A DNA stretch of 46,236 nt from an uncultured Hyphomicrobiales bacterium (GTDB lineage: Bacteria; Pseudomonadota; Alphaproteobacteria; Rhizobiales; Xanthobacteraceae). Below the pieces are notes generated by a model. That model ran no database searches and was not told the DNA's origin. It saw nothing but the letters and a program-made list of their open reading frames with translations. The stretch covers positions 1-46,236 of the forward strand of contig CAIRGJ010000017.1 of the NCBI GenBank assembly GCA_903878085.1, written 5' to 3'. Shown here one piece after another: positions 1 to 46,236 of this stretch (its first letter is position 1; every line of letters begins with the position of its first letter). A program made the translations under genes and the position numbers.

Positions 1-1169
1 CCGATGAACAGGCCGAACTCGGTCTTGTTCTTGACCTCGCCCTCGACCGTCGAGCCGATCGGGTGCCTCTCGAGGAAGCCCTCCCACGGGTTCTGCAGGG
101 TCTGCTTGAGGCCGAGCGAGATGCGGCGCTTGACCGGATCGACTTCGAGCACCTGCACTTCGACTTCCTGCGAGGTCGAAACAATCTTGCCGGGGTGCAC
201 GTTCTTCTTGGTCCACGACATTTCGGAAACGTGGATCAGGCCTTCGATGCCCGGCTCCAGTTCGACGAAGGCGCCGTAGTCGGTGATGTTGGTGACGCGG
301 CCCGTGAACTTGGCGCCGACTGGATACTTGGCCTCGATGCCCTGCCACGGATCGTCCAGCAACTGCTTCATGCCGAGCGAGATGCGGTGGGTTTCGTGGT
401 TGATCTTGATGATCTTGACCTTCACCGACTGGCCGATGTTGAGCACTTCGGTCGGGTGATTGACGCGACGCCAGGCGATGTCGGTGACATGCAGCAGGCC
501 GTCGATGCCGCCGAGGTCGACGAAGGCGCCGTAGTCGGTGATGTTCTTGACCACGCCGTCGATGACCTGGCCCTCTTCGAGATTCTGCACCAGCTCCTGA
601 CGCTGCTCGGCGCGGGTCTCTTCCAGCACGGTGCGGCGGGAGACGACGATGTTGCCGCGGCGGCGATCCATTTTCAGGATCTGGAACTGCTGCGGCACGT
701 TCATCAGCGGCGTGACGTCGCGGATCGGGCGGATGTCGACCTGGCTGCGCGGCAGGAAGGCCACGGCGCCGTCGAGATCGACGGTGAAGCCACCCTTGAC
801 CTGATTGAAGATAACGCCGGTGACCTTTTCGTTGTTGGTGAAGCCCTTCTCGAGCTTGCCCCAGCTTTCCTCGCGCCGCGCCTTGTCACGTGACAGCACC
901 GCTTCACCGAGCGCGTTTTCCACGCGCTCAAGGTAGACCTCGACTTCGTCGCCGATCTTGATCGGGCTGGTACGGCCCGGGCCGGCGAATTCGCGCAGCG
1001 CCACGCGGCCTTCGGTCTTCAGACCGACGTCGATGACGGCGAGATCTTTTTCAATGCCGACGACGATGCCCTTGATGACGGAGCCTTCCTGCAGATTGCC
1101 GGTATGGAAGGACTCGTCGAGCATCGCAGCGAAGTCTTCACGCGAGGGGGATGCAGTAGCAGTGGCCAT
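1..1169 (-). CDS. rpsA: 30S ribosomal protein S1 (C-terminus cut by window edge)
   Basis: Ribosomal protein S1 binds mRNA on the 30S subunit and helps load it for initiation. About 389 codons are visible and the gene runs off the left edge; family members are usually about 560 residues, so roughly the last third is missing. The visible part holds several tandem S1 (OB-fold) repeats with the recurring pattern ITDYGAFVDL, ITDYGAFVEL and a final KNKTEFGLFIG at the edge. The start is the ATG at 1167-1169, giving MATATASPSRED, with an AGGAG ribosome binding site 6 bases upstream. In many bacteria rpsA directly follows cmk; here a plus-strand cys operon separates the two, so rpsA must have its own promoter in the 500 bp before it. 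Confidence 0.97.
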   Translation of the reverse strand, partial: MATATASPSREDFAAMLDESFHTGNLQEGSVIKGIVVGIEKDLAVIDVGLKTEGRVALREFAGPGRTSPIKIGDEVEVYLERVENALGEAVLSRDKARREESWGKLEKGFTNNEKVTGVIFNQVKGGFTVDLDGAVAFLPRSQVDIRPIRDVTPLMNVPQQFQILKMDRRRGNIVVSRRTVLEETRAEQRQELVQNLEEGQVIDGVVKNITDYGAFVDLGGIDGLLHVTDIAWRRVNHPTEVLNIGQSVKVKIIKINHETHRISLGMKQLLDDPWQGIEAKYPVGAKFTGRVTNITDYGAFVELEPGIEGLIHVSEMSWTKKNVHPGKIVSTSQEVEVQVLEVDPVKRRISLGLKQTLQNPWEGFLERHPIGSTVEGEVKNKTEFGLFI

Positions 1170-1534
1170 GTAGTCTCCTGTAAGCCGGCGCCGGTGGTTT
1201 GAATGATGTCCCGAACGCGCGGGCCGGAGGCTTGGCAAAGCCTTCGGCGACCAACCGGAATCCCGCATTCGGGAATCAAGCTGGCCGGCGCTAATACCGT
1301 ACGGTCGGAACGATTGGACTTGGATCGGGACGCCTTACGGCGAGGCTCGAGCGGGGCTTTGTCCTCCAACATCGAGGCGCGTTAGGCGCGTCCTCGGCCC
1401 GCTCGGGTGACCTCGACGATGTCGATGGCAGCCCGAATTGCCGCGTCTATAGCGAAATGCGCCCGCAGCGGCAAGGCGCGTGTGCCGGCGAAACCGTACG
1501 CGCCGCAGCGCCGCGTGCCTCTGGAGGTGTCCGG

Positions 1535-1565
1535 CCGCCGCCGCGGCATGCTGCCGCGGCGGTGG
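1535..1565. repeat. Perfect GC-rich inverted repeat (hairpin) upstream of cysH
   Basis: Arms at 1538-1548 and 1552-1562 are perfectly complementary over 11 bp around a 3-base TGC loop. The pairing extends three more positions outward if one G-U pair is allowed. No T-run follows on either strand, so it is not a normal intrinsic terminator. It could separate the rpsA and cysH control regions or be a leader structure if the cys transcript starts upstream of it. Confidence 0.5.
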
Positions 1566-1604
1566 AACGCGAAAGGTTCTTCCCTCGGATCGCGCCAAAA
1601 GGGG

Positions 1605-1659
1605 AATAATATGTTATTTTTCAAAGGGTTATTGCTTAAAACATTGGAATAATTTTATT
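1605..1659 (+). promoter_or_regulatory. Candidate operator array of AATAA/TTATT half-sites before the cys operon
   Basis: The 55 bp contain two palindromes of the form AATAA-n-TTATT: one at 1605-1618 (4-base spacer) and one at 1648-1659 (2-base spacer). Their centres are 42 bp apart, close to four helical turns. A further TTATT lies at 1629-1633. This AT-rich block stands out in a GC-rich genome and sits just before the cysH ribosome binding site. Such spacing is what a multimeric regulator (for example a LysR-type sulfur regulator such as CysB) could use; the regulator identity is inference only. Confidence 0.45.
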
Positions 1660-1679
1660 ACGGCGCTGGAGTTTTTGTC

Positions 1680-2442
1680 ATGTCCATTGCGCTTGCCCCT
1701 GCGGTTCCCCTCGAACCGGACGACCCAAATTTGCTGGCCGCTCGCCTTTCGGCGGCCGCGCCCGCGCTCGACCTGTTCCAGCGCGTCGCGGCCGCTCGCG
1801 CCGCGGTCGGCGGTCCCATCGTGTTCACGACCAGCTTCGGGCTCGAGGACCAGACCATCGGCCACGCCATCCTCAGGCAGGCGCTCGACATCGATATCGT
1901 GACGCTCGACACCGGCCGCCTGTTTCCGCAAACCCACGACGTCTGGGCGCAAACCGAGCGGCGCTACGGACGGCGCATCCGCGCCATCGTCCCCCGAGCG
2001 GCATCGGCTTGAAGCGCTGATCGAGCGGCAGGGCAGCGACGGCTTCCGCGCCTCGGTCGAGGTGCGCCGCGCCTGCTGCCACGTCCGCAAGGTCGAGCCG
2101 CTCAACCGCGCGCTTGCTGGCGCGCAAGGCTGGATCACCGGCCTGCGCGCCGATCAATCCGAGCACCGCGCCGACGTGGCCTTTGCCGAATTCGACGCCG
2201 CGCGCAGCCTCATCAAAATCAATCCGCTGTTCGACTGGACGCGCGACCGCGCCGCCGACTTCACGCGCGAGCATGGCGTGCCGGTCAATACTTTGCACGC
2301 CAGCGGCTTTCTCTCGATCGGCTGCGCGCCGTGCACCCGCGCGGTTGCGCCCGGCGAACCGGAGCGCGCCGGCCGCTGGTGGTGGGAAGCCGAAGGCAAA
2401 ACCGAATGCGGGCTGCATGTGCGAGAGGCGGTACACTCGTGA
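1680..2442 (+). pseudogene. cysH: APS reductase gene cysH, interrupted by a one-base frameshift
   Basis: Thioredoxin-dependent adenylyl-sulfate reductase reduces APS to sulfite in assimilation. The first part (1680-2012) reads to a stop after about 110 codons; the second part continues in the next frame to the TGA at 2440-2442. The break lies at the run of five C at 1991-1995: dropping one C restores [18 protein letters not shown] and a continuous protein of about 253 residues. Motifs include TTSFGLEDQ, TLDTGRLFPQT, the Cys-Cys pair in [14 protein letters not shown], and the catalytic ECGLH near the C-terminus. The paired cysteines are those of the 4Fe-4S (APS-using) type, which suits the lack of an APS kinase here. 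The start ATG has GGAG 9 bases upstream. A sequencing or assembly error in the C-run is as likely as a true mutation. It overlaps cysD by GTGA. Confidence 0.88.
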
Positions 2443-3368
2443 ACGACGCGACCATCACCAAAGCCAGCGGCACGCACAGCTATCTCGATCAGCTCGAGGC
2501 CGAGAGCATCCACATCATGCGCGAGACCGTCGCCGAGTGCGACAAGACCGTGATGCTGTATTCCATCGGCAAGGATTCTTCGGTGCTGTTGCATCTGGCG
2601 ATGAAAGCCTTTTATCCGGGCAAGCCGCCGTTCCCGCTGCTGCACGTCGACACCACCTGGAAATTCCGCGAGATGATCGACTTCCGCGACCGCCGCGCGC
2701 GCGAACTCGGCGTCGATCTCTTGGTGCACGTCAATCAGGATGGCGTGGCGCGCGGCATTGGCCCGGTTTCGCACGGCTCCGAACTGCATACCGACGTGAT
2801 GAAGACGCAGGGCCTGCGCCAAGCTCTCGACCTGCACGGCTTCGATGCGGCCATCGGCGGCGCGCGCCGCGACGAGGACAAATCGCGCGCCAAGGAGCGA
2901 ATCTTCTCGTTCCGCAATGCGCATCATCGCTGGGACCCGAAGCGGCAGCGGCCGGAACCGTGGCGGCTGTTCAACACGCATAAGCGCAAGGGCGAGAGCA
3001 TCCGCGTCTTCCCGCTGTCGAACTGGACCGAGTTCGACGTCTGGCTCTATATCCACCGCGAAAACATTCCGGTGGTGCCGCTTTATTTCGCCAAGCCGCG
3101 GCCGGTGGTGAAGCGCGGCGAGACTTTGGTCATGGTCGACGACGACCGCCTGCCGCTCGAGCCGGGTGAAGTGCCGCAGCTCCGCAACGTGCGCTTCCGC
3201 ACGCTCGGCTGCTATCCGCTCACCGGCGCGATCGAAAGCACCGCGATCTCGACCGAGAACATCCTCCGCGAAACCCTCGACAGCCGCTATTCCGAACGGC
3301 GCGACCGCGTCATCGACCAGGACGGTTCGGCCTCGATGGAACGCAAGAAGCAGGAAGGCTATTTCTGA
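2439..3368 (+). CDS. cysD: Sulfate adenylyltransferase subunit 2
   Basis: CysD is the catalytic ATP sulfurylase subunit that makes APS from sulfate and ATP, working with the GTPase CysN. The 309-residue product carries the PP-loop SIGKDSS at residues 42-48 and the family features [23 protein letters not shown] and [13 protein letters not shown] chose the GTG at 2439, which overlaps the cysH stop (GTGA); longer in-frame starts lie inside cysH and add residues unlike the family. The stop shares one base with the ATG of cysN, so the three genes look translationally coupled. Confidence 0.95.
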
Positions 3369-4951
3369 TGAATATCCTGGCCGATCCTGCCGCGTTCGCG
3401 CGCGATGCGGTGCTTTACAATCACGAAAGCAAAAGCCTGCTGCGCTTCATTGCCTGCGGTTCGGTCGATCACGGCAAATCGAGCCTGCTCGGGCGCCTGC
3501 TGTTCGATGCAGACTTAGTGCTCGACGATCAGATCGAAGCGCTGCGCAAGGATACCGGGCAATTGACCGGCGCAGTGGAGGACCTCGATTTTTCCCTGCT
3601 GTTCGATGGGCTTGCCGCCGAGCGTGAGCAGAAGATCACCATCGACCTCGCCTATCGTTTCTTCGCCACCGAGAAACGTAAGTTCATCGTCGCCGACGCG
3701 CCCGGCCACGAGCAGTACACCCGCAACATGGCGACCGGCGCCTCCACCGCCGACCTCGCGCTCATTCTCGTCAACGCGCAGTCGGGATTGACGCAGCAGA
3801 CCCGGCGTCACGCGCTGATCGCCGCGACGCTCGGCGTGCATCATCTCGTCGTCGCCGTGAACAAGATGGACCTGGTCGCCTATTCGCGGGCAACCTTCGA
3901 GGCCATCGAAACGGAATTCCGGAAGTTCTCCGACAGACTCGGCGGCGTATCGATCACTTTCATTCCGGTCTCGGCGCGCGGCGGCGACAACGTCGTCAAG
4001 CGCTCGCCGCATATGGCCTGGTATCGCGGCCCAACGCTGTTGGAGAAACTCGAGACGGTCGACGTCACGCCGCGCGCGGCCAACCAGGCGTTCCGCATGG
4101 CGGTGCAATGGGTGAGCCGTCCGACGCCGGATTTCCGCGGCTATTGCGGGCTCATCGCCGGCGGTGAAGTGCGCCCCGGCATGGAGGTGATCGTGCAGCC
4201 TTCGGGCCAGCGCACTCGCATCGCCAGCATCGTCACCGCCGATGGCGAACTCGCCCGCGCCGGCACCGGGCAATCGGTGACGTTGACACTTGCCGACGAT
4301 GTCGATGTCTCGCGCGGCGACCTGATCGCCGACGTTGCGCGGCCTGCGGAAGTCTCAGATCGCATCGACGCCCGCATCTTCTGGATGGGCCAGGGCACAT
4401 TGGCGCCCGGCAGCCGCTTCCATATCAAGCTCGGCACCGCTTCGGCGGCGGCGAATATCAGCGGACCAATGCATCTGATCGATCTCGGTCAGGACGCGGC
4501 GGTGACGCCGGTCGACCGGCTCATGAGCAACGAGTTCGGCCTATGCCGTCTCGAACTCGACCGGCCGCTCGCCGCCGACCGCTACGGCGCGAACCGCGAG
4601 ACCGGCAGCTTCATTCTGATCGACGCCGAAACCCACGACACGGTGGCGATGGGTCTGGTGGAGAATGCCAGCGCACCGGCGCTCACGCCCGACAAGCGCG
4701 ACAGCGTCGTGCGCTCGGTTGCGACGCGCATCGCGCGCCTGTTCGGAAAGAACGAAACGCATGGCCGCTCCATCGCCAAAGCCATCAGCTGGCGCGCGAC
4801 CGGCAGCCTCGATACTTTCGTCATCAGTTGGATCATCACCGGCAATACCGCGATTGCCGGCTCGATCGCCGTCACCGAAATCGTCACCAAGATTTTGTTC
4901 TATTATTTCCACGAACGCATCTGGGCGCTGGCGTCGTGGGGGCGGCGCTAG
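3368..4951 (+). CDS. cysN: Sulfate adenylyltransferase GTPase subunit with C-terminal DUF2061 membrane domain
   Basis: CysN is the regulatory GTPase of ATP sulfurylase. The 527-residue protein has G1 GSVDHGKS at 31-38, G3 DAPGHEQY, G4 NKMD, then EF-Tu-like beta-barrel domains to about residue 440. Instead of the APS kinase (CysC) domain found in CysNC fusions, residues 467-525 form a DUF2061 domain: [17 protein letters not shown], two hydrophobic stretches and YYFHERIW. This would tether the enzyme to the membrane. No P-loop kinase follows. With a 4Fe-4S type CysH next door, PAPS would not be needed. The stop codon overlaps that of the convergent cmk gene in a shared CTAG. Confidence 0.93.
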
Positions 4952-5571
4952 CGCTGCTTGCTGCGCTCGACGACCGCGATGGCGGCGGCGAGAGCTGCAT
5001 CGATTCCCAAATGCGTCGTATCGAGCAGATGCGCGTCGGCGGCCTGCTTCAGCGGCGAAGCGGCACGGCTGGTGTCGCGTTCGTCGCGTTTGAAGATGTC
5101 GGTGAGCACCGTGGCCTCGTCGATGGTCTTGCCCTGCGCACGATACTCGGCGGCGCGGCGGCCGGCGCGGACCTGCGGCGTCGCGGTGACGAACAGCTTC
5201 ACATCGGCATCGGGGCAAATCACGGTGCCAATATCGCGGCCGTCGATCACCGCGCCGGGCGGAATGGCTGCAAAATCGCGCTGAAACGCCACCAAAGCCG
5301 CCCTTAATTCAGGAATCGCGGACACCAGCGAGGCCGCTTCGCCCACCGCCGGGGTCTTGAGCGCGGCTTCATCGAACCGCGAGCCAAGCGCCTTGGCGGC
5401 GGCAACCGCAGCAGCAACGTCGTCGGGCCGTTTGCCGGCATCGAGCAGGCTTTTGGCGACCGCGCGGTACAACAGGCCGGTGTCGAGATGGCGCAGGCCG
5501 TAATGCGCCGCCAGCCGCTTGCCGAGCGTGCCCTTGCCCGAGGCCGCGGGTCCATCGATGGCGATGATCAT
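4948..5571 (-). CDS. cmk: Cytidylate kinase
   Basis: Phosphorylates CMP and dCMP with ATP in nucleotide salvage. The 207-residue length fits the family. The P-loop GPAASGKGT is at residues 7-15, followed by [12 protein letters not shown] and the conserved [21 protein letters not shown]. The ATG overlaps the aroA stop (ATGA), so the two genes are translationally coupled. The 3' end overlaps that of cysN tail to tail. The usual downstream partner rpsA is displaced about 3.8 kb by the cys genes. Confidence 0.96.
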
Positions 5572-6902
5572 GAGAAGTCGGCGCCCAAGCTGCGCATCAG
5601 GCCGGTGAAATCCGGGAAGCTGGTGGCGATGAAGGCCGAGTCGTCGATGCGCACCGGATTGTCGCTGGCCAGCCCCATCATCAACGCCGACATGGCGATG
5701 CGGTGATCCATGTGGGTTTTGACTTCGCCGCCGCCGGCGACATTCGATTTGCCATGCACGATCAGGTCGTCGCCCTCGATCTCGACGATGACGCCATTGA
5801 CGCGCAGCATGTCGGCGGTGGCCTCGAGCCGGTCGCTCTCCTTGACGCGCAATTCCTTCAGGCCGCGCATGCGCGTCACGCCTTCGGCGAACGACGCCGC
5901 GACCGCGAGGATCAGATATTCGTCGATCATCGACGGCGCGCGCTCCGGCGGCACCACGACGCCCTTGAGCTGCGAGGCAGTGACGCGCAGATCGGCGACT
6001 TCCTCGCCGCCGTCGTCGCGGGTCGCCAGCGTTTCGATATTGGCGCCCATCTCCTTCAGCGTCGCGAACAGCCCGGTGCGCAGCGCGTTGGTCATCACCG
6101 CGTCGAGGATCAGCTCGGAGCCGGGCACGATCAGTGCGGCGACCAGCGGAAACGCCGCCGATGACGGGTCGGCCGGCACCACGACGTTTGACGGCTCAAG
6201 CTCGGGCTGGCCCTGCAGCACGATGCGGCGGCCATGCTCGCCATGCGGCTTGCTGGTGATCTTGGCGCCGAAATGTTTCAGCAGGCGCTCGGTGTGGTCG
6301 CGGGTGGCTTCCGCCTCGATCACGGTGGTCTCACCGGGCGCCGCCAGGCCCGCCAGCAGCACCGCCGACTTGAGCTGCGCCGACGGCACCGGCGATTCGT
6401 AGGTGATCGGCATCGGGTCGGCTGCGCCTTGCAGCGTCAGCGGCAGCCGATCGCCTTCGCCGGCCGAGATGACGCGCGCGCCCATCTTTTCCAGCGGGTC
6501 GAGCACGCGGCGCATCGGCCGTGTGCGCAAACTGGCGTCGCCGTCGAAGGTCGCGGTAATGCCGCAGCCAGCTACCGCGCCGAGCGCCAGCCGGCAGCCG
6601 GTGCCGGAATTGCCGAAATCGAGCGAGCCCGACGGCTGGGCAAAGCCGCCAACGCCGACGCCGTGGACACGCCAGAGGCCCTCGCCGGTCCGTTCCACCC
6701 GGGCGCCGAGCGCGCGCATGGCGTCCGCGGTATGGAGTACGTCCTCGCCCTCCAGCAGGCCGCTGATGGCGGTCTCGCCGACCGTCATGGCGGCCAGAAT
6801 CAGCGCCCGGTGCGAGATCGATTTGTCGCCTGGGACGCGGATGCGGCCCTTGAGCGGAGAGCCCCGGCGGGCGGTCAGAGGCGTCAGAACGGCGGAATTC
6901 AC
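5568..6902 (-). CDS. aroA: 3-phosphoshikimate 1-carboxyvinyltransferase (EPSP synthase)
   Basis: Condenses shikimate 3-phosphate with PEP in the chorismate pathway. I chose the GTG at 6900-6902 ([19 protein letters not shown]), preceded by AAGGATAGG; a longer reading to 7016 adds 38 residues with no family character. The protein is 444 residues. Motifs: [11 protein letters not shown] at 24-34, GNSGTG at 97-102, the family run [23 protein letters not shown], and KESDRLE. The overall pattern, including [10 protein letters not shown] and DASLRTRP, matches class II enzymes (CP4-like). The site that is Ala100 in the glyphosate-insensitive CP4 enzyme is Gly100 here. The gene overlaps cmk. Confidence 0.96.
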
Positions 6903-7081
6903 GTTGGACCTATCCTTAATGAAGTCGGGCCGTCCTACCACGCAGCCTTGGGGACCGTCATCCGCGGCCTTTGCGGGACTTTTGGCTGTCCGAAGCGCTT
7001 GACAGGTGCGCTGCAACTAGCCAAGTGAAGCACCGCTTACAGCAAAGCATCGCTTTATAGACCTTTCGAGGAACCTTGACC

Positions 7082-7489
7082 GTGGCTAAAACTGAGCTCG
7101 GCACCAAACGCGTCTGCCCCGAAACGGGTCGTAAGTTCTACGACCTCGGCAAGACGCCGGTGATATCGCCCTATACCGGCAAAGTCGTACCGATCATTGT
7201 GCCGGTGCAGTCGCGCTCGCGCCCGCCGGAAGCGGCGCGTCCGGCGCCAGCGGCGGAGGTCGAGACCATCGTGCCGGAGACGGCGGACGCCGAATTCGTT
7301 TCGCTGGAGGACGCCGAGGCCGAACAGCAGGGCAAGAAGAACGCCGACGGCACGCCCGTGGTCGGCGAGGACGAAGTCGAAGCCGATGAGAGCCTCGACG
7401 ATGCCGCCTTCATCGAAGAGCAGGACGAAGGCGATCCGGACGTCACCGACATCATCGGCGAAGGCATCGAAAAGGAAGAAGAGACATGA
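7082..7489 (+). CDS. FYDLN acidic-domain protein (TIGR02300 family)
   Basis: A small alphaproteobacterial protein of unknown function. The N-terminal 40 residues form the conserved module: ELGTKRVC, then FYDLG and SPYTGK, a possible metal-binding knuckle with Cys12. The rest is a long acidic, low-complexity tail rich in Asp and Glu. The GTG at 7082 gives the typical start VAKTELGTKR and lies 9 bases after an AGGA motif; a TTG at 7076 is too close to it. The gene is divergent from aroA and upstream of tRNA-Ala. Confidence 0.85.
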   Translation: MAKTELGTKRVCPETGRKFYDLGKTPVISPYTGKVVPIIVPVQSRSRPPEAARPAPAAEVETIVPETADAEFVSLEDAEAEQQGKKNADGTPVVGEDEVEADESLDDAAFIEEQDEGDPDVTDIIGEGIEKEEET

Positions 7490-7567
7490 GCCTCGCCGTC
7501 CGATAATATCCGGCGACGTGCTTTTCGACCCGCGTGTCCAGAATGCGGGACTTGGAATTCAGAGATT

Positions 7568-7643
7568 GGGGCCATAGCTCAGCTGGGAGAGCGCCTGCAT
7601 GGCATGCAGGAGGTCAGCGGTTCGATCCCGCTTGGCTCCACCA
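7568..7643 (+). tRNA. tRNA-Ala (anticodon GGC)
   Basis: A complete 76-base cloverleaf. The acceptor stem GGGGCCA pairs with TGGCTCC (one G-U), followed by A and an encoded CCA at 7641-7643. The anticodon stem CCTGC/GCAGG encloses loop ATGGCAT with anticodon GGC at 7601-7603. D-arm (AGCTCAGCTGGGAGAGC) and T-arm (GTTCGATCC) are standard. A strong terminator follows within 10 bases. Confidence 0.98.
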
Positions 7644-7650
7644 ACTTCCT

Positions 7651-7684
7651 AAAAAAGCCGCCCTCACTGGGCGGCTTTTTTTAT
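7651..7684 (+). terminator. Rho-independent terminator of tRNA-Ala
   Basis: Stem AAGCCGCCC (7655-7663) pairs with GGGCGGCTT (7669-7677) around a 5-base loop and is followed by a T-run. The preceding A-run makes it usable in both directions. Confidence 0.93.
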
Positions 7685-7750
7685 GGCCCGCATACTGACA
7701 GCCGCATTGGCGCCGTTGCATGATGCCGGCAAAACTGGGGGAAACAAAAA

Positions 7751-8731
7751 ATGCAAGGCAAGATCGCGCTCGAGGAACACGTTGCCATCGAGCCGACACT
7801 CAGCGATTCGCAGGTGTTCGGCGCCCATGTCTGGAAGGACCTCGGCCACCGTCTGATCGACGTCCAGGACACGCGGCTGCGCGAGATGGACAAGCACGGC
7901 GTCGAGATGATGATCCTGTCGCTCAACGCGCCGGCGGTGCAGGCGATCCACGACGTCAAAACCGCGATCGCGGTGGCCAAGCAGGCCAACGACACGCTGG
8001 CCGCCGAGGTGCGCAAGCGCCCGGCGCGCTTTGCCGCCTTCGCCGCGCTGCCGATGCAGGACCCGGACGCGGCCATCGCCGAACTGACGCGCTGCGTCAA
8101 GGAACTCGGCATGGTCGGCGCGCTGGTCAACGGCTTTTCGCAGATCGGTACGCCGGACAACGTGACCTATTACGACCTGCCGCAATACCGGCCGTTCTGG
8201 CGCGCGGTCGAGGCGCTCGACGTGCCGTTCTATCTGCACCCGCGCAATCCGCTGCCGAGCTGGACCAAGCAATATGACGGCCACCCGTGGCTGCTTGGGC
8301 CAAACTGGGCGTTCTCGGCGGAGACCGCGGTGCATGCGTTCAGGCTGATCGGCAGCGGGTTGTTCGATGAACATCCCAAGCTCAAGATCGTGCTCGGGCA
8401 CCTCGGCGAAGGCATTCCGGTGCAGCTATGGCGGATCGATAACCGCAATGGCTGGATGAAGGCGCCGCATAAATACGCCGCCAAGAAGGGCGTTGCGGAT
8501 TATTTCCGCACGCATTTCCACCTCACGACGTCGGGCAATTTTCACACGCCGTCGCTGGTCAACGCCATGACCGAGATGGGGCCCGAGCGCGTGATGTTCT
8601 CTGTCGATTGGCCGTTCGAGGATGTCGGCGAGGCCGCGCAGTGGTTCGACAAGGCCGAGATCAGCGAAGCCGATCGCGCCAAAGTCGGGCGCGACAATGC
8701 GATCAAGCTGTTTAAGTTGAAGCTGGGATAG
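7751..8731 (+). CDS. Gamma-resorcylate (2,6-dihydroxybenzoate) decarboxylase-like amidohydrolase
   Basis: A 326-residue member of the metal-dependent amidohydrolase/decarboxylase (ACMSD) family. It very closely follows the pattern I know from Rhizobium-type gamma-resorcylate decarboxylase, which reversibly interconverts 2,6-dihydroxybenzoate and resorcinol plus CO2. Seen: MQGKIALEEH at the N-terminus (metal ligands expected at Glu8, His10), MILSLNAPAVQA, YLHPRNPLP with His163, GHLGEG with His217, and FSVDWPFE with Asp286. GGGGGA precedes the ATG by about 9 bases. It stands alone: no resorcinol hydroxylase, ring-cleavage enzyme or transporter is adjacent, so its role in vivo is open. Related decarboxylases acting on salicylate or vanillate-type substrates are the alternative. 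Confidence 0.85.
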   Translation: MQGKIALEEHVAIEPTLSDSQVFGAHVWKDLGHRLIDVQDTRLREMDKHGVEMMILSLNAPAVQAIHDVKTAIAVAKQANDTLAAEVRKRPARFAAFAALPMQDPDAAIAELTRCVKELGMVGALVNGFSQIGTPDNVTYYDLPQYRPFWRAVEALDVPFYLHPRNPLPSWTKQYDGHPWLLGPNWAFSAETAVHAFRLIGSGLFDEHPKLKIVLGHLGEGIPVQLWRIDNRNGWMKAPHKYAAKKGVADYFRTHFHLTTSGNFHTPSLVNAMTEMGPERVMFSVDWPFEDVGEAAQWFDKAEISEADRAKVGRDNAIKLFKLKLG

Positions 8732-8741
8732 CTTCCTCGGC

Positions 8742-8770
8742 GTCACGCCCGGCCTTGCCTCGGCCATGAC
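8742..8770. repeat. Small palindromic intergenic repeat between convergent genes
   Basis: An imperfect palindrome beginning GTCA and ending TGAC, with arms GCCCGGCC and GGCC. It lies between the convergent ends of the decarboxylase and hydrolase genes. It resembles the arm of the larger repeat at 27579-27698 (GGCCATGAC end). It may act as a weak bidirectional terminator. Confidence 0.55.
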
Positions 8771-8778
8771 GAATCTAA

Positions 8779-9894
8779 TTACTTCTTCTTGTTATCCGCG
8801 ACCGCGCCGCTGCCCCAGGCCGGCTCGTCGGCGCCGTTGCCCCAGGCATAGGGCCGGTAGAAATTGTGCAGGCCGTAACGCACCATCTTCTTCATCTCGC
8901 CGACCCAGTTCGGGTGCACATAGATGGCGTGGTAGTGCGTCGACTTCGCCACTTCCGGCACATAGATCTGGCCGTCGAGCGTTTCCTTGGCGATGCGGTT
9001 GGCGCGCGCCCAATGGCCGCGCTCGGTGATCAGCTTGCTCTTGCCGTCGCAGGCGAAGGTAAACTGGCAGGCGAGATGCCGGCCGGCGTTCTGATAGACC
9101 ACGCCGCAGATGTCGTTCGGATAGAAGCCTGAGAAGGCGCGGTTGACGACGACCTGCGCCACCGCCATCTGGCCGCGCACCGGTTCGCTGCGGGATTCAA
9201 AATAGACAGCATTGGCGAGACAACGCTGCGCCTTCGCGTATTCCTTGCCTTCCAGATGCAGGCGCTGCGCCGGCGACGGCGGCGGCACGCCCGGCGCCGG
9301 GCGCGGCATCGGCACCATGGCGAGCCGCAGCTCGTTCGACATCGGCTCCGACAGCGACGGCGGCGCGATGTCAGACGGCATCGCGTTCATGTCGACACTG
9401 GCGAGCCGGAACGGCGCGGTCGGCTGACCGGCGTTGCTGCCCAGGTCGGAGCGGCTGAACGACGGCTGCGTCGCCATCGCGAATTCGACCGCATCCTGGC
9501 TGCCGGCGGCAGCAAGCTGATCAACCCGGGAAGTATCGGCTTTGGCCGGGCGTTGCGTCTTGGCGGGGATCGAAGCCTGCACCGGCGCATTGCCCATGGG
9601 CCGCGCGGCCATGAAACCGTCGCGCGGAATGGCGGCGACGGCGGACGGCTCGTCCGACGTAAACGAAATGAGCTCGATGCCGGCGCGGAGTCGATCGGGA
9701 ATATCGGCGACCCGCAGGTTGCTGTCGCGGATCACGGCGGCGGCATTTTCGACGGTACGGACACCGGCAATATCCAACGCGCTGAGCGTGACCGCGCCGA
9801 TTGCGAAGATGACGCAGAGCCGCTTGGCGTTGCGGAAGATCTTTTCTTCGATCGTCTCGCCGAACGGATCAAAATCGATGGCACGTGAGATCAA
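8779..9894 (-). CDS. Membrane-anchored SleB-type cell wall hydrolase
   Basis: A peptidoglycan hydrolase of the SleB/Hydrolase_2 family. The start chosen is the TTG at 9892-9894, preceded by GGGAGA at good distance; a TTG at 9969 would add 25 residues but has no ribosome binding site. The 371-residue protein has one membrane segment at about residues 25-45 (LCVIFAIGAVTLSALDIAGV), a long Ala/Pro/Met-rich linker, and a C-terminal catalytic domain from about residue 235: CLANAVYFESRSEP (catalytic Glu expected), AVAQVVVNR, CGVVYQN, CQFTFACDGK and STHYHAIYVHPNW. Topology predicts a periplasmic catalytic domain. Confidence 0.87.
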   Translation of the reverse strand: MISRAIDFDPFGETIEEKIFRNAKRLCVIFAIGAVTLSALDIAGVRTVENAAAVIRDSNLRVADIPDRLRAGIELISFTSDEPSAVAAIPRDGFMAARPMGNAPVQASIPAKTQRPAKADTSRVDQLAAAGSQDAVEFAMATQPSFSRSDLGSNAGQPTAPFRLASVDMNAMPSDIAPPSLSEPMSNELRLAMVPMPRPAPGVPPPSPAQRLHLEGKEYAKAQRCLANAVYFESRSEPVRGQMAVAQVVVNRAFSGFYPNDICGVVYQNAGRHLACQFTFACDGKSKLITERGHWARANRIAKETLDGQIYVPEVAKSTHYHAIYVHPNWVGEMKKMVRYGLHNFYRPYAWGNGADEPAWGSGAVADNKKK

Positions 9895-10135
9895 GGTGGG
9901 TCTCCCGATGCGCCTGCGTGAAAAAAGTCTGTTTTCAGGCTGCGGCGACCATATCGGGGTCGATTGCAATTGAGTCGTTTCTTAAGACTCTTTTTACCAA
10001 ACAAAGCAAACGAGCGTGCTTAATTTGACCAAGCAAAACCGGGGTTTTCCGGGGTTGAAGGTGGCGTCCACCGTTAACCCAACCCGCCGCCGCGGGGGGC
10101 TGTTTTTGCTCCCAAAGGCTGAGTTTCCCTGTGTT

Positions 10136-10164
10136 CTTGAACCTTTAACCGGCCCCACCCATAT
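10136..10164 (+). promoter_or_regulatory. RpoH (sigma-32) heat-shock promoter of hsp20
   Basis: A -35 element CTTGAA at 10136-10141 and a -10 element CCCATAT at 10158-10164 are separated by 16 bp, a near-consensus RpoH promoter. The predicted start point is about 10171, so the mRNA leader would be about 80 nt and consist almost wholly of the hairpins listed next. Confidence 0.8.
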
Positions 10165-10172
10165 TAGCGGGG

Positions 10173-10251
10173 ACCGGACGGGAGTTGCCGCCCGGTTGGG
10201 GTGCCCATGAGGGGCCCCGTCAAAGTCGCTTCAAGCGAGGGCTTTGAGACC
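10173..10251 (+). promoter_or_regulatory. Candidate ROSE-like RNA thermometer in the hsp20 leader
   Basis: Three consecutive hairpins fill the leader. First: ACCGG (10173-10177) with CCGGT (10192-10196), plus inner CGG/CCG around a 6-base loop. Second: GGGG (10198-10201) with CCCC (10215-10218), plus inner CCC/GGG. Third: CAAAGTCGCT (10221-10230) with AGCGA (10234-10238) and CTTTG (10242-10246), leaving GGG (10239-10241) bulged. The third hairpin holds the ribosome binding site GAGGG ten bases before the ATG. The TCGCT opposite it matches the U-(U/C)-GCU signature of ROSE thermometers, which repress small heat shock genes at low temperature in rhizobia. Confidence 0.65.
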
Positions 10252-10677
10252 ATGTCACGAGTACCGTCACTATCCAGTCCGTTCCTGCTGGGCTTCGACG
10301 AAATCGAGCGCGTGCTCGACCGCGTTGCCAAAGGCGCCGACGGCTATCCGCCTTACAACATCGAGCGGCTGGCGCATGACGGGCAAAATCCCGAACGGCT
10401 CCGCATCACCCTGGCCGTCGCCGGATTCACCCGCGACCAACTCGATGTCAGCATCGAGGAAAGTCAGCTGGTCATCCGCGGACGGCAGCAGGACGACAAG
10501 AGCCGGCAATACCTCCACCGCGGCATCGCCGCGCGCCAATTCCAGCGCACCTTCGTGCTGGCGGACGGCATGGAGGTGCTGGGCGCCGACTTGAAAAATG
10601 GATTGTTGTCGATCGATCTGGCGCGGCCGCAAGCCGAACGGATCGTGAAGACGATCGCCATCAACGAGTTGGAATGA
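10252..10677 (+). CDS. Small heat shock protein, Hsp20/alpha-crystallin family (IbpA-like)
   Basis: An ATP-independent chaperone that holds unfolding proteins during heat stress. The 141-residue protein has a short N-terminus (MSRVPSLSSPFLLGFDEIERVLDR read in parts), the alpha-crystallin beta-sandwich from about residue 35 (YNIERL, LRITLAVAGF, LVIRGRQ) and the conserved FQRTFVLADGMEV with a GLLSIDL ending. The ATG at 10252 was chosen because family similarity begins there; in-frame GTG (10201) and ATG (10207) codons further upstream lie inside the leader hairpins. An RpoH promoter and thermometer-like leader precede it. DUF1150 follows after 60 bp. Confidence 0.93.
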   Translation: MSRVPSLSSPFLLGFDEIERVLDRVAKGADGYPPYNIERLAHDGQNPERLRITLAVAGFTRDQLDVSIEESQLVIRGRQQDDKSRQYLHRGIAARQFQRTFVLADGMEVLGADLKNGLLSIDLARPQAERIVKTIAINELE

Positions 10678-10737
10678 CGGACTTGTGAACCAGGACTCGA
10701 CCGCGTCGAGCGTTGTCTAGAAAAGGAGTCGAGGGCC

Positions 10738-11013
10738 ATGAATATCGACAAGACGATTGAACCGAACACGATCGCTCCCGCGATCACGCAGGAGGCATTG
10801 GCGCATCTCGGCGACGGCCGTCTGGCTTACGTCAAGACGATCAATTCCGAGGACGTCGCCGCCCTGTTTCCGCAGGCGCCGAAGATCGAGCCGGGCATCA
10901 AGCTGTTTGCCCTGCATGCCGCCGATGGCACGCCGATCATGCTGACCGACACGCGCGAAGCAGCACTTGCCAATGCCTGGAGCCAGGAGCTCGAGGCGAT
11001 GAGCGTGCACTAA
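10738..11013 (+). CDS. DUF1150 family protein
   Basis: A 91-residue protein of unknown function that in alphaproteobacteria commonly sits just downstream of an Hsp20 gene. Visible family features are the LAYVKTINSED region, the Phe-Pro segment, LFALHAADGTPIMLTDTREAALANA and a short acidic end. An AGGAG motif precedes the ATG. It probably belongs to the same heat-shock transcript as hsp20. No catalytic motif or membrane segment is seen. Confidence 0.87.
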   Translation: MNIDKTIEPNTIAPAITQEALAHLGDGRLAYVKTINSEDVAALFPQAPKIEPGIKLFALHAADGTPIMLTDTREAALANAWSQELEAMSVH

Positions 11014-11018
11014 TTTGC

Positions 11019-11151
11019 GGTCGTCCCCGCGAAGGCGGGGTCCCCTAACCACCGCACGCGAAAGAAAAGAAAAAGCGCAGCCGGTGCCGGCTGCGCTGTT
11101 TACTTATGGGCAGGTCACGGCGTATGGGTCCCCGCCTTCGCGGGGACGACA
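11019..11151. repeat. Composite palindromic intergenic repeat (family A, copy 1)
   Basis: Two inverted arms, GTCGTCCCCGCGAAGGCGGGG near 11020-11040 and its near-complement CCCCGCCTTCGCGGGGACGAC at 11130-11150, each itself a hairpin around the CGAA/TTCG loop. They flank the terminator at 11061-11097. The same arm sequence recurs at 31234 and 34468. This is a REP/BIME-type element typical of Bradyrhizobium-like genomes. Confidence 0.8.
11061..11097 (-). terminator. Intrinsic terminator of ptsN
   Basis: Stem AGCGCAGCC (11074-11082) pairs with GGCTGCGCT (11089-11097) around a 6-base loop. On the minus strand it is followed by a T-rich run (complement of the A-rich 11061-11073), so it terminates ptsN. 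On the plus strand only a weak T-run follows, serving perhaps the DUF1150 transcript. Confidence 0.8.
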
Positions 11152-11152
11152 C

Positions 11153-11617
11153 CTAGGCGGCGCTGCTCGTGGCCTGTGTCGCCAGCACCGCATAGAGCGC
11201 ATCGGCATCGCCCGATTCGCGCAGTTTGCGCGCGATCTCTGGATCGCGCAGCAGGCGGGCAACGCGCGCCAGCGCCTTGAGATGATCGGCGCCTGCCGCT
11301 TCCGGCGCCAGCAGCAGAAAAATTAAATCGACCGGCTGGCTGTCGAGCGCTTCGAAATCGATCGGCCGCTCCAGACGCGCGAACAAGCCGAACAGCCGGC
11401 CGAGTTTCGGGAGCTTGCCGTGCGGAATTGCGATGCCGTTGCCAACCGCGGTGGAGCCGAGCTTCTCACGCTGCAGCAAGATTTCCAGAATCGCACGTTC
11501 GCTCTGACCCGTGAGTTCGGCCGCGCGCGCGGCGAGCTCCTGGATCGCTTGCTTCTTGCCGTTGACCTTGAGCGCCGGAATAATTGCCGTCGGCGCGACG
11601 AGATCGGTGAGCGTCAT
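11153..11617 (-). CDS. ptsN: PTS IIA-like nitrogen-regulatory protein PtsN (EIIANtr)
   Basis: EIIANtr is the last phospho-acceptor of the nitrogen PTS relay (PtsP-NPr-PtsN) and controls potassium uptake and other targets. The 154-residue protein carries the phospho-histidine motif GIAIPHGKLP with His66 and the family features LVAPTAIIPALKVNGKKQAI and LIFLLLAP. I chose the ATG at 11615-11617; a TTG 12 bases upstream adds four residues. It closes the rpoN-hpf-ptsN cluster, a common arrangement. Confidence 0.95.
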   Translation of the reverse strand: MTLTDLVAPTAIIPALKVNGKKQAIQELAARAAELTGQSERAILEILLQREKLGSTAVGNGIAIPHGKLPKLGRLFGLFARLERPIDFEALDSQPVDLIFLLLAPEAAGADHLKALARVARLLRDPEIARKLRESGDADALYAVLATQATSSAA

Positions 11618-11737
11618 GGATCTGTCCAATGATCGTAAATGGCAGCGTGGACTTGTAATGGGTTGTGAGGGTCGCGGCCCTTATAGAGCGGCGGGCGGCA
11701 AGGTCAATGGTCGCGGTAGCCGCGTAGCACAGCGCAA

Positions 11738-11858
11738 CTAGGAATTGGCACGGTCCGAAAACAGGCATGCTGCGGCAAAACCGCCTGCGACACGTCGAAT
11801 CGAGCGCATTCGGAGACGGCGCGAGGCCATCCGGCAATTTCGTCGCGATAATGGACGG
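11738..11858 (-). other. Possible decayed C-terminal domain of hpf
   Basis: Directly after the hpf stop the same frame reads PSIIATKLPDG, and another frame reads AVSECARFDVSQAV. Both faintly resemble the start (PVIIAE) and the VSEAVM-DLS helix of the C-terminal dimerisation domain of long HPF proteins. No intact frame covers the region. This is a weak, tentative match. Confidence 0.25.
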
Positions 11859-12170
11859 TCAGCCGCCGCGGCGGCCTTGCTGATCCTTGCGGCGGCGCTT
11901 GTAGCGGCGAAGCTGCTTCTCGATGCGCTCCGACGCCTGCGCCGCGCTGTCGTAAGCATCGGCCGCCATGCCTTCGGCCTCCAGCAAGGTGCCGGAGTCC
12001 AGATGCAAAAGACATTCGGTGCGATAGCCGAAACCGTCTCTGCCGACGGTGGCGTGGCCGGAATAGCCGCCGTCAAAATATTTGGATGTGGCTTCTGCGA
12101 CGCGGTCCGTGATCCGTTGTGACAGGGCCGAGCCGATATTGATGTTCTTTCCCGATACACGCAAAGGCAT
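11859..12170 (-). CDS. hpf: Ribosome hibernation promoting factor, short form
   Basis: HPF binds the 30S subunit near the decoding site and inactivates ribosomes in stationary phase. The 103-residue protein covers the N-terminal ribosome-binding domain: MPLRVSGKNINIG, the KYFDGGYSGHATVGRDGFGYRTEC strand region read in parts, LHLDSGTLLEAEG and a basic end RRYKRRRKDQ. Hyphomicrobiales homologues I know are long forms near 190-200 residues with a C-terminal dimerisation domain; here a TGA ends the protein after GRRGG. The gene lies between rpoN and ptsN as usual. Confidence 0.88.
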   Translation of the reverse strand: MPLRVSGKNINIGSALSQRITDRVAEATSKYFDGGYSGHATVGRDGFGYRTECLLHLDSGTLLEAEGMAADAYDSAAQASERIEKQLRRYKRRRKDQQGRRGG

Positions 12171-12293
12171 TAGTTACGCCTCCATTGCCGGGCGCGGAAT
12201 CGCCGCGCTATTTTAAGCGGTGAGCTAAAAATCCCAGTTCAGATAAGTCCTCGTTTCGATCCGGTAAGCTTGGCACGTTTCGCCTAGAAAATC

Positions 12294-13823
12294 CTAGGCA
12301 TTGGCGGCCTGTTTCTCACGCCTTCTCTGCACTGAGGACGGAATCCGCATCGCCTCGCGGTACTTGGCAACCGTGCGGCGCGCGATATCGATGCCGGCCT
12401 CGCGCAAGCGGTCGACGATGGTGTCGTCCGACAGTACGTCAACGGCGGTCTCGGCATCGATCAAGTGACGAATACGATGGCGCACCGCTTCCGCCGAATG
12501 CGCTTCGCCACCATCGGACGCCGCAATCGACGACGTGAAGAAATATTTCAGCTCAAAGATGCCGCGGCTGGTCGCCATGTATTTATTGGCGGTGACGCGC
12601 GACACCGTCGACTCGTGCATGCCGATGGCGTCGGCAACGGTCTTGAGATTGAGCGGGCGCAGATGCTGCACGCCTTTGATGAAGAAGCCGTCCTGCTGGC
12701 GTACGATCTCGCTCGACACCTTGAGAATCGTCTTGGCGCGCTGATCGAGCGCGCGCACCAGCCAGGTCGCGGTCTGCAGACAATCGGCGAGATAGATTTT
12801 GTCTTTTTCGTTGCGCGTGGTTTTCGATACTTGCGCATGATAGCGCTGGCTGATCAGGACTTTCGGCAACGTGTCGGAATTGAGTTCGACCTGCCAGCTG
12901 CCATCGGACGCCGCGCGAACATAGACGTCGGGAACGATCGGTTGCACCAGCGTCGAGCCGAAGGCCAGGCCCGGTTTCGGATTGAGATTGCGGATCTCGG
13001 CTATCATGTCGGTGAGATCTTCGTCGCCGACGCCGCACAGCCGGCGCAACGCCGCAAGATCGCGCTTGGCCAAGAGCTCGAGGTGTTCGACCAGCGCCTG
13101 CATCGCCGGGTCGTAGCGGTTGCGGTCCTTGAGCTGCAGCGCAAGACATTCGGTGAGCGAGCGCGCGCAGACGCCGGGCGGATCGAACGTCTGCAGAACC
13201 GCGAGCACGGTCTCGACGTCGCTTCGTGACGCACCGAGTTTCTCGGCGACGGCGTCGAGATCGCCGGTCAGGTAACCGGTCTCGTCAACCATATCGACCA
13301 GATAGCGGCCAATCATGCGTTGCGCCGGATCGGAAATCGCCAGCGCCATCTGCTCGGCGAGATGATCGGCAAGCGTGATCTCAGCGGTGACGAAGGATTC
13401 CAGATTGTAGCTGCTATCCTCGGAGCCGCCGGTGCCGACGCCCGACCACTCCGAATAGCTCGGTGGCGGGGTTTCGGTCGGCGCAGTTTTGGCGCCGCCG
13501 TCGTCGGGAAATACGTTCTCGAGTTCGGTGCCGAGACTTTGCTCCATCGAGGCACGGTTGGTTTCGAGATCCTCGCCCATCCAGTCGGCGGTCGGCGACA
13601 GGTCCTCGTTGCGCTCGATGGCGGGGGCTTCGGGCTCCGCGCCCGGCGCTGAATTATCCTCGGCCTCGGCGCGTTCCAGCAGGGGGTTACGTTCGAGTTC
13701 GCCTTCGACGTAGGCGGCCAGATCGAGGCTGGAGAGCTGCAGCAGCTTGATGGCCTGCATCAGCTGCGGCGTCATCACCAGCGCTTGGCTCTGACGGAAC
13801 TCTAGTCTTTGAGATAGCGCCAT
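12294..13823 (-). CDS. rpoN: RNA polymerase sigma-54 factor
   Basis: Sigma-54 directs polymerase to -24/-12 promoters of nitrogen-related and other genes and needs an AAA+ activator. The 509-residue length is normal. Region I (residues 1-50) is glutamine/leucine-rich: QRLEFRQSQALVMTPQL, LQLSSLDLA, ELERNPLLE. An acidic region II follows, then the core-binding and HTH domains (AIGMHESTVSRVTANKYM) and the RpoN box ARRTVAKYRE at about 481-490. It lies between lptB and hpf with 140 bp and 123 bp gaps, so it may have its own promoter. Confidence 0.97.
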   Translation of the reverse strand: MALSQRLEFRQSQALVMTPQLMQAIKLLQLSSLDLAAYVEGELERNPLLERAEAEDNSAPGAEPEAPAIERNEDLSPTADWMGEDLETNRASMEQSLGTELENVFPDDGGAKTAPTETPPPSYSEWSGVGTGGSEDSSYNLESFVTAEITLADHLAEQMALAISDPAQRMIGRYLVDMVDETGYLTGDLDAVAEKLGASRSDVETVLAVLQTFDPPGVCARSLTECLALQLKDRNRYDPAMQALVEHLELLAKRDLAALRRLCGVGDEDLTDMIAEIRNLNPKPGLAFGSTLVQPIVPDVYVRAASDGSWQVELNSDTLPKVLISQRYHAQVSKTTRNEKDKIYLADCLQTATWLVRALDQRAKTILKVSSEIVRQQDGFFIKGVQHLRPLNLKTVADAIGMHESTVSRVTANKYMATSRGIFELKYFFTSSIAASDGGEAHSAEAVRHRIRHLIDAETAVDVLSDDTIVDRLREAGIDIARRTVAKYREAMRIPSSVQRRREKQAANA

Positions 13824-13964
13824 AGAGGTTTCCCGGCGGAAACTGGTCTGATTCTTGCTTGTTTTTGACTATAACAGCTTCCGCTCGCTGGCGATATACG
13901 ATTCCGCAGCGCAGCATTGCACATATATTGAGCTGTTTTTCCGGGACTCAGGCCGCTGCACGCA

Positions 13965-14891
13965 TTATAGGCGGAATTCTTCGCCCAGATACAGCCGCCG
14001 CACGTCCGGGTTATTCACGATATCCTCAGCACGGCCCTCCATCAGCACTTCGCCGGAATAGATGATGTAGGCGCGGTCGGTCAGGCCCAGCGTCTCGCGG
14101 ACGTTGTGATCGGTGATCAGGACGCCGATGCCGCGGTTGGTCAGATGCCGCACCAGCGCCTGGATGTCGCCGACCGCGATCGGGTCGATGCCGGCGAACG
14201 GTTCGTCGAGCAGCATGTAGCTCGGCCGCGTCGCCAGCGCGCGGGCGATCTCGACGCGGCGCCGCTCGCCGCCGGACAGCGCGATGGTCGGCGTCTTGCG
14301 TAAGCGCGCGATATTGAACTCTTCCAGCAGCGCGTTGAGATCGGCTTCGCGGCGGCGGCGGTCGGGCTCGACCACTTCCAGCACCGAGCGGATGTTTTCT
14401 TCGACGTTCAGCCCGCGAAAGATCGAGGCTTCCTGCGGCAGATAGCCGATGCCGAGGCGAGCGCGCTGATACATCGGCAGCCCGGTGACGTCGTAGCCGT
14501 CGAGCTCGATACGGCCGCGGTCGGCGTTGATCAGACCGGTGATCATGTAGAACACGGTGGTCTTGCCGGCGCCGTTCGGTCCCAGCAGTCCCACGGCTTC
14601 GCCGCGCCGCACATAGAGCGTGACGCCTTTGACGACCTTGCGGCCGCCGAAGGTCTTCTCGACGCCGTGGGCGGCAAGATAGTGGCGCGCGGCCTGGCGG
14701 CCGTCAGCGGGCCCGCGCGGCTTGCCCGCGCCCTGCGGCTGCGCCGCTGTGGTGGCCTGCCGCTGCGCCTGCAGCGTCTGCACCGACTGCGCGTTGGCCG
14801 CCGCGATCTGCTGCTGACGCACTTCGGCCGGCGTCAAAGCGCGGCGGGCGCGAGACTGCTGCTTGCGCCGAAATATCGAGAGGATATTCAC
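13965..14891 (-). CDS. lptB: LPS export ABC transporter ATP-binding protein LptB, with N-terminal extension
   Basis: LptB powers extraction of lipopolysaccharide from the inner membrane with LptFG and LptC. The 308-residue protein has Walker A GPNGAGKT at 104-111, the Q-loop PQEASIF, signature LSGGERRRVEIARAL, Walker B YMLLDEPFAGIDP and the switch region ITDHNVRETL. Residues 1-70 are an added Gln/Ala/Arg-rich, probably disordered extension; E. coli LptB is about 241 residues. It follows lptA by about 120 bp. Confidence 0.95.
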   Translation of the reverse strand: MNILSIFRRKQQSRARRALTPAEVRQQQIAAANAQSVQTLQAQRQATTAAQPQGAGKPRGPADGRQAARHYLAAHGVEKTFGGRKVVKGVTLYVRRGEAVGLLGPNGAGKTTVFYMITGLINADRGRIELDGYDVTGLPMYQRARLGIGYLPQEASIFRGLNVEENIRSVLEVVEPDRRRREADLNALLEEFNIARLRKTPTIALSGGERRRVEIARALATRPSYMLLDEPFAGIDPIAVGDIQALVRHLTNRGIGVLITDHNVRETLGLTDRAYIIYSGEVLMEGRAEDIVNNPDVRRLYLGEEFRL

Positions 14892-15011
14892 CGGGCTACC
14901 TTGCGGCGCATGACGCGATCACTCCAGCGGCGACACTAGCTGATTCCCGGCCGGCAAACCGCGCACCCGCCAAAGCCGCGGGATAACTCGGAGCCGATGT
15001 GGCGTTGGCGG

Positions 15012-15716
15012 TCAAAATGGTCGCGCCGGCGGCCCAGGCCGCGATGCTGGTGCCGGCGCGGGCGCCGCCCCCGGAAGACCCACGCCGCCGCTTTTGATCT
15101 CGGGAGCCCCGGCGCTACCGGGCAGGAACAGGCCCTGCACCCGGCCTTGGCCATTCTTGCCGGATTCCACCCGCGACACGCCGGTGGTCAGATCGACGAT
15201 CAGTTTGTCGCCGCGCAGCACGTTCTGGCCTTGAGTCATCATCACGCCGCCGGAGAGCGTGACGGTGTTGGCCTTCATGTCGAAAATGCCAAGTTCGCCA
15301 GTGGCGGTTTGGTCTTTCTGCAGCACGACCACGCTGCCATGCGCTTCCAGCCGCTTGATCTTCTGCTGGCCGCCGGGGCCTGGCGTCGCCGCCTGCATGG
15401 TCTTGGTCTTGCCGGCGTCCTTGGCCTCCGCTTCGCTGTCCTGCTCGTAGAACACCACCAGCGATTTGGAACGCATCGTGGTGTCGCCCTGCACCACTTT
15501 CACATCGCCGCTGAACGTCGCGATCTTCTCTTTATCGCGCACCACCAAGGTCTCGGATTCGATATGCACCGGCTGGTCGCGATTCTGCGAAAAACCTTGC
15601 AGCGCGTTCGGCGGGCCCTTCGACGCCGGCTGCGGCTGCGCCTGCGCGCCCGCACCGAACACGGTCAAGGCTGCGGCGATCAGCAGCCGGATGCTCACGC
15701 GACGGATACTGCTCAT
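15012..15716 (-). CDS. lptA: LPS transport periplasmic protein LptA
   Basis: LptA forms the periplasmic bridge that carries LPS to the outer membrane. The 234-residue protein has a signal peptide (basic start, hydrophobic core, AQA cleavage near residue 26) and the OstA-like beta-jellyroll: PVHIESETLVVRDKEKIATFSGDVKVVQGD read in parts, RLEAHGSVVVLQKDQTATG and TLSGGVMMTQGQNVLRGDKL. The end is rich in Pro and Ala and not conserved. The ATG overlaps the lptC stop by ATGA. Confidence 0.92.
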   Translation of the reverse strand: MSSIRRVSIRLLIAAALTVFGAGAQAQPQPASKGPPNALQGFSQNRDQPVHIESETLVVRDKEKIATFSGDVKVVQGDTTMRSKSLVVFYEQDSEAEAKDAGKTKTMQAATPGPGGQQKIKRLEAHGSVVVLQKDQTATGELGIFDMKANTVTLSGGVMMTQGQNVLRGDKLIVDLTTGVSRVESGKNGQGRVQGLFLPGSAGAPEIKSGGVGLPGAAPAPAPASRPGPPARPF

Positions 15717-16426
15717 CGCTTACCGGCTGCAGGTTTCGGCAAGGTCGTGGCGCTGAGCATCAGCACCATATCCACCCCGCCATAAAAGCGCACCAGATCG
15801 CCTGAATCGACAATCTCCAGCTTGTTGCCGTTGAGCACGCCCTGCAAGAACTCCAGCTCGACGGGATGATCGGACACGACGTTGCCTTTGCGGATATCGA
15901 TCATCGCTTCGCTCAAACGACCTTTATTGCCGTTGGACGATATCAGCACGATGTTGCTGTTGAGCTTGAGCGTCTCCCGCTTGGTATCATAGACGCCGGT
16001 GTCGGCCGACAAATCTATCATCGACTGATCCTGCATCTGCATCTTGGCGCGGATATTGCGCAGCTCGACGATGTCCGGCTTGGTCAGATCCTGCGCCGCA
16101 GCGTCGGCATTGAACTCGTAAGCGCGAGCGTCCTTGGTGAAGCCCGACATGCGCGGCTTCTCCATGGTGATCTTGGTGCCGGACACCACCATGTCGTTGA
16201 TATTGACCGGCAGCTTGGCGAGCGAACGCAACGGATTGAGATAAGTGAGGAGCGAAAAGCCGCCCACCAACAGCAGCACCGCCATCGGAATGGCGACGCG
16301 CATGATGCGCACCGCCCGGCTGTGACGGCGCGCGGCACGAAACGCGCGTTCGCTGTCGCCGCGGCTCATGGTCCAATAAGAGCGCGCAGTCTGCGGATCG
16401 GTCTGGGCTGTGATCACGCGGTCCAT
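15713..16426 (-). CDS. lptC: LPS export system protein LptC
   Basis: LptC is the bitopic inner-membrane protein linking LptBFG to LptA. The 237-residue protein has a basic cytoplasmic start, one membrane segment at about 43-63 (RVAIPMAVLLLVGGFSLLTYL), and a periplasmic domain with the family features KPRMSGFTKDARAYEF, NIRAKMQM and HPVELEFLQG. It precedes lptA with a 4-base overlap and follows rnd. The start could lie a few codons further in. Confidence 0.92.
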   Translation of the reverse strand: MDRVITAQTDPQTARSYWTMSRGDSERAFRAARRHSRAVRIMRVAIPMAVLLLVGGFSLLTYLNPLRSLAKLPVNINDMVVSGTKITMEKPRMSGFTKDARAYEFNADAAAQDLTKPDIVELRNIRAKMQMQDQSMIDLSADTGVYDTKRETLKLNSNIVLISSNGNKGRLSEAMIDIRKGNVVSDHPVELEFLQGVLNGNKLEIVDSGDLVRFYGGVDMVLMLSATTLPKPAAGKR

Positions 16427-16564
16427 TCGTTCGATCTGGATTTCGGAGAGTTCGCTACGCCCCCGCCACTAGCTGTGGCACGCGAATATGGCTCATACGC
16501 GGCAAAACCGGCCGCGCCCGACTCGCAAGAGTTTACCAATAACCGACGGAATCCAAAGACTTAG

Positions 16565-17182
16565 TTAGGACGCGTGCGAGAAAATGTCCTGCTCGGCCCA
16601 GCCGGCGAGATCGAGCCGCGCCCGGTGCGGCAGAAAGCCGAAACAGGCTGCCGCCAATTCGGTGCGGCCTTCGCGCGCCAGCATCGCGTCGAGCTTCTCA
16701 CGCAGAGCATGCAGGTGCAGCACGTCGCTTGCCGCATAAGTCACCTGCGGGTCGGTCAGCGTTTCGGCGCCCCAGTCGGACGACTGCTGCTGCTTCGACA
16801 GATCGACGCCAAGCACCTCGCGCGTCAGGTCCTTGAGGCCGTGCTTGTCCGTGTAAGTGCGGGCGAGGCGCGACGCGACCTTGGTGCAATAGATCGGCCC
16901 GGCCATTACGCCGAAGGCGTTGGCCATCACCGCGATATCGAAACGCGCATAGTGGAAAATCTTGACGATGGCCGGGTCGGCCAAGAGCTTTTCGATGTTC
17001 GGCGCTTTTTTCTGGCCGGGCGCGATCTGCACCACGTCGGCCGAACCGTCGCCGGGCGAGAGCTGCACCACGCAAAGCCGGTCGCGTCGCGGGTCGAGAC
17101 CCATGGTTTCGGTATCGATCGCCACCGCGCCTTTGTAGGCGGCGAGGCTCGGCAGATCGCTGCGATGCAGGCGGATGGTCAT
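16565..17182 (-). CDS. rnd: Ribonuclease D-like 3'-5' exonuclease
   Basis: A DEDD-family 3'-5' exoribonuclease acting on tRNA and other structured RNA ends. At 205 residues it consists of the exonuclease domain only; the HRDC domains of E. coli RNase D (375 residues) are absent, as in many alphaproteobacteria. Exo I DTETMGLD has Asp23 and Glu25, Exo II is in the HYARFDIAVM segment and Exo III in VTYAASDVLHL. It begins the lptCAB cluster; the ribosome binding site is weak. Confidence 0.92.
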   Translation of the reverse strand: MTIRLHRSDLPSLAAYKGAVAIDTETMGLDPRRDRLCVVQLSPGDGSADVVQIAPGQKKAPNIEKLLADPAIVKIFHYARFDIAVMANAFGVMAGPIYCTKVASRLARTYTDKHGLKDLTREVLGVDLSKQQQSSDWGAETLTDPQVTYAASDVLHLHALREKLDAMLAREGRTELAAACFGFLPHRARLDLAGWAEQDIFSHAS

Positions 17183-17248
17183 TCGTTACTCGATTTGGGA
17201 GCACATGATCTCTTCCGAAAACCGGTCGGGATCATGCGCCAAAACAGT

Positions 17249-17333
<85 letters not shown>

Positions 17334-17470
17334 CAGTCGGGACTAGGTACGGAGCCGTTTTCGGCTTGTCAATTGAAGGGTTTGGGCTCCCCTATACAGC
17401 CCGCGGCCAATCCTGTATTTCCCGGTGCGCCGAGCTTTTTTGCCCAGCCTATGCGCAAAGCGAGAGCAAA

Positions 17471-18445
17471 ATGACCGCCAAAAGCAATTCCGACACCCTG
17501 ATCACCGTTTATGGCGGCTCCGGCTTCCTCGGCCGCCATGTCGTGCGGGCGCTGGCCAAGCGCGATTACCGCATCCGAGTCGCCGTGCGGAGGCCCGAAC
17601 TGGCCAATTTCCTGCAGCCGCTCGGCCGCGTCGGCCAGATTCACGCCGTGCAGGCCAATCTGCGCCATGCGCCATCGGTCGATGCCGCAGCGCGCGACGC
17701 ATCAATCCTGATCAATCTGGTCGGCATCCTGGCCGAAGGCGGCAAGCAGCGATTCGACCGGGTTCATGCCTATGGCGCCGAGCAGATCGCGCTGGCGGCC
17801 AGCGCCCACGGCGCGCGACTGGTCCAGGTCTCGGCCATCGGCGCCGACAAGAATTCCCCGGCCCATTACGCCCGCTCCAAGGCCACGGCCGAACGGCTGG
17901 CGCTGGCGGCGCAGCCGCAGACCGTCATCATGCGGCCGTCGATCATGTTCGGGCCGGAAGACGACTTCTTCAACCGCTTCGCCGTGATCGCGCGGATGTC
18001 GCCGTTCCTGCCGCTGATCGGTGGCGGCGAGACCCGGTTTCAGCCGGTATTCGTCGGCGATGTCGCCACCGCGATCGCCGACGCGGTCGACGGTAAATTG
18101 CGCGGCGGCACGATCTACGAACTCGGCGGACCGGAAGTGCGGACCTTCAAGGAGCTGATGCAGTTCGTGCTCGCGACCATCGAGCGCAAGCGGCTGCTGG
18201 TGCCGGTGCCGTTCTTTGTCGCCAAGCTGGAGGCGATGGTGCTGCAATTCGCGCCGCCGCCGTTCACATTGACCGGCGATCAGGTCGAGATGCTGCGCAT
18301 CGACAATGTCGTGTCGGAAGCTGCGAAGGCCGACGGCCGTACGCTGCAGGGCATCGGCATCGCGCCGGATTCGATCGAGGCGATCGCGCCGTCTTATCTA
18401 TGGCGCTTCCGCCGCACCGGACAGTTCCGCAGCCGCGCCGCCTGA
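17471..18445 (+). CDS. NDUFA9-like NAD(P)-binding protein (atypical short-chain dehydrogenase)
   Basis: A 324-residue Rossmann protein of the group that includes the complex I subunit NDUFA9. The nucleotide-binding motif is YGGSGFLGRHVVRAL at about 14-28, followed by VAVRRPE, NLVGILAEGG, VQVSAIGAD and RPSIMFGPEDDFFNRFA. The Tyr-x3-Lys pair of classic SDRs appears as YARSK. The ATG at 17471 is preferred over longer readings that run back over the tRNA-Leu gene. Its role may be complex I stability or quinone-related chemistry; this is inferred from the family. Confidence 0.87.
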   Translation: MTAKSNSDTLITVYGGSGFLGRHVVRALAKRDYRIRVAVRRPELANFLQPLGRVGQIHAVQANLRHAPSVDAAARDASILINLVGILAEGGKQRFDRVHAYGAEQIALAASAHGARLVQVSAIGADKNSPAHYARSKATAERLALAAQPQTVIMRPSIMFGPEDDFFNRFAVIARMSPFLPLIGGGETRFQPVFVGDVATAIADAVDGKLRGGTIYELGGPEVRTFKELMQFVLATIERKRLLVPVPFFVAKLEAMVLQFAPPPFTLTGDQVEMLRIDNVVSEAAKADGRTLQGIGIAPDSIEAIAPSYLWRFRRTGQFRSRAA

Positions 18446-18451
18446 GATCGT

Positions 18452-19234
18452 TCAGGCCGCGACTTTACGGAACACCGTATCGGGATAGTCGACGTCGGGC
18501 AGCGGCCGATTACCCGGATCGAAAATGTTCACCTTGTGCATATAAGCGATGCGCAAGATTGTCTGGAAGCAGTGACCGGTCGGCGCATCGGACACGCGAA
18601 AATTGCTGTGACGGATAGCCAGCAAGCCGCCGGGTTTCAAACATCGGCAAAAGTCATCGACGACGGCCGAAAAATCGGCAAGCCGAATCCGATGATCGCA
18701 GCGCGTTACGTCCGGTCGCTCCAAACCACCGCAACGAAGCACCGCCATGCAGCAGATGAGATCGTAGCTAGCGGCCGCTTCCTGCGCCGTCGAGTTTGCG
18801 GTCACAAACGAGATCGCGGCATCCGGCTTGCGCCGCAGTTGCTTCTTGCACTGAGCGATATTGCGCGGATTGATGTCGATGCCTTTGATGGTGGCGCGCG
18901 GGAAATACTGTCGCAGCGAAAACACTTCCTCGCCGCTCGAGCAGCCGAACGATAAAATTCTGATCTCGCTTTCGGCGCCGAGCTGGGCCCGCAGAAACTC
19001 GAATATATCCGGATAACGATCCGGCTGGGTCGTCTTGTGAAGTTGGAACGCGCCCTTCGGCGGAAAATAACTGACCCACTTGTAATTGCGAAAAGCGCGG
19101 TCGGTTGCCAACCGCCAGAACAGTTGCAGCGCACGGCGGGGCCGCGAATGCGCTTGCGCGTGGGGCGGCTGAGGAACGTCGGCGGCGCTCATGGCTACCC
19201 GCTCAAGCTCTGATACCGGCGCAAAATCTGGCAT
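18452..19234 (-). CDS. Class I SAM-dependent methyltransferase (CheR-like)
   Basis: A 260-residue protein. Motif I ILSFGCSSGEEVFSL and the acidic motif II KGIDINP, then YDLICCMAVL and LKPGGLLAIRHSNF, form a standard SAM-binding fold. The SSGEE form of motif I is seen in CheR methyltransferases, but there is no CheR N-terminal helical domain and no chemotaxis gene nearby, so the substrate is unknown. The start is unsure: an ATG at 19192 (MSAADVPQ) would remove 14 residues. It ends 6 bp from the NDUFA9-like gene, tail to tail. Confidence 0.75.
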   Translation of the reverse strand: MPDFAPVSELERVAMSAADVPQPPHAQAHSRPRRALQLFWRLATDRAFRNYKWVSYFPPKGAFQLHKTTQPDRYPDIFEFLRAQLGAESEIRILSFGCSSGEEVFSLRQYFPRATIKGIDINPRNIAQCKKQLRRKPDAAISFVTANSTAQEAAASYDLICCMAVLRCGGLERPDVTRCDHRIRLADFSAVVDDFCRCLKPGGLLAIRHSNFRVSDAPTGHCFQTILRIAYMHKVNIFDPGNRPLPDVDYPDTVFRKVAA

Positions 19235-19267
19235 ATCGCCGGAGACGGCGTCAAACGCCGCGCGGCG

Positions 19268-20116
19268 CTACCAAAAATAGATCGCGTAGATGCCGGCGCT
19301 GCCGAGCAGGATTCGCCACCAGGCGAATGTCGCAAAACTATGCCGCTGCACATAGCGCAGGAACGTCTTCACCACGATCCAACCGAAGATGAACGAGAAT
19401 ACGAAGCCGACCGCGATCGCGGTGATGTTGGCGTCGGCGAGCTCGTGCCGGCTCTTGAACGCCTCATAGGCGAAGGCGCCCACCATGGTCGGCATCGCCA
19501 GCCAGAACGAGAACTCCGCCGCCGAGCGGCGGTCGGCACCGAACAGCATGGCGCCAACGATGGTCGCGCCAGAGCGCGACACGCCGGGGACCATGGCGAG
19601 GCATTGGCAGACGCCGATGGCGAAATACATCGGCAGCGAGAATGCGGTCGATTCGAAATAGCGCGGCTTCAGATTCATCCGGTCGACCCAGAGCAGGACA
19701 AAGCCGCCGACGATGAACATGATGCAGACGATGCGCACGTCAAACAGTTGAGATTTGACGAAGCTGCCGAACAGGGCGCCGAGCACGGCCGCCGGCATAA
19801 ACGCCAGCAGCACCCCAATCACGAAACGTGCTGCCGCCCATTGCGTGAACATGCTGGTCGCCAGCGCCCAGATACGGCCGAAATAGATCGTCAGCAGCGC
19901 CAGGATGGCGCCGAGCTGAATCAGGATCGCGAAAGATTTCCCGAACGAGTCATCGCCCCAGCCGAGAAAGTGCTCCATCAGCAGCAGATGCCCGGTCGAC
20001 GACACCGGCAGAAATTCGGTGAGGCCTTCGACAATGCCCAGTATCGCCGCCTTGAAGAGGTCCAGATGGGCCGATACCAGGCTGACGATGGCTGCCTTGA
20101 TGGCGTCGAAATTCAT
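19268..20116 (-). CDS. uppP: Undecaprenyl-diphosphatase UppP (BacA)
   Basis: An inner-membrane enzyme that dephosphorylates undecaprenyl pyrophosphate to recycle the peptidoglycan lipid carrier. The 282-residue protein has the two signature motifs: GIVEGLTEFLPVSSTGHLLL around 27-46 and PGVSRSGATI. Repeated hydrophobic segments suit a polytopic membrane protein, and the C-terminus ends in a hydrophobic stretch (ILLGSAGIYAIYFW). It is divergent from fzlA. Confidence 0.96.
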   Translation of the reverse strand: MNFDAIKAAIVSLVSAHLDLFKAAILGIVEGLTEFLPVSSTGHLLLMEHFLGWGDDSFGKSFAILIQLGAILALLTIYFGRIWALATSMFTQWAAARFVIGVLLAFMPAAVLGALFGSFVKSQLFDVRIVCIMFIVGGFVLLWVDRMNLKPRYFESTAFSLPMYFAIGVCQCLAMVPGVSRSGATIVGAMLFGADRRSAAEFSFWLAMPTMVGAFAYEAFKSRHELADANITAIAVGFVFSFIFGWIVVKTFLRYVQRHSFATFAWWRILLGSAGIYAIYFW

Positions 20117-20253
20117 GGGCTGCTGCTCCGGGGAAATGCGCGGGTTCGAAGCTCGGGGGAATCACCCGGGCATTTACAATTTATTTGGGCTTTTGACGCA
20201 ATGGCGCCGGGGAGGCAAATAAAAAGGCTAACAAGCGTTTGCCGGCTGGAAAT

Positions 20254-20281
20254 TTGCGCGTTATCGCCGGTTTTCTATAGT
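20254..20281 (+). promoter_or_regulatory. Candidate sigma-70 promoter of fzlA-queG
   Basis: TTGCGC at 20254-20259 and TATAGT at 20276-20281, 16 bp apart, lie about 40 bp before the fzlA start in the divergent uppP-fzlA region. Confidence 0.45.
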
Positions 20282-20324
20282 GCTGTCGTCGATTCTTAAG
20301 TCTTTCGACTTATCCCGGGCTTTC

Positions 20325-21017
20325 ATGCTGACGCTGTTTCAACATCCACTCTGTCCGCATTCGCGCTACGTGCGCCTGTTGCTGGGCGAATACGGCATCG
20401 AGCCGCGGCTGGTGGAGGAACGGTTCTGGGAGCGGCGCGAGGAATTCCTGCTGCTGAACCCGACCGGCGAAATCCCGGTGCTGGTCGCCGAAGGGCAACC
20501 TGCCGTGCCGGGAGCCGCTATCATCGCCGAGTTCATCGAGGAGACGCGCGGCATCGACGCCGGCAAGGACCCGCTGCTGCCGGCATCGGTCGGTCAGCGC
20601 GTCGAGGTGCGGCGGCTGGCGAGCTGGTTCAACGATAAGTTCCACGCCGAGGTCAGCGGTCCGCTGGTGCTTGAGCGCGTGTTCAAGCGCCACATGACGC
20701 TGGAGCAAGGCGGCGGGCCGCCCGACACCGAGGCGATGCGCGCCGCGCGCACCAATATCCGCTATCATCTGGCCTATATTGGCTGGCTGGTGCAGACCCG
20801 CGACTGGCTGGCCGGCGACCGGCTGACGTGGGCCGATCTGGCGGCGGCGGCCCACATCTCGGTGGCCGATTATCTGGGCGATGTGCCGTGGAACGACGAC
20901 GAAGCAGCCAAGAACTGGTACGCGCGGGTCAAGTCGCGGCCGTCGTTCCGTCCGCTGCTGGCGGAGACGCTGGCGGGAATTCCGCCGGCCAAGAATTACG
21001 CCGACCTCGACTTCTGA
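20325..21017 (+). CDS. fzlA: FtsZ-binding protein FzlA (glutathione S-transferase fold)
   Basis: FzlA is a GST-fold protein that binds and curves FtsZ filaments and is required for division in Caulobacter. The 230-residue protein opens with [20 protein letters not shown], and has [54 protein letters not shown] and the ending [11 protein letters not shown] ... NYADLDF that I associate with FzlA. The ATG at 20325 was chosen because the family starts there. queG follows with a CTGA overlap, a common pairing. A general GST function is the alternative but less likely. Confidence 0.82.
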
Positions 21018-22129
21018 ACGAACCCGCCGCCATCAAAGCCGCATTGATTGAGCAGGCGCGATCGCGCGGCTTCGATGCCGTCGGCATTACCAAACCCGAC
21101 GCGGTCCCCGAGGCCAAAGCGCGGCTCGACCGCTTCATTGCCGATGGCGCGCATGGCGACATGCTGTGGATGGCGAGCACCGCCGCGCGGCGCGGTTCGC
21201 CCGACGCGCTGTGGCCGGAAGTGCGCTCGGTCGTGATGCTCGGCATGAACTACGGGCCCGACGAGGATCCGCTGGCGATTCTCGCGAAGCGCGATCACGC
21301 GGCGATTTCGGTCTACGCCAAGGGCGATGACTATCACGAGCTGATCAAGGCGCGGCTCAAGGAAGTGGCGCGCTGGCTGGTGCACAATGCCGGCGGCGAC
21401 GTCAAAGTCTTCGTTGATACCGCGGCGGTGATGGAGAAGCCGCTGGCGGCCAGCGCCGGCTTAGGCTGGCAGGGCAAACACACCAATTTGGTATCGCGCG
21501 GTTTCGGCTCGTGGCTGTTCCTCGGCTCGATCTTCACCACGCTCGATCTGGCGCCGGATGCGCGCGAGCCCGACAGCTGCGGCAGCTGCCGCGCTTGCCT
21601 GGATGTTTGTCCAACCGCGGCATTTCCCGAGCCGTACCGGCTCGATGCGCGGCGCTGCATTTCGTACCTCACGATCGAGCATAAAGGCCCGATCCCGCAG
21701 GACTTAAGGCCGCTGATGGGGAACCGCATCTATGGCTGCGACGATTGCCTGAGCGTGTGTCCGTGGAACAAGTTCGCCGAACAGGGCCGCGAGGCCAAGC
21801 TGGCGGCGCGCGACGTGTTGCGCGCGCCCAAGCTCGCCGATCTGGCGCGGCTCGACGATGCGCAATTCCGCGCACTGTTTTCCAAGACCTCGATCAAGCG
21901 CACCGGCCGCGACCGCTTCGTGCGCAATGTGCTCTATGCCATCGGCAATTCCGGCGAAGTGTCGTTGGCGGTCGAGGCGGAACGATTGCTCGACGACGCC
22001 TCGCCGCTGGTGCGCGGCGCCGCGGTGTGGGCGCTGGGGAGGTTGGTGCCGCGTGAAAAATTTGCCGCGTTGGCGCGCCATGACGATGATGCGTCGGTCG
22101 TGGATGAATGGAACGCGGCGCTTGGCTAA
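21014..22129 (+). CDS. queG: Epoxyqueuosine reductase QueG
   Basis: A cobalamin and 4Fe-4S enzyme that reduces epoxyqueuosine to queuosine in tRNA. The protein of about 371 residues shows [37 protein letters not shown], two ferredoxin-type clusters ([13 protein letters not shown] and [11 protein letters not shown]) and a C-terminal HEAT-like region ([14 protein letters not shown]). The start is uncertain. Family alignment from memory puts it at about 21014, where the only candidate is a CTG overlapping the fzlA stop as CTGA; the next standard codon is a TTG at 21044, which would remove ten residues. The stop overlaps that of the convergent hydrolase gene. Confidence 0.93.
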
Positions 22130-22920
22130 AACGCCGCCACCGCCCTCAGCAGCAGCGCGATGTCCTCCGGCCGCGACAGGCGATGGTCGCCATCCTTGAT
22201 CAGCGTCAGCACCACGTCGTCGCTGGCAAAATGCGACATTAGCGCCTGCACGTGCTTGCACGGCACGTCGGGGTCGAGCACGCCTTGCAAAATGTGCACC
22301 GGGCAGCCGGTCTCGATCAGCCCGCCCATCAGCAGATGGTTGCGGCCGTCCTCGATCAGCTTCTTGGTGATCGGATAGGCTTCTTCCGAATATTGCGACG
22401 GCCGCATCCAGGAGCCTTTGTCCTCGATCTCACGTTTGACGGCAGGGGAGAATGCCTTCCACATTAGCTCTTCGGTGAAATCCACCGCCGGCGCGATCAA
22501 CACCATGCCGGCGATCTTTGCGGCTTCTTTGGCGGCGCCCTCGGTCTTGCGCAGTTCGCGCGCCATTAGCAGCGCCAGCCAGCCGCCCATCGATGAGCCG
22601 ATGACGACCTGCGGGCCTTGTGTGAATTGCCGGTAGACCGCGACGCTTTCCTCGAGCCAGCGGCCGATGCTGCCGTCGGCGAAGTCGCCGCCCGACTCGC
22701 CGTGGCCGGAATAGTCGAACCGCACGCAGGCCCGGCCTTGGCGCTTCGCCCAGGCATCGAGCGCCGCGGCCTTGGTGCCCTTCATGTCGGACTTGAAGCC
22801 GCCCAGCCAAAATAGACCGGGTCCACTATCGTTGCTCTTGCTCTCGCGCACGCGCACGGCGATGGTCCGCGGCGGTGGCGGCGATTCTATCGTCAGGGAT
22901 GTCAGGCGGGCTTCGCTCAT
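22126..22920 (-). CDS. Alpha/beta hydrolase (serine esterase/thioesterase family)
   Basis: A 264-residue alpha/beta hydrolase. Seen: [14 protein letters not shown] (oxyanion region), [14 protein letters not shown], the nucleophile elbow GSSMGG with Ser110, [11 protein letters not shown] with the likely acid Asp, and DGDHRL with His246. The sequence pattern resembles ABHD10/short-chain thioesterase-like proteins, but the substrate cannot be told. Its stop codon overlaps that of queG on the other strand. Confidence 0.82.
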
Positions 22921-22967
22921 GAGCGTTTGGTAATTCCGATGATGATGCGCGAAGATAGAGTGCGGCT

Positions 22968-24176
22968 ATGGGCCCCGTGAAGGAAAATCTGCGCAGCACG
23001 CCGCGCTCGCTGGCCGGCGCCACGATCCTGCAGATCGTGCCGGCGCTGAGCGACGACGCCGCCGGCCACGCCGCGGTCGATATCGCGCTGACGCTGCTGC
23101 AATCCGGCGCCCGCGCCATCATCGCCGGCGACGGCGGGCCGCTGGTCGGCGACTTGCGCGCCTTCGGCGGCGAATGGCTACCGATGCCGAACGACACTTT
23201 CAATCCGTTCCGGATCAGGAGCAATGCGCAGCGGCTGGCGAGCCTGATCGCCGGCGAGCGAATCGATATCGTGCACGCGCAAAGCGCGGGCGCGGCGTGG
23301 AGCGCACTGTCCGCCACCCGCCGCATGCCGGTGTTTCTGGTGACGTCGTTTCCCGATCGGGTGGCGGCGGATAGCTGGCCCGGCACTGCGTTTCGCGGCT
23401 CGCTGGCGCGCGGCGACCGCGTCATCGCGCCGTCGAGCTACGTGTCGCGCGCGATGGTCGAGCGCTACAAGATCCCGCCGGAACGCATCACGGTGATCCC
23501 GCGCAGCGTCGATACCGCCATGTTCAATCCCGCCGCGGTCAGCGCCGACCGCATCGCCGCGATGCGCCGCGTCTGGGGCGTGCTGCCGCATATGCGCGTC
23601 GTGCTGGTTGCCGGCCGCATCGCGCCGCGTAACGGCCAGATGAACATGATCGAAGCGGCGCGGCTGCTGGTCGGCGGCGGCGACCGCAACACCGCCTTCG
23701 TATTTGCCGGCGACGACCGCGGCCAAACGCGTTACGCGCGGTCGCTGCGCCATCGCGCCCAGACCCACGGTATCGACACACTCTGCCGCTTCACCGGGCC
23801 GAGCGCGGATATGCCGGCGGCGCTGGCCGCCGCCGATGTCGTGGTCGTGCCGGCGTTGCAGCCGTCGTCCGGCCGCGAGGTCGCGCAAGCGCAGGCGATC
23901 GGCCGGCCGGTGATCGCCACCACCGTCGGCGTATTCCCGGAAAATCTGCTGTGCCCGCCGCGCATGCGCGATGAATTGCGGACCGGATGGCTGGTGCGGC
24001 CGGGCAATGTCAGCGAACTGGCGCGCGCCATCACCGCAGCGCTGGCGCTGGATGGCACGGCCTACGAGGCTTTGGGCGCACGGGCGCGGCAATTCGCCGA
24101 ATTCGCGTTCTCGCCGCAAAGCGTTGCCGAGGCGATCCGGGGCGTTTATACCTCGTTGCTGGCGCGCGATGCGTAG
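22968..24176 (+). CDS. Glycosyltransferase family 4 protein (first of tandem pair)
   Basis: A 402-residue GT-B glycosyltransferase. The N-terminal domain starts ATILQIVPALSDDAAGHAAVDIA; the C-terminal domain shows VLVAGRIAPRNGQMNMIEAARLL, FVFAGDDRG, TGPSADMPAALAAADVVVVPALQ and REVAQAQAIGRPVIATTVG, where GT4 proteins usually carry the E-x7-E motif; the first Glu here is in REV. An unnamed role in surface polysaccharide or lipid glycosylation is likely. The gene is followed after 26 bp by a paralogue with the same layout. A GTG nine bases downstream is an alternative start. Confidence 0.85.
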   Translation: MGPVKENLRSTPRSLAGATILQIVPALSDDAAGHAAVDIALTLLQSGARAIIAGDGGPLVGDLRAFGGEWLPMPNDTFNPFRIRSNAQRLASLIAGERIDIVHAQSAGAAWSALSATRRMPVFLVTSFPDRVAADSWPGTAFRGSLARGDRVIAPSSYVSRAMVERYKIPPERITVIPRSVDTAMFNPAAVSADRIAAMRRVWGVLPHMRVVLVAGRIAPRNGQMNMIEAARLLVGGGDRNTAFVFAGDDRGQTRYARSLRHRAQTHGIDTLCRFTGPSADMPAALAAADVVVVPALQPSSGREVAQAQAIGRPVIATTVGVFPENLLCPPRMRDELRTGWLVRPGNVSELARAITAALALDGTAYEALGARARQFAEFAFSPQSVAEAIRGVYTSLLARDA

Positions 24177-24202
24177 CGGGGGCGTTTCGAGGTCGTGACG
24201 TA

Positions 24203-25483
24203 ATGCCTGGTTCAACCGCGCCGGAAGCTTTCGAGACGCACGTCTCGTCCAAGGCCGCCGCACCATTGGCGCTCGATCCCATCACCGCACTTATTGTCGT
24301 TCCAACGCTCGATGGCGGCGCCGCCGACGCTGGCGCGCTCGAGCTGGTGCGTATTCTCTGCCACGCCGGACACCGCGCCATCGTCGTGTCGCGCGCCGGA
24401 CGACTGGTCGCCGATGTCGCCGCAGCCGGTGCTGAATTCGTCGCGCTCGACGTCGGCGTCAATAACCCGATCGCGATCCTGCGTAACGCCTTGGTCTTAA
24501 ACCGGCTAGCGCGCGAGAAAAACTGCGACGCCATCCACGCCTTCGGCCGCGCTGGCGCCTGGAGCGCTTTGATCGCCGCGCGGCTGTGCGATATTCCGTT
24601 CGTCACCAGCTGGTACAAGGGCTTTCAAGAACAGAACATCTTCAAGCATTTCTACAACAGTGTGATGGCGCGCGGCGCCCACGTCATCGCGGTCAGCGAC
24701 CAGATCGCGCAACTGATCAACGATCGCTACGGCACGCCGTGGCAGAAGATCGCGGTCGTGCCCTGCAGCATCGACATCGACCGCTTCGATCCCGCCAAGG
24801 TCACGCACGCGCGCATCGACGCGGTGCGCAGCCTCTGGGGCGTCAAGCCGGAAACCAAAGTGATCCTGATCACCGGCCGCATCCTGCGCCGCAAGGGTCA
24901 CCACGTCGTGGTGAATGCGGCGCGCCGGCTCAAGGAGATGGGGCTGAAGGATTTTTTGTGCGTCTTTGTCGGCGAAGACCGCGGCCGCACCCATTACACC
25001 GGCGAGCTGTGGGATCTGGTGCTGGCGACCGGCACCATGGACGTGATCCGCATGGCCGCGCCGGTGAGCGACATGCCGGCGGCCTATGCCGCGGCCGGCG
25101 TCGTGGTCTCGGGCGCGGTGCAGCCGGAGGGTGTGCAACGCGCCATCCTGGAAGCCCAGGCCATGGCGCGCCCGGTGATCGTGTCGGACATGGCCGCCGG
25201 TCCCGACGTGGTGTTGACGGCGCCCGGCGTGCCGGAAAGCCGCATTACTGGCTTTCGTTTTGCCTCCGGCGACGATGCCGCTTTGGCGGCGGCCTTGCTG
25301 CGGCTGTTTTTCCTGGCCGAACCGGCCCGCAATGCCATGGGGCGGCGCGGACGCGACTGGGTGCTCGGGCATTTCGACGGTGCCGGGGTGGCGGCGCAGA
25401 CGCTGCGGCTTTATGGCGAAATCGCCGGGCGGACCGGCACCCCTGCCCTGGCACCGCCGCCGGACAAAATTAGTGCAATTTGA
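24203..25483 (+). CDS. Glycosyltransferase family 4 protein (second of tandem pair)
   Basis: A 426-residue GT-B glycosyltransferase paralogous to the preceding gene. It shows VVPTLDGGAADAGALELVRIL, AVSDQIAQLINDRYG, VILITGRILRRKGHHVVV, FVGEDRGR, PVSDMPAAYAAAGVVVSGAVQ and EGVQRAILEAQAMARPVI, which contains the E-x7-E donor-binding motif. The ATG at 24203 fits the family; longer readings overlap the upstream gene. Both genes share the spacing of SDMPAA before the donor site, indicating duplication. Confidence 0.87.
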   Translation: MPGSTAPEAFETHVSSKAAAPLALDPITALIVVPTLDGGAADAGALELVRILCHAGHRAIVVSRAGRLVADVAAAGAEFVALDVGVNNPIAILRNALVLNRLAREKNCDAIHAFGRAGAWSALIAARLCDIPFVTSWYKGFQEQNIFKHFYNSVMARGAHVIAVSDQIAQLINDRYGTPWQKIAVVPCSIDIDRFDPAKVTHARIDAVRSLWGVKPETKVILITGRILRRKGHHVVVNAARRLKEMGLKDFLCVFVGEDRGRTHYTGELWDLVLATGTMDVIRMAAPVSDMPAAYAAAGVVVSGAVQPEGVQRAILEAQAMARPVIVSDMAAGPDVVLTAPGVPESRITGFRFASGDDAALAAALLRLFFLAEPARNAMGRRGRDWVLGHFDGAGVAAQTLRLYGEIAGRTGTPALAPPPDKISAI

Positions 25484-25630
25484 ACGCTTTGAACGCGAAT
25501 TCCGAGCCTTTGGTCGACAAGAAGCGCGGAACGCCGTTGACTTATTCGCCGTTTCTACCAATCTCTATTCCACCCCCGAGGCGCCTGGCGCTCTTGAGGG
25601 CCGTCGCAACAGCATGAGGAGATAAAAGCC

Positions 25631-26170
25631 ATTCGTCGTCCGATGAAGTCCGCGCTGCCCGCCCAAAAGGACGGCCCGCGCATCAACGAGGAGATCCGCG
25701 CCAAAGAGGTTCAGCTGATCGATAGTACCGGCGACAATAAGGGTATCGTCGATTATCAAACCGCCATTGGTATGGCGGAAGCGGCAGGGCTCGACTTGGT
25801 GGAGATTTCTCCCAACACGAACCCGCCGGTCTGCAAAATCCTGGATTTCGGCAAGTACAAATTCCAGGCGCAGAAGAAAGCGGCCGAAGCTCGCAAGAAA
25901 CAGAAAGTCGTCGAGATCAAGGAGATCAAGCTCCGGCCGATGATCGACGATCACGATTACGACGTGAAAATGCGCTCGATGCAGCGCTTCTTCGAGGAAG
26001 GCGACAAGGTCAAGATCACCTTGCGCTTCCGCGGCCGCGAAATGGCGCACCAGGAGTTGGGCTACAAGCTGCTCAACCGGGTCAAAGAAGACACCGCGCC
26101 GATCGCCAAGATCGAATCCGAGCCGCGGTTCGAAGGCCGGCAGATGGTCATGCTGCTGGCGCCGCGCTAG
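25631..26170 (+). CDS. infC: Translation initiation factor IF-3, with rare AUU start
   Basis: IF-3 binds the 30S subunit, keeps subunits apart and rejects non-standard start codons. The reading from ATT at 25631 gives [23 protein letters not shown] and 179 residues. The ribosome binding site AGGAG at 25617-25621 is 9 bases before the ATT but 21 before the first ATG (25643), so the ATT is the natural start. An AUU start is the known basis of IF-3 self-repression. Motifs: [53 protein letters not shown] read in parts, and the ending [12 protein letters not shown]. Confidence 0.95.
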
Positions 26171-26191
26171 CGCCACGTCCAACACCAAAAC

Positions 26192-26227
26192 AGCGCCGCT
26201 CGCGTCTCGCGGGCGGCGCTTTGCGTT
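26192..26227. terminator. Hairpin terminator between infC and the convergent hypothetical gene
   Basis: Stem AGCGCCGC (26192-26199) with GCGGCGCT (26213-26220), extended by inner CGCG/CGCG pairs. The following bases are only moderately T-rich on either strand (TTGCGTT on plus, GTTTTGG on minus), so it is probably a shared bidirectional terminator. Confidence 0.65.
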
Positions 26228-26239
26228 ACGAGGGAACGT

Positions 26240-26611
26240 CTACCGCTTCTCGGCTTCCCAGCGCCCGGAGCAACGGGCGCCATTGCCCACGCCCTGCCAG
26301 GTGCCGGCCCCGGAACCGCCGGACAGACGGCCACTGCCGCTGGCGCCCTTGTCGCCCATGCGAATGCTAACTTTGACGGCCCCAGCCGAGGTGACGGTCC
26401 CGGACACGTTGGCCCCGGCCTCGCCGGTATAGCGAACCTGACCAGCGGCCACGGCCAGCGGATAGCGATAGGCGCGGTCGCAATCGCCCTTTTCGGTGAT
26501 GATCAGCACGCTCCAGTTGCCGTCAAGGGTGGCGGCTAAGGCCCACACGCCCGGGCCGGTCAGCACCAGCAGAAAGGCCGTAAAAGCTGCGGCATTGATG
26601 AGACGTCGCAT
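26240..26611 (-). CDS. Small secreted protein of unknown function
   Basis: A 123-residue protein with a clear signal peptide: [17 protein letters not shown], then GPGVWALAA with likely cleavage near residue 27. The mature part begins [24 protein letters not shown] and is rich in Gly, Ser and Thr, with two cysteines (one near GDCDRA and one in ARCSGRW) that could form a disulfide. The pattern suggests a small beta-rich periplasmic protein. I do not recognise a named family. Confidence 0.72.
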
Positions 26612-26903
26612 CGGTCAAACTCCTGTCGCAGCTCATCTATCCTGCAAAAAAGACGCCAGTTTGACGGGAATTCAGCGATTGGCGCCCAACTGGCGGTTGA
26701 CGCAGCGGCCGAAGCCTTGGTTGCAAGCTGAGCCCACCTCTGCCATAACGCCGCCCTTCACCGCCCGGCCAGTCAGGGCTGCCGTGGCTGTGAAAACAGC
26801 TCAATTCCGAGCACCGCTCCAAGTAACGCTTCACGGCGCTGCTTGCGAGCACATCCAGGCCAAACGGGCTTACGCCCGAACTTGCGCCGATGAGGAGAGC
26901 AAA
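26612..26903 (+). other. Leader region of rpmI-rplT
   Basis: A 292 bp gap with no credible gene. Two structures are visible: a long-range stem CGCCAGTT (26654-26661) with AACTGGCG (26688-26695), and a small hairpin CGGGC-TTAC-GCCCG (26865-26878) shortly before the rpmI ribosome binding site. A TTGACG at 26697 could be a -35 element but has no good -10 partner. Autoregulation of this operon by L20 is known in other bacteria; whether these structures take part is unknown. Confidence 0.4.
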
Positions 26904-27104
26904 ATGCCCAAGTTGAAGACCAAGTCGGGCGCTAAAAAGCGCTTCAAGATCACCGCATCCGGCAAGGTGAAATACGCCCAAGCCGGCAAACGCCACGGCA
27001 TGATCAAGCGGACCACCAAGCAGATCCGCAACAAGCGCGGCACCAACGTGCTGTTCAAGACCGACGGCGACAACATCAAGAAATACTGGCTGCCCAACGG
27101 CTGA
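26904..27104 (+). CDS. rpmI: 50S ribosomal protein L35
   Basis: A 66-residue basic ribosomal protein of the large subunit. It begins [20 protein letters not shown] and shows KRHGMIKRT and KQIRNKRGT, all standard for bL35. GAGGAGAG precedes the ATG at 26904. It pairs with rplT 73 bp downstream. Confidence 0.97.
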
Positions 27105-27177
27105 CCCGTATTCGCTTAGGCCGCTCACGCGGCGTTGTTTCCGTTAATCCAACCGCACGACTTCAAGGAGCCTGCCC

Positions 27178-27558
27178 ATGTCCCGCGTCAAACGTGGCGT
27201 CACCGCCCACGCCAAGCACAAGAAAGTCTACAAGGCCGCCAAGGGCTTTTACGGCCGCCGCAAGAACACGATCCGCGTCGCCAAGCAGGCGGTCGAGAAG
27301 GCCAACCAGTACGCCTTCCGCGACCGCAAGCGGCGCAAGCGCACCTTCCGCGCTTTGTGGATCCAGCGCCTGAACGCCGCGGTGCGGCCGTTCGGTCTGA
27401 ACTACTCCAAGTTCATCGACGGGCTGGCCAAGTCGGGCCTCACCATCGATCGCAAGGTGCTGTCGGATCTCGCCATCCATGAACCGGCTGCGTTTCAGCT
27501 GATCGTGGAAAAGGCCAAGGCCGCGCTGCCGGCTGCGGCCGAAGCCGCCAAGGCGTAA
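27178..27558 (+). CDS. rplT: 50S ribosomal protein L20
   Basis: L20 binds 23S rRNA and is essential early in 50S assembly; in several bacteria it also represses its own operon. The 126-residue protein starts [20 protein letters not shown] and shows [37 protein letters not shown] and [11 protein letters not shown]. It has a short Ala-rich tail beyond the usual 117-119 residues. AAGGAG precedes the ATG. Confidence 0.97.
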
Positions 27559-27578
27559 GCGAGCGGCGTCCTCTTCGC

Positions 27579-27698
27579 TGTCATGCGCGGGCTTGACCCG
27601 CGCATCCCGCTTAGGGGCGCACTGCCTTCCTGATCGGGATGGCCGGGACATAAGGGCGTTTACGCCCGTCTTTCGACGGGCTATGCCCGGCCATGACA
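27579..27698. repeat. Composite palindromic intergenic repeat (family B)
   Basis: A 120 bp element between rplT and pheS. It begins with a palindrome ATGCGCGGG (27583-27591) paired with CCCGCGCAT (27597-27605). A larger stem ATGGCCGGG (27639-27647) pairs with CCCGGCCAT (27686-27694) and encloses two small hairpins (GGGCGT/ACGCCC and CCCGTC/GACGGG), giving a cruciform-like shape. This is typical of REP-like elements in Bradyrhizobium relatives and may terminate or stabilise the rplT transcript. Confidence 0.75.
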
Positions 27699-27728
27699 CG
27701 CTAGAACGCGGGTCGCTGGGAAACCTCC

Positions 27729-28811
27729 ATGTCCGATATCGCGCAACTCGAGTCGCAATTGCTCGCAGCCGTCACGTCCGCCAAGGACGAAGCGGCGCTG
27801 GAAGCCGTGCGCGTCGCCGCGCTCGGCAAAAGCGGTTCGGTATCGGCGCTGCTCAAGACGCTCGGCTCGATGACGCCGGACGAGCGCAAGGTTCAAGGCC
27901 CCGCGATCAACGGCTTGAAGGAACGCGTCACCGCGGCGATCGCCGCCGCCAAGGACGCGCTCGGCGCCGCCGCACTCGATGCGCGTCTTGCCTCAGAGAC
28001 CGTCGACGTCACGCTGCCGCTGCGCGACCCGCCGGCCGAGACCGGCCGTCTGCATCCGATCAGCCAGGTGATCGACGAGCTCACGGCGATCTTTGCCGAC
28101 ATGGGTTTCGCGGTGGCGGAAGGTCCCGACATCGAGACCGACGATTACAACTTCACCAAGCTGAATTTCCCGGAAGGCCATCCAGCGCGGGAAATGCACG
28201 ACACGTTCTATTTCCCGCCGAAGCCCGACGGCTCGCGGCTGTTGCTGCGCACCCACACCTCGCCGGTGCAGGTGCGCACCATGCTGACGCAGAAGCCGCC
28301 GATCCGCGTCATCATTCCGGGACGCACTTATCGCTCTGACTCAGACCAAACGCATACGCCGATGTTTCATCAGGTCGAGGGCCTGGTGATCGACAAGACG
28401 TCGCATCTCGGCCACCTGAAATGGATCCTGGAAGAATTCTGCAAGGCGTTCTTCGAAGTCGATTCCGTCAAGATGCGCTTCCGGCCGTCGTTCTTCCCGT
28501 TCACCGAGCCGTCGATGGAAGTCGACATCCAGTGCCGTCGCGACAAAGGCGAGATCCGCTTCGGCGAAGGCAACGATTGGCTCGAGATTCTCGGCTGCGG
28601 CATGGTGCATCCAAACGTGCTGCGCAATTGCGGGTTCGACCCGGATGAGTATCAGGGCTTCGCCTGGGGCATGGGCATCGACCGCATCGCCATGCTCAAA
28701 TACGGCATGCCGGACCTGCGCGCCTTCTTCGAGGCCGACGTGCGCTGGCTCAACCACTACGGCTTCCGGCCGCTTGATTTCCCAACGCTGGCGGGGGGAT
28801 TGAGTTCGTGA
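27729..28811 (+). CDS. pheS: Phenylalanyl-tRNA synthetase alpha subunit
   Basis: Catalytic subunit of the alpha2-beta2 enzyme that charges tRNA-Phe. The 360-residue protein has an N-terminal coiled-coil tRNA-binding arm (residues 1-90), then the class II core: [19 protein letters not shown], motif 2 [33 protein letters not shown] and motif 3 [13 protein letters not shown]. The stop overlaps the pheT start as GTGA. Confidence 0.97.
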
Positions 28812-31225
28812 AATTCACTTTGCCCTGGCTCAAAGAGCATCTTGAGACGGTCGCTACGCTCGATGAGATCGTCGACAAGCTGACCATGATTGGGCTCGAG
28901 GTCGAGCGCGTCGAGGACAAGGCCAAGCAGTTCGAGGCGTTCAAGGTGGTGTCGGTGATCTCCGCCGTGCAGCACCCCAACGCCGACCGGCTGCGCGTCT
29001 GCATGGTCGATACCGGGCAAGGCCCGCCGCTGCAGATCGTCTGCGGCGCGCCGAACGCCCGCGCCGGCATGAAGGCTGTGCTCGGTCTGCCGGGCACTTA
29101 CATTCCGGCCAAGAACATCACGCTCGCGGTCGGCAAGATCCGTGACGTCGAAAGCTTCGGCATGATGATTTCCGGCGCCGAGATCGGATTCTCCGACGAC
29201 AGCGACGGCATCATCGAGATGCCCGCCGATGCGCCGGTCGGCAAGCCGTTCGCCGAAGTCCTCGGCCTCAGCGACCCGGTGATCGAAATCAACCTCACCC
29301 CGAACCGGGCGGACTGCACCGGCGTCAGCGGCATCGCTCGCGATCTCGGCGCCACGCTGATTGGCGATTACAAAGACAATGCGCCGAAGCCGGTGAAGGG
29401 CACGTTCCCCTGCCCGGTCAAGGTGACGCTCGATTTCGGCGCGACGCACCCGCTGTGCCCGGCCTTCGGCCTGCGCCTGGTGCGTGGCGTCAAGAACGGC
29501 CCCTCGCCGGATTGGCTGCAGAAGAAACTCACCGCGATTGGCCTCCGCCCCATCAATGCGCTGGTCGACATCACCAACTTCATCACCTTCGACCGCGGCC
29601 GCCCGCTGCACGTGTTCGACGCCGACAAGGTGCACGGCCATCTCACGGTGCGCCGCGCGCACAATGGCGAAAAGCTGCTGGCGCTTGACGGCAAGACCTA
29701 CGAGCTCGACGCCGCCACCTGCGTGATCGCCGACGAAAAGGGCGTCGAGTCGCTCGCCGGCATCATGGGCGGCGAGGAGACCGGCTGCTCCGAGACGACG
29801 ACCAACGTATTGATCGAATCGGCGCTGTGGGACGAGCTGAACATCGCGCAGACCGGCCGCAAGTTCGGCATCAATTCCGACGCGCGCTATCGATTCGAGC
29901 GCGGCGTCGATCCGGCCTTCATGCTGCCGGGTCTCGAACTGGCGACACAGATGGTGCTCGACCTGTGCGGCGGCGAGCCGTCCGAAATTGTGGTGGCCGG
30001 CGACCCGACGCCGAAGGAAACAATTATCGACTTCCCCTTGAGCGAAGTGACGCGGCTCGCCGGGCTTAAAATGACGCTGCCGCAGGTGCGCCGCACGCTG
30101 GAGAAGCTCGGCTTCTTCGCCGCCGGCCAGGGCGAGCGCATCAAGGTCGCGGCGCCGTCATGGCGGCCGGACGTGCATGGCCGCGCCGACATCGTCGAAG
30201 AACTGGTGCGCATCGCTGGCGTCGATTCTGTGCCGTCGACACCGTTCCCGCGCGGCGCCGACGCCCGCAAACCAGTGCTGACCCCGATCCAGACCCGCAC
30301 CCGAAAGGCCAAACGCGCGCTCGCGGCGCGCGGGCTGACCGAAGCGGTCACCTGGTCGTTCGTGTCGAAGCGCGAGGCCGAATTGTTCGGCGGCGGCAAG
30401 CCCGAGTTGGCGCTGGCCAACCCGATCGCGGCCGAATTGTCCGACATGCGGCCGAGTCTCCTTCCCGGTCTCATGATGTCTGTCCAACGCAATGCCGACC
30501 GCGGCTATGCCGATGTGGCGCTGTTCGAGGTCGGGCAGATTTTCAAAGGCGACCAGCCGCAGGATCAGTTCACCGCCGCCAGCGGCCTGCGCCGCGCGCT
30601 CGCCAAGGGCACGGGCATTGGCCGCCATTGGTCGGCCGCGGCCGCGCCGGTCGATGCGTTCGACGCCAAGGCCGACGCCTTCGCCGTGCTGGCCGCCGCG
30701 GGCGCGCCAATGCAAGCACTGCAAGTGGTCCCCGGCGGACCGGCCTGGTTTCATCCCGGCCGTAGCGGCACTATCCAGATCGGCCCGCAGAATATTCTTG
30801 GGTCTTTCGGCGAACTGCACCCGCGCGCGCTGGCGGCGCTGAAGGCCGAAGGGCCGCTGGTGGCGTTCGAAGTGATCCTGGAAAACATCCCGGCGCCGAA
30901 GGCCAAGCCGACCCGCGCCAAGGCGGTGCTCGAACTGTCGGCGTTCCAGCCGGTCGAGCGCGATTTCGCCTTTGTCGTGGATGCGAAGATCAAGGCCGCC
31001 AACATCGTGCGCGCGGCGCAGAGCGTCGACAAGAAGTTGATCGCGGGCGTCACCGTGTTCGACGTCTATGAAGGCACCGGCATCGAGCCGGGCAAGAAGT
31101 CGATCGCCGTCGCGGTGACGATCCAGCCGCGCGAAAAAACCATGACCGACGCCGAGATCGACGCGCTGGGTCAGCGCCTCGTGGCTGAGGTCGGCAAAAA
31201 GACCGGCGGCGTGTTGCGGGGTTGA
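28808..31225 (+). CDS. pheT: Phenylalanyl-tRNA synthetase beta subunit
   Basis: The 805-residue partner of PheS, with editing and tRNA-binding domains. In order: an N-terminal domain ([14 protein letters not shown]), an OB-fold tRNA-binding domain ([17 protein letters not shown]), the B3/B4 editing domain ([25 protein letters not shown] read in parts), the B5 domain, a catalytic-like core and a C-terminal anticodon-binding FDX-ACB domain ([13 protein letters not shown] ... [12 protein letters not shown]). It starts at GTG 28808, overlapping the pheS stop. Confidence 0.97.
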
Positions 31226-31233
31226 TGCCTCGC

Positions 31234-31338
31234 TGTCGTCCCCGCGAAGGCGGGGACCCATACACCGCGGACTATCGATGGATCACGGAGTATGGGTCCC
31301 GGGTCTCCCTCGCCGCGCTTGGTCGCCCGGGACGACAG
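31234..31338. repeat. Composite palindromic intergenic repeat (family A, copy 2)
   Basis: Starts TGTCGTCCCCGCGAAGGCGGGGA, contains TATGGGTCCCGG and ends CCCGGGACGACAG, so its two ends are inverted copies. The same layout occurs at 34468-34566, and the first arm also at 11019. It lies between pheT and the convergent PP-loop gene. Confidence 0.85.
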
Positions 31339-31345
31339 AAGAGAG

Positions 31346-32017
31346 TTACGCCGGCACCAAATCCGCGAACGCAAAACCCTCGCGTTCGACCGTCTCGCCG
31401 ACACTGACCGGAATCCTGCGCGACAGCATCGGCCCCGCCGACACAAACGAATGAAACTCGCCGTTCTCGCCGCACGGATCGGTTTCGGCCGGCAGCGCGT
31501 CGAGCAGCGCGCCGTCGAAACGCCGCCCGGCAAAACCCGCCGATAATTTCTTCAGATCGACCACGGCCAGATGCGCCTCGACGCCGGCATCGATCATCTC
31601 GCGCGCCAGCGCCGCGGTCGGCCGCAGCCACAGCGGAAACACCGCGGTGACGCCGATCTCGGCGAGCTTGGCCTCGCGCCAGGCGCGCAGATCGGCCAGG
31701 AACAGATCGCCGAAAATGACATGTGTCACGCCGGATGCGATAGCGTCCTGCATCGCCGCCGCCATCTTCGCTTCATAGACGTCGTTGCTGCAGGGAAACG
31801 GAATGCGCACCTCGATGCCGCGCAATCCCGCCGCATCGAGCTGCGCGCGCAGCAATTCCTCGCGCACACCATGCATGCTGACGCGCTTGAAGCTGTCGGT
31901 CAGCGTGGTCAGCGCGCCGACGATGTCGTAACCGCCTTCGCGGCGCGCCTCGTGCAGGGCCCAGGCTGAGTCCTTGCCGCTCGACCAGGCGATCAGGGCT
32001 TTCGGGCGCGCCGCCAT
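31346..32017 (-). CDS. PP-loop ATPase of the Dph6/DUF71 family
   Basis: A 223-residue ATP-pyrophosphatase-fold protein. The PP-loop SSGKDS is at residues 12-17, followed by VSMHGVREELLRAQ, VRIPFPCSNDVYEAKM, VIFGDLFLADLRAWRE and the signature DPCGENGEFHSFV. Eukaryotic and archaeal relatives make diphthamide, which bacteria lack, so the bacterial role is unknown. The ATG overlaps the stop of the upstream flavin oxidase gene as ATGA. A longer reading into that gene is a shadow. Confidence 0.85.
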   Translation of the reverse strand: MAARPKALIAWSSGKDSAWALHEARREGGYDIVGALTTLTDSFKRVSMHGVREELLRAQLDAAGLRGIEVRIPFPCSNDVYEAKMAAAMQDAIASGVTHVIFGDLFLADLRAWREAKLAEIGVTAVFPLWLRPTAALAREMIDAGVEAHLAVVDLKKLSAGFAGRRFDGALLDALPAETDPCGENGEFHSFVSAGPMLSRRIPVSVGETVEREGFAFADLVPA

Positions 32018-33405
32018 CAATCGTCTCCGCCGCGCCGCCGCTTGCGCTTGGCCGGCTTGTCGTCGCCCGACTCGTTGAGCGCGCCGAATTTGCGCAGCAC
32101 GGCTTCGGCGGCGCGCGTGCCGGATTCCCACGCGCCCGCTACCGTACCCCATTGCGTATCGTGCAGGGCCTCGCCGGCAAACCATATCTTGCCGCCAAGC
32201 GGCTCCAGCAACACCTTACGCGCGTCGGCATTGCCGGGCCCTGCCACCGACATGGCGCCGAGCGCGAACGGATTCTCGTTCCAGCGCGTGGCGTGGCTGC
32301 GCTTGATGGCACGCTTGGCGTTTGAGCCGAACGCCGATGACAGCCATTCACCCGCAAAATCCACCATCGCCGGCTCGCCTTTGGCCGACAGCTCGCGGCC
32401 GAAGCCGCCCGCGACCTCGATTAGATGCAACGACGTGCCCGACACATTGGCCAGCAGCGCCGCCGTGCGCGGTCCGGAGGACTGCTCGAACACCATGTCG
32501 TCCTTTTGCAGGCCGAGCGGATTGCCCGGCATGTCCAGCGCGATGTGATCGTAGCTGCCGAGCGCCAGCTTTCCAGCGGCATCGAGTTGGCGCTTGGGCA
32601 ATGGCGGGATGAATTCGATCTTGTCTGAGGTCAGCACATTGGTCGACACCGTGATAATCGCGGCGCGCGCCAGGATATTGCCCTTCGGGGTATCGATCGC
32701 CAGTTTCTTGTCCCAGTAGATCGCATCGACCGGCGCATCGAGCTGCACCGGCAGATTGGCCGCCAGCTTCGCCAGCAGCGCGCCGTAGCCCTGGCGGCAG
32801 AAGGCAGCGCTGTCGCGGTCGATCGCGCGCGCCATGTCGAAGGCGGAAATGTCGCTGAGGTCCTTGCCGGTGGCCAGCGGCCCCATCATGAATTCGATGG
32901 CGCCCTGCCAGTCGAACAAATCCTTCGGCAGCAGGCGCGACGCCGGAAAATCCGCTTTCGCCTTGCCGAGATCGGCCATGGCGCGATGCGCGCGCAATAC
33001 CGCGGCGAGATAAGTCTCCAATTCGCTGTCGCGCGCGCTGCGGGCGCCGACGCGCAGCGTCTGGGTGCGCGGCGCCGGGTAGATGTCGAGCCCGGCCGCG
33101 AGCTTCGCCAGCGGGTTGCTATCGGGATTGTGAATCCAGTGCGCGCCGAGATCGTAAGGCATGCCGAAGATCTTGGTGTCGGTGGTGCAGCGGCCGCCGA
33201 TCCGGCCGGCCGCCTCGATCAGCATGACGCGCCGGTTGGCGGCGGCGATGCGGCGCGCGGCGGCAATGCCGGCGGCGCCGGCGCCGATAATCACCACGTC
33301 CACTTCGCCCGAGCCGCCGACGGCGCCGAGCGCGGGCGACGTCGCAAACGCGGCGCTGGCGGCAAGAAGCGAGTTAAGCAATGAGCGGCGACTAAGGCTC
33401 GACAT
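32017..33405 (-). CDS. Tat-exported FAD-dependent amine oxidase-like protein
   Basis: A 462-residue flavoprotein of the amine oxidase group. The N-terminus MSSLSRRSLLNSLLAASAAF has the twin-arginine motif (Arg6-Arg7) and an AxA-like cleavage region near residue 27, so the folded protein is probably exported by Tat. The dinucleotide-binding motif VVIIGAGAAGIAAARR lies at about 37-52, followed by GGRCTTD and GAHWIH. The C-terminal FAD region reads IWFAGEALHDTQWGTVAGAWESG. The tail is Lys/Arg-rich. Substrate unknown; polyamine or aromatic amine oxidation is possible. It is translationally coupled to the PP-loop gene. Confidence 0.85.
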   Translation of the reverse strand: MSSLSRRSLLNSLLAASAAFATSPALGAVGGSGEVDVVIIGAGAAGIAAARRIAAANRRVMLIEAAGRIGGRCTTDTKIFGMPYDLGAHWIHNPDSNPLAKLAAGLDIYPAPRTQTLRVGARSARDSELETYLAAVLRAHRAMADLGKAKADFPASRLLPKDLFDWQGAIEFMMGPLATGKDLSDISAFDMARAIDRDSAAFCRQGYGALLAKLAANLPVQLDAPVDAIYWDKKLAIDTPKGNILARAAIITVSTNVLTSDKIEFIPPLPKRQLDAAGKLALGSYDHIALDMPGNPLGLQKDDMVFEQSSGPRTAALLANVSGTSLHLIEVAGGFGRELSAKGEPAMVDFAGEWLSSAFGSNAKRAIKRSHATRWNENPFALGAMSVAGPGNADARKVLLEPLGGKIWFAGEALHDTQWGTVAGAWESGTRAAEAVLRKFGALNESGDDKPAKRKRRRGGDD

Positions 33406-33635
33406 GGTATCCGAATTCTTTCCAGCCAGGAGCCGCACAGTGCCCGAACGCAAGTGCCACAGCAAATTTCATGGCTAACGATCTGTAACTAAGCCGTTTA
33501 GCCAATGAACCAATTTGCAACGAGTCTTCATTAAATTGGCAGCAACAAGACGCGCGGATGACAGCAAATTAATCGCGCGGCAGGGGACGTTTCGTCAAAC
33601 GTAGGCGTCAAGAAGTGACGCCGGGGACCGGACAT

Positions 33636-34463
33636 ATGAGTTGGATGGCCGACGGGGTCGGGCGAATAATCGCCCGCTATCTGGAAAAGCCCGAACAGGG
33701 CTATGAGGAAATCGCGCCGGGCGACGCCGAGGCGTTGCGCGCGACGCTTCGGCCCGGCGACGTACTGCTGGTTGAAGGCAACAACCACATTTCCGGCGTC
33801 ATCAAATATCTCACGCAGTCGACCTGGTCGCATGCCGCGCTTTATGTCGGGCCGATCGGCGACCGCGTCAGTGCCGAAGGCGAACCGCTGGAACTGGTCG
33901 AGGCCAATATCGGGCAAGGCGTGGTGGCGGTGCCGCTGTCGAAATACGGCCGCGTGCATTCGCGCATCTGCCGGCCGATCGGACTGAACGAGGACGACCG
34001 CGCCCGCGTCTGCGCTTACGCCGCCGAACGCATCGGCTTCGACTACGATCTCAAGAACATCATCGACCTGATGCGCTATCTCATTCCGCTGCCGATTCCG
34101 CGGCGCTGGCGCCGCCGCATGATGGCGCTCGGCTCCGGCCATCCGACCCGTATCATCTGCTCGGCGCTGATCGCGCAGGCCTTCGAGAACGTGCGTTATC
34201 CGATTCTGCCGAAAGTTACCCGCATCGAGAGCGAGGCGGAGCGCCAGGACATTCTCGAAATCCGGCATTCGTCATTGTACGCGCCGCGCGACTTCGACAT
34301 CTCGCCCTATTTCGCGGTGGTGAAGCCGACCATCGTGCGCGGCTTCAACTACAAGGCCATGGCTTGGGCCGACGTACCGGCGGTCGATGCCGACCCCATC
34401 GTGTCGCTGGCGCCGGCCGACCCGGCATGTGTCGGCGAAAAGACTATGTCGCAGGCGATTTGA
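33636..34463 (+). CDS. YiiX/NlpC-P60-type permuted papain-like protein
   Basis: A 275-residue protein with the hallmarks of YiiX-like permuted papain-fold proteins: LRPGDVLLVEG, STWSHAALYVG with the likely catalytic His, ELVEANIGQGVV, and IICSALIAQAF with the likely catalytic Cys, the reverse order of classic NlpC/P60 enzymes. It may be a lipid or peptide hydrolase/acyltransferase. A GTG at 33615 would add seven residues; the ATG at 33636 (MSWMADGVGR) fits better as a family start. No signal peptide is obvious. Confidence 0.8.
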   Translation: MSWMADGVGRIIARYLEKPEQGYEEIAPGDAEALRATLRPGDVLLVEGNNHISGVIKYLTQSTWSHAALYVGPIGDRVSAEGEPLELVEANIGQGVVAVPLSKYGRVHSRICRPIGLNEDDRARVCAYAAERIGFDYDLKNIIDLMRYLIPLPIPRRWRRRMMALGSGHPTRIICSALIAQAFENVRYPILPKVTRIESEAERQDILEIRHSSLYAPRDFDISPYFAVVKPTIVRGFNYKAMAWADVPAVDADPIVSLAPADPACVGEKTMSQAI

Positions 34464-34467
34464 TTTC

Positions 34468-34566
34468 TGTCGTCCCCGCGAAAGCGGGGACCCATAGGCC
34501 GCGGCCTCTCGACAGTTCTATGGCTATGGGTCCCGGCCCTCGCAAAGGCTCGGCCGGGACGACAGC
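34468..34566. repeat. Composite palindromic intergenic repeat (family A, copy 3)
   Basis: Same layout as 31234-31338: it starts TGTCGTCCCCGCGAAAGCGGGGA, contains CTATGGGTCCCGG and ends GGCCGGGACGACAG. The inner loop differs in sequence between copies while the arms are kept, as expected of a mobile palindromic unit whose structure matters. Confidence 0.85.
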
Positions 34567-34619
34567 AGAGCGTGCTTAACGCCCTTGCCCTTTCCGCGCG
34601 CGCACCTAACTGTGTCGGC

Positions 34620-35330
34620 ATGATCGACGCCGCCGTCAAAGCGCTTGCGCAGATGTTCGCCCCGCCGCTACGCCGCGTGCTGCTCAAGTCCGTGGGACTG
34701 GCGCTGCTGCTGATCGTCATCATCGGCATCGGCCTGCAGCGCGTGCTGGCGGCGATGGCCGAGAACGGCGCGAATTGGGCCGAGCAGACCGCGGGCGTCG
34801 CGCCGCACGGTGCCTGGGCGGCGCTGGCCTGGGTGCTGTCGATCATGGCCGGGCTCGGCATCGTCACCGGCGCGCTGTTTCTGATGCCGGCGGTGACCGC
34901 CTTTGTCGGCAGCTTCTTTGTCGACGAGGTCGCCGAGGTGGTGGAACGCACGCATTATCCGGCCGAACCCGCCGGCCGTGCGCTGCCGCTGGGCCGCGCT
35001 TTGATCGAAGGCGTGAAGTTCGGCCTGCTGGCGCTTGTCGTCTATCTCTGCGCCCTGCCGTTCGTGCTGTTCGCCGGCCTCGGCTTTCTGATCTTGTTCT
35101 TCGCCAACGCCTATCTGCTCAGCCGCGAATATTTCGAACTGGCCGCGATGCGGTTTCGCCCGCCCGACGAGGCCAAGGCGATGCGCAAGGCCAATGCCGT
35201 CTATATCTTTCTCACCGGCCTGGTGATCGCGCTGTTTGTGTCGATCCCGATTTTGAATTTTGCCACGCCGGTGTTTGCCATGGCCTTCATGGTGCATATC
35301 CATAAGCGGATGTCAGGCAGCGCCATCTAG
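34620..35330 (+). CDS. EI24/CysZ-like integral membrane protein
   Basis: A 236-residue protein with about four to five membrane segments: VGLALLLIVIIGIGLQ near 25-40, LAWVLSIMAGLGIVTGALFLMP, FGLLALVVYLCALPFVLFAGLGFLIL read in parts, and IFLTGLVIALFVSIPILNF. The segment FFANAYLLSREYFELAAMR is the recognisable mark of the EI24 (CysZ) family; E. coli CysZ is a sulfate transporter. Its neighbours are unrelated to sulfur, so the substrate is unproven. Confidence 0.82.
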   Translation: MIDAAVKALAQMFAPPLRRVLLKSVGLALLLIVIIGIGLQRVLAAMAENGANWAEQTAGVAPHGAWAALAWVLSIMAGLGIVTGALFLMPAVTAFVGSFFVDEVAEVVERTHYPAEPAGRALPLGRALIEGVKFGLLALVVYLCALPFVLFAGLGFLILFFANAYLLSREYFELAAMRFRPPDEAKAMRKANAVYIFLTGLVIALFVSIPILNFATPVFAMAFMVHIHKRMSGSAI

Positions 35331-35336
35331 CCGCGC

Positions 35337-36755
35337 TCAGATTTTTCGTTGCGCCGCGTTCCAGTGTTTTTCCAGATTGGCGATCAGCGCCGGGCTGAAG
35401 TGGCAATAGGCCTGCTCGCGGCAATAGACCGCCATGTAGCGGCGGAACAGGTCGAGCGGCTCTTCGCCGACGCGGAAGGCGCGGCGGTTGCTGGCGGCAC
35501 TGACCACGCCGGAGCCGGTGAAGTCCTCGACCACGCGCGCCAGCGTCGTGTCCATCTCGCCGGGCGGCACCACCTCGTCGCAGATCATGCGGCCTTCGGC
35601 TGAATCGCAGTCGATGCGGCGGCCCATCAGGATGGCCTGGCGCGCGATGCGGGCGCCGACAAAGCGCGGCAGCCGCAAGTTCGCGGCGCCGGGGATGATG
35701 CCTTCCTTGCGTGCCGGCAGCGTCAGATAGGCGTCGCTACCGGCGACGACGTAGTCCATCGCTAGTAGATACTGGCAGCCGCCGCCGATGGCGAAGACAT
35801 CGACGCCCGCGACCCAGGGCTTCTCAAGCGTGCCGCCCTGCATCTCGTCGGGGCCGCGCGGGCCGAAGGCCAGACCGCGCAGCATCTTGTTGACGATGCC
35901 CATGTCGCGCCGGATGTACCAAAGAAACGGAATCTTGCCGCGATAGAGATGGGTCAGGTTGATGCCGGCGGAAAATATCTTGCGGTCTTTATATTTCGGA
36001 TGATCGACCACGCCGCCGCGCAGGATGCAGATCTCGCTCATCGCATCGAAAATGGCGATGTCGGCGGCGGTTTCGGTATCGTCCAGCGTGTCCTCGTCCT
36101 CCGCGTTGAGAAAGCGCGGATTGCAGACGGTCACCACCGCGGCCTTGTCCTGCCGTTCGACGCGGGCCGGACCGAAATCGATGACACCATTGAGCGCGAA
36201 TTCGCGCATGCGCTCGATCGATTCCATTTTCGGCCGCAGCATGGCGTGACACAGGTGCATGCCGGTCTCGGCATTGGCCAGGACGTGCGACAGAAAAATG
36301 CCCTGGTCGACTTCGATGCCGTCTTTTTCCGACTGCAGCAATTCGCTTTCGGCATCGACCTGCTTGCGCGTCGGCGTCAGGCCCGGCACCAGCTTCGCCG
36401 CGAAGTAGGTGATGTCGTCGACGCGCGTGAACTCGTTGAGATTTTTCGTCAGCTTGCGATAGACGGTCTCGGCGTGACGGCTGAGAAAATTCTCGCGCGC
36501 TTCGCGGCAGTGCAGATGAATGAGATCGGCCGCCAGTTGCTGCTCGTGGTTGCGCGCTTTCTTCGTCGGCAGCTTGGCAAGCAGCGCCGTGCCCTCGCGC
36601 CAGAACTTCGTCCCCGCCGCAACGTCGCGCTTAAAATTGCCGGTGGCGCGAAAACCGGCCTTCTCCCAGGCCGCGGCGGCCTTCACCGGAAGCCCAGCTT
36701 GACCGAAATAAATTTTGGGATCGCTGTAATCGCGACCCTGGCCCGAGCCTTCCAT
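35337..36755 (-). CDS. DpgC-like crotonase-fold protein ((3,5-dihydroxyphenyl)acetyl-CoA 1,2-dioxygenase family)
   Basis: A 472-residue crotonase-superfamily protein, far longer than a plain enoyl-CoA hydratase (about 260). Its layout follows DpgC, the cofactor-free dioxygenase that turns 3,5-dihydroxyphenylacetyl-CoA into 3,5-dihydroxyphenylglyoxylate: a helical N-terminal half (LVPGLTPTRKQVDAE, IEVDQGIFLSHVLA), then RVERQDKAAVVTV, NAEDEDTLDDTETAADIAIFD, FSAGINLTHLYRG (first oxyanion-hole segment), KPWVAGVDVFAIGGGCQYLL (second), and EGIIPGAANLRLPRFVGAR. The ATG at 36755 has GGGGAG about 10 bases upstream. No DpgA, B or D is nearby. It lies 24 bp after nth on the same strand. Confidence 0.8.
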   Translation of the reverse strand: MEGSGQGRDYSDPKIYFGQAGLPVKAAAAWEKAGFRATGNFKRDVAAGTKFWREGTALLAKLPTKKARNHEQQLAADLIHLHCREARENFLSRHAETVYRKLTKNLNEFTRVDDITYFAAKLVPGLTPTRKQVDAESELLQSEKDGIEVDQGIFLSHVLANAETGMHLCHAMLRPKMESIERMREFALNGVIDFGPARVERQDKAAVVTVCNPRFLNAEDEDTLDDTETAADIAIFDAMSEICILRGGVVDHPKYKDRKIFSAGINLTHLYRGKIPFLWYIRRDMGIVNKMLRGLAFGPRGPDEMQGGTLEKPWVAGVDVFAIGGGCQYLLAMDYVVAGSDAYLTLPARKEGIIPGAANLRLPRFVGARIARQAILMGRRIDCDSAEGRMICDEVVPPGEMDTTLARVVEDFTGSGVVSAASNRRAFRVGEEPLDLFRRYMAVYCREQAYCHFSPALIANLEKHWNAAQRKI

Positions 36756-36778
36756 GCGCCGCACTCCCCGAACGCTTT

Positions 36779-37570
36779 TTATAAGACCGTTTTACCCGGC
36801 CATTGGCATAGGTCCGCGATGATACACCGCTCGCACAGCGGTTTGCGAGCCACGCAGGTGTAGCGGCCGTGCAGGATCAGCCAGTGGTGGGCGTTGCGGC
36901 GGTATGGGCCGGGCACAACCTTTTCCAGCTTTTGCTCGACCTCGAGCGGGTTCTTGCCGGTCGCCATGCCGGTGCGATTGCCGATGCGGAAAATATGGGT
37001 GTCGACCGCGAAGGTCTCCTCGCCGAACGCGCAATTCAACACGACATTGGCGGTCTTGCGGCCGACACCGGGCAATGCCTCGAGCGCCTCGCGCGAGCGC
37101 GGCACCTGCCCGCCGTGTTGGGCGACCAGGATGTGCGACAACGCCACGACGTTCTTGGCCTTGTTGCGGAACAGACCGATGGTCTTGATCAGGTCGCGGA
37201 CGCGGTCCTCGCCGAGCGCCGCCATTTTCTCCGGCGTGTCGGCGAGCGCAAACAGCGCCGGCGTCGCCTTGTTGACGCCGGCGTCGGTGGCCTGCGCCGA
37301 GAGCACCACCGCCACCAGCAGCGTGAACGGATTGACGTATTTGAGTTCGGTCTTCGGCTCGGGATTGGCCGCGCGGAAGCGGCGGAACGCTTCTTCAATC
37401 TGCGCCAGCGTCATCTGCGGCAGCGCGCCGGAAGCCGCTTTCACGTCGGCCTTGGCGCGTTTCGGCGCGGGTTTCACTGTCGCCGCCTTACCTTGGCGGG
37501 CTTTCGCTAACGGCTTTTTGACCGAAGGCTTTTTGATAACAGGCTTGCGGACCATTTTTTTCGCCATCAT
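36779..37570 (-). CDS. nth: Endonuclease III
   Basis: A base-excision repair DNA glycosylase/AP lyase for oxidised pyrimidines. The 263-residue reading has a Lys/Pro/Ala-rich, basic N-terminal extension of about 50 residues, then the helix-hairpin-helix region LPGVGRKTANVVLNCAFG (with the catalytic Lys), VDTHIFRIGNRTG (catalytic Asp) and the 4Fe-4S ligands C-x6-C-x2-C-x5-C near the C-terminus (CVARKPLCERCIIADLC). The start is unsure: two adjacent ATG codons (37570, 37567) have no ribosome binding site, and the conserved domain starts later, near MTLAQIEEAFRRF. Confidence 0.94.
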   Translation of the reverse strand: MMAKKMVRKPVIKKPSVKKPLAKARQGKAATVKPAPKRAKADVKAASGALPQMTLAQIEEAFRRFRAANPEPKTELKYVNPFTLLVAVVLSAQATDAGVNKATPALFALADTPEKMAALGEDRVRDLIKTIGLFRNKAKNVVALSHILVAQHGGQVPRSREALEALPGVGRKTANVVLNCAFGEETFAVDTHIFRIGNRTGMATGKNPLEVEQKLEKVVPGPYRRNAHHWLILHGRYTCVARKPLCERCIIADLCQWPGKTVL

Positions 37571-37575
37571 TTCGG

Positions 37576-37581
37576 TATAAT
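37576..37581 (+). promoter_or_regulatory. Perfect -10 TATAAT between the divergent nth and DUF2244 genes
   Basis: TATAAT at 37576-37581 is a perfect plus-strand -10 hexamer with no clear -35. Its expected start point, about 37588, coincides with the ATG at 37589, pointing to a leaderless DUF2244 transcript. The complement (ATTATA) is also -10-like for the minus strand, close to the nth start. Confidence 0.5.
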
Positions 37582-37588
37582 GAGCCCT

Positions 37589-38101
37589 ATGTCGTCCGAC
37601 AATGTTGACGAACTCGAACCCACGATCTTTTCCGCGGTGATCACGCCGCACCGCTCGCTTGGCCGCACCGGCTTTGTGCTGCTGATGGCTGCGTTCGGCG
37701 GCATCAGTTTCATCGCCGGCATGCTGTTTCTGATCGATGGCGCCTGGCCGGTGTTCGGGTTTTTCGGCCTCGATGTAGCGCTGCTGTACTGGGCGTTCCG
37801 GCTGAACTACCGCCACGCCGACGCCTATGAGGAAGTCAAAGTCACGCCGTCTGCGCTGACCGTGCGCAAGGTCAGCCATCGCGGGCAGCAACGCGAATGG
37901 GTGCTCAATCCGCTCTGGGTCAGGCTCGACAAAGTCAGCCACGAGGAATTCGGCATCGAGCGCCTGCTGCTGGTGTCGCGCGGCAAGCATCTGGTGATCG
38001 CGAATTTCTTGAGCCCCGGCGAGAAGGCGAGCTTCGCGCAGGAACTCGGAGCGGCGCTGAACGAGGCCAAGCGTGGCGTGACGCGGACGGTGTTGGAATA
38101 G
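37589..38101 (+). CDS. DUF2244 family membrane protein
   Basis: A 170-residue protein of unknown function. It opens with a short polar region, EPTIFSAVITPHRSLG, then two membrane segments (FVLLMAAFGGISFIAGMLFLI and VFGFFGLDVALLYWAFRL, read in parts) and a cytoplasmic part with EEVKVTPSALTVRKV, EWVLNPLWVRL and SPGEKASFAQELGAAL. These are the marks of DUF2244. The ATG at 37589 is preferred because a TATAAT lies 8 bases before it and no ribosome binding site exists; an in-frame ATG at 37580 overlaps that hexamer. Confidence 0.83.
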   Translation: MSSDNVDELEPTIFSAVITPHRSLGRTGFVLLMAAFGGISFIAGMLFLIDGAWPVFGFFGLDVALLYWAFRLNYRHADAYEEVKVTPSALTVRKVSHRGQQREWVLNPLWVRLDKVSHEEFGIERLLLVSRGKHLVIANFLSPGEKASFAQELGAALNEAKRGVTRTVLE

Positions 38102-38148
38102 CCAGAAATCGGGTGGCTTGCCGCCCGGCGCCGCCTTAGATAGCCGGG

Positions 38149-39051
38149 ATGACAATGACCCCTGCCAAACAGTCTTTGACAGATCGCTTCCCCGGCGTTG
38201 CGCCGCTCTCAACGGCGGCAGCCGATTATGACATCGTACGCCGCGCCATCGCCCATATCCGCGGCCATTGGCGCGCCCAGCCCGAGGTAGAGACCGTCGC
38301 CGAAGCGGCCGGCGTCTCCGCTACCGATCTGCACCATCTGTTCCGCCGCTGGTGCGGCCTGACGCCGAAAGCCTTCCTGCAAGCGCTGACGCTGAGCCAC
38401 GCCCGCGACCTGCTGCGCGCCTCGGCCAGCGTGCTGGAAACCTCCTACGAGGTCGGCCTGTCCGGCCCAGGGCGCTTGCACGATCTGTTCGTCACCCACG
38501 AGGCGATGTCGCCCGGCGAATGGAAAGCCGGTGGCGAAGGATTGACCGTCACCTACGGTTTCCACCCCTGCCCGTTCGGCATGGCGCTGGTGATGATCAC
38601 GCCGCGCGGCCTCGCAGGCCTCGCGCTGGCCGATGCCGGCAAGGAGCGCGCGGCGCTCACCGACATGCGCCGGCGCTGGCCGAAGGCGAAATACGTCGAG
38701 GACTTCGCCGCCACCGCCGCGACCGCGCGCCGCATTTTCGACCAGGCGCTGTGGCGCCCGGAGCAGCCCTTGCGCGTGGTGCTGATCGGCACCGATTTCG
38801 AAGTCCGCGTCTGGGAGAAGCTGCTCACCATCCCGATGGGGCGGCTGACGACCTATTCCGATCTCGCGGCACGCGCCGGCGCGCCGAAGGCCGCGCGTGC
38901 CGTCGGCGCCGCCATCGGCAAGAACCCGATCTGCTTCGTGGTGCCGTGTCACCGGGTGATCGGCAAGAACGGCGATCTCACCGGCTATCACTGGGGCATC
39001 ACGCGTAAGCGCGCGATGCTCGGTTGGGAAGCCGGCGTGGCGGCGGGTTAA
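38149..39051 (+). CDS. AraC-type HTH / O6-alkylguanine-DNA methyltransferase fusion (Ada-like)
   Basis: A 300-residue two-domain protein for alkylation repair. Residues 25-120 form an AraC-type helix-turn-helix domain (VAEAAGVSATDLHHLFRRWCGLTPKAFLQ, read in parts). Residues 130-300 form the methyltransferase with active-site PCHRV (Cys267), TIPMGRLTTYSDLA and RAVGAAIGKNP. The N-terminal zinc Cys4 phosphotriester domain of E. coli Ada is missing, so methylphosphotriester sensing as in Ada cannot operate; control, if any, must differ. Confidence 0.92.
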   Translation: MTMTPAKQSLTDRFPGVAPLSTAAADYDIVRRAIAHIRGHWRAQPEVETVAEAAGVSATDLHHLFRRWCGLTPKAFLQALTLSHARDLLRASASVLETSYEVGLSGPGRLHDLFVTHEAMSPGEWKAGGEGLTVTYGFHPCPFGMALVMITPRGLAGLALADAGKERAALTDMRRRWPKAKYVEDFAATAATARRIFDQALWRPEQPLRVVLIGTDFEVRVWEKLLTIPMGRLTTYSDLAARAGAPKAARAVGAAIGKNPICFVVPCHRVIGKNGDLTGYHWGITRKRAMLGWEAGVAAG

Positions 39052-39063
39052 CGCTACGCCGCC

Positions 39064-39188
39064 GTGTCCCGGGCGCAGCGCAGCGTCACTTGACGGTGCG
39101 CTGCAGAACCGGGACCGTTACAAATTCGGAAATCGGTACGGCCCCGGATCAGCGTCGCACCGCTTCGCGCTGCGCCGCGTCCGGGGAA
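39064..39188. repeat. Palindromic intergenic repeat (family C)
   Basis: Contains GTGTCCCGGGCGCAGCGCAGCG, the near-complement GGTGCGCTGCAGAACCGGGACC, then CGGCCCCGGATCAGCG and GCGCTGCGCCGCGTCCGGGG. Each pair of segments can form a long GC-rich stem, giving two adjacent hairpins between the convergent Ada-like gene and gpmA. Confidence 0.7.
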
Positions 39189-39197
39189 CGAGGCGGC

Positions 39198-39818
39198 CTA
39201 CGCCGCCAGATCGATCTTCGACTTCACCGTCGAATCGGCGTCAAGCCGGTAGATAATCGGCACGCCCGTGCCGATCTCGCGCTGCAGGATTTGCTCGGGC
39301 GACAGCTTTTCCAGCACCATCACCAGCGCGCGCAGCGAGTTGCCGTGCGCGACGACCAGAACGCGCTCGCCGCGCAGCACGCGCGGCAAAATCTCCGTGA
39401 CGTAATAGGGCAGTGTGCGCGCCAGCGTGTCCTTGAGGCTCTCGCCGCCCGGCGGCGCGATGTCATAGGAGCGGCGCCAGATGTGTACCTGCTCTTCGCC
39501 CCATTTCTTGCGGGCATCGTCTTTGTTCAGGCCGGACAGATCGCCGTAGTCGCGCTCGTTGAGCGCCTGGTCCTTGATGATCGGAATTTGCTGGCCCATT
39601 TCCTCAAGCATCAGGTCGAGCGTGCGCTGCGCGCGCTTGAGCGCCGAGGTATAGGCAACGTCGAATTTAAGCCCCTGGCCCTTCAGCTTGCGGCCGGCCT
39701 CGCGCGCCTCGGCGACGCCTTTTTCCGTGAGATCGACGTCGCGCCAGCCGGTGAACAGGTTCTTGAGATTCCATTCGCTCTGGCCGTGGCGCACGAGCAC
39801 GAGAAGACGGTCGTTCAT
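39198..39818 (-). CDS. gpmA: 2,3-bisphosphoglycerate-dependent phosphoglycerate mutase
   Basis: Interconverts 3- and 2-phosphoglycerate in glycolysis through a phospho-histidine. The 206-residue protein starts [17 protein letters not shown], with the catalytic His11 in RHG, and has [33 protein letters not shown] and [12 protein letters not shown] with the second catalytic His. AGGAG lies about 10 bases upstream. The ATG overlaps the stop of the preceding membrane-protein gene (ATGA). It follows dapB and that gene in one run. Confidence 0.95.
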
Positions 39819-40270
39819 TCTTTGGCGACTCCTGTCGTTGACGCGTTTCGCTGTATTTTGCGCGCGATCCGCGCCGCAAAGATGAAGCAAATTGCCATTA
39901 TCACCAGCAACCCGGTGGACAACAGCAACCCCAGGATTTCATCGTTTGGCACCAGACGCTCGACGAAATATGAGCCCACCATTGCGATGAAGCCGATCAG
40001 CGTCAAGCCGATGACGGCCTTGCCTTGCGGGCCGCTCAGATCGGCTTTGACGGGTTCAACCTTCAGTCTGCCGGCTTTGCGCCAGATAAGGCCGGCGATG
40101 ATGAATAACACCAAAGCGATGCCGACAAACATCAACGGCACCCAGGCCTCGATCACGCCTTCTTTCGGCAGCGTGGTGGCGTATTGATAAGCGATGACCA
40201 GCACGGCGATGCCGGCGCCGAGCAGCGCGTAGGATCTAGCCTTCAACCTCGCGACTTGTTCCGGTGTCAC
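39815..40270 (-). CDS. Four-helix integral membrane protein of unknown function
   Basis: A 151-residue protein with four hydrophobic segments: [40 protein letters not shown] (read in parts), [19 protein letters not shown] and [22 protein letters not shown] (read in parts). The start is the GTG at 40268-40270, preceded by GGGGGC. It lies between dapB (12 bp gap) and gpmA (4-base overlap), so it is co-transcribed with them. I do not recognise a named family. Confidence 0.75.
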
Positions 40271-40282
40271 GTTGCCCCCAGG

Positions 40283-41098
40283 TTAAAAATCGGCAAGCCC
40301 CAGCACGTCCATCATCGAATACAACCCCGGCTTCTGGTGGCGCGCCCACAGCGCCGCGTGCAGCGCGCCGCGCGCGAAGATCATGCGGTCCTCGGCCTTG
40401 TGCACCAGTTCGATGCGCTCGGCGGGGCCCGCGAAAATCACGCTGTGCTCGCCGACCACGCTGCCGCCGCGCAAGGTGGCAAAGCCGATATCGCCGGGCC
40501 GACGCGCGCCGGTGTGGCCTTCGCGCGTCGCCACCGAACACTTGTTGAAATCGATGCCGCGGCCTGCCGCCGCCGCGCGGCCGAGCAGCAGCGCGGTGCC
40601 GGACGGCGCATCGACCTTCTGATTGTGATGCATCTCGAGGATTTCGATATCGAACGACGCATCGAGTGTCTTGGCAACGCGCTTGGTCAGCGCCGCCAGC
40701 AGATTGACGCCGAGGCTCATATTGCCGGACTTGACGATCGTCGCGGTCTTGGCGGCGTCCTCGATTGCGGCCTCGTCGTCCGGGTTAAGCCCGGTGGTGC
40801 CGATGATGTGGACCTTGCCGGCCTTGGCGGCCAGCGCCGCAAACGACGTCGTCGCCACCGGAATGGTGAAGTCGATGATGCCGTCGGCCTGCTCCATCAA
40901 CGCGGCGGCGTCGCCGGTCAGCTTGATGTTGTTTTCGCCCAGCCCCGCCAGCGTGCCGGCGTCCCAGCCGATCAGCGGCGAGCGCGCGTCTTCCAGCGCA
41001 CCCGCGAGCGTCAAATCCTTGCTGTCGGCGATCGCCTTGACCAGCGTGCGGCCCATCCGCCCGCCGGCACCGGCGACCACGAGCCGCATCTTGGCCAT
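40283..41098 (-). CDS. dapB: 4-hydroxy-tetrahydrodipicolinate reductase
   Basis: Second committed enzyme of the diaminopimelate/lysine pathway, feeding peptidoglycan synthesis. The 271-residue protein shows the nucleotide-binding [13 protein letters not shown] near residues 8-20, [25 protein letters not shown], the signature [18 protein letters not shown] and the ending [16 protein letters not shown] precedes the ATG by about 10 bases. Confidence 0.96.
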
Positions 41099-41167
41099 GG
41101 CTTAAACTCCTAAGAACGTGCGGTGAGGTATAGCGGGCGGAGCCGGCGCCGTCACCTAGCCCAGCGT

Positions 41168-41470
41168 TTACGGCTGCGGGCCGTCATAGCCTTCGAGCAC
41201 GGCAATTTCGCCAATTCCCTTGCCCATGCGCAGCGCCTTGGCGGCCTGGTATTCCGGTGAGCGATAGCAGGTCAGCGCCGCCTCGTAGCTCGGAAATTCT
41301 ATCACCACCACGCGCGAACGCAGCTTGCCTTCGACCGCCTCGGATTGGCCGCCGCGGATCAGAAATTTTGCACCGAATTTGCGGAACGGCTCGGCGTTCG
41401 CCGCGACATAGGCCTTGTAGCCATCCATGTCGGTCACATCGATGTTCGCGACCCAATAACCCTTGGCCAT
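41168..41470 (-). CDS. DUF1330 family protein
   Basis: A 100-residue alpha-beta barrel (dimeric ferredoxin-like) protein of unknown function. It starts MAKGYWVANIDVTDMDGYKAY and contains PFRKFGAKFLIRGGQSEAVEG and RVVVIEFPSYEAALTCYRSPEYQ, the conserved DUF1330 core. It lies between pyrF and dapB in one orientation and is likely part of the same run. Confidence 0.88.
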   Translation of the reverse strand: MAKGYWVANIDVTDMDGYKAYVAANAEPFRKFGAKFLIRGGQSEAVEGKLRSRVVVIEFPSYEAALTCYRSPEYQAAKALRMGKGIGEIAVLEGYDGPQP

Positions 41471-41487
41471 TATTCTCGTCCCCTATT

Positions 41488-42186
41488 TTAACGACGCGAT
41501 GCAATCTCGTCGACGATCGCGTCCGCCGCTGCCTTCGGATCGGCGGCCTCCGCGATCGGCCGCCCGACCACCAGATAGTCGGCGCCGGCGGCGATGGCCT
41601 TGGCCGGCGTCATGATGCGCTTCTGGTCGCCGGTGGCGCTGCCGGCCGGCCGGATGCCCGGCGTTACCAATGTCATGCCGGGGCCGACGATGCTGCGCAG
41701 ATTGGCAACTTCCTCCGGCGAACACACCAGCCCGTCGATGCCGGTGTCGCGCGCCTGACTTGCGCGCGCGGCCGCCAGTTCGCTGACGCTCATATCGTAG
41801 CCGGCGGCGGCGAGATCGGCGTCGTCATAGGAGGTGAGCACCGTCACCGCCAGAATGCGCAGTCTGGAGCCGCGCTTGCCCTCCACCGCCGCCTTCATGG
41901 TCTGCGGATAGGCATGTACCGTCAGGAAAGTCGCGCCCATTTGCGCAACGCTCTCGACGCCTTTGGTCACGGTATTTCCGATGTCGTGCAATTTGAGATC
42001 GAGGAACACCTGCTTGCCGGCCGCAATCAGCCCGGCCGCGAACGGCAGTCCGCCGGCAAAGCCGAGCTGATAACCGATCTTGTAAAACCACACCGAGTCG
42101 CCCAGCCGCGACACCATGGCCTCGGCAGCCGCGACCGTCGGCAGGTCGAGTGCGACGATCAGGCGTTCACGCGCATCCAAAGTCAC
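41488..42186 (-). CDS. pyrF: Orotidine 5'-phosphate decarboxylase
   Basis: Last step of UMP synthesis. The 232-residue TIM-barrel protein has the catalytic [10 protein letters not shown] motif with Asp63, Lys65 and Asp68, plus [15 protein letters not shown] and DYLVVGRPI. The GTG at 42184-42186 is preceded by AGGAG at 9 bases. The gene sits in a compact minus-strand run with the DUF1330 and FMN reductase genes. Confidence 0.95.
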
Positions 42187-42210
42187 GAAGCATTCTCCTA
42201 ATATTTTTTG

Positions 42211-42792
42211 CTAGCCTATCAGCCGCGCCATATCGACCAAGCGCGCGAGCTGCGTACGAAGCAGATTGGCGGTGCGGCTGTCGATAATATTGTCCATGTC
42301 GTCGAAGGCGGTCTCGGCTTGCTGCACGGCGACTTGCTCCGGGATCACCAGCGCGCCGCAGCCAAGTTCGAGAATCTGCCGCAGCGCCATCAGCGAGCGC
42401 AGGCCGCCGGTCGCACCGGGCGAGGCCGATGCAATCGCGAAGACGCGGCCCTTGAACGCGGCATAGGTCGGATCGCCGCGTTCGCGCACGCGCGACACCC
42501 AGTCGATGGCGTTCTTCAACAACGGCGTCACCGACGCGCTGTATTCCGGGCTGGCGATGAAGACGCCCTGATGCGCCATGATCATCTGCTTGAGCTTGAC
42601 CGCGTTGGCCGGCGGATCGGATTTGGCTTCGAGGTCGCCGTCATAGATCGGCAGCGGATAATCGGCGAGCGAAATTCGCGTGACGTCGGCATCGATCAGC
42701 GTCAACTCTTTCGCCGCCAGCGCCGCCAGTCTGACGTTATGCGAGCCGCTTCGGGTCGAGCCCGGCAGGACCAGAATTTTGGGGGCAGGCAT
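42211..42792 (-). CDS. NADPH-dependent FMN reductase
   Basis: A 193-residue flavodoxin-fold flavin reductase. FMN-binding motif LPGSTRSGSHNVRLA is at 9-23, followed by ISLADYPLPIYDGDLE and ASPEYSASVTPLLKNAIDW. Such enzymes reduce FMN, quinones or chromate; the physiological substrate is not clear. It is close to pyrF (25 bp). Confidence 0.88.
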   Translation of the reverse strand: MPAPKILVLPGSTRSGSHNVRLAALAAKELTLIDADVTRISLADYPLPIYDGDLEAKSDPPANAVKLKQMIMAHQGVFIASPEYSASVTPLLKNAIDWVSRVRERGDPTYAAFKGRVFAIASASPGATGGLRSLMALRQILELGCGALVIPEQVAVQQAETAFDDMDNIIDSRTANLLRTQLARLVDMARLIG

Positions 42793-42836
42793 CGGCGGCT
42801 CCGTGAACTGCGGCCACCACTATCACAACGCGCCGC

Positions 42837-43451
42837 TTACTTCCCGCGATAGACCCAGACGCGCGCGGGCGGCAGGTTCAGCCAGATCGTCTCGGACGAT
42901 TCAGCCTTGATTCCGGACAATCCCTTCGGGATCGGCGCCACCGGCGCATAGGTGAACTGGATGAAGGGCGCGCCCGGCGCCAGCAGCCCCATAGCGTCGG
43001 AGATCAGCCGCAGGCGTGTGCGCAGCGGCTTGGTGACCAGCGGCAGGCCCGACACCATCGCAGCAGCCGGTTCGCGCACGGTATCGGCGAGCAGCCGGCG
43101 CAAGCGATAGGCATCGCCCTGCACCACCGTCGCCGCCGGATAGCGCGTACGCAGCAGGCGGCAGAAGTCGGGATCGAACTCGACGAGGATCAGACGCTTG
43201 GGATCGATGCCGCGCTGGACCAGCGCCTCCGTCACCGGGCCGGTGCCGGGTCCGAGTTCGATGACCGGGCCGGTCGACTGCGGATCGACATAGCTCGCCA
43301 TGGTGCGCGCGAGCGCCTTGCTCGACGGCATCACCGCGCCGGTCGACACCGGATTCTCAAACCATGTGCGAATGAACCGCATCTCATCGGGGAGACGCAG
43401 ACTTTTCTTTTCAACGCGGACAGCTGAATGCGACGGCATTGATGGGGTCAC
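42837..43451 (-). CDS. Phospholipid N-methyltransferase-like SAM methyltransferase
   Basis: A 204-residue class I SAM methyltransferase. It shows FIRTWFENPVSTGAVMPSS, motif I ELGPGTGPVTEALV, LVEFDPDFCRLL and VVQGDA. The combination matches COG3963-type phospholipid methyltransferases (Rhodobacter/Sinorhizobium PmtA-like) that methylate phosphatidylethanolamine on the way to phosphatidylcholine. The start is unsure: GTG 43451 and ATG 43439 both lack a good ribosome binding site. Confidence 0.72.
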   Translation of the reverse strand: MTPSMPSHSAVRVEKKSLRLPDEMRFIRTWFENPVSTGAVMPSSKALARTMASYVDPQSTGPVIELGPGTGPVTEALVQRGIDPKRLILVEFDPDFCRLLRTRYPAATVVQGDAYRLRRLLADTVREPAAAMVSGLPLVTKPLRTRLRLISDAMGLLAPGAPFIQFTYAPVAPIPKGLSGIKAESSETIWLNLPPARVWVYRGK

Positions 43452-43516
43452 GCGTGCAATGCGGCGGAACGCCGCTGGCTCAATCGGTATAGGGCGACGG
43501 ACGAAGGGTCAAGGCG

Positions 43517-44665
43517 CTAGTCGGACTGGCTCGCCCGTCCTCCCAACCCATCGAAAAACTCTTTGACCCGGCTGAAGAAACCGGCGGATTCAGGCTGCGT
43601 TTGTTCCGACGACAGTTTTTCGAACTCGGCCAGCAGCTCGCGCTGCTTTTTGGTGAGGTTTTGCGGCGTTTCCACCGCGACTTGAACGTACATATCGCCC
43701 ATTTGTTTCGAGCGCAGCACCGGCATGCCCTTGGAGGTCAGCCGGAAACGCCGGCCGGTCTGGGTGCCGCCGGGAACTTTGACCCGCGCCTTGCCGCCGT
43801 CGATCGACGGCACCTCGAATTCGCCGCCCAACGCCGCCGTGGCCATTGAAATCGGCACCCGGCAGTGCAGATCGGCGCCATCGCGCTGGAAAAATTCATG
43901 CGGCGCCAGCGACAGGAAAATATAGAGGTCGCCCGGCGGACCGCCGCGCAGGCCGGCCTCGCCTTCGCCGGCCAGCCGGATGCGGGTGCCGTCCTCGACA
44001 CCGGCCGGGATATTGACCGAGAGCATACGCTCGCGCGTGACGCGGCCGGCCCCGGCGCAAGCGGCGCAGGGGTCGTCGATCACCTGACCACGGCCCTGAC
44101 AGGTCGGGCAGGTCCGCTCCAGCGTGAAAAAGCCTTGAGCGTGCCTGATCTTGCCGGCGCCGCCGCAGCTCGCGCAGGGCTTCGGCTTGGTGCCGGCCTT
44201 GGCGCCGGTGCCCGAGCAGACTTCGCAGGCGACCGAGGTCGGAATACGGATTTGCGCGGTCTTGCCCTCGTAGGCTTCCTCGAGGGTGATCTCCATGTTG
44301 TAGCGGAGATCCGAGCCGCGCTCGCGGCCTTGGCCACCGCCGCGCCGGCCGCCGCCGCCCATGCCAAACAGATCTTCGAAAATATCCGAGAAGGTGTGCG
44401 CGAAATCCGAGCCGAAGCCGTGGCCGCCGCCACCGCCTTGCTCGAAGGCAGCGTGGCCGAAGCGGTCATAGGCGGCGCGCTTGTCGCCGTCTTTAAGCAC
44501 GTCGTAGGCCTCGGACAGTTCCTTGAATTTGTGCTCGCTATTGTCGTCGCCCGGATTGCGATCCGGGTGGTGCTGCATCGCAAGCTTGCGATAGGCCGCC
44601 TTGAGCTCGGCGTCGGTGACGGTGCGCTCAACGCCCAGGATTTCGTAGTAGTCGCGCTTGGACAT
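43517..44665 (-). CDS. dnaJ: Chaperone protein DnaJ
   Basis: J-domain co-chaperone that stimulates the DnaK ATPase. The 382-residue protein has a J domain with HPD at 33-35, a Gly/Phe-rich linker ([11 protein letters not shown] and later), four CxxCxGxG zinc-binding repeats ([32 protein letters not shown]) and C-terminal substrate domains. It lies downstream of dnaK, with a terminator hairpin between them. Confidence 0.97.
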
Positions 44666-44710
44666 TACGACACCTTGCCGTCATGCCGAGACGCGCGCCC
44701 CGGAACGACA

Positions 44711-44746
44711 GAGAAAAAAATATGCCCCCGGGATATCCCCGGGGGC
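44711..44746 (-). terminator. Intrinsic terminator/attenuator between dnaK and dnaJ
   Basis: Stem GCCCCCGGG (44724-44732) with CCCGGGGGC (44738-44746) around a 5-base loop. On the minus strand it is followed by ATATTTTTTTC, so it should end most dnaK transcripts and let only part continue into dnaJ. Confidence 0.9.
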
Positions 44747-44787
44747 GTGATGATTGGAGAAGCGTAAGTCATTCGACGCTCTGACGG

Positions 44788-46236
<1,449 letters not shown>

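Follow-up and report, generated by a model that had tools for sequence, protein, structure and literature searches.

A divergent, probable ROSE-type RNA thermometer in the leader of a small heat shock gene paired with larA in an uncultured member of the Hyphomicrobiales

A small heat shock gene (Hsp20, PF00011, Pfam E 1.5e-16) occupies positions 10252 to 10677 of the plus strand of the window, by which we mean the whole stretch of 46,236 nucleotides analysed, one contig of the 4.4-Mb genome of an uncultured Hyphomicrobiales bacterium. Its leader raises the question of whether translation of the chaperone is controlled by temperature through the RNA itself. A sequence-only reading had proposed a heat shock promoter together with a ROSE-like leader in front of this gene. 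We consider it highly probable that the transcript carrying this gene and its neighbour larA begins with a ROSE-type RNA thermometer and is driven by a sigma32-type promoter. The proposal is supported by the promoter, the conservation of the core and compensatory base pairs, and further by ROSE being the top, though weak, Rfam match and by the ROSE-type end of the leader of an ibpA-type paralogue in the same genome. Named close relatives of the gene include records from Pseudolabrys, Bradyrhizobium, Afipia, Tardiphaga and Rhodopseudomonas, among others. The start codon was set at the ATG at 10252; an upstream GTG at 10201 was rejected because leader lengths vary freely in relatives and conservation begins at 10252.

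The gene larA (DUF1150, PF06620, Lon activator family; Pfam E 5.3e-32) follows on the same strand at 10738 to 11013, 60 nt 3′ of the Hsp20 gene. DUF1150 has been identified as LarA, which activates the Lon protease, and in Caulobacter larA and the small heat shock gene shsp2 form a predicted operon under sigma32 (PMC10665427). On account of its DUF1150 neighbour, we treat the Hsp20 gene of the window as the putative homologue of Caulobacter shsp2. In both loci a small heat shock gene is followed by DUF1150/LarA, with sigma32 control reported there and a sigma32-type promoter present here. The DUF1150 protein of the window ends in the residues VH; mutation of the histidine at the end of LarA is reported to perturb its interaction with Lon, and V86 and V88 are called highly conserved (PMC10665427). 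A DUF1150 gene was detected 3′ of the small heat shock gene at 109 of 130 loci from close relatives (L001-L130), the remaining 21 loci ending within 400 nt, and at only 41 of 89 loci sampled across the class; the pairing is thus common, not universal. The main text of PMC10665427 makes no mention of an RNA thermometer, ROSE, the UTR or translational control, and our literature search returned no paper with both DUF1150 and Hsp20. We infer that larA shares the transcript of the chaperone gene and would profit from control by the leader, which suggests that a gene pair described as sigma32-controlled in Caulobacter may also carry a translational heat switch. Facing the pair on the minus strand (11153-13823) are genes with Pfam matches to PTS_EIIA_2 (ptsN-like), Ribosomal_S30AE (hpf-like) and sigma-54 (rpoN).

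The RpoH (sigma32)-type promoter was confirmed by reading: a −35 element CTTGAA (10136-10141, plus strand) is separated by 16 bp from a −10 element CCCATAT (10158-10164), and the pattern is conserved in relatives. The mRNA start predicted from this promoter, near 10171, is plausible. From the 130 leaders of L001-L130, ten were dropped as truncated, masked or duplicate, and the strict pattern CTTGNN-N14-18-[CT]CATAT was present in 119 of the 120 valid, non-redundant leaders, the spacer being 15 or 16 bp in relatives with the pattern. Class-wide the strict pattern was found in only 15 of 87 leaders; a looser sigma32-like pattern was found at 52 of 89 class loci versus 43 of 646 other windows. 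Relatives have 62 to 131 nt between −10 element and ATG, some of them just 62-70 nt. Seven leaders of the same genus (L020-L022, L029-L032) carry, between promoter and hairpin 2, an insertion of ~35-45 nt that looks like an additional GC-rich stretch, and have 123-131 nt between −10 element and ATG compared to about 88 otherwise. Another relative, L050, shows several near-repeats of the GAGGGCTTT / AAGGGCTTT type with an ATG between them, 5′ of the small heat shock start, possibly repeated SD-like units.

The minimum free energy (MFE) structure of 10171-10265 contains the three hairpins that had been claimed for the leader. Hairpin 1 spans 10172 to 10197. Hairpin 2 (10198-10218), GGGGU[G]CCC-AUGA-GGGGCCCC, carries a bulged G at 10203. 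Hairpin 3 (10220-10247), UCAAAGUC[G]CUU-CAAGC-GAGGGCUUUGA, is the presumed thermosensor, all three lying on the plus strand. In its MFE form UCAAAGUC is paired with GGCUUUGA, G10228 is bulged and CUU pairs with GAG, leaving the Shine-Dalgarno (SD) sequence GAGGG (10237-10241) wholly paired within the hairpin. The ROSE signature UCGCU (10226-10230), recognized by fold and core conservation, includes the bulged G10228. The last hairpin thus does run across the ribosome binding site with TCGCT opposite the SD, as had been read from the sequence, and the description of the leader as compact, GC-rich and divergent in sequence holds as well. The detail that only GGG would be bulged did not survive: every base of the SD is paired in the MFE, and the one bulge, G10228, lies on the anti-SD strand. 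A fold of the 28-nt hairpin with the SD in a bulge exists as a suboptimal structure (−8.7 compared to −9.2 kcal/mol for the MFE at 37°C) and was rejected as the main state, being 0.5 kcal/mol less stable. The folding energy of the leader is ordinary (z −1.04; 34 of 200 shuffles fold equally well). By folding energy alone the leader is no better than chance; the case rests on conservation.

The genus set comprised 36 genomes including the window, from which 34 full-length orthologues were obtained (G024 yielded a fragment at a contig end and G028 none). Promoter, hairpin core and hairpin 2 were present in all 34 leaders. Among the 120 valid leaders of L001-L130, the hairpin 3 core, U(C/U)GCU with its bulged G and AGG over the SD (searched as T[TC]GC[TC]..AGG), was found in 117 and the upstream bulged-G stem of hairpin 2 in 115. 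In a MAFFT alignment of 116 leaders, which misplaces hairpin 2 in part, three columns are invariant, and the bulged G occupies one of them. Pairing in the genus was analysed in 27 leaders, the seven with the long insertion being left out. All ten consensus pairs of hairpin 3 are intact in 27 of 27 leaders, and eight of the ten never vary, too little variation for covariation to be seen; this near-invariance hints at a constraint beyond pairing. Hairpin 2 showed two-sided changes in four of its six pairs. Over these leaders 97.9% of the cells were paired, compared to 95.9 ± 0.3% after shuffling and 28.6-67.3% in slid registers. Hairpin 1 is absent or unpaired in relatives: RNAalifold assigned it no pairs in the 27 genus leaders, and in some relatives −10 element and ATG are just 62-70 nt apart. 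It was therefore rejected as a conserved part and, judged by these comparisons, is dispensable.

For the class-level analysis 190 genomes were sampled evenly over the class, 128 of which had a small heat shock match at E ≤ 1e-15; 89 loci, one per genome, were taken from among the matches listed, ~10 listed matches of the same type being left out. Because MAFFT had misplaced hairpin 2 in part, pairing was counted by a script in a register fixed without reference to pairing, by which 76 of the 89 loci were scored. In hairpin 3, 201 of 304 cells pair, compared to 166.6 ± 6.9 (maximum 191) in 2000 shuffles that ignore the relatedness of the sequences, and slid registers gave fewer paired cells than the true one. 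Next to the core, 45 of the 76 loci have a C-G pair and 14 a G-C pair; the two outer pairs counted are held in only 37 and 33. Compensatory changes, which had been suggested as a check on orthologous hsp20 leaders, were thus found class-wide in hairpin 3 and genus-wide in hairpin 2. After cleaning, the core was present in 67, hairpin 2 in 63 and both hairpins in 52 of 87 class-wide leaders, the hairpin 3 core being absent from 20 of the 87. These data add a divergent ROSE lineage that scores under the Rfam cut-off and precedes this one gene in most of the leaders sampled across the class.

According to the thermometer reading, UCGCU and the SD AGG(A/G) would be paired in the cold, in a hairpin that a single bulged G weakens, and ribosomes would bind poorly. 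Upon warming the imperfect helix would loosen and free the SD, so that under heat the chaperone would be translated from an mRNA that is also raised by sigma32. Opening of hairpin 3 with temperature in the cell, with control of translation as its consequence, is the conditional step of this scheme.

How close is the leader to known ROSE elements? In a scan with 4227 Rfam families, ROSE (RF00435) ranked first and matched over its full length at 10174-10249, with 14.7 bits and E 5.8. Running the ROSE model thus returned the proposed family at the exact site, at a score far under the gathering score of 45. Filing under RF00435 was consequently rejected, there being no match at gathering threshold in the window; the sole Rfam matches at that threshold are two tRNA genes at 7568-7640 (plus strand) and 17252-17333 (minus strand). 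Across 19 further loci four matches reached E ≤ 10; two of them were to ROSE, at L035 (24.7 bits) and L044 (24.4 bits), and each of these two ends at the start codon. RF00435 gave no match at E ≤ 0.001 in the window's own genome, with 150 of 195 candidates scored and silent controls, and was not among the matches listed in 40 class loci (two sets of 20), where chance matches were many. A ROSE_3 match in L202 (23.3 bits) lies, by its coordinates, away from the leader. In nine genomes RF00435 passed its cut-off in four (five places), always before ibpA-type small heat shock genes, and was silent at the shsp2-type gene; as 150 of 207-605 candidates were scored per genome, this silence is no proof of absence. 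The leader probably works like a ROSE element without being an accepted member of RF00435.

A model built from 42 shsp2-type leaders only (R1) was run on 24 loci with ibpA-type paralogues or RF00435 matches and produced 12 matches at E ≤ 10. Nine of these (L135, L153, L146, L144, L147, L145, L148, L150 and L140; E 7.8e-4 to 1.7) are located at the start codon of the small heat shock gene and on its strand; the others are one further up in the leader of L133 (E 0.039) and two elsewhere in L132 (E 0.13 and 1.1). Leaders of the shsp2 and ibpA types therefore resemble each other, with modest significance. Over the window's own genome R1 detected only the window leader, a member of its training set, with 150 of 1541 candidates scored. 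The second small heat shock gene of this genome, of the ibpA type (L141, G000:C13:89300-90140), has a leader ending in CATGTCGCTC..GAGGATATG, the classical ROSE form, and this leader was listed neither by Rfam (RF00435, E ≤ 10) nor by R1.

The features given for ROSE-like elements in PMC3669281 (sections 23-24) and PMC11342760 can be followed through the leader. U(U/C)GCU is imperfectly paired with the SD in the 3′-terminal hairpin of the predicted fold, a bulged G (G10228, in MFE and consensus) stands opposite the SD, further hairpins, of which the description has one to three, lie upstream (hairpin 2 conserved, hairpin 1 by the window fold), and the element occupies the 5′ UTR of a small heat shock gene with a sigma32 promoter read from the sequence. 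With RF00435 elements it shares the small heat shock gene, the SD in a 3′ hairpin with U(U/C)GCU, the single bulged G opposite the SD, and a 5′ hairpin with an unpaired G before CC. It differs in its outer stem, CAAAG/CUUUG compared to CAU/AUG in the paralogue of the same genome, and presumably in that U-C-[G]-C-U can form a C-G pair where UUGCU forms a wobble. In the short ROSE-like element of Pseudomonas ibpA, too, a conserved and stable hairpin precedes a U(U/C)GCU/SD hairpin, behind a sigma32 promoter (PMC3669281), but this element belongs to another class and its sensor hairpins have −4.1 to −7.6 kcal/mol compared to −10.0 kcal/mol in the window. In ROSE-G elements, which precede ABC transporter genes, the anti-SD strand likewise bulges a G (PMC12857270); in contrast to the window, their signature is CUGCU and a second G is bulged opposite it in the SD. 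Membership in ROSE-G was rejected, since the window has UCGCU and every SD base is paired in its MFE. The sequence CUGCU does occur in one relative, L043.

All class A small heat shock genes of M. loti, hspH included, are reported to have ROSE elements (PMC3989490, section 11), and ROSE is mentioned in Caulobacter crescentus (PMC3669281, section 24). The kind of element is thus already known, and the ROSE element of the window gene may already be listed in earlier literature. In the former source (section 11) the ROSE-credited hspH of M. loti, a possible orthologue of the window gene, was uninduced in one heat shock, a point against the thermometer reading. The leader is probably a real ROSE-type element, divergent in sequence, to which the present analysis adds the link to LarA and a motif common to both hairpins.

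This motif emerges from the comparison of the two hairpins. Hairpin 2 can be written as NNNN-Y-[G]-CY-loop-GG-R-NNNN, where the bracketed G is bulged, and its core is that of hairpin 3, Y-[G]-C-Y opposite R-G-G (YGCY/RGG). Counting stems of at least four pairs, 64 of 88 class leaders contain this form, compared to 92 of 3038 windows elsewhere in these loci; for L001-L130, truncated and duplicate loci included, the figures are 123 of 130 leaders and 110 of 4695 other windows. Where a single base is bulged in this geometry, it is G in 54 of 74 class leaders versus 399 of 1578 cases elsewhere in the loci. Leaders of ibpA-type paralogues contain the form in 12 of 23 cases; it is absent from the other 11, including L141 of the window's own genome. 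In the structure line of the Rfam ROSE consensus, the first hairpin likewise leaves a G unpaired at this position, before CC. The leader of E. coli K-12 ibpA (L245) shares the bulged-G motif hairpin and TCGCT before AGGAG, its MFE containing GGACGC[G]CC-TGAT-GGGTGTTC, of the form of hairpin 2; it differs in being gammaproteobacterial, in belonging to another gene lineage and in having more hairpins in the predicted fold. The available text of PMC3669281, PMC11342760 and PMC12857270 holds no description of the common motif, a weak basis for calling it unreported. The role of the 5′ hairpins of ROSE elements is a stated open question (PMC3669281, section 24), for which YGCY/RGG offers a concrete target. 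A rather improbable idea is that the upstream hairpin is a second copy of the sensor motif, acting not as a passive folding aid but as a docking site for the small heat shock protein in self-repression. If so, one leader would read temperature through hairpin 3 and free chaperone through hairpin 2, and in larA lineages the same leader would set both holding and Lon proteolysis.

Could the leader, then, be mainly a site of autorepression? Like E. coli IbpA, Hsp20 would bind its own leader and block translation until titrated by unfolded protein, and temperature would act via the protein more than via RNA melting. E. coli IbpA represses itself through its 5′ UTR with Arg93 as an essential residue, and R93 is common in alphaproteobacterial IbpAs, for which the authors suggest self-repression too (PMC10474464). 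Arginine occupies this column in all 218 aligned orthologues, the window protein included (129 of 129 and 89 of 89), and IbpB has glutamine there; conservation of hairpin 2, which does not touch the SD, fits as well. However, the arginine may be kept for other reasons in the small heat shock family, and autorepression can coexist with a thermometer: both roles are described for the leader of E. coli ibpA (PMC8155344). As the main function of the leader autorepression appears unlikely, if still the strongest of the alternatives. In view of the arginine in all aligned proteins, a second layer of control by the chaperone, added to the thermometer, is plausible and no more.

The folding model bears on whether hairpin 3 opens at all. 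The predicted unpaired fraction of the window SD rises from 0.19 at 25°C to 0.30 at 42°C and 0.33 at 50°C; over 128 leaders, duplicates included, median exposure rises from 0.08 at 25°C to 0.18. Control sites (n=118; the first AGGR..ATG 3′ of the small heat shock gene, presumed starts) showed exposures of 0.62 to 0.63. The low exposure compared to these controls argues that the hairpin masks the SD. The nearest-neighbour model gave no sharp opening on warming, the increase being modest. This pattern would also suit a constitutive mask, in which the hairpin merely sets a low translation rate and heat control is wholly transcriptional via sigma32: hairpin 3 is predicted to be mostly closed at 42°C, it is more stable than the sensor hairpins of Pseudomonas (PMC3669281), and sigma32 control is reported for the Caulobacter operon (PMC10665427). 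Yet the bulged G specific to ROSE is conserved across families together with UCGCU, and a plain mask would presumably need no bulge. With G10228 deleted in silico, hairpin 3 became 3.8 kcal/mol more stable at 37°C (−13.8 compared to −10.0 kcal/mol), and in an oppF thermometer the corresponding deletion notably lowered heat induction (PMC11342760). We regard the constitutive mask as improbable.

A genus-specific two-state switch would have CGCU/AGCG pairing bulge the GAGGG and prevail at high temperature. Here the near-equal energies of the two folds of hairpin 3 at 37°C, which become equal at 50°C, are in favour, as is GCG directly 5′ of AGG in 27 of 34 genus leaders. The crossing nevertheless lies above physiological temperature in the model, and GCG precedes AGG in only 18 of 92 leaders of L035-L130 and in 1 of 69 class leaders counted. 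Since the GCG-AGG sequence is rare outside the genus, the switch is not a shared mechanism, and we give it a low probability even within the genus. That the hairpins arose by chance in a GC-rich leader, as the z-score of −1.04 might suggest, is hardly credible against their conservation and the compensatory changes across genus, order and class.
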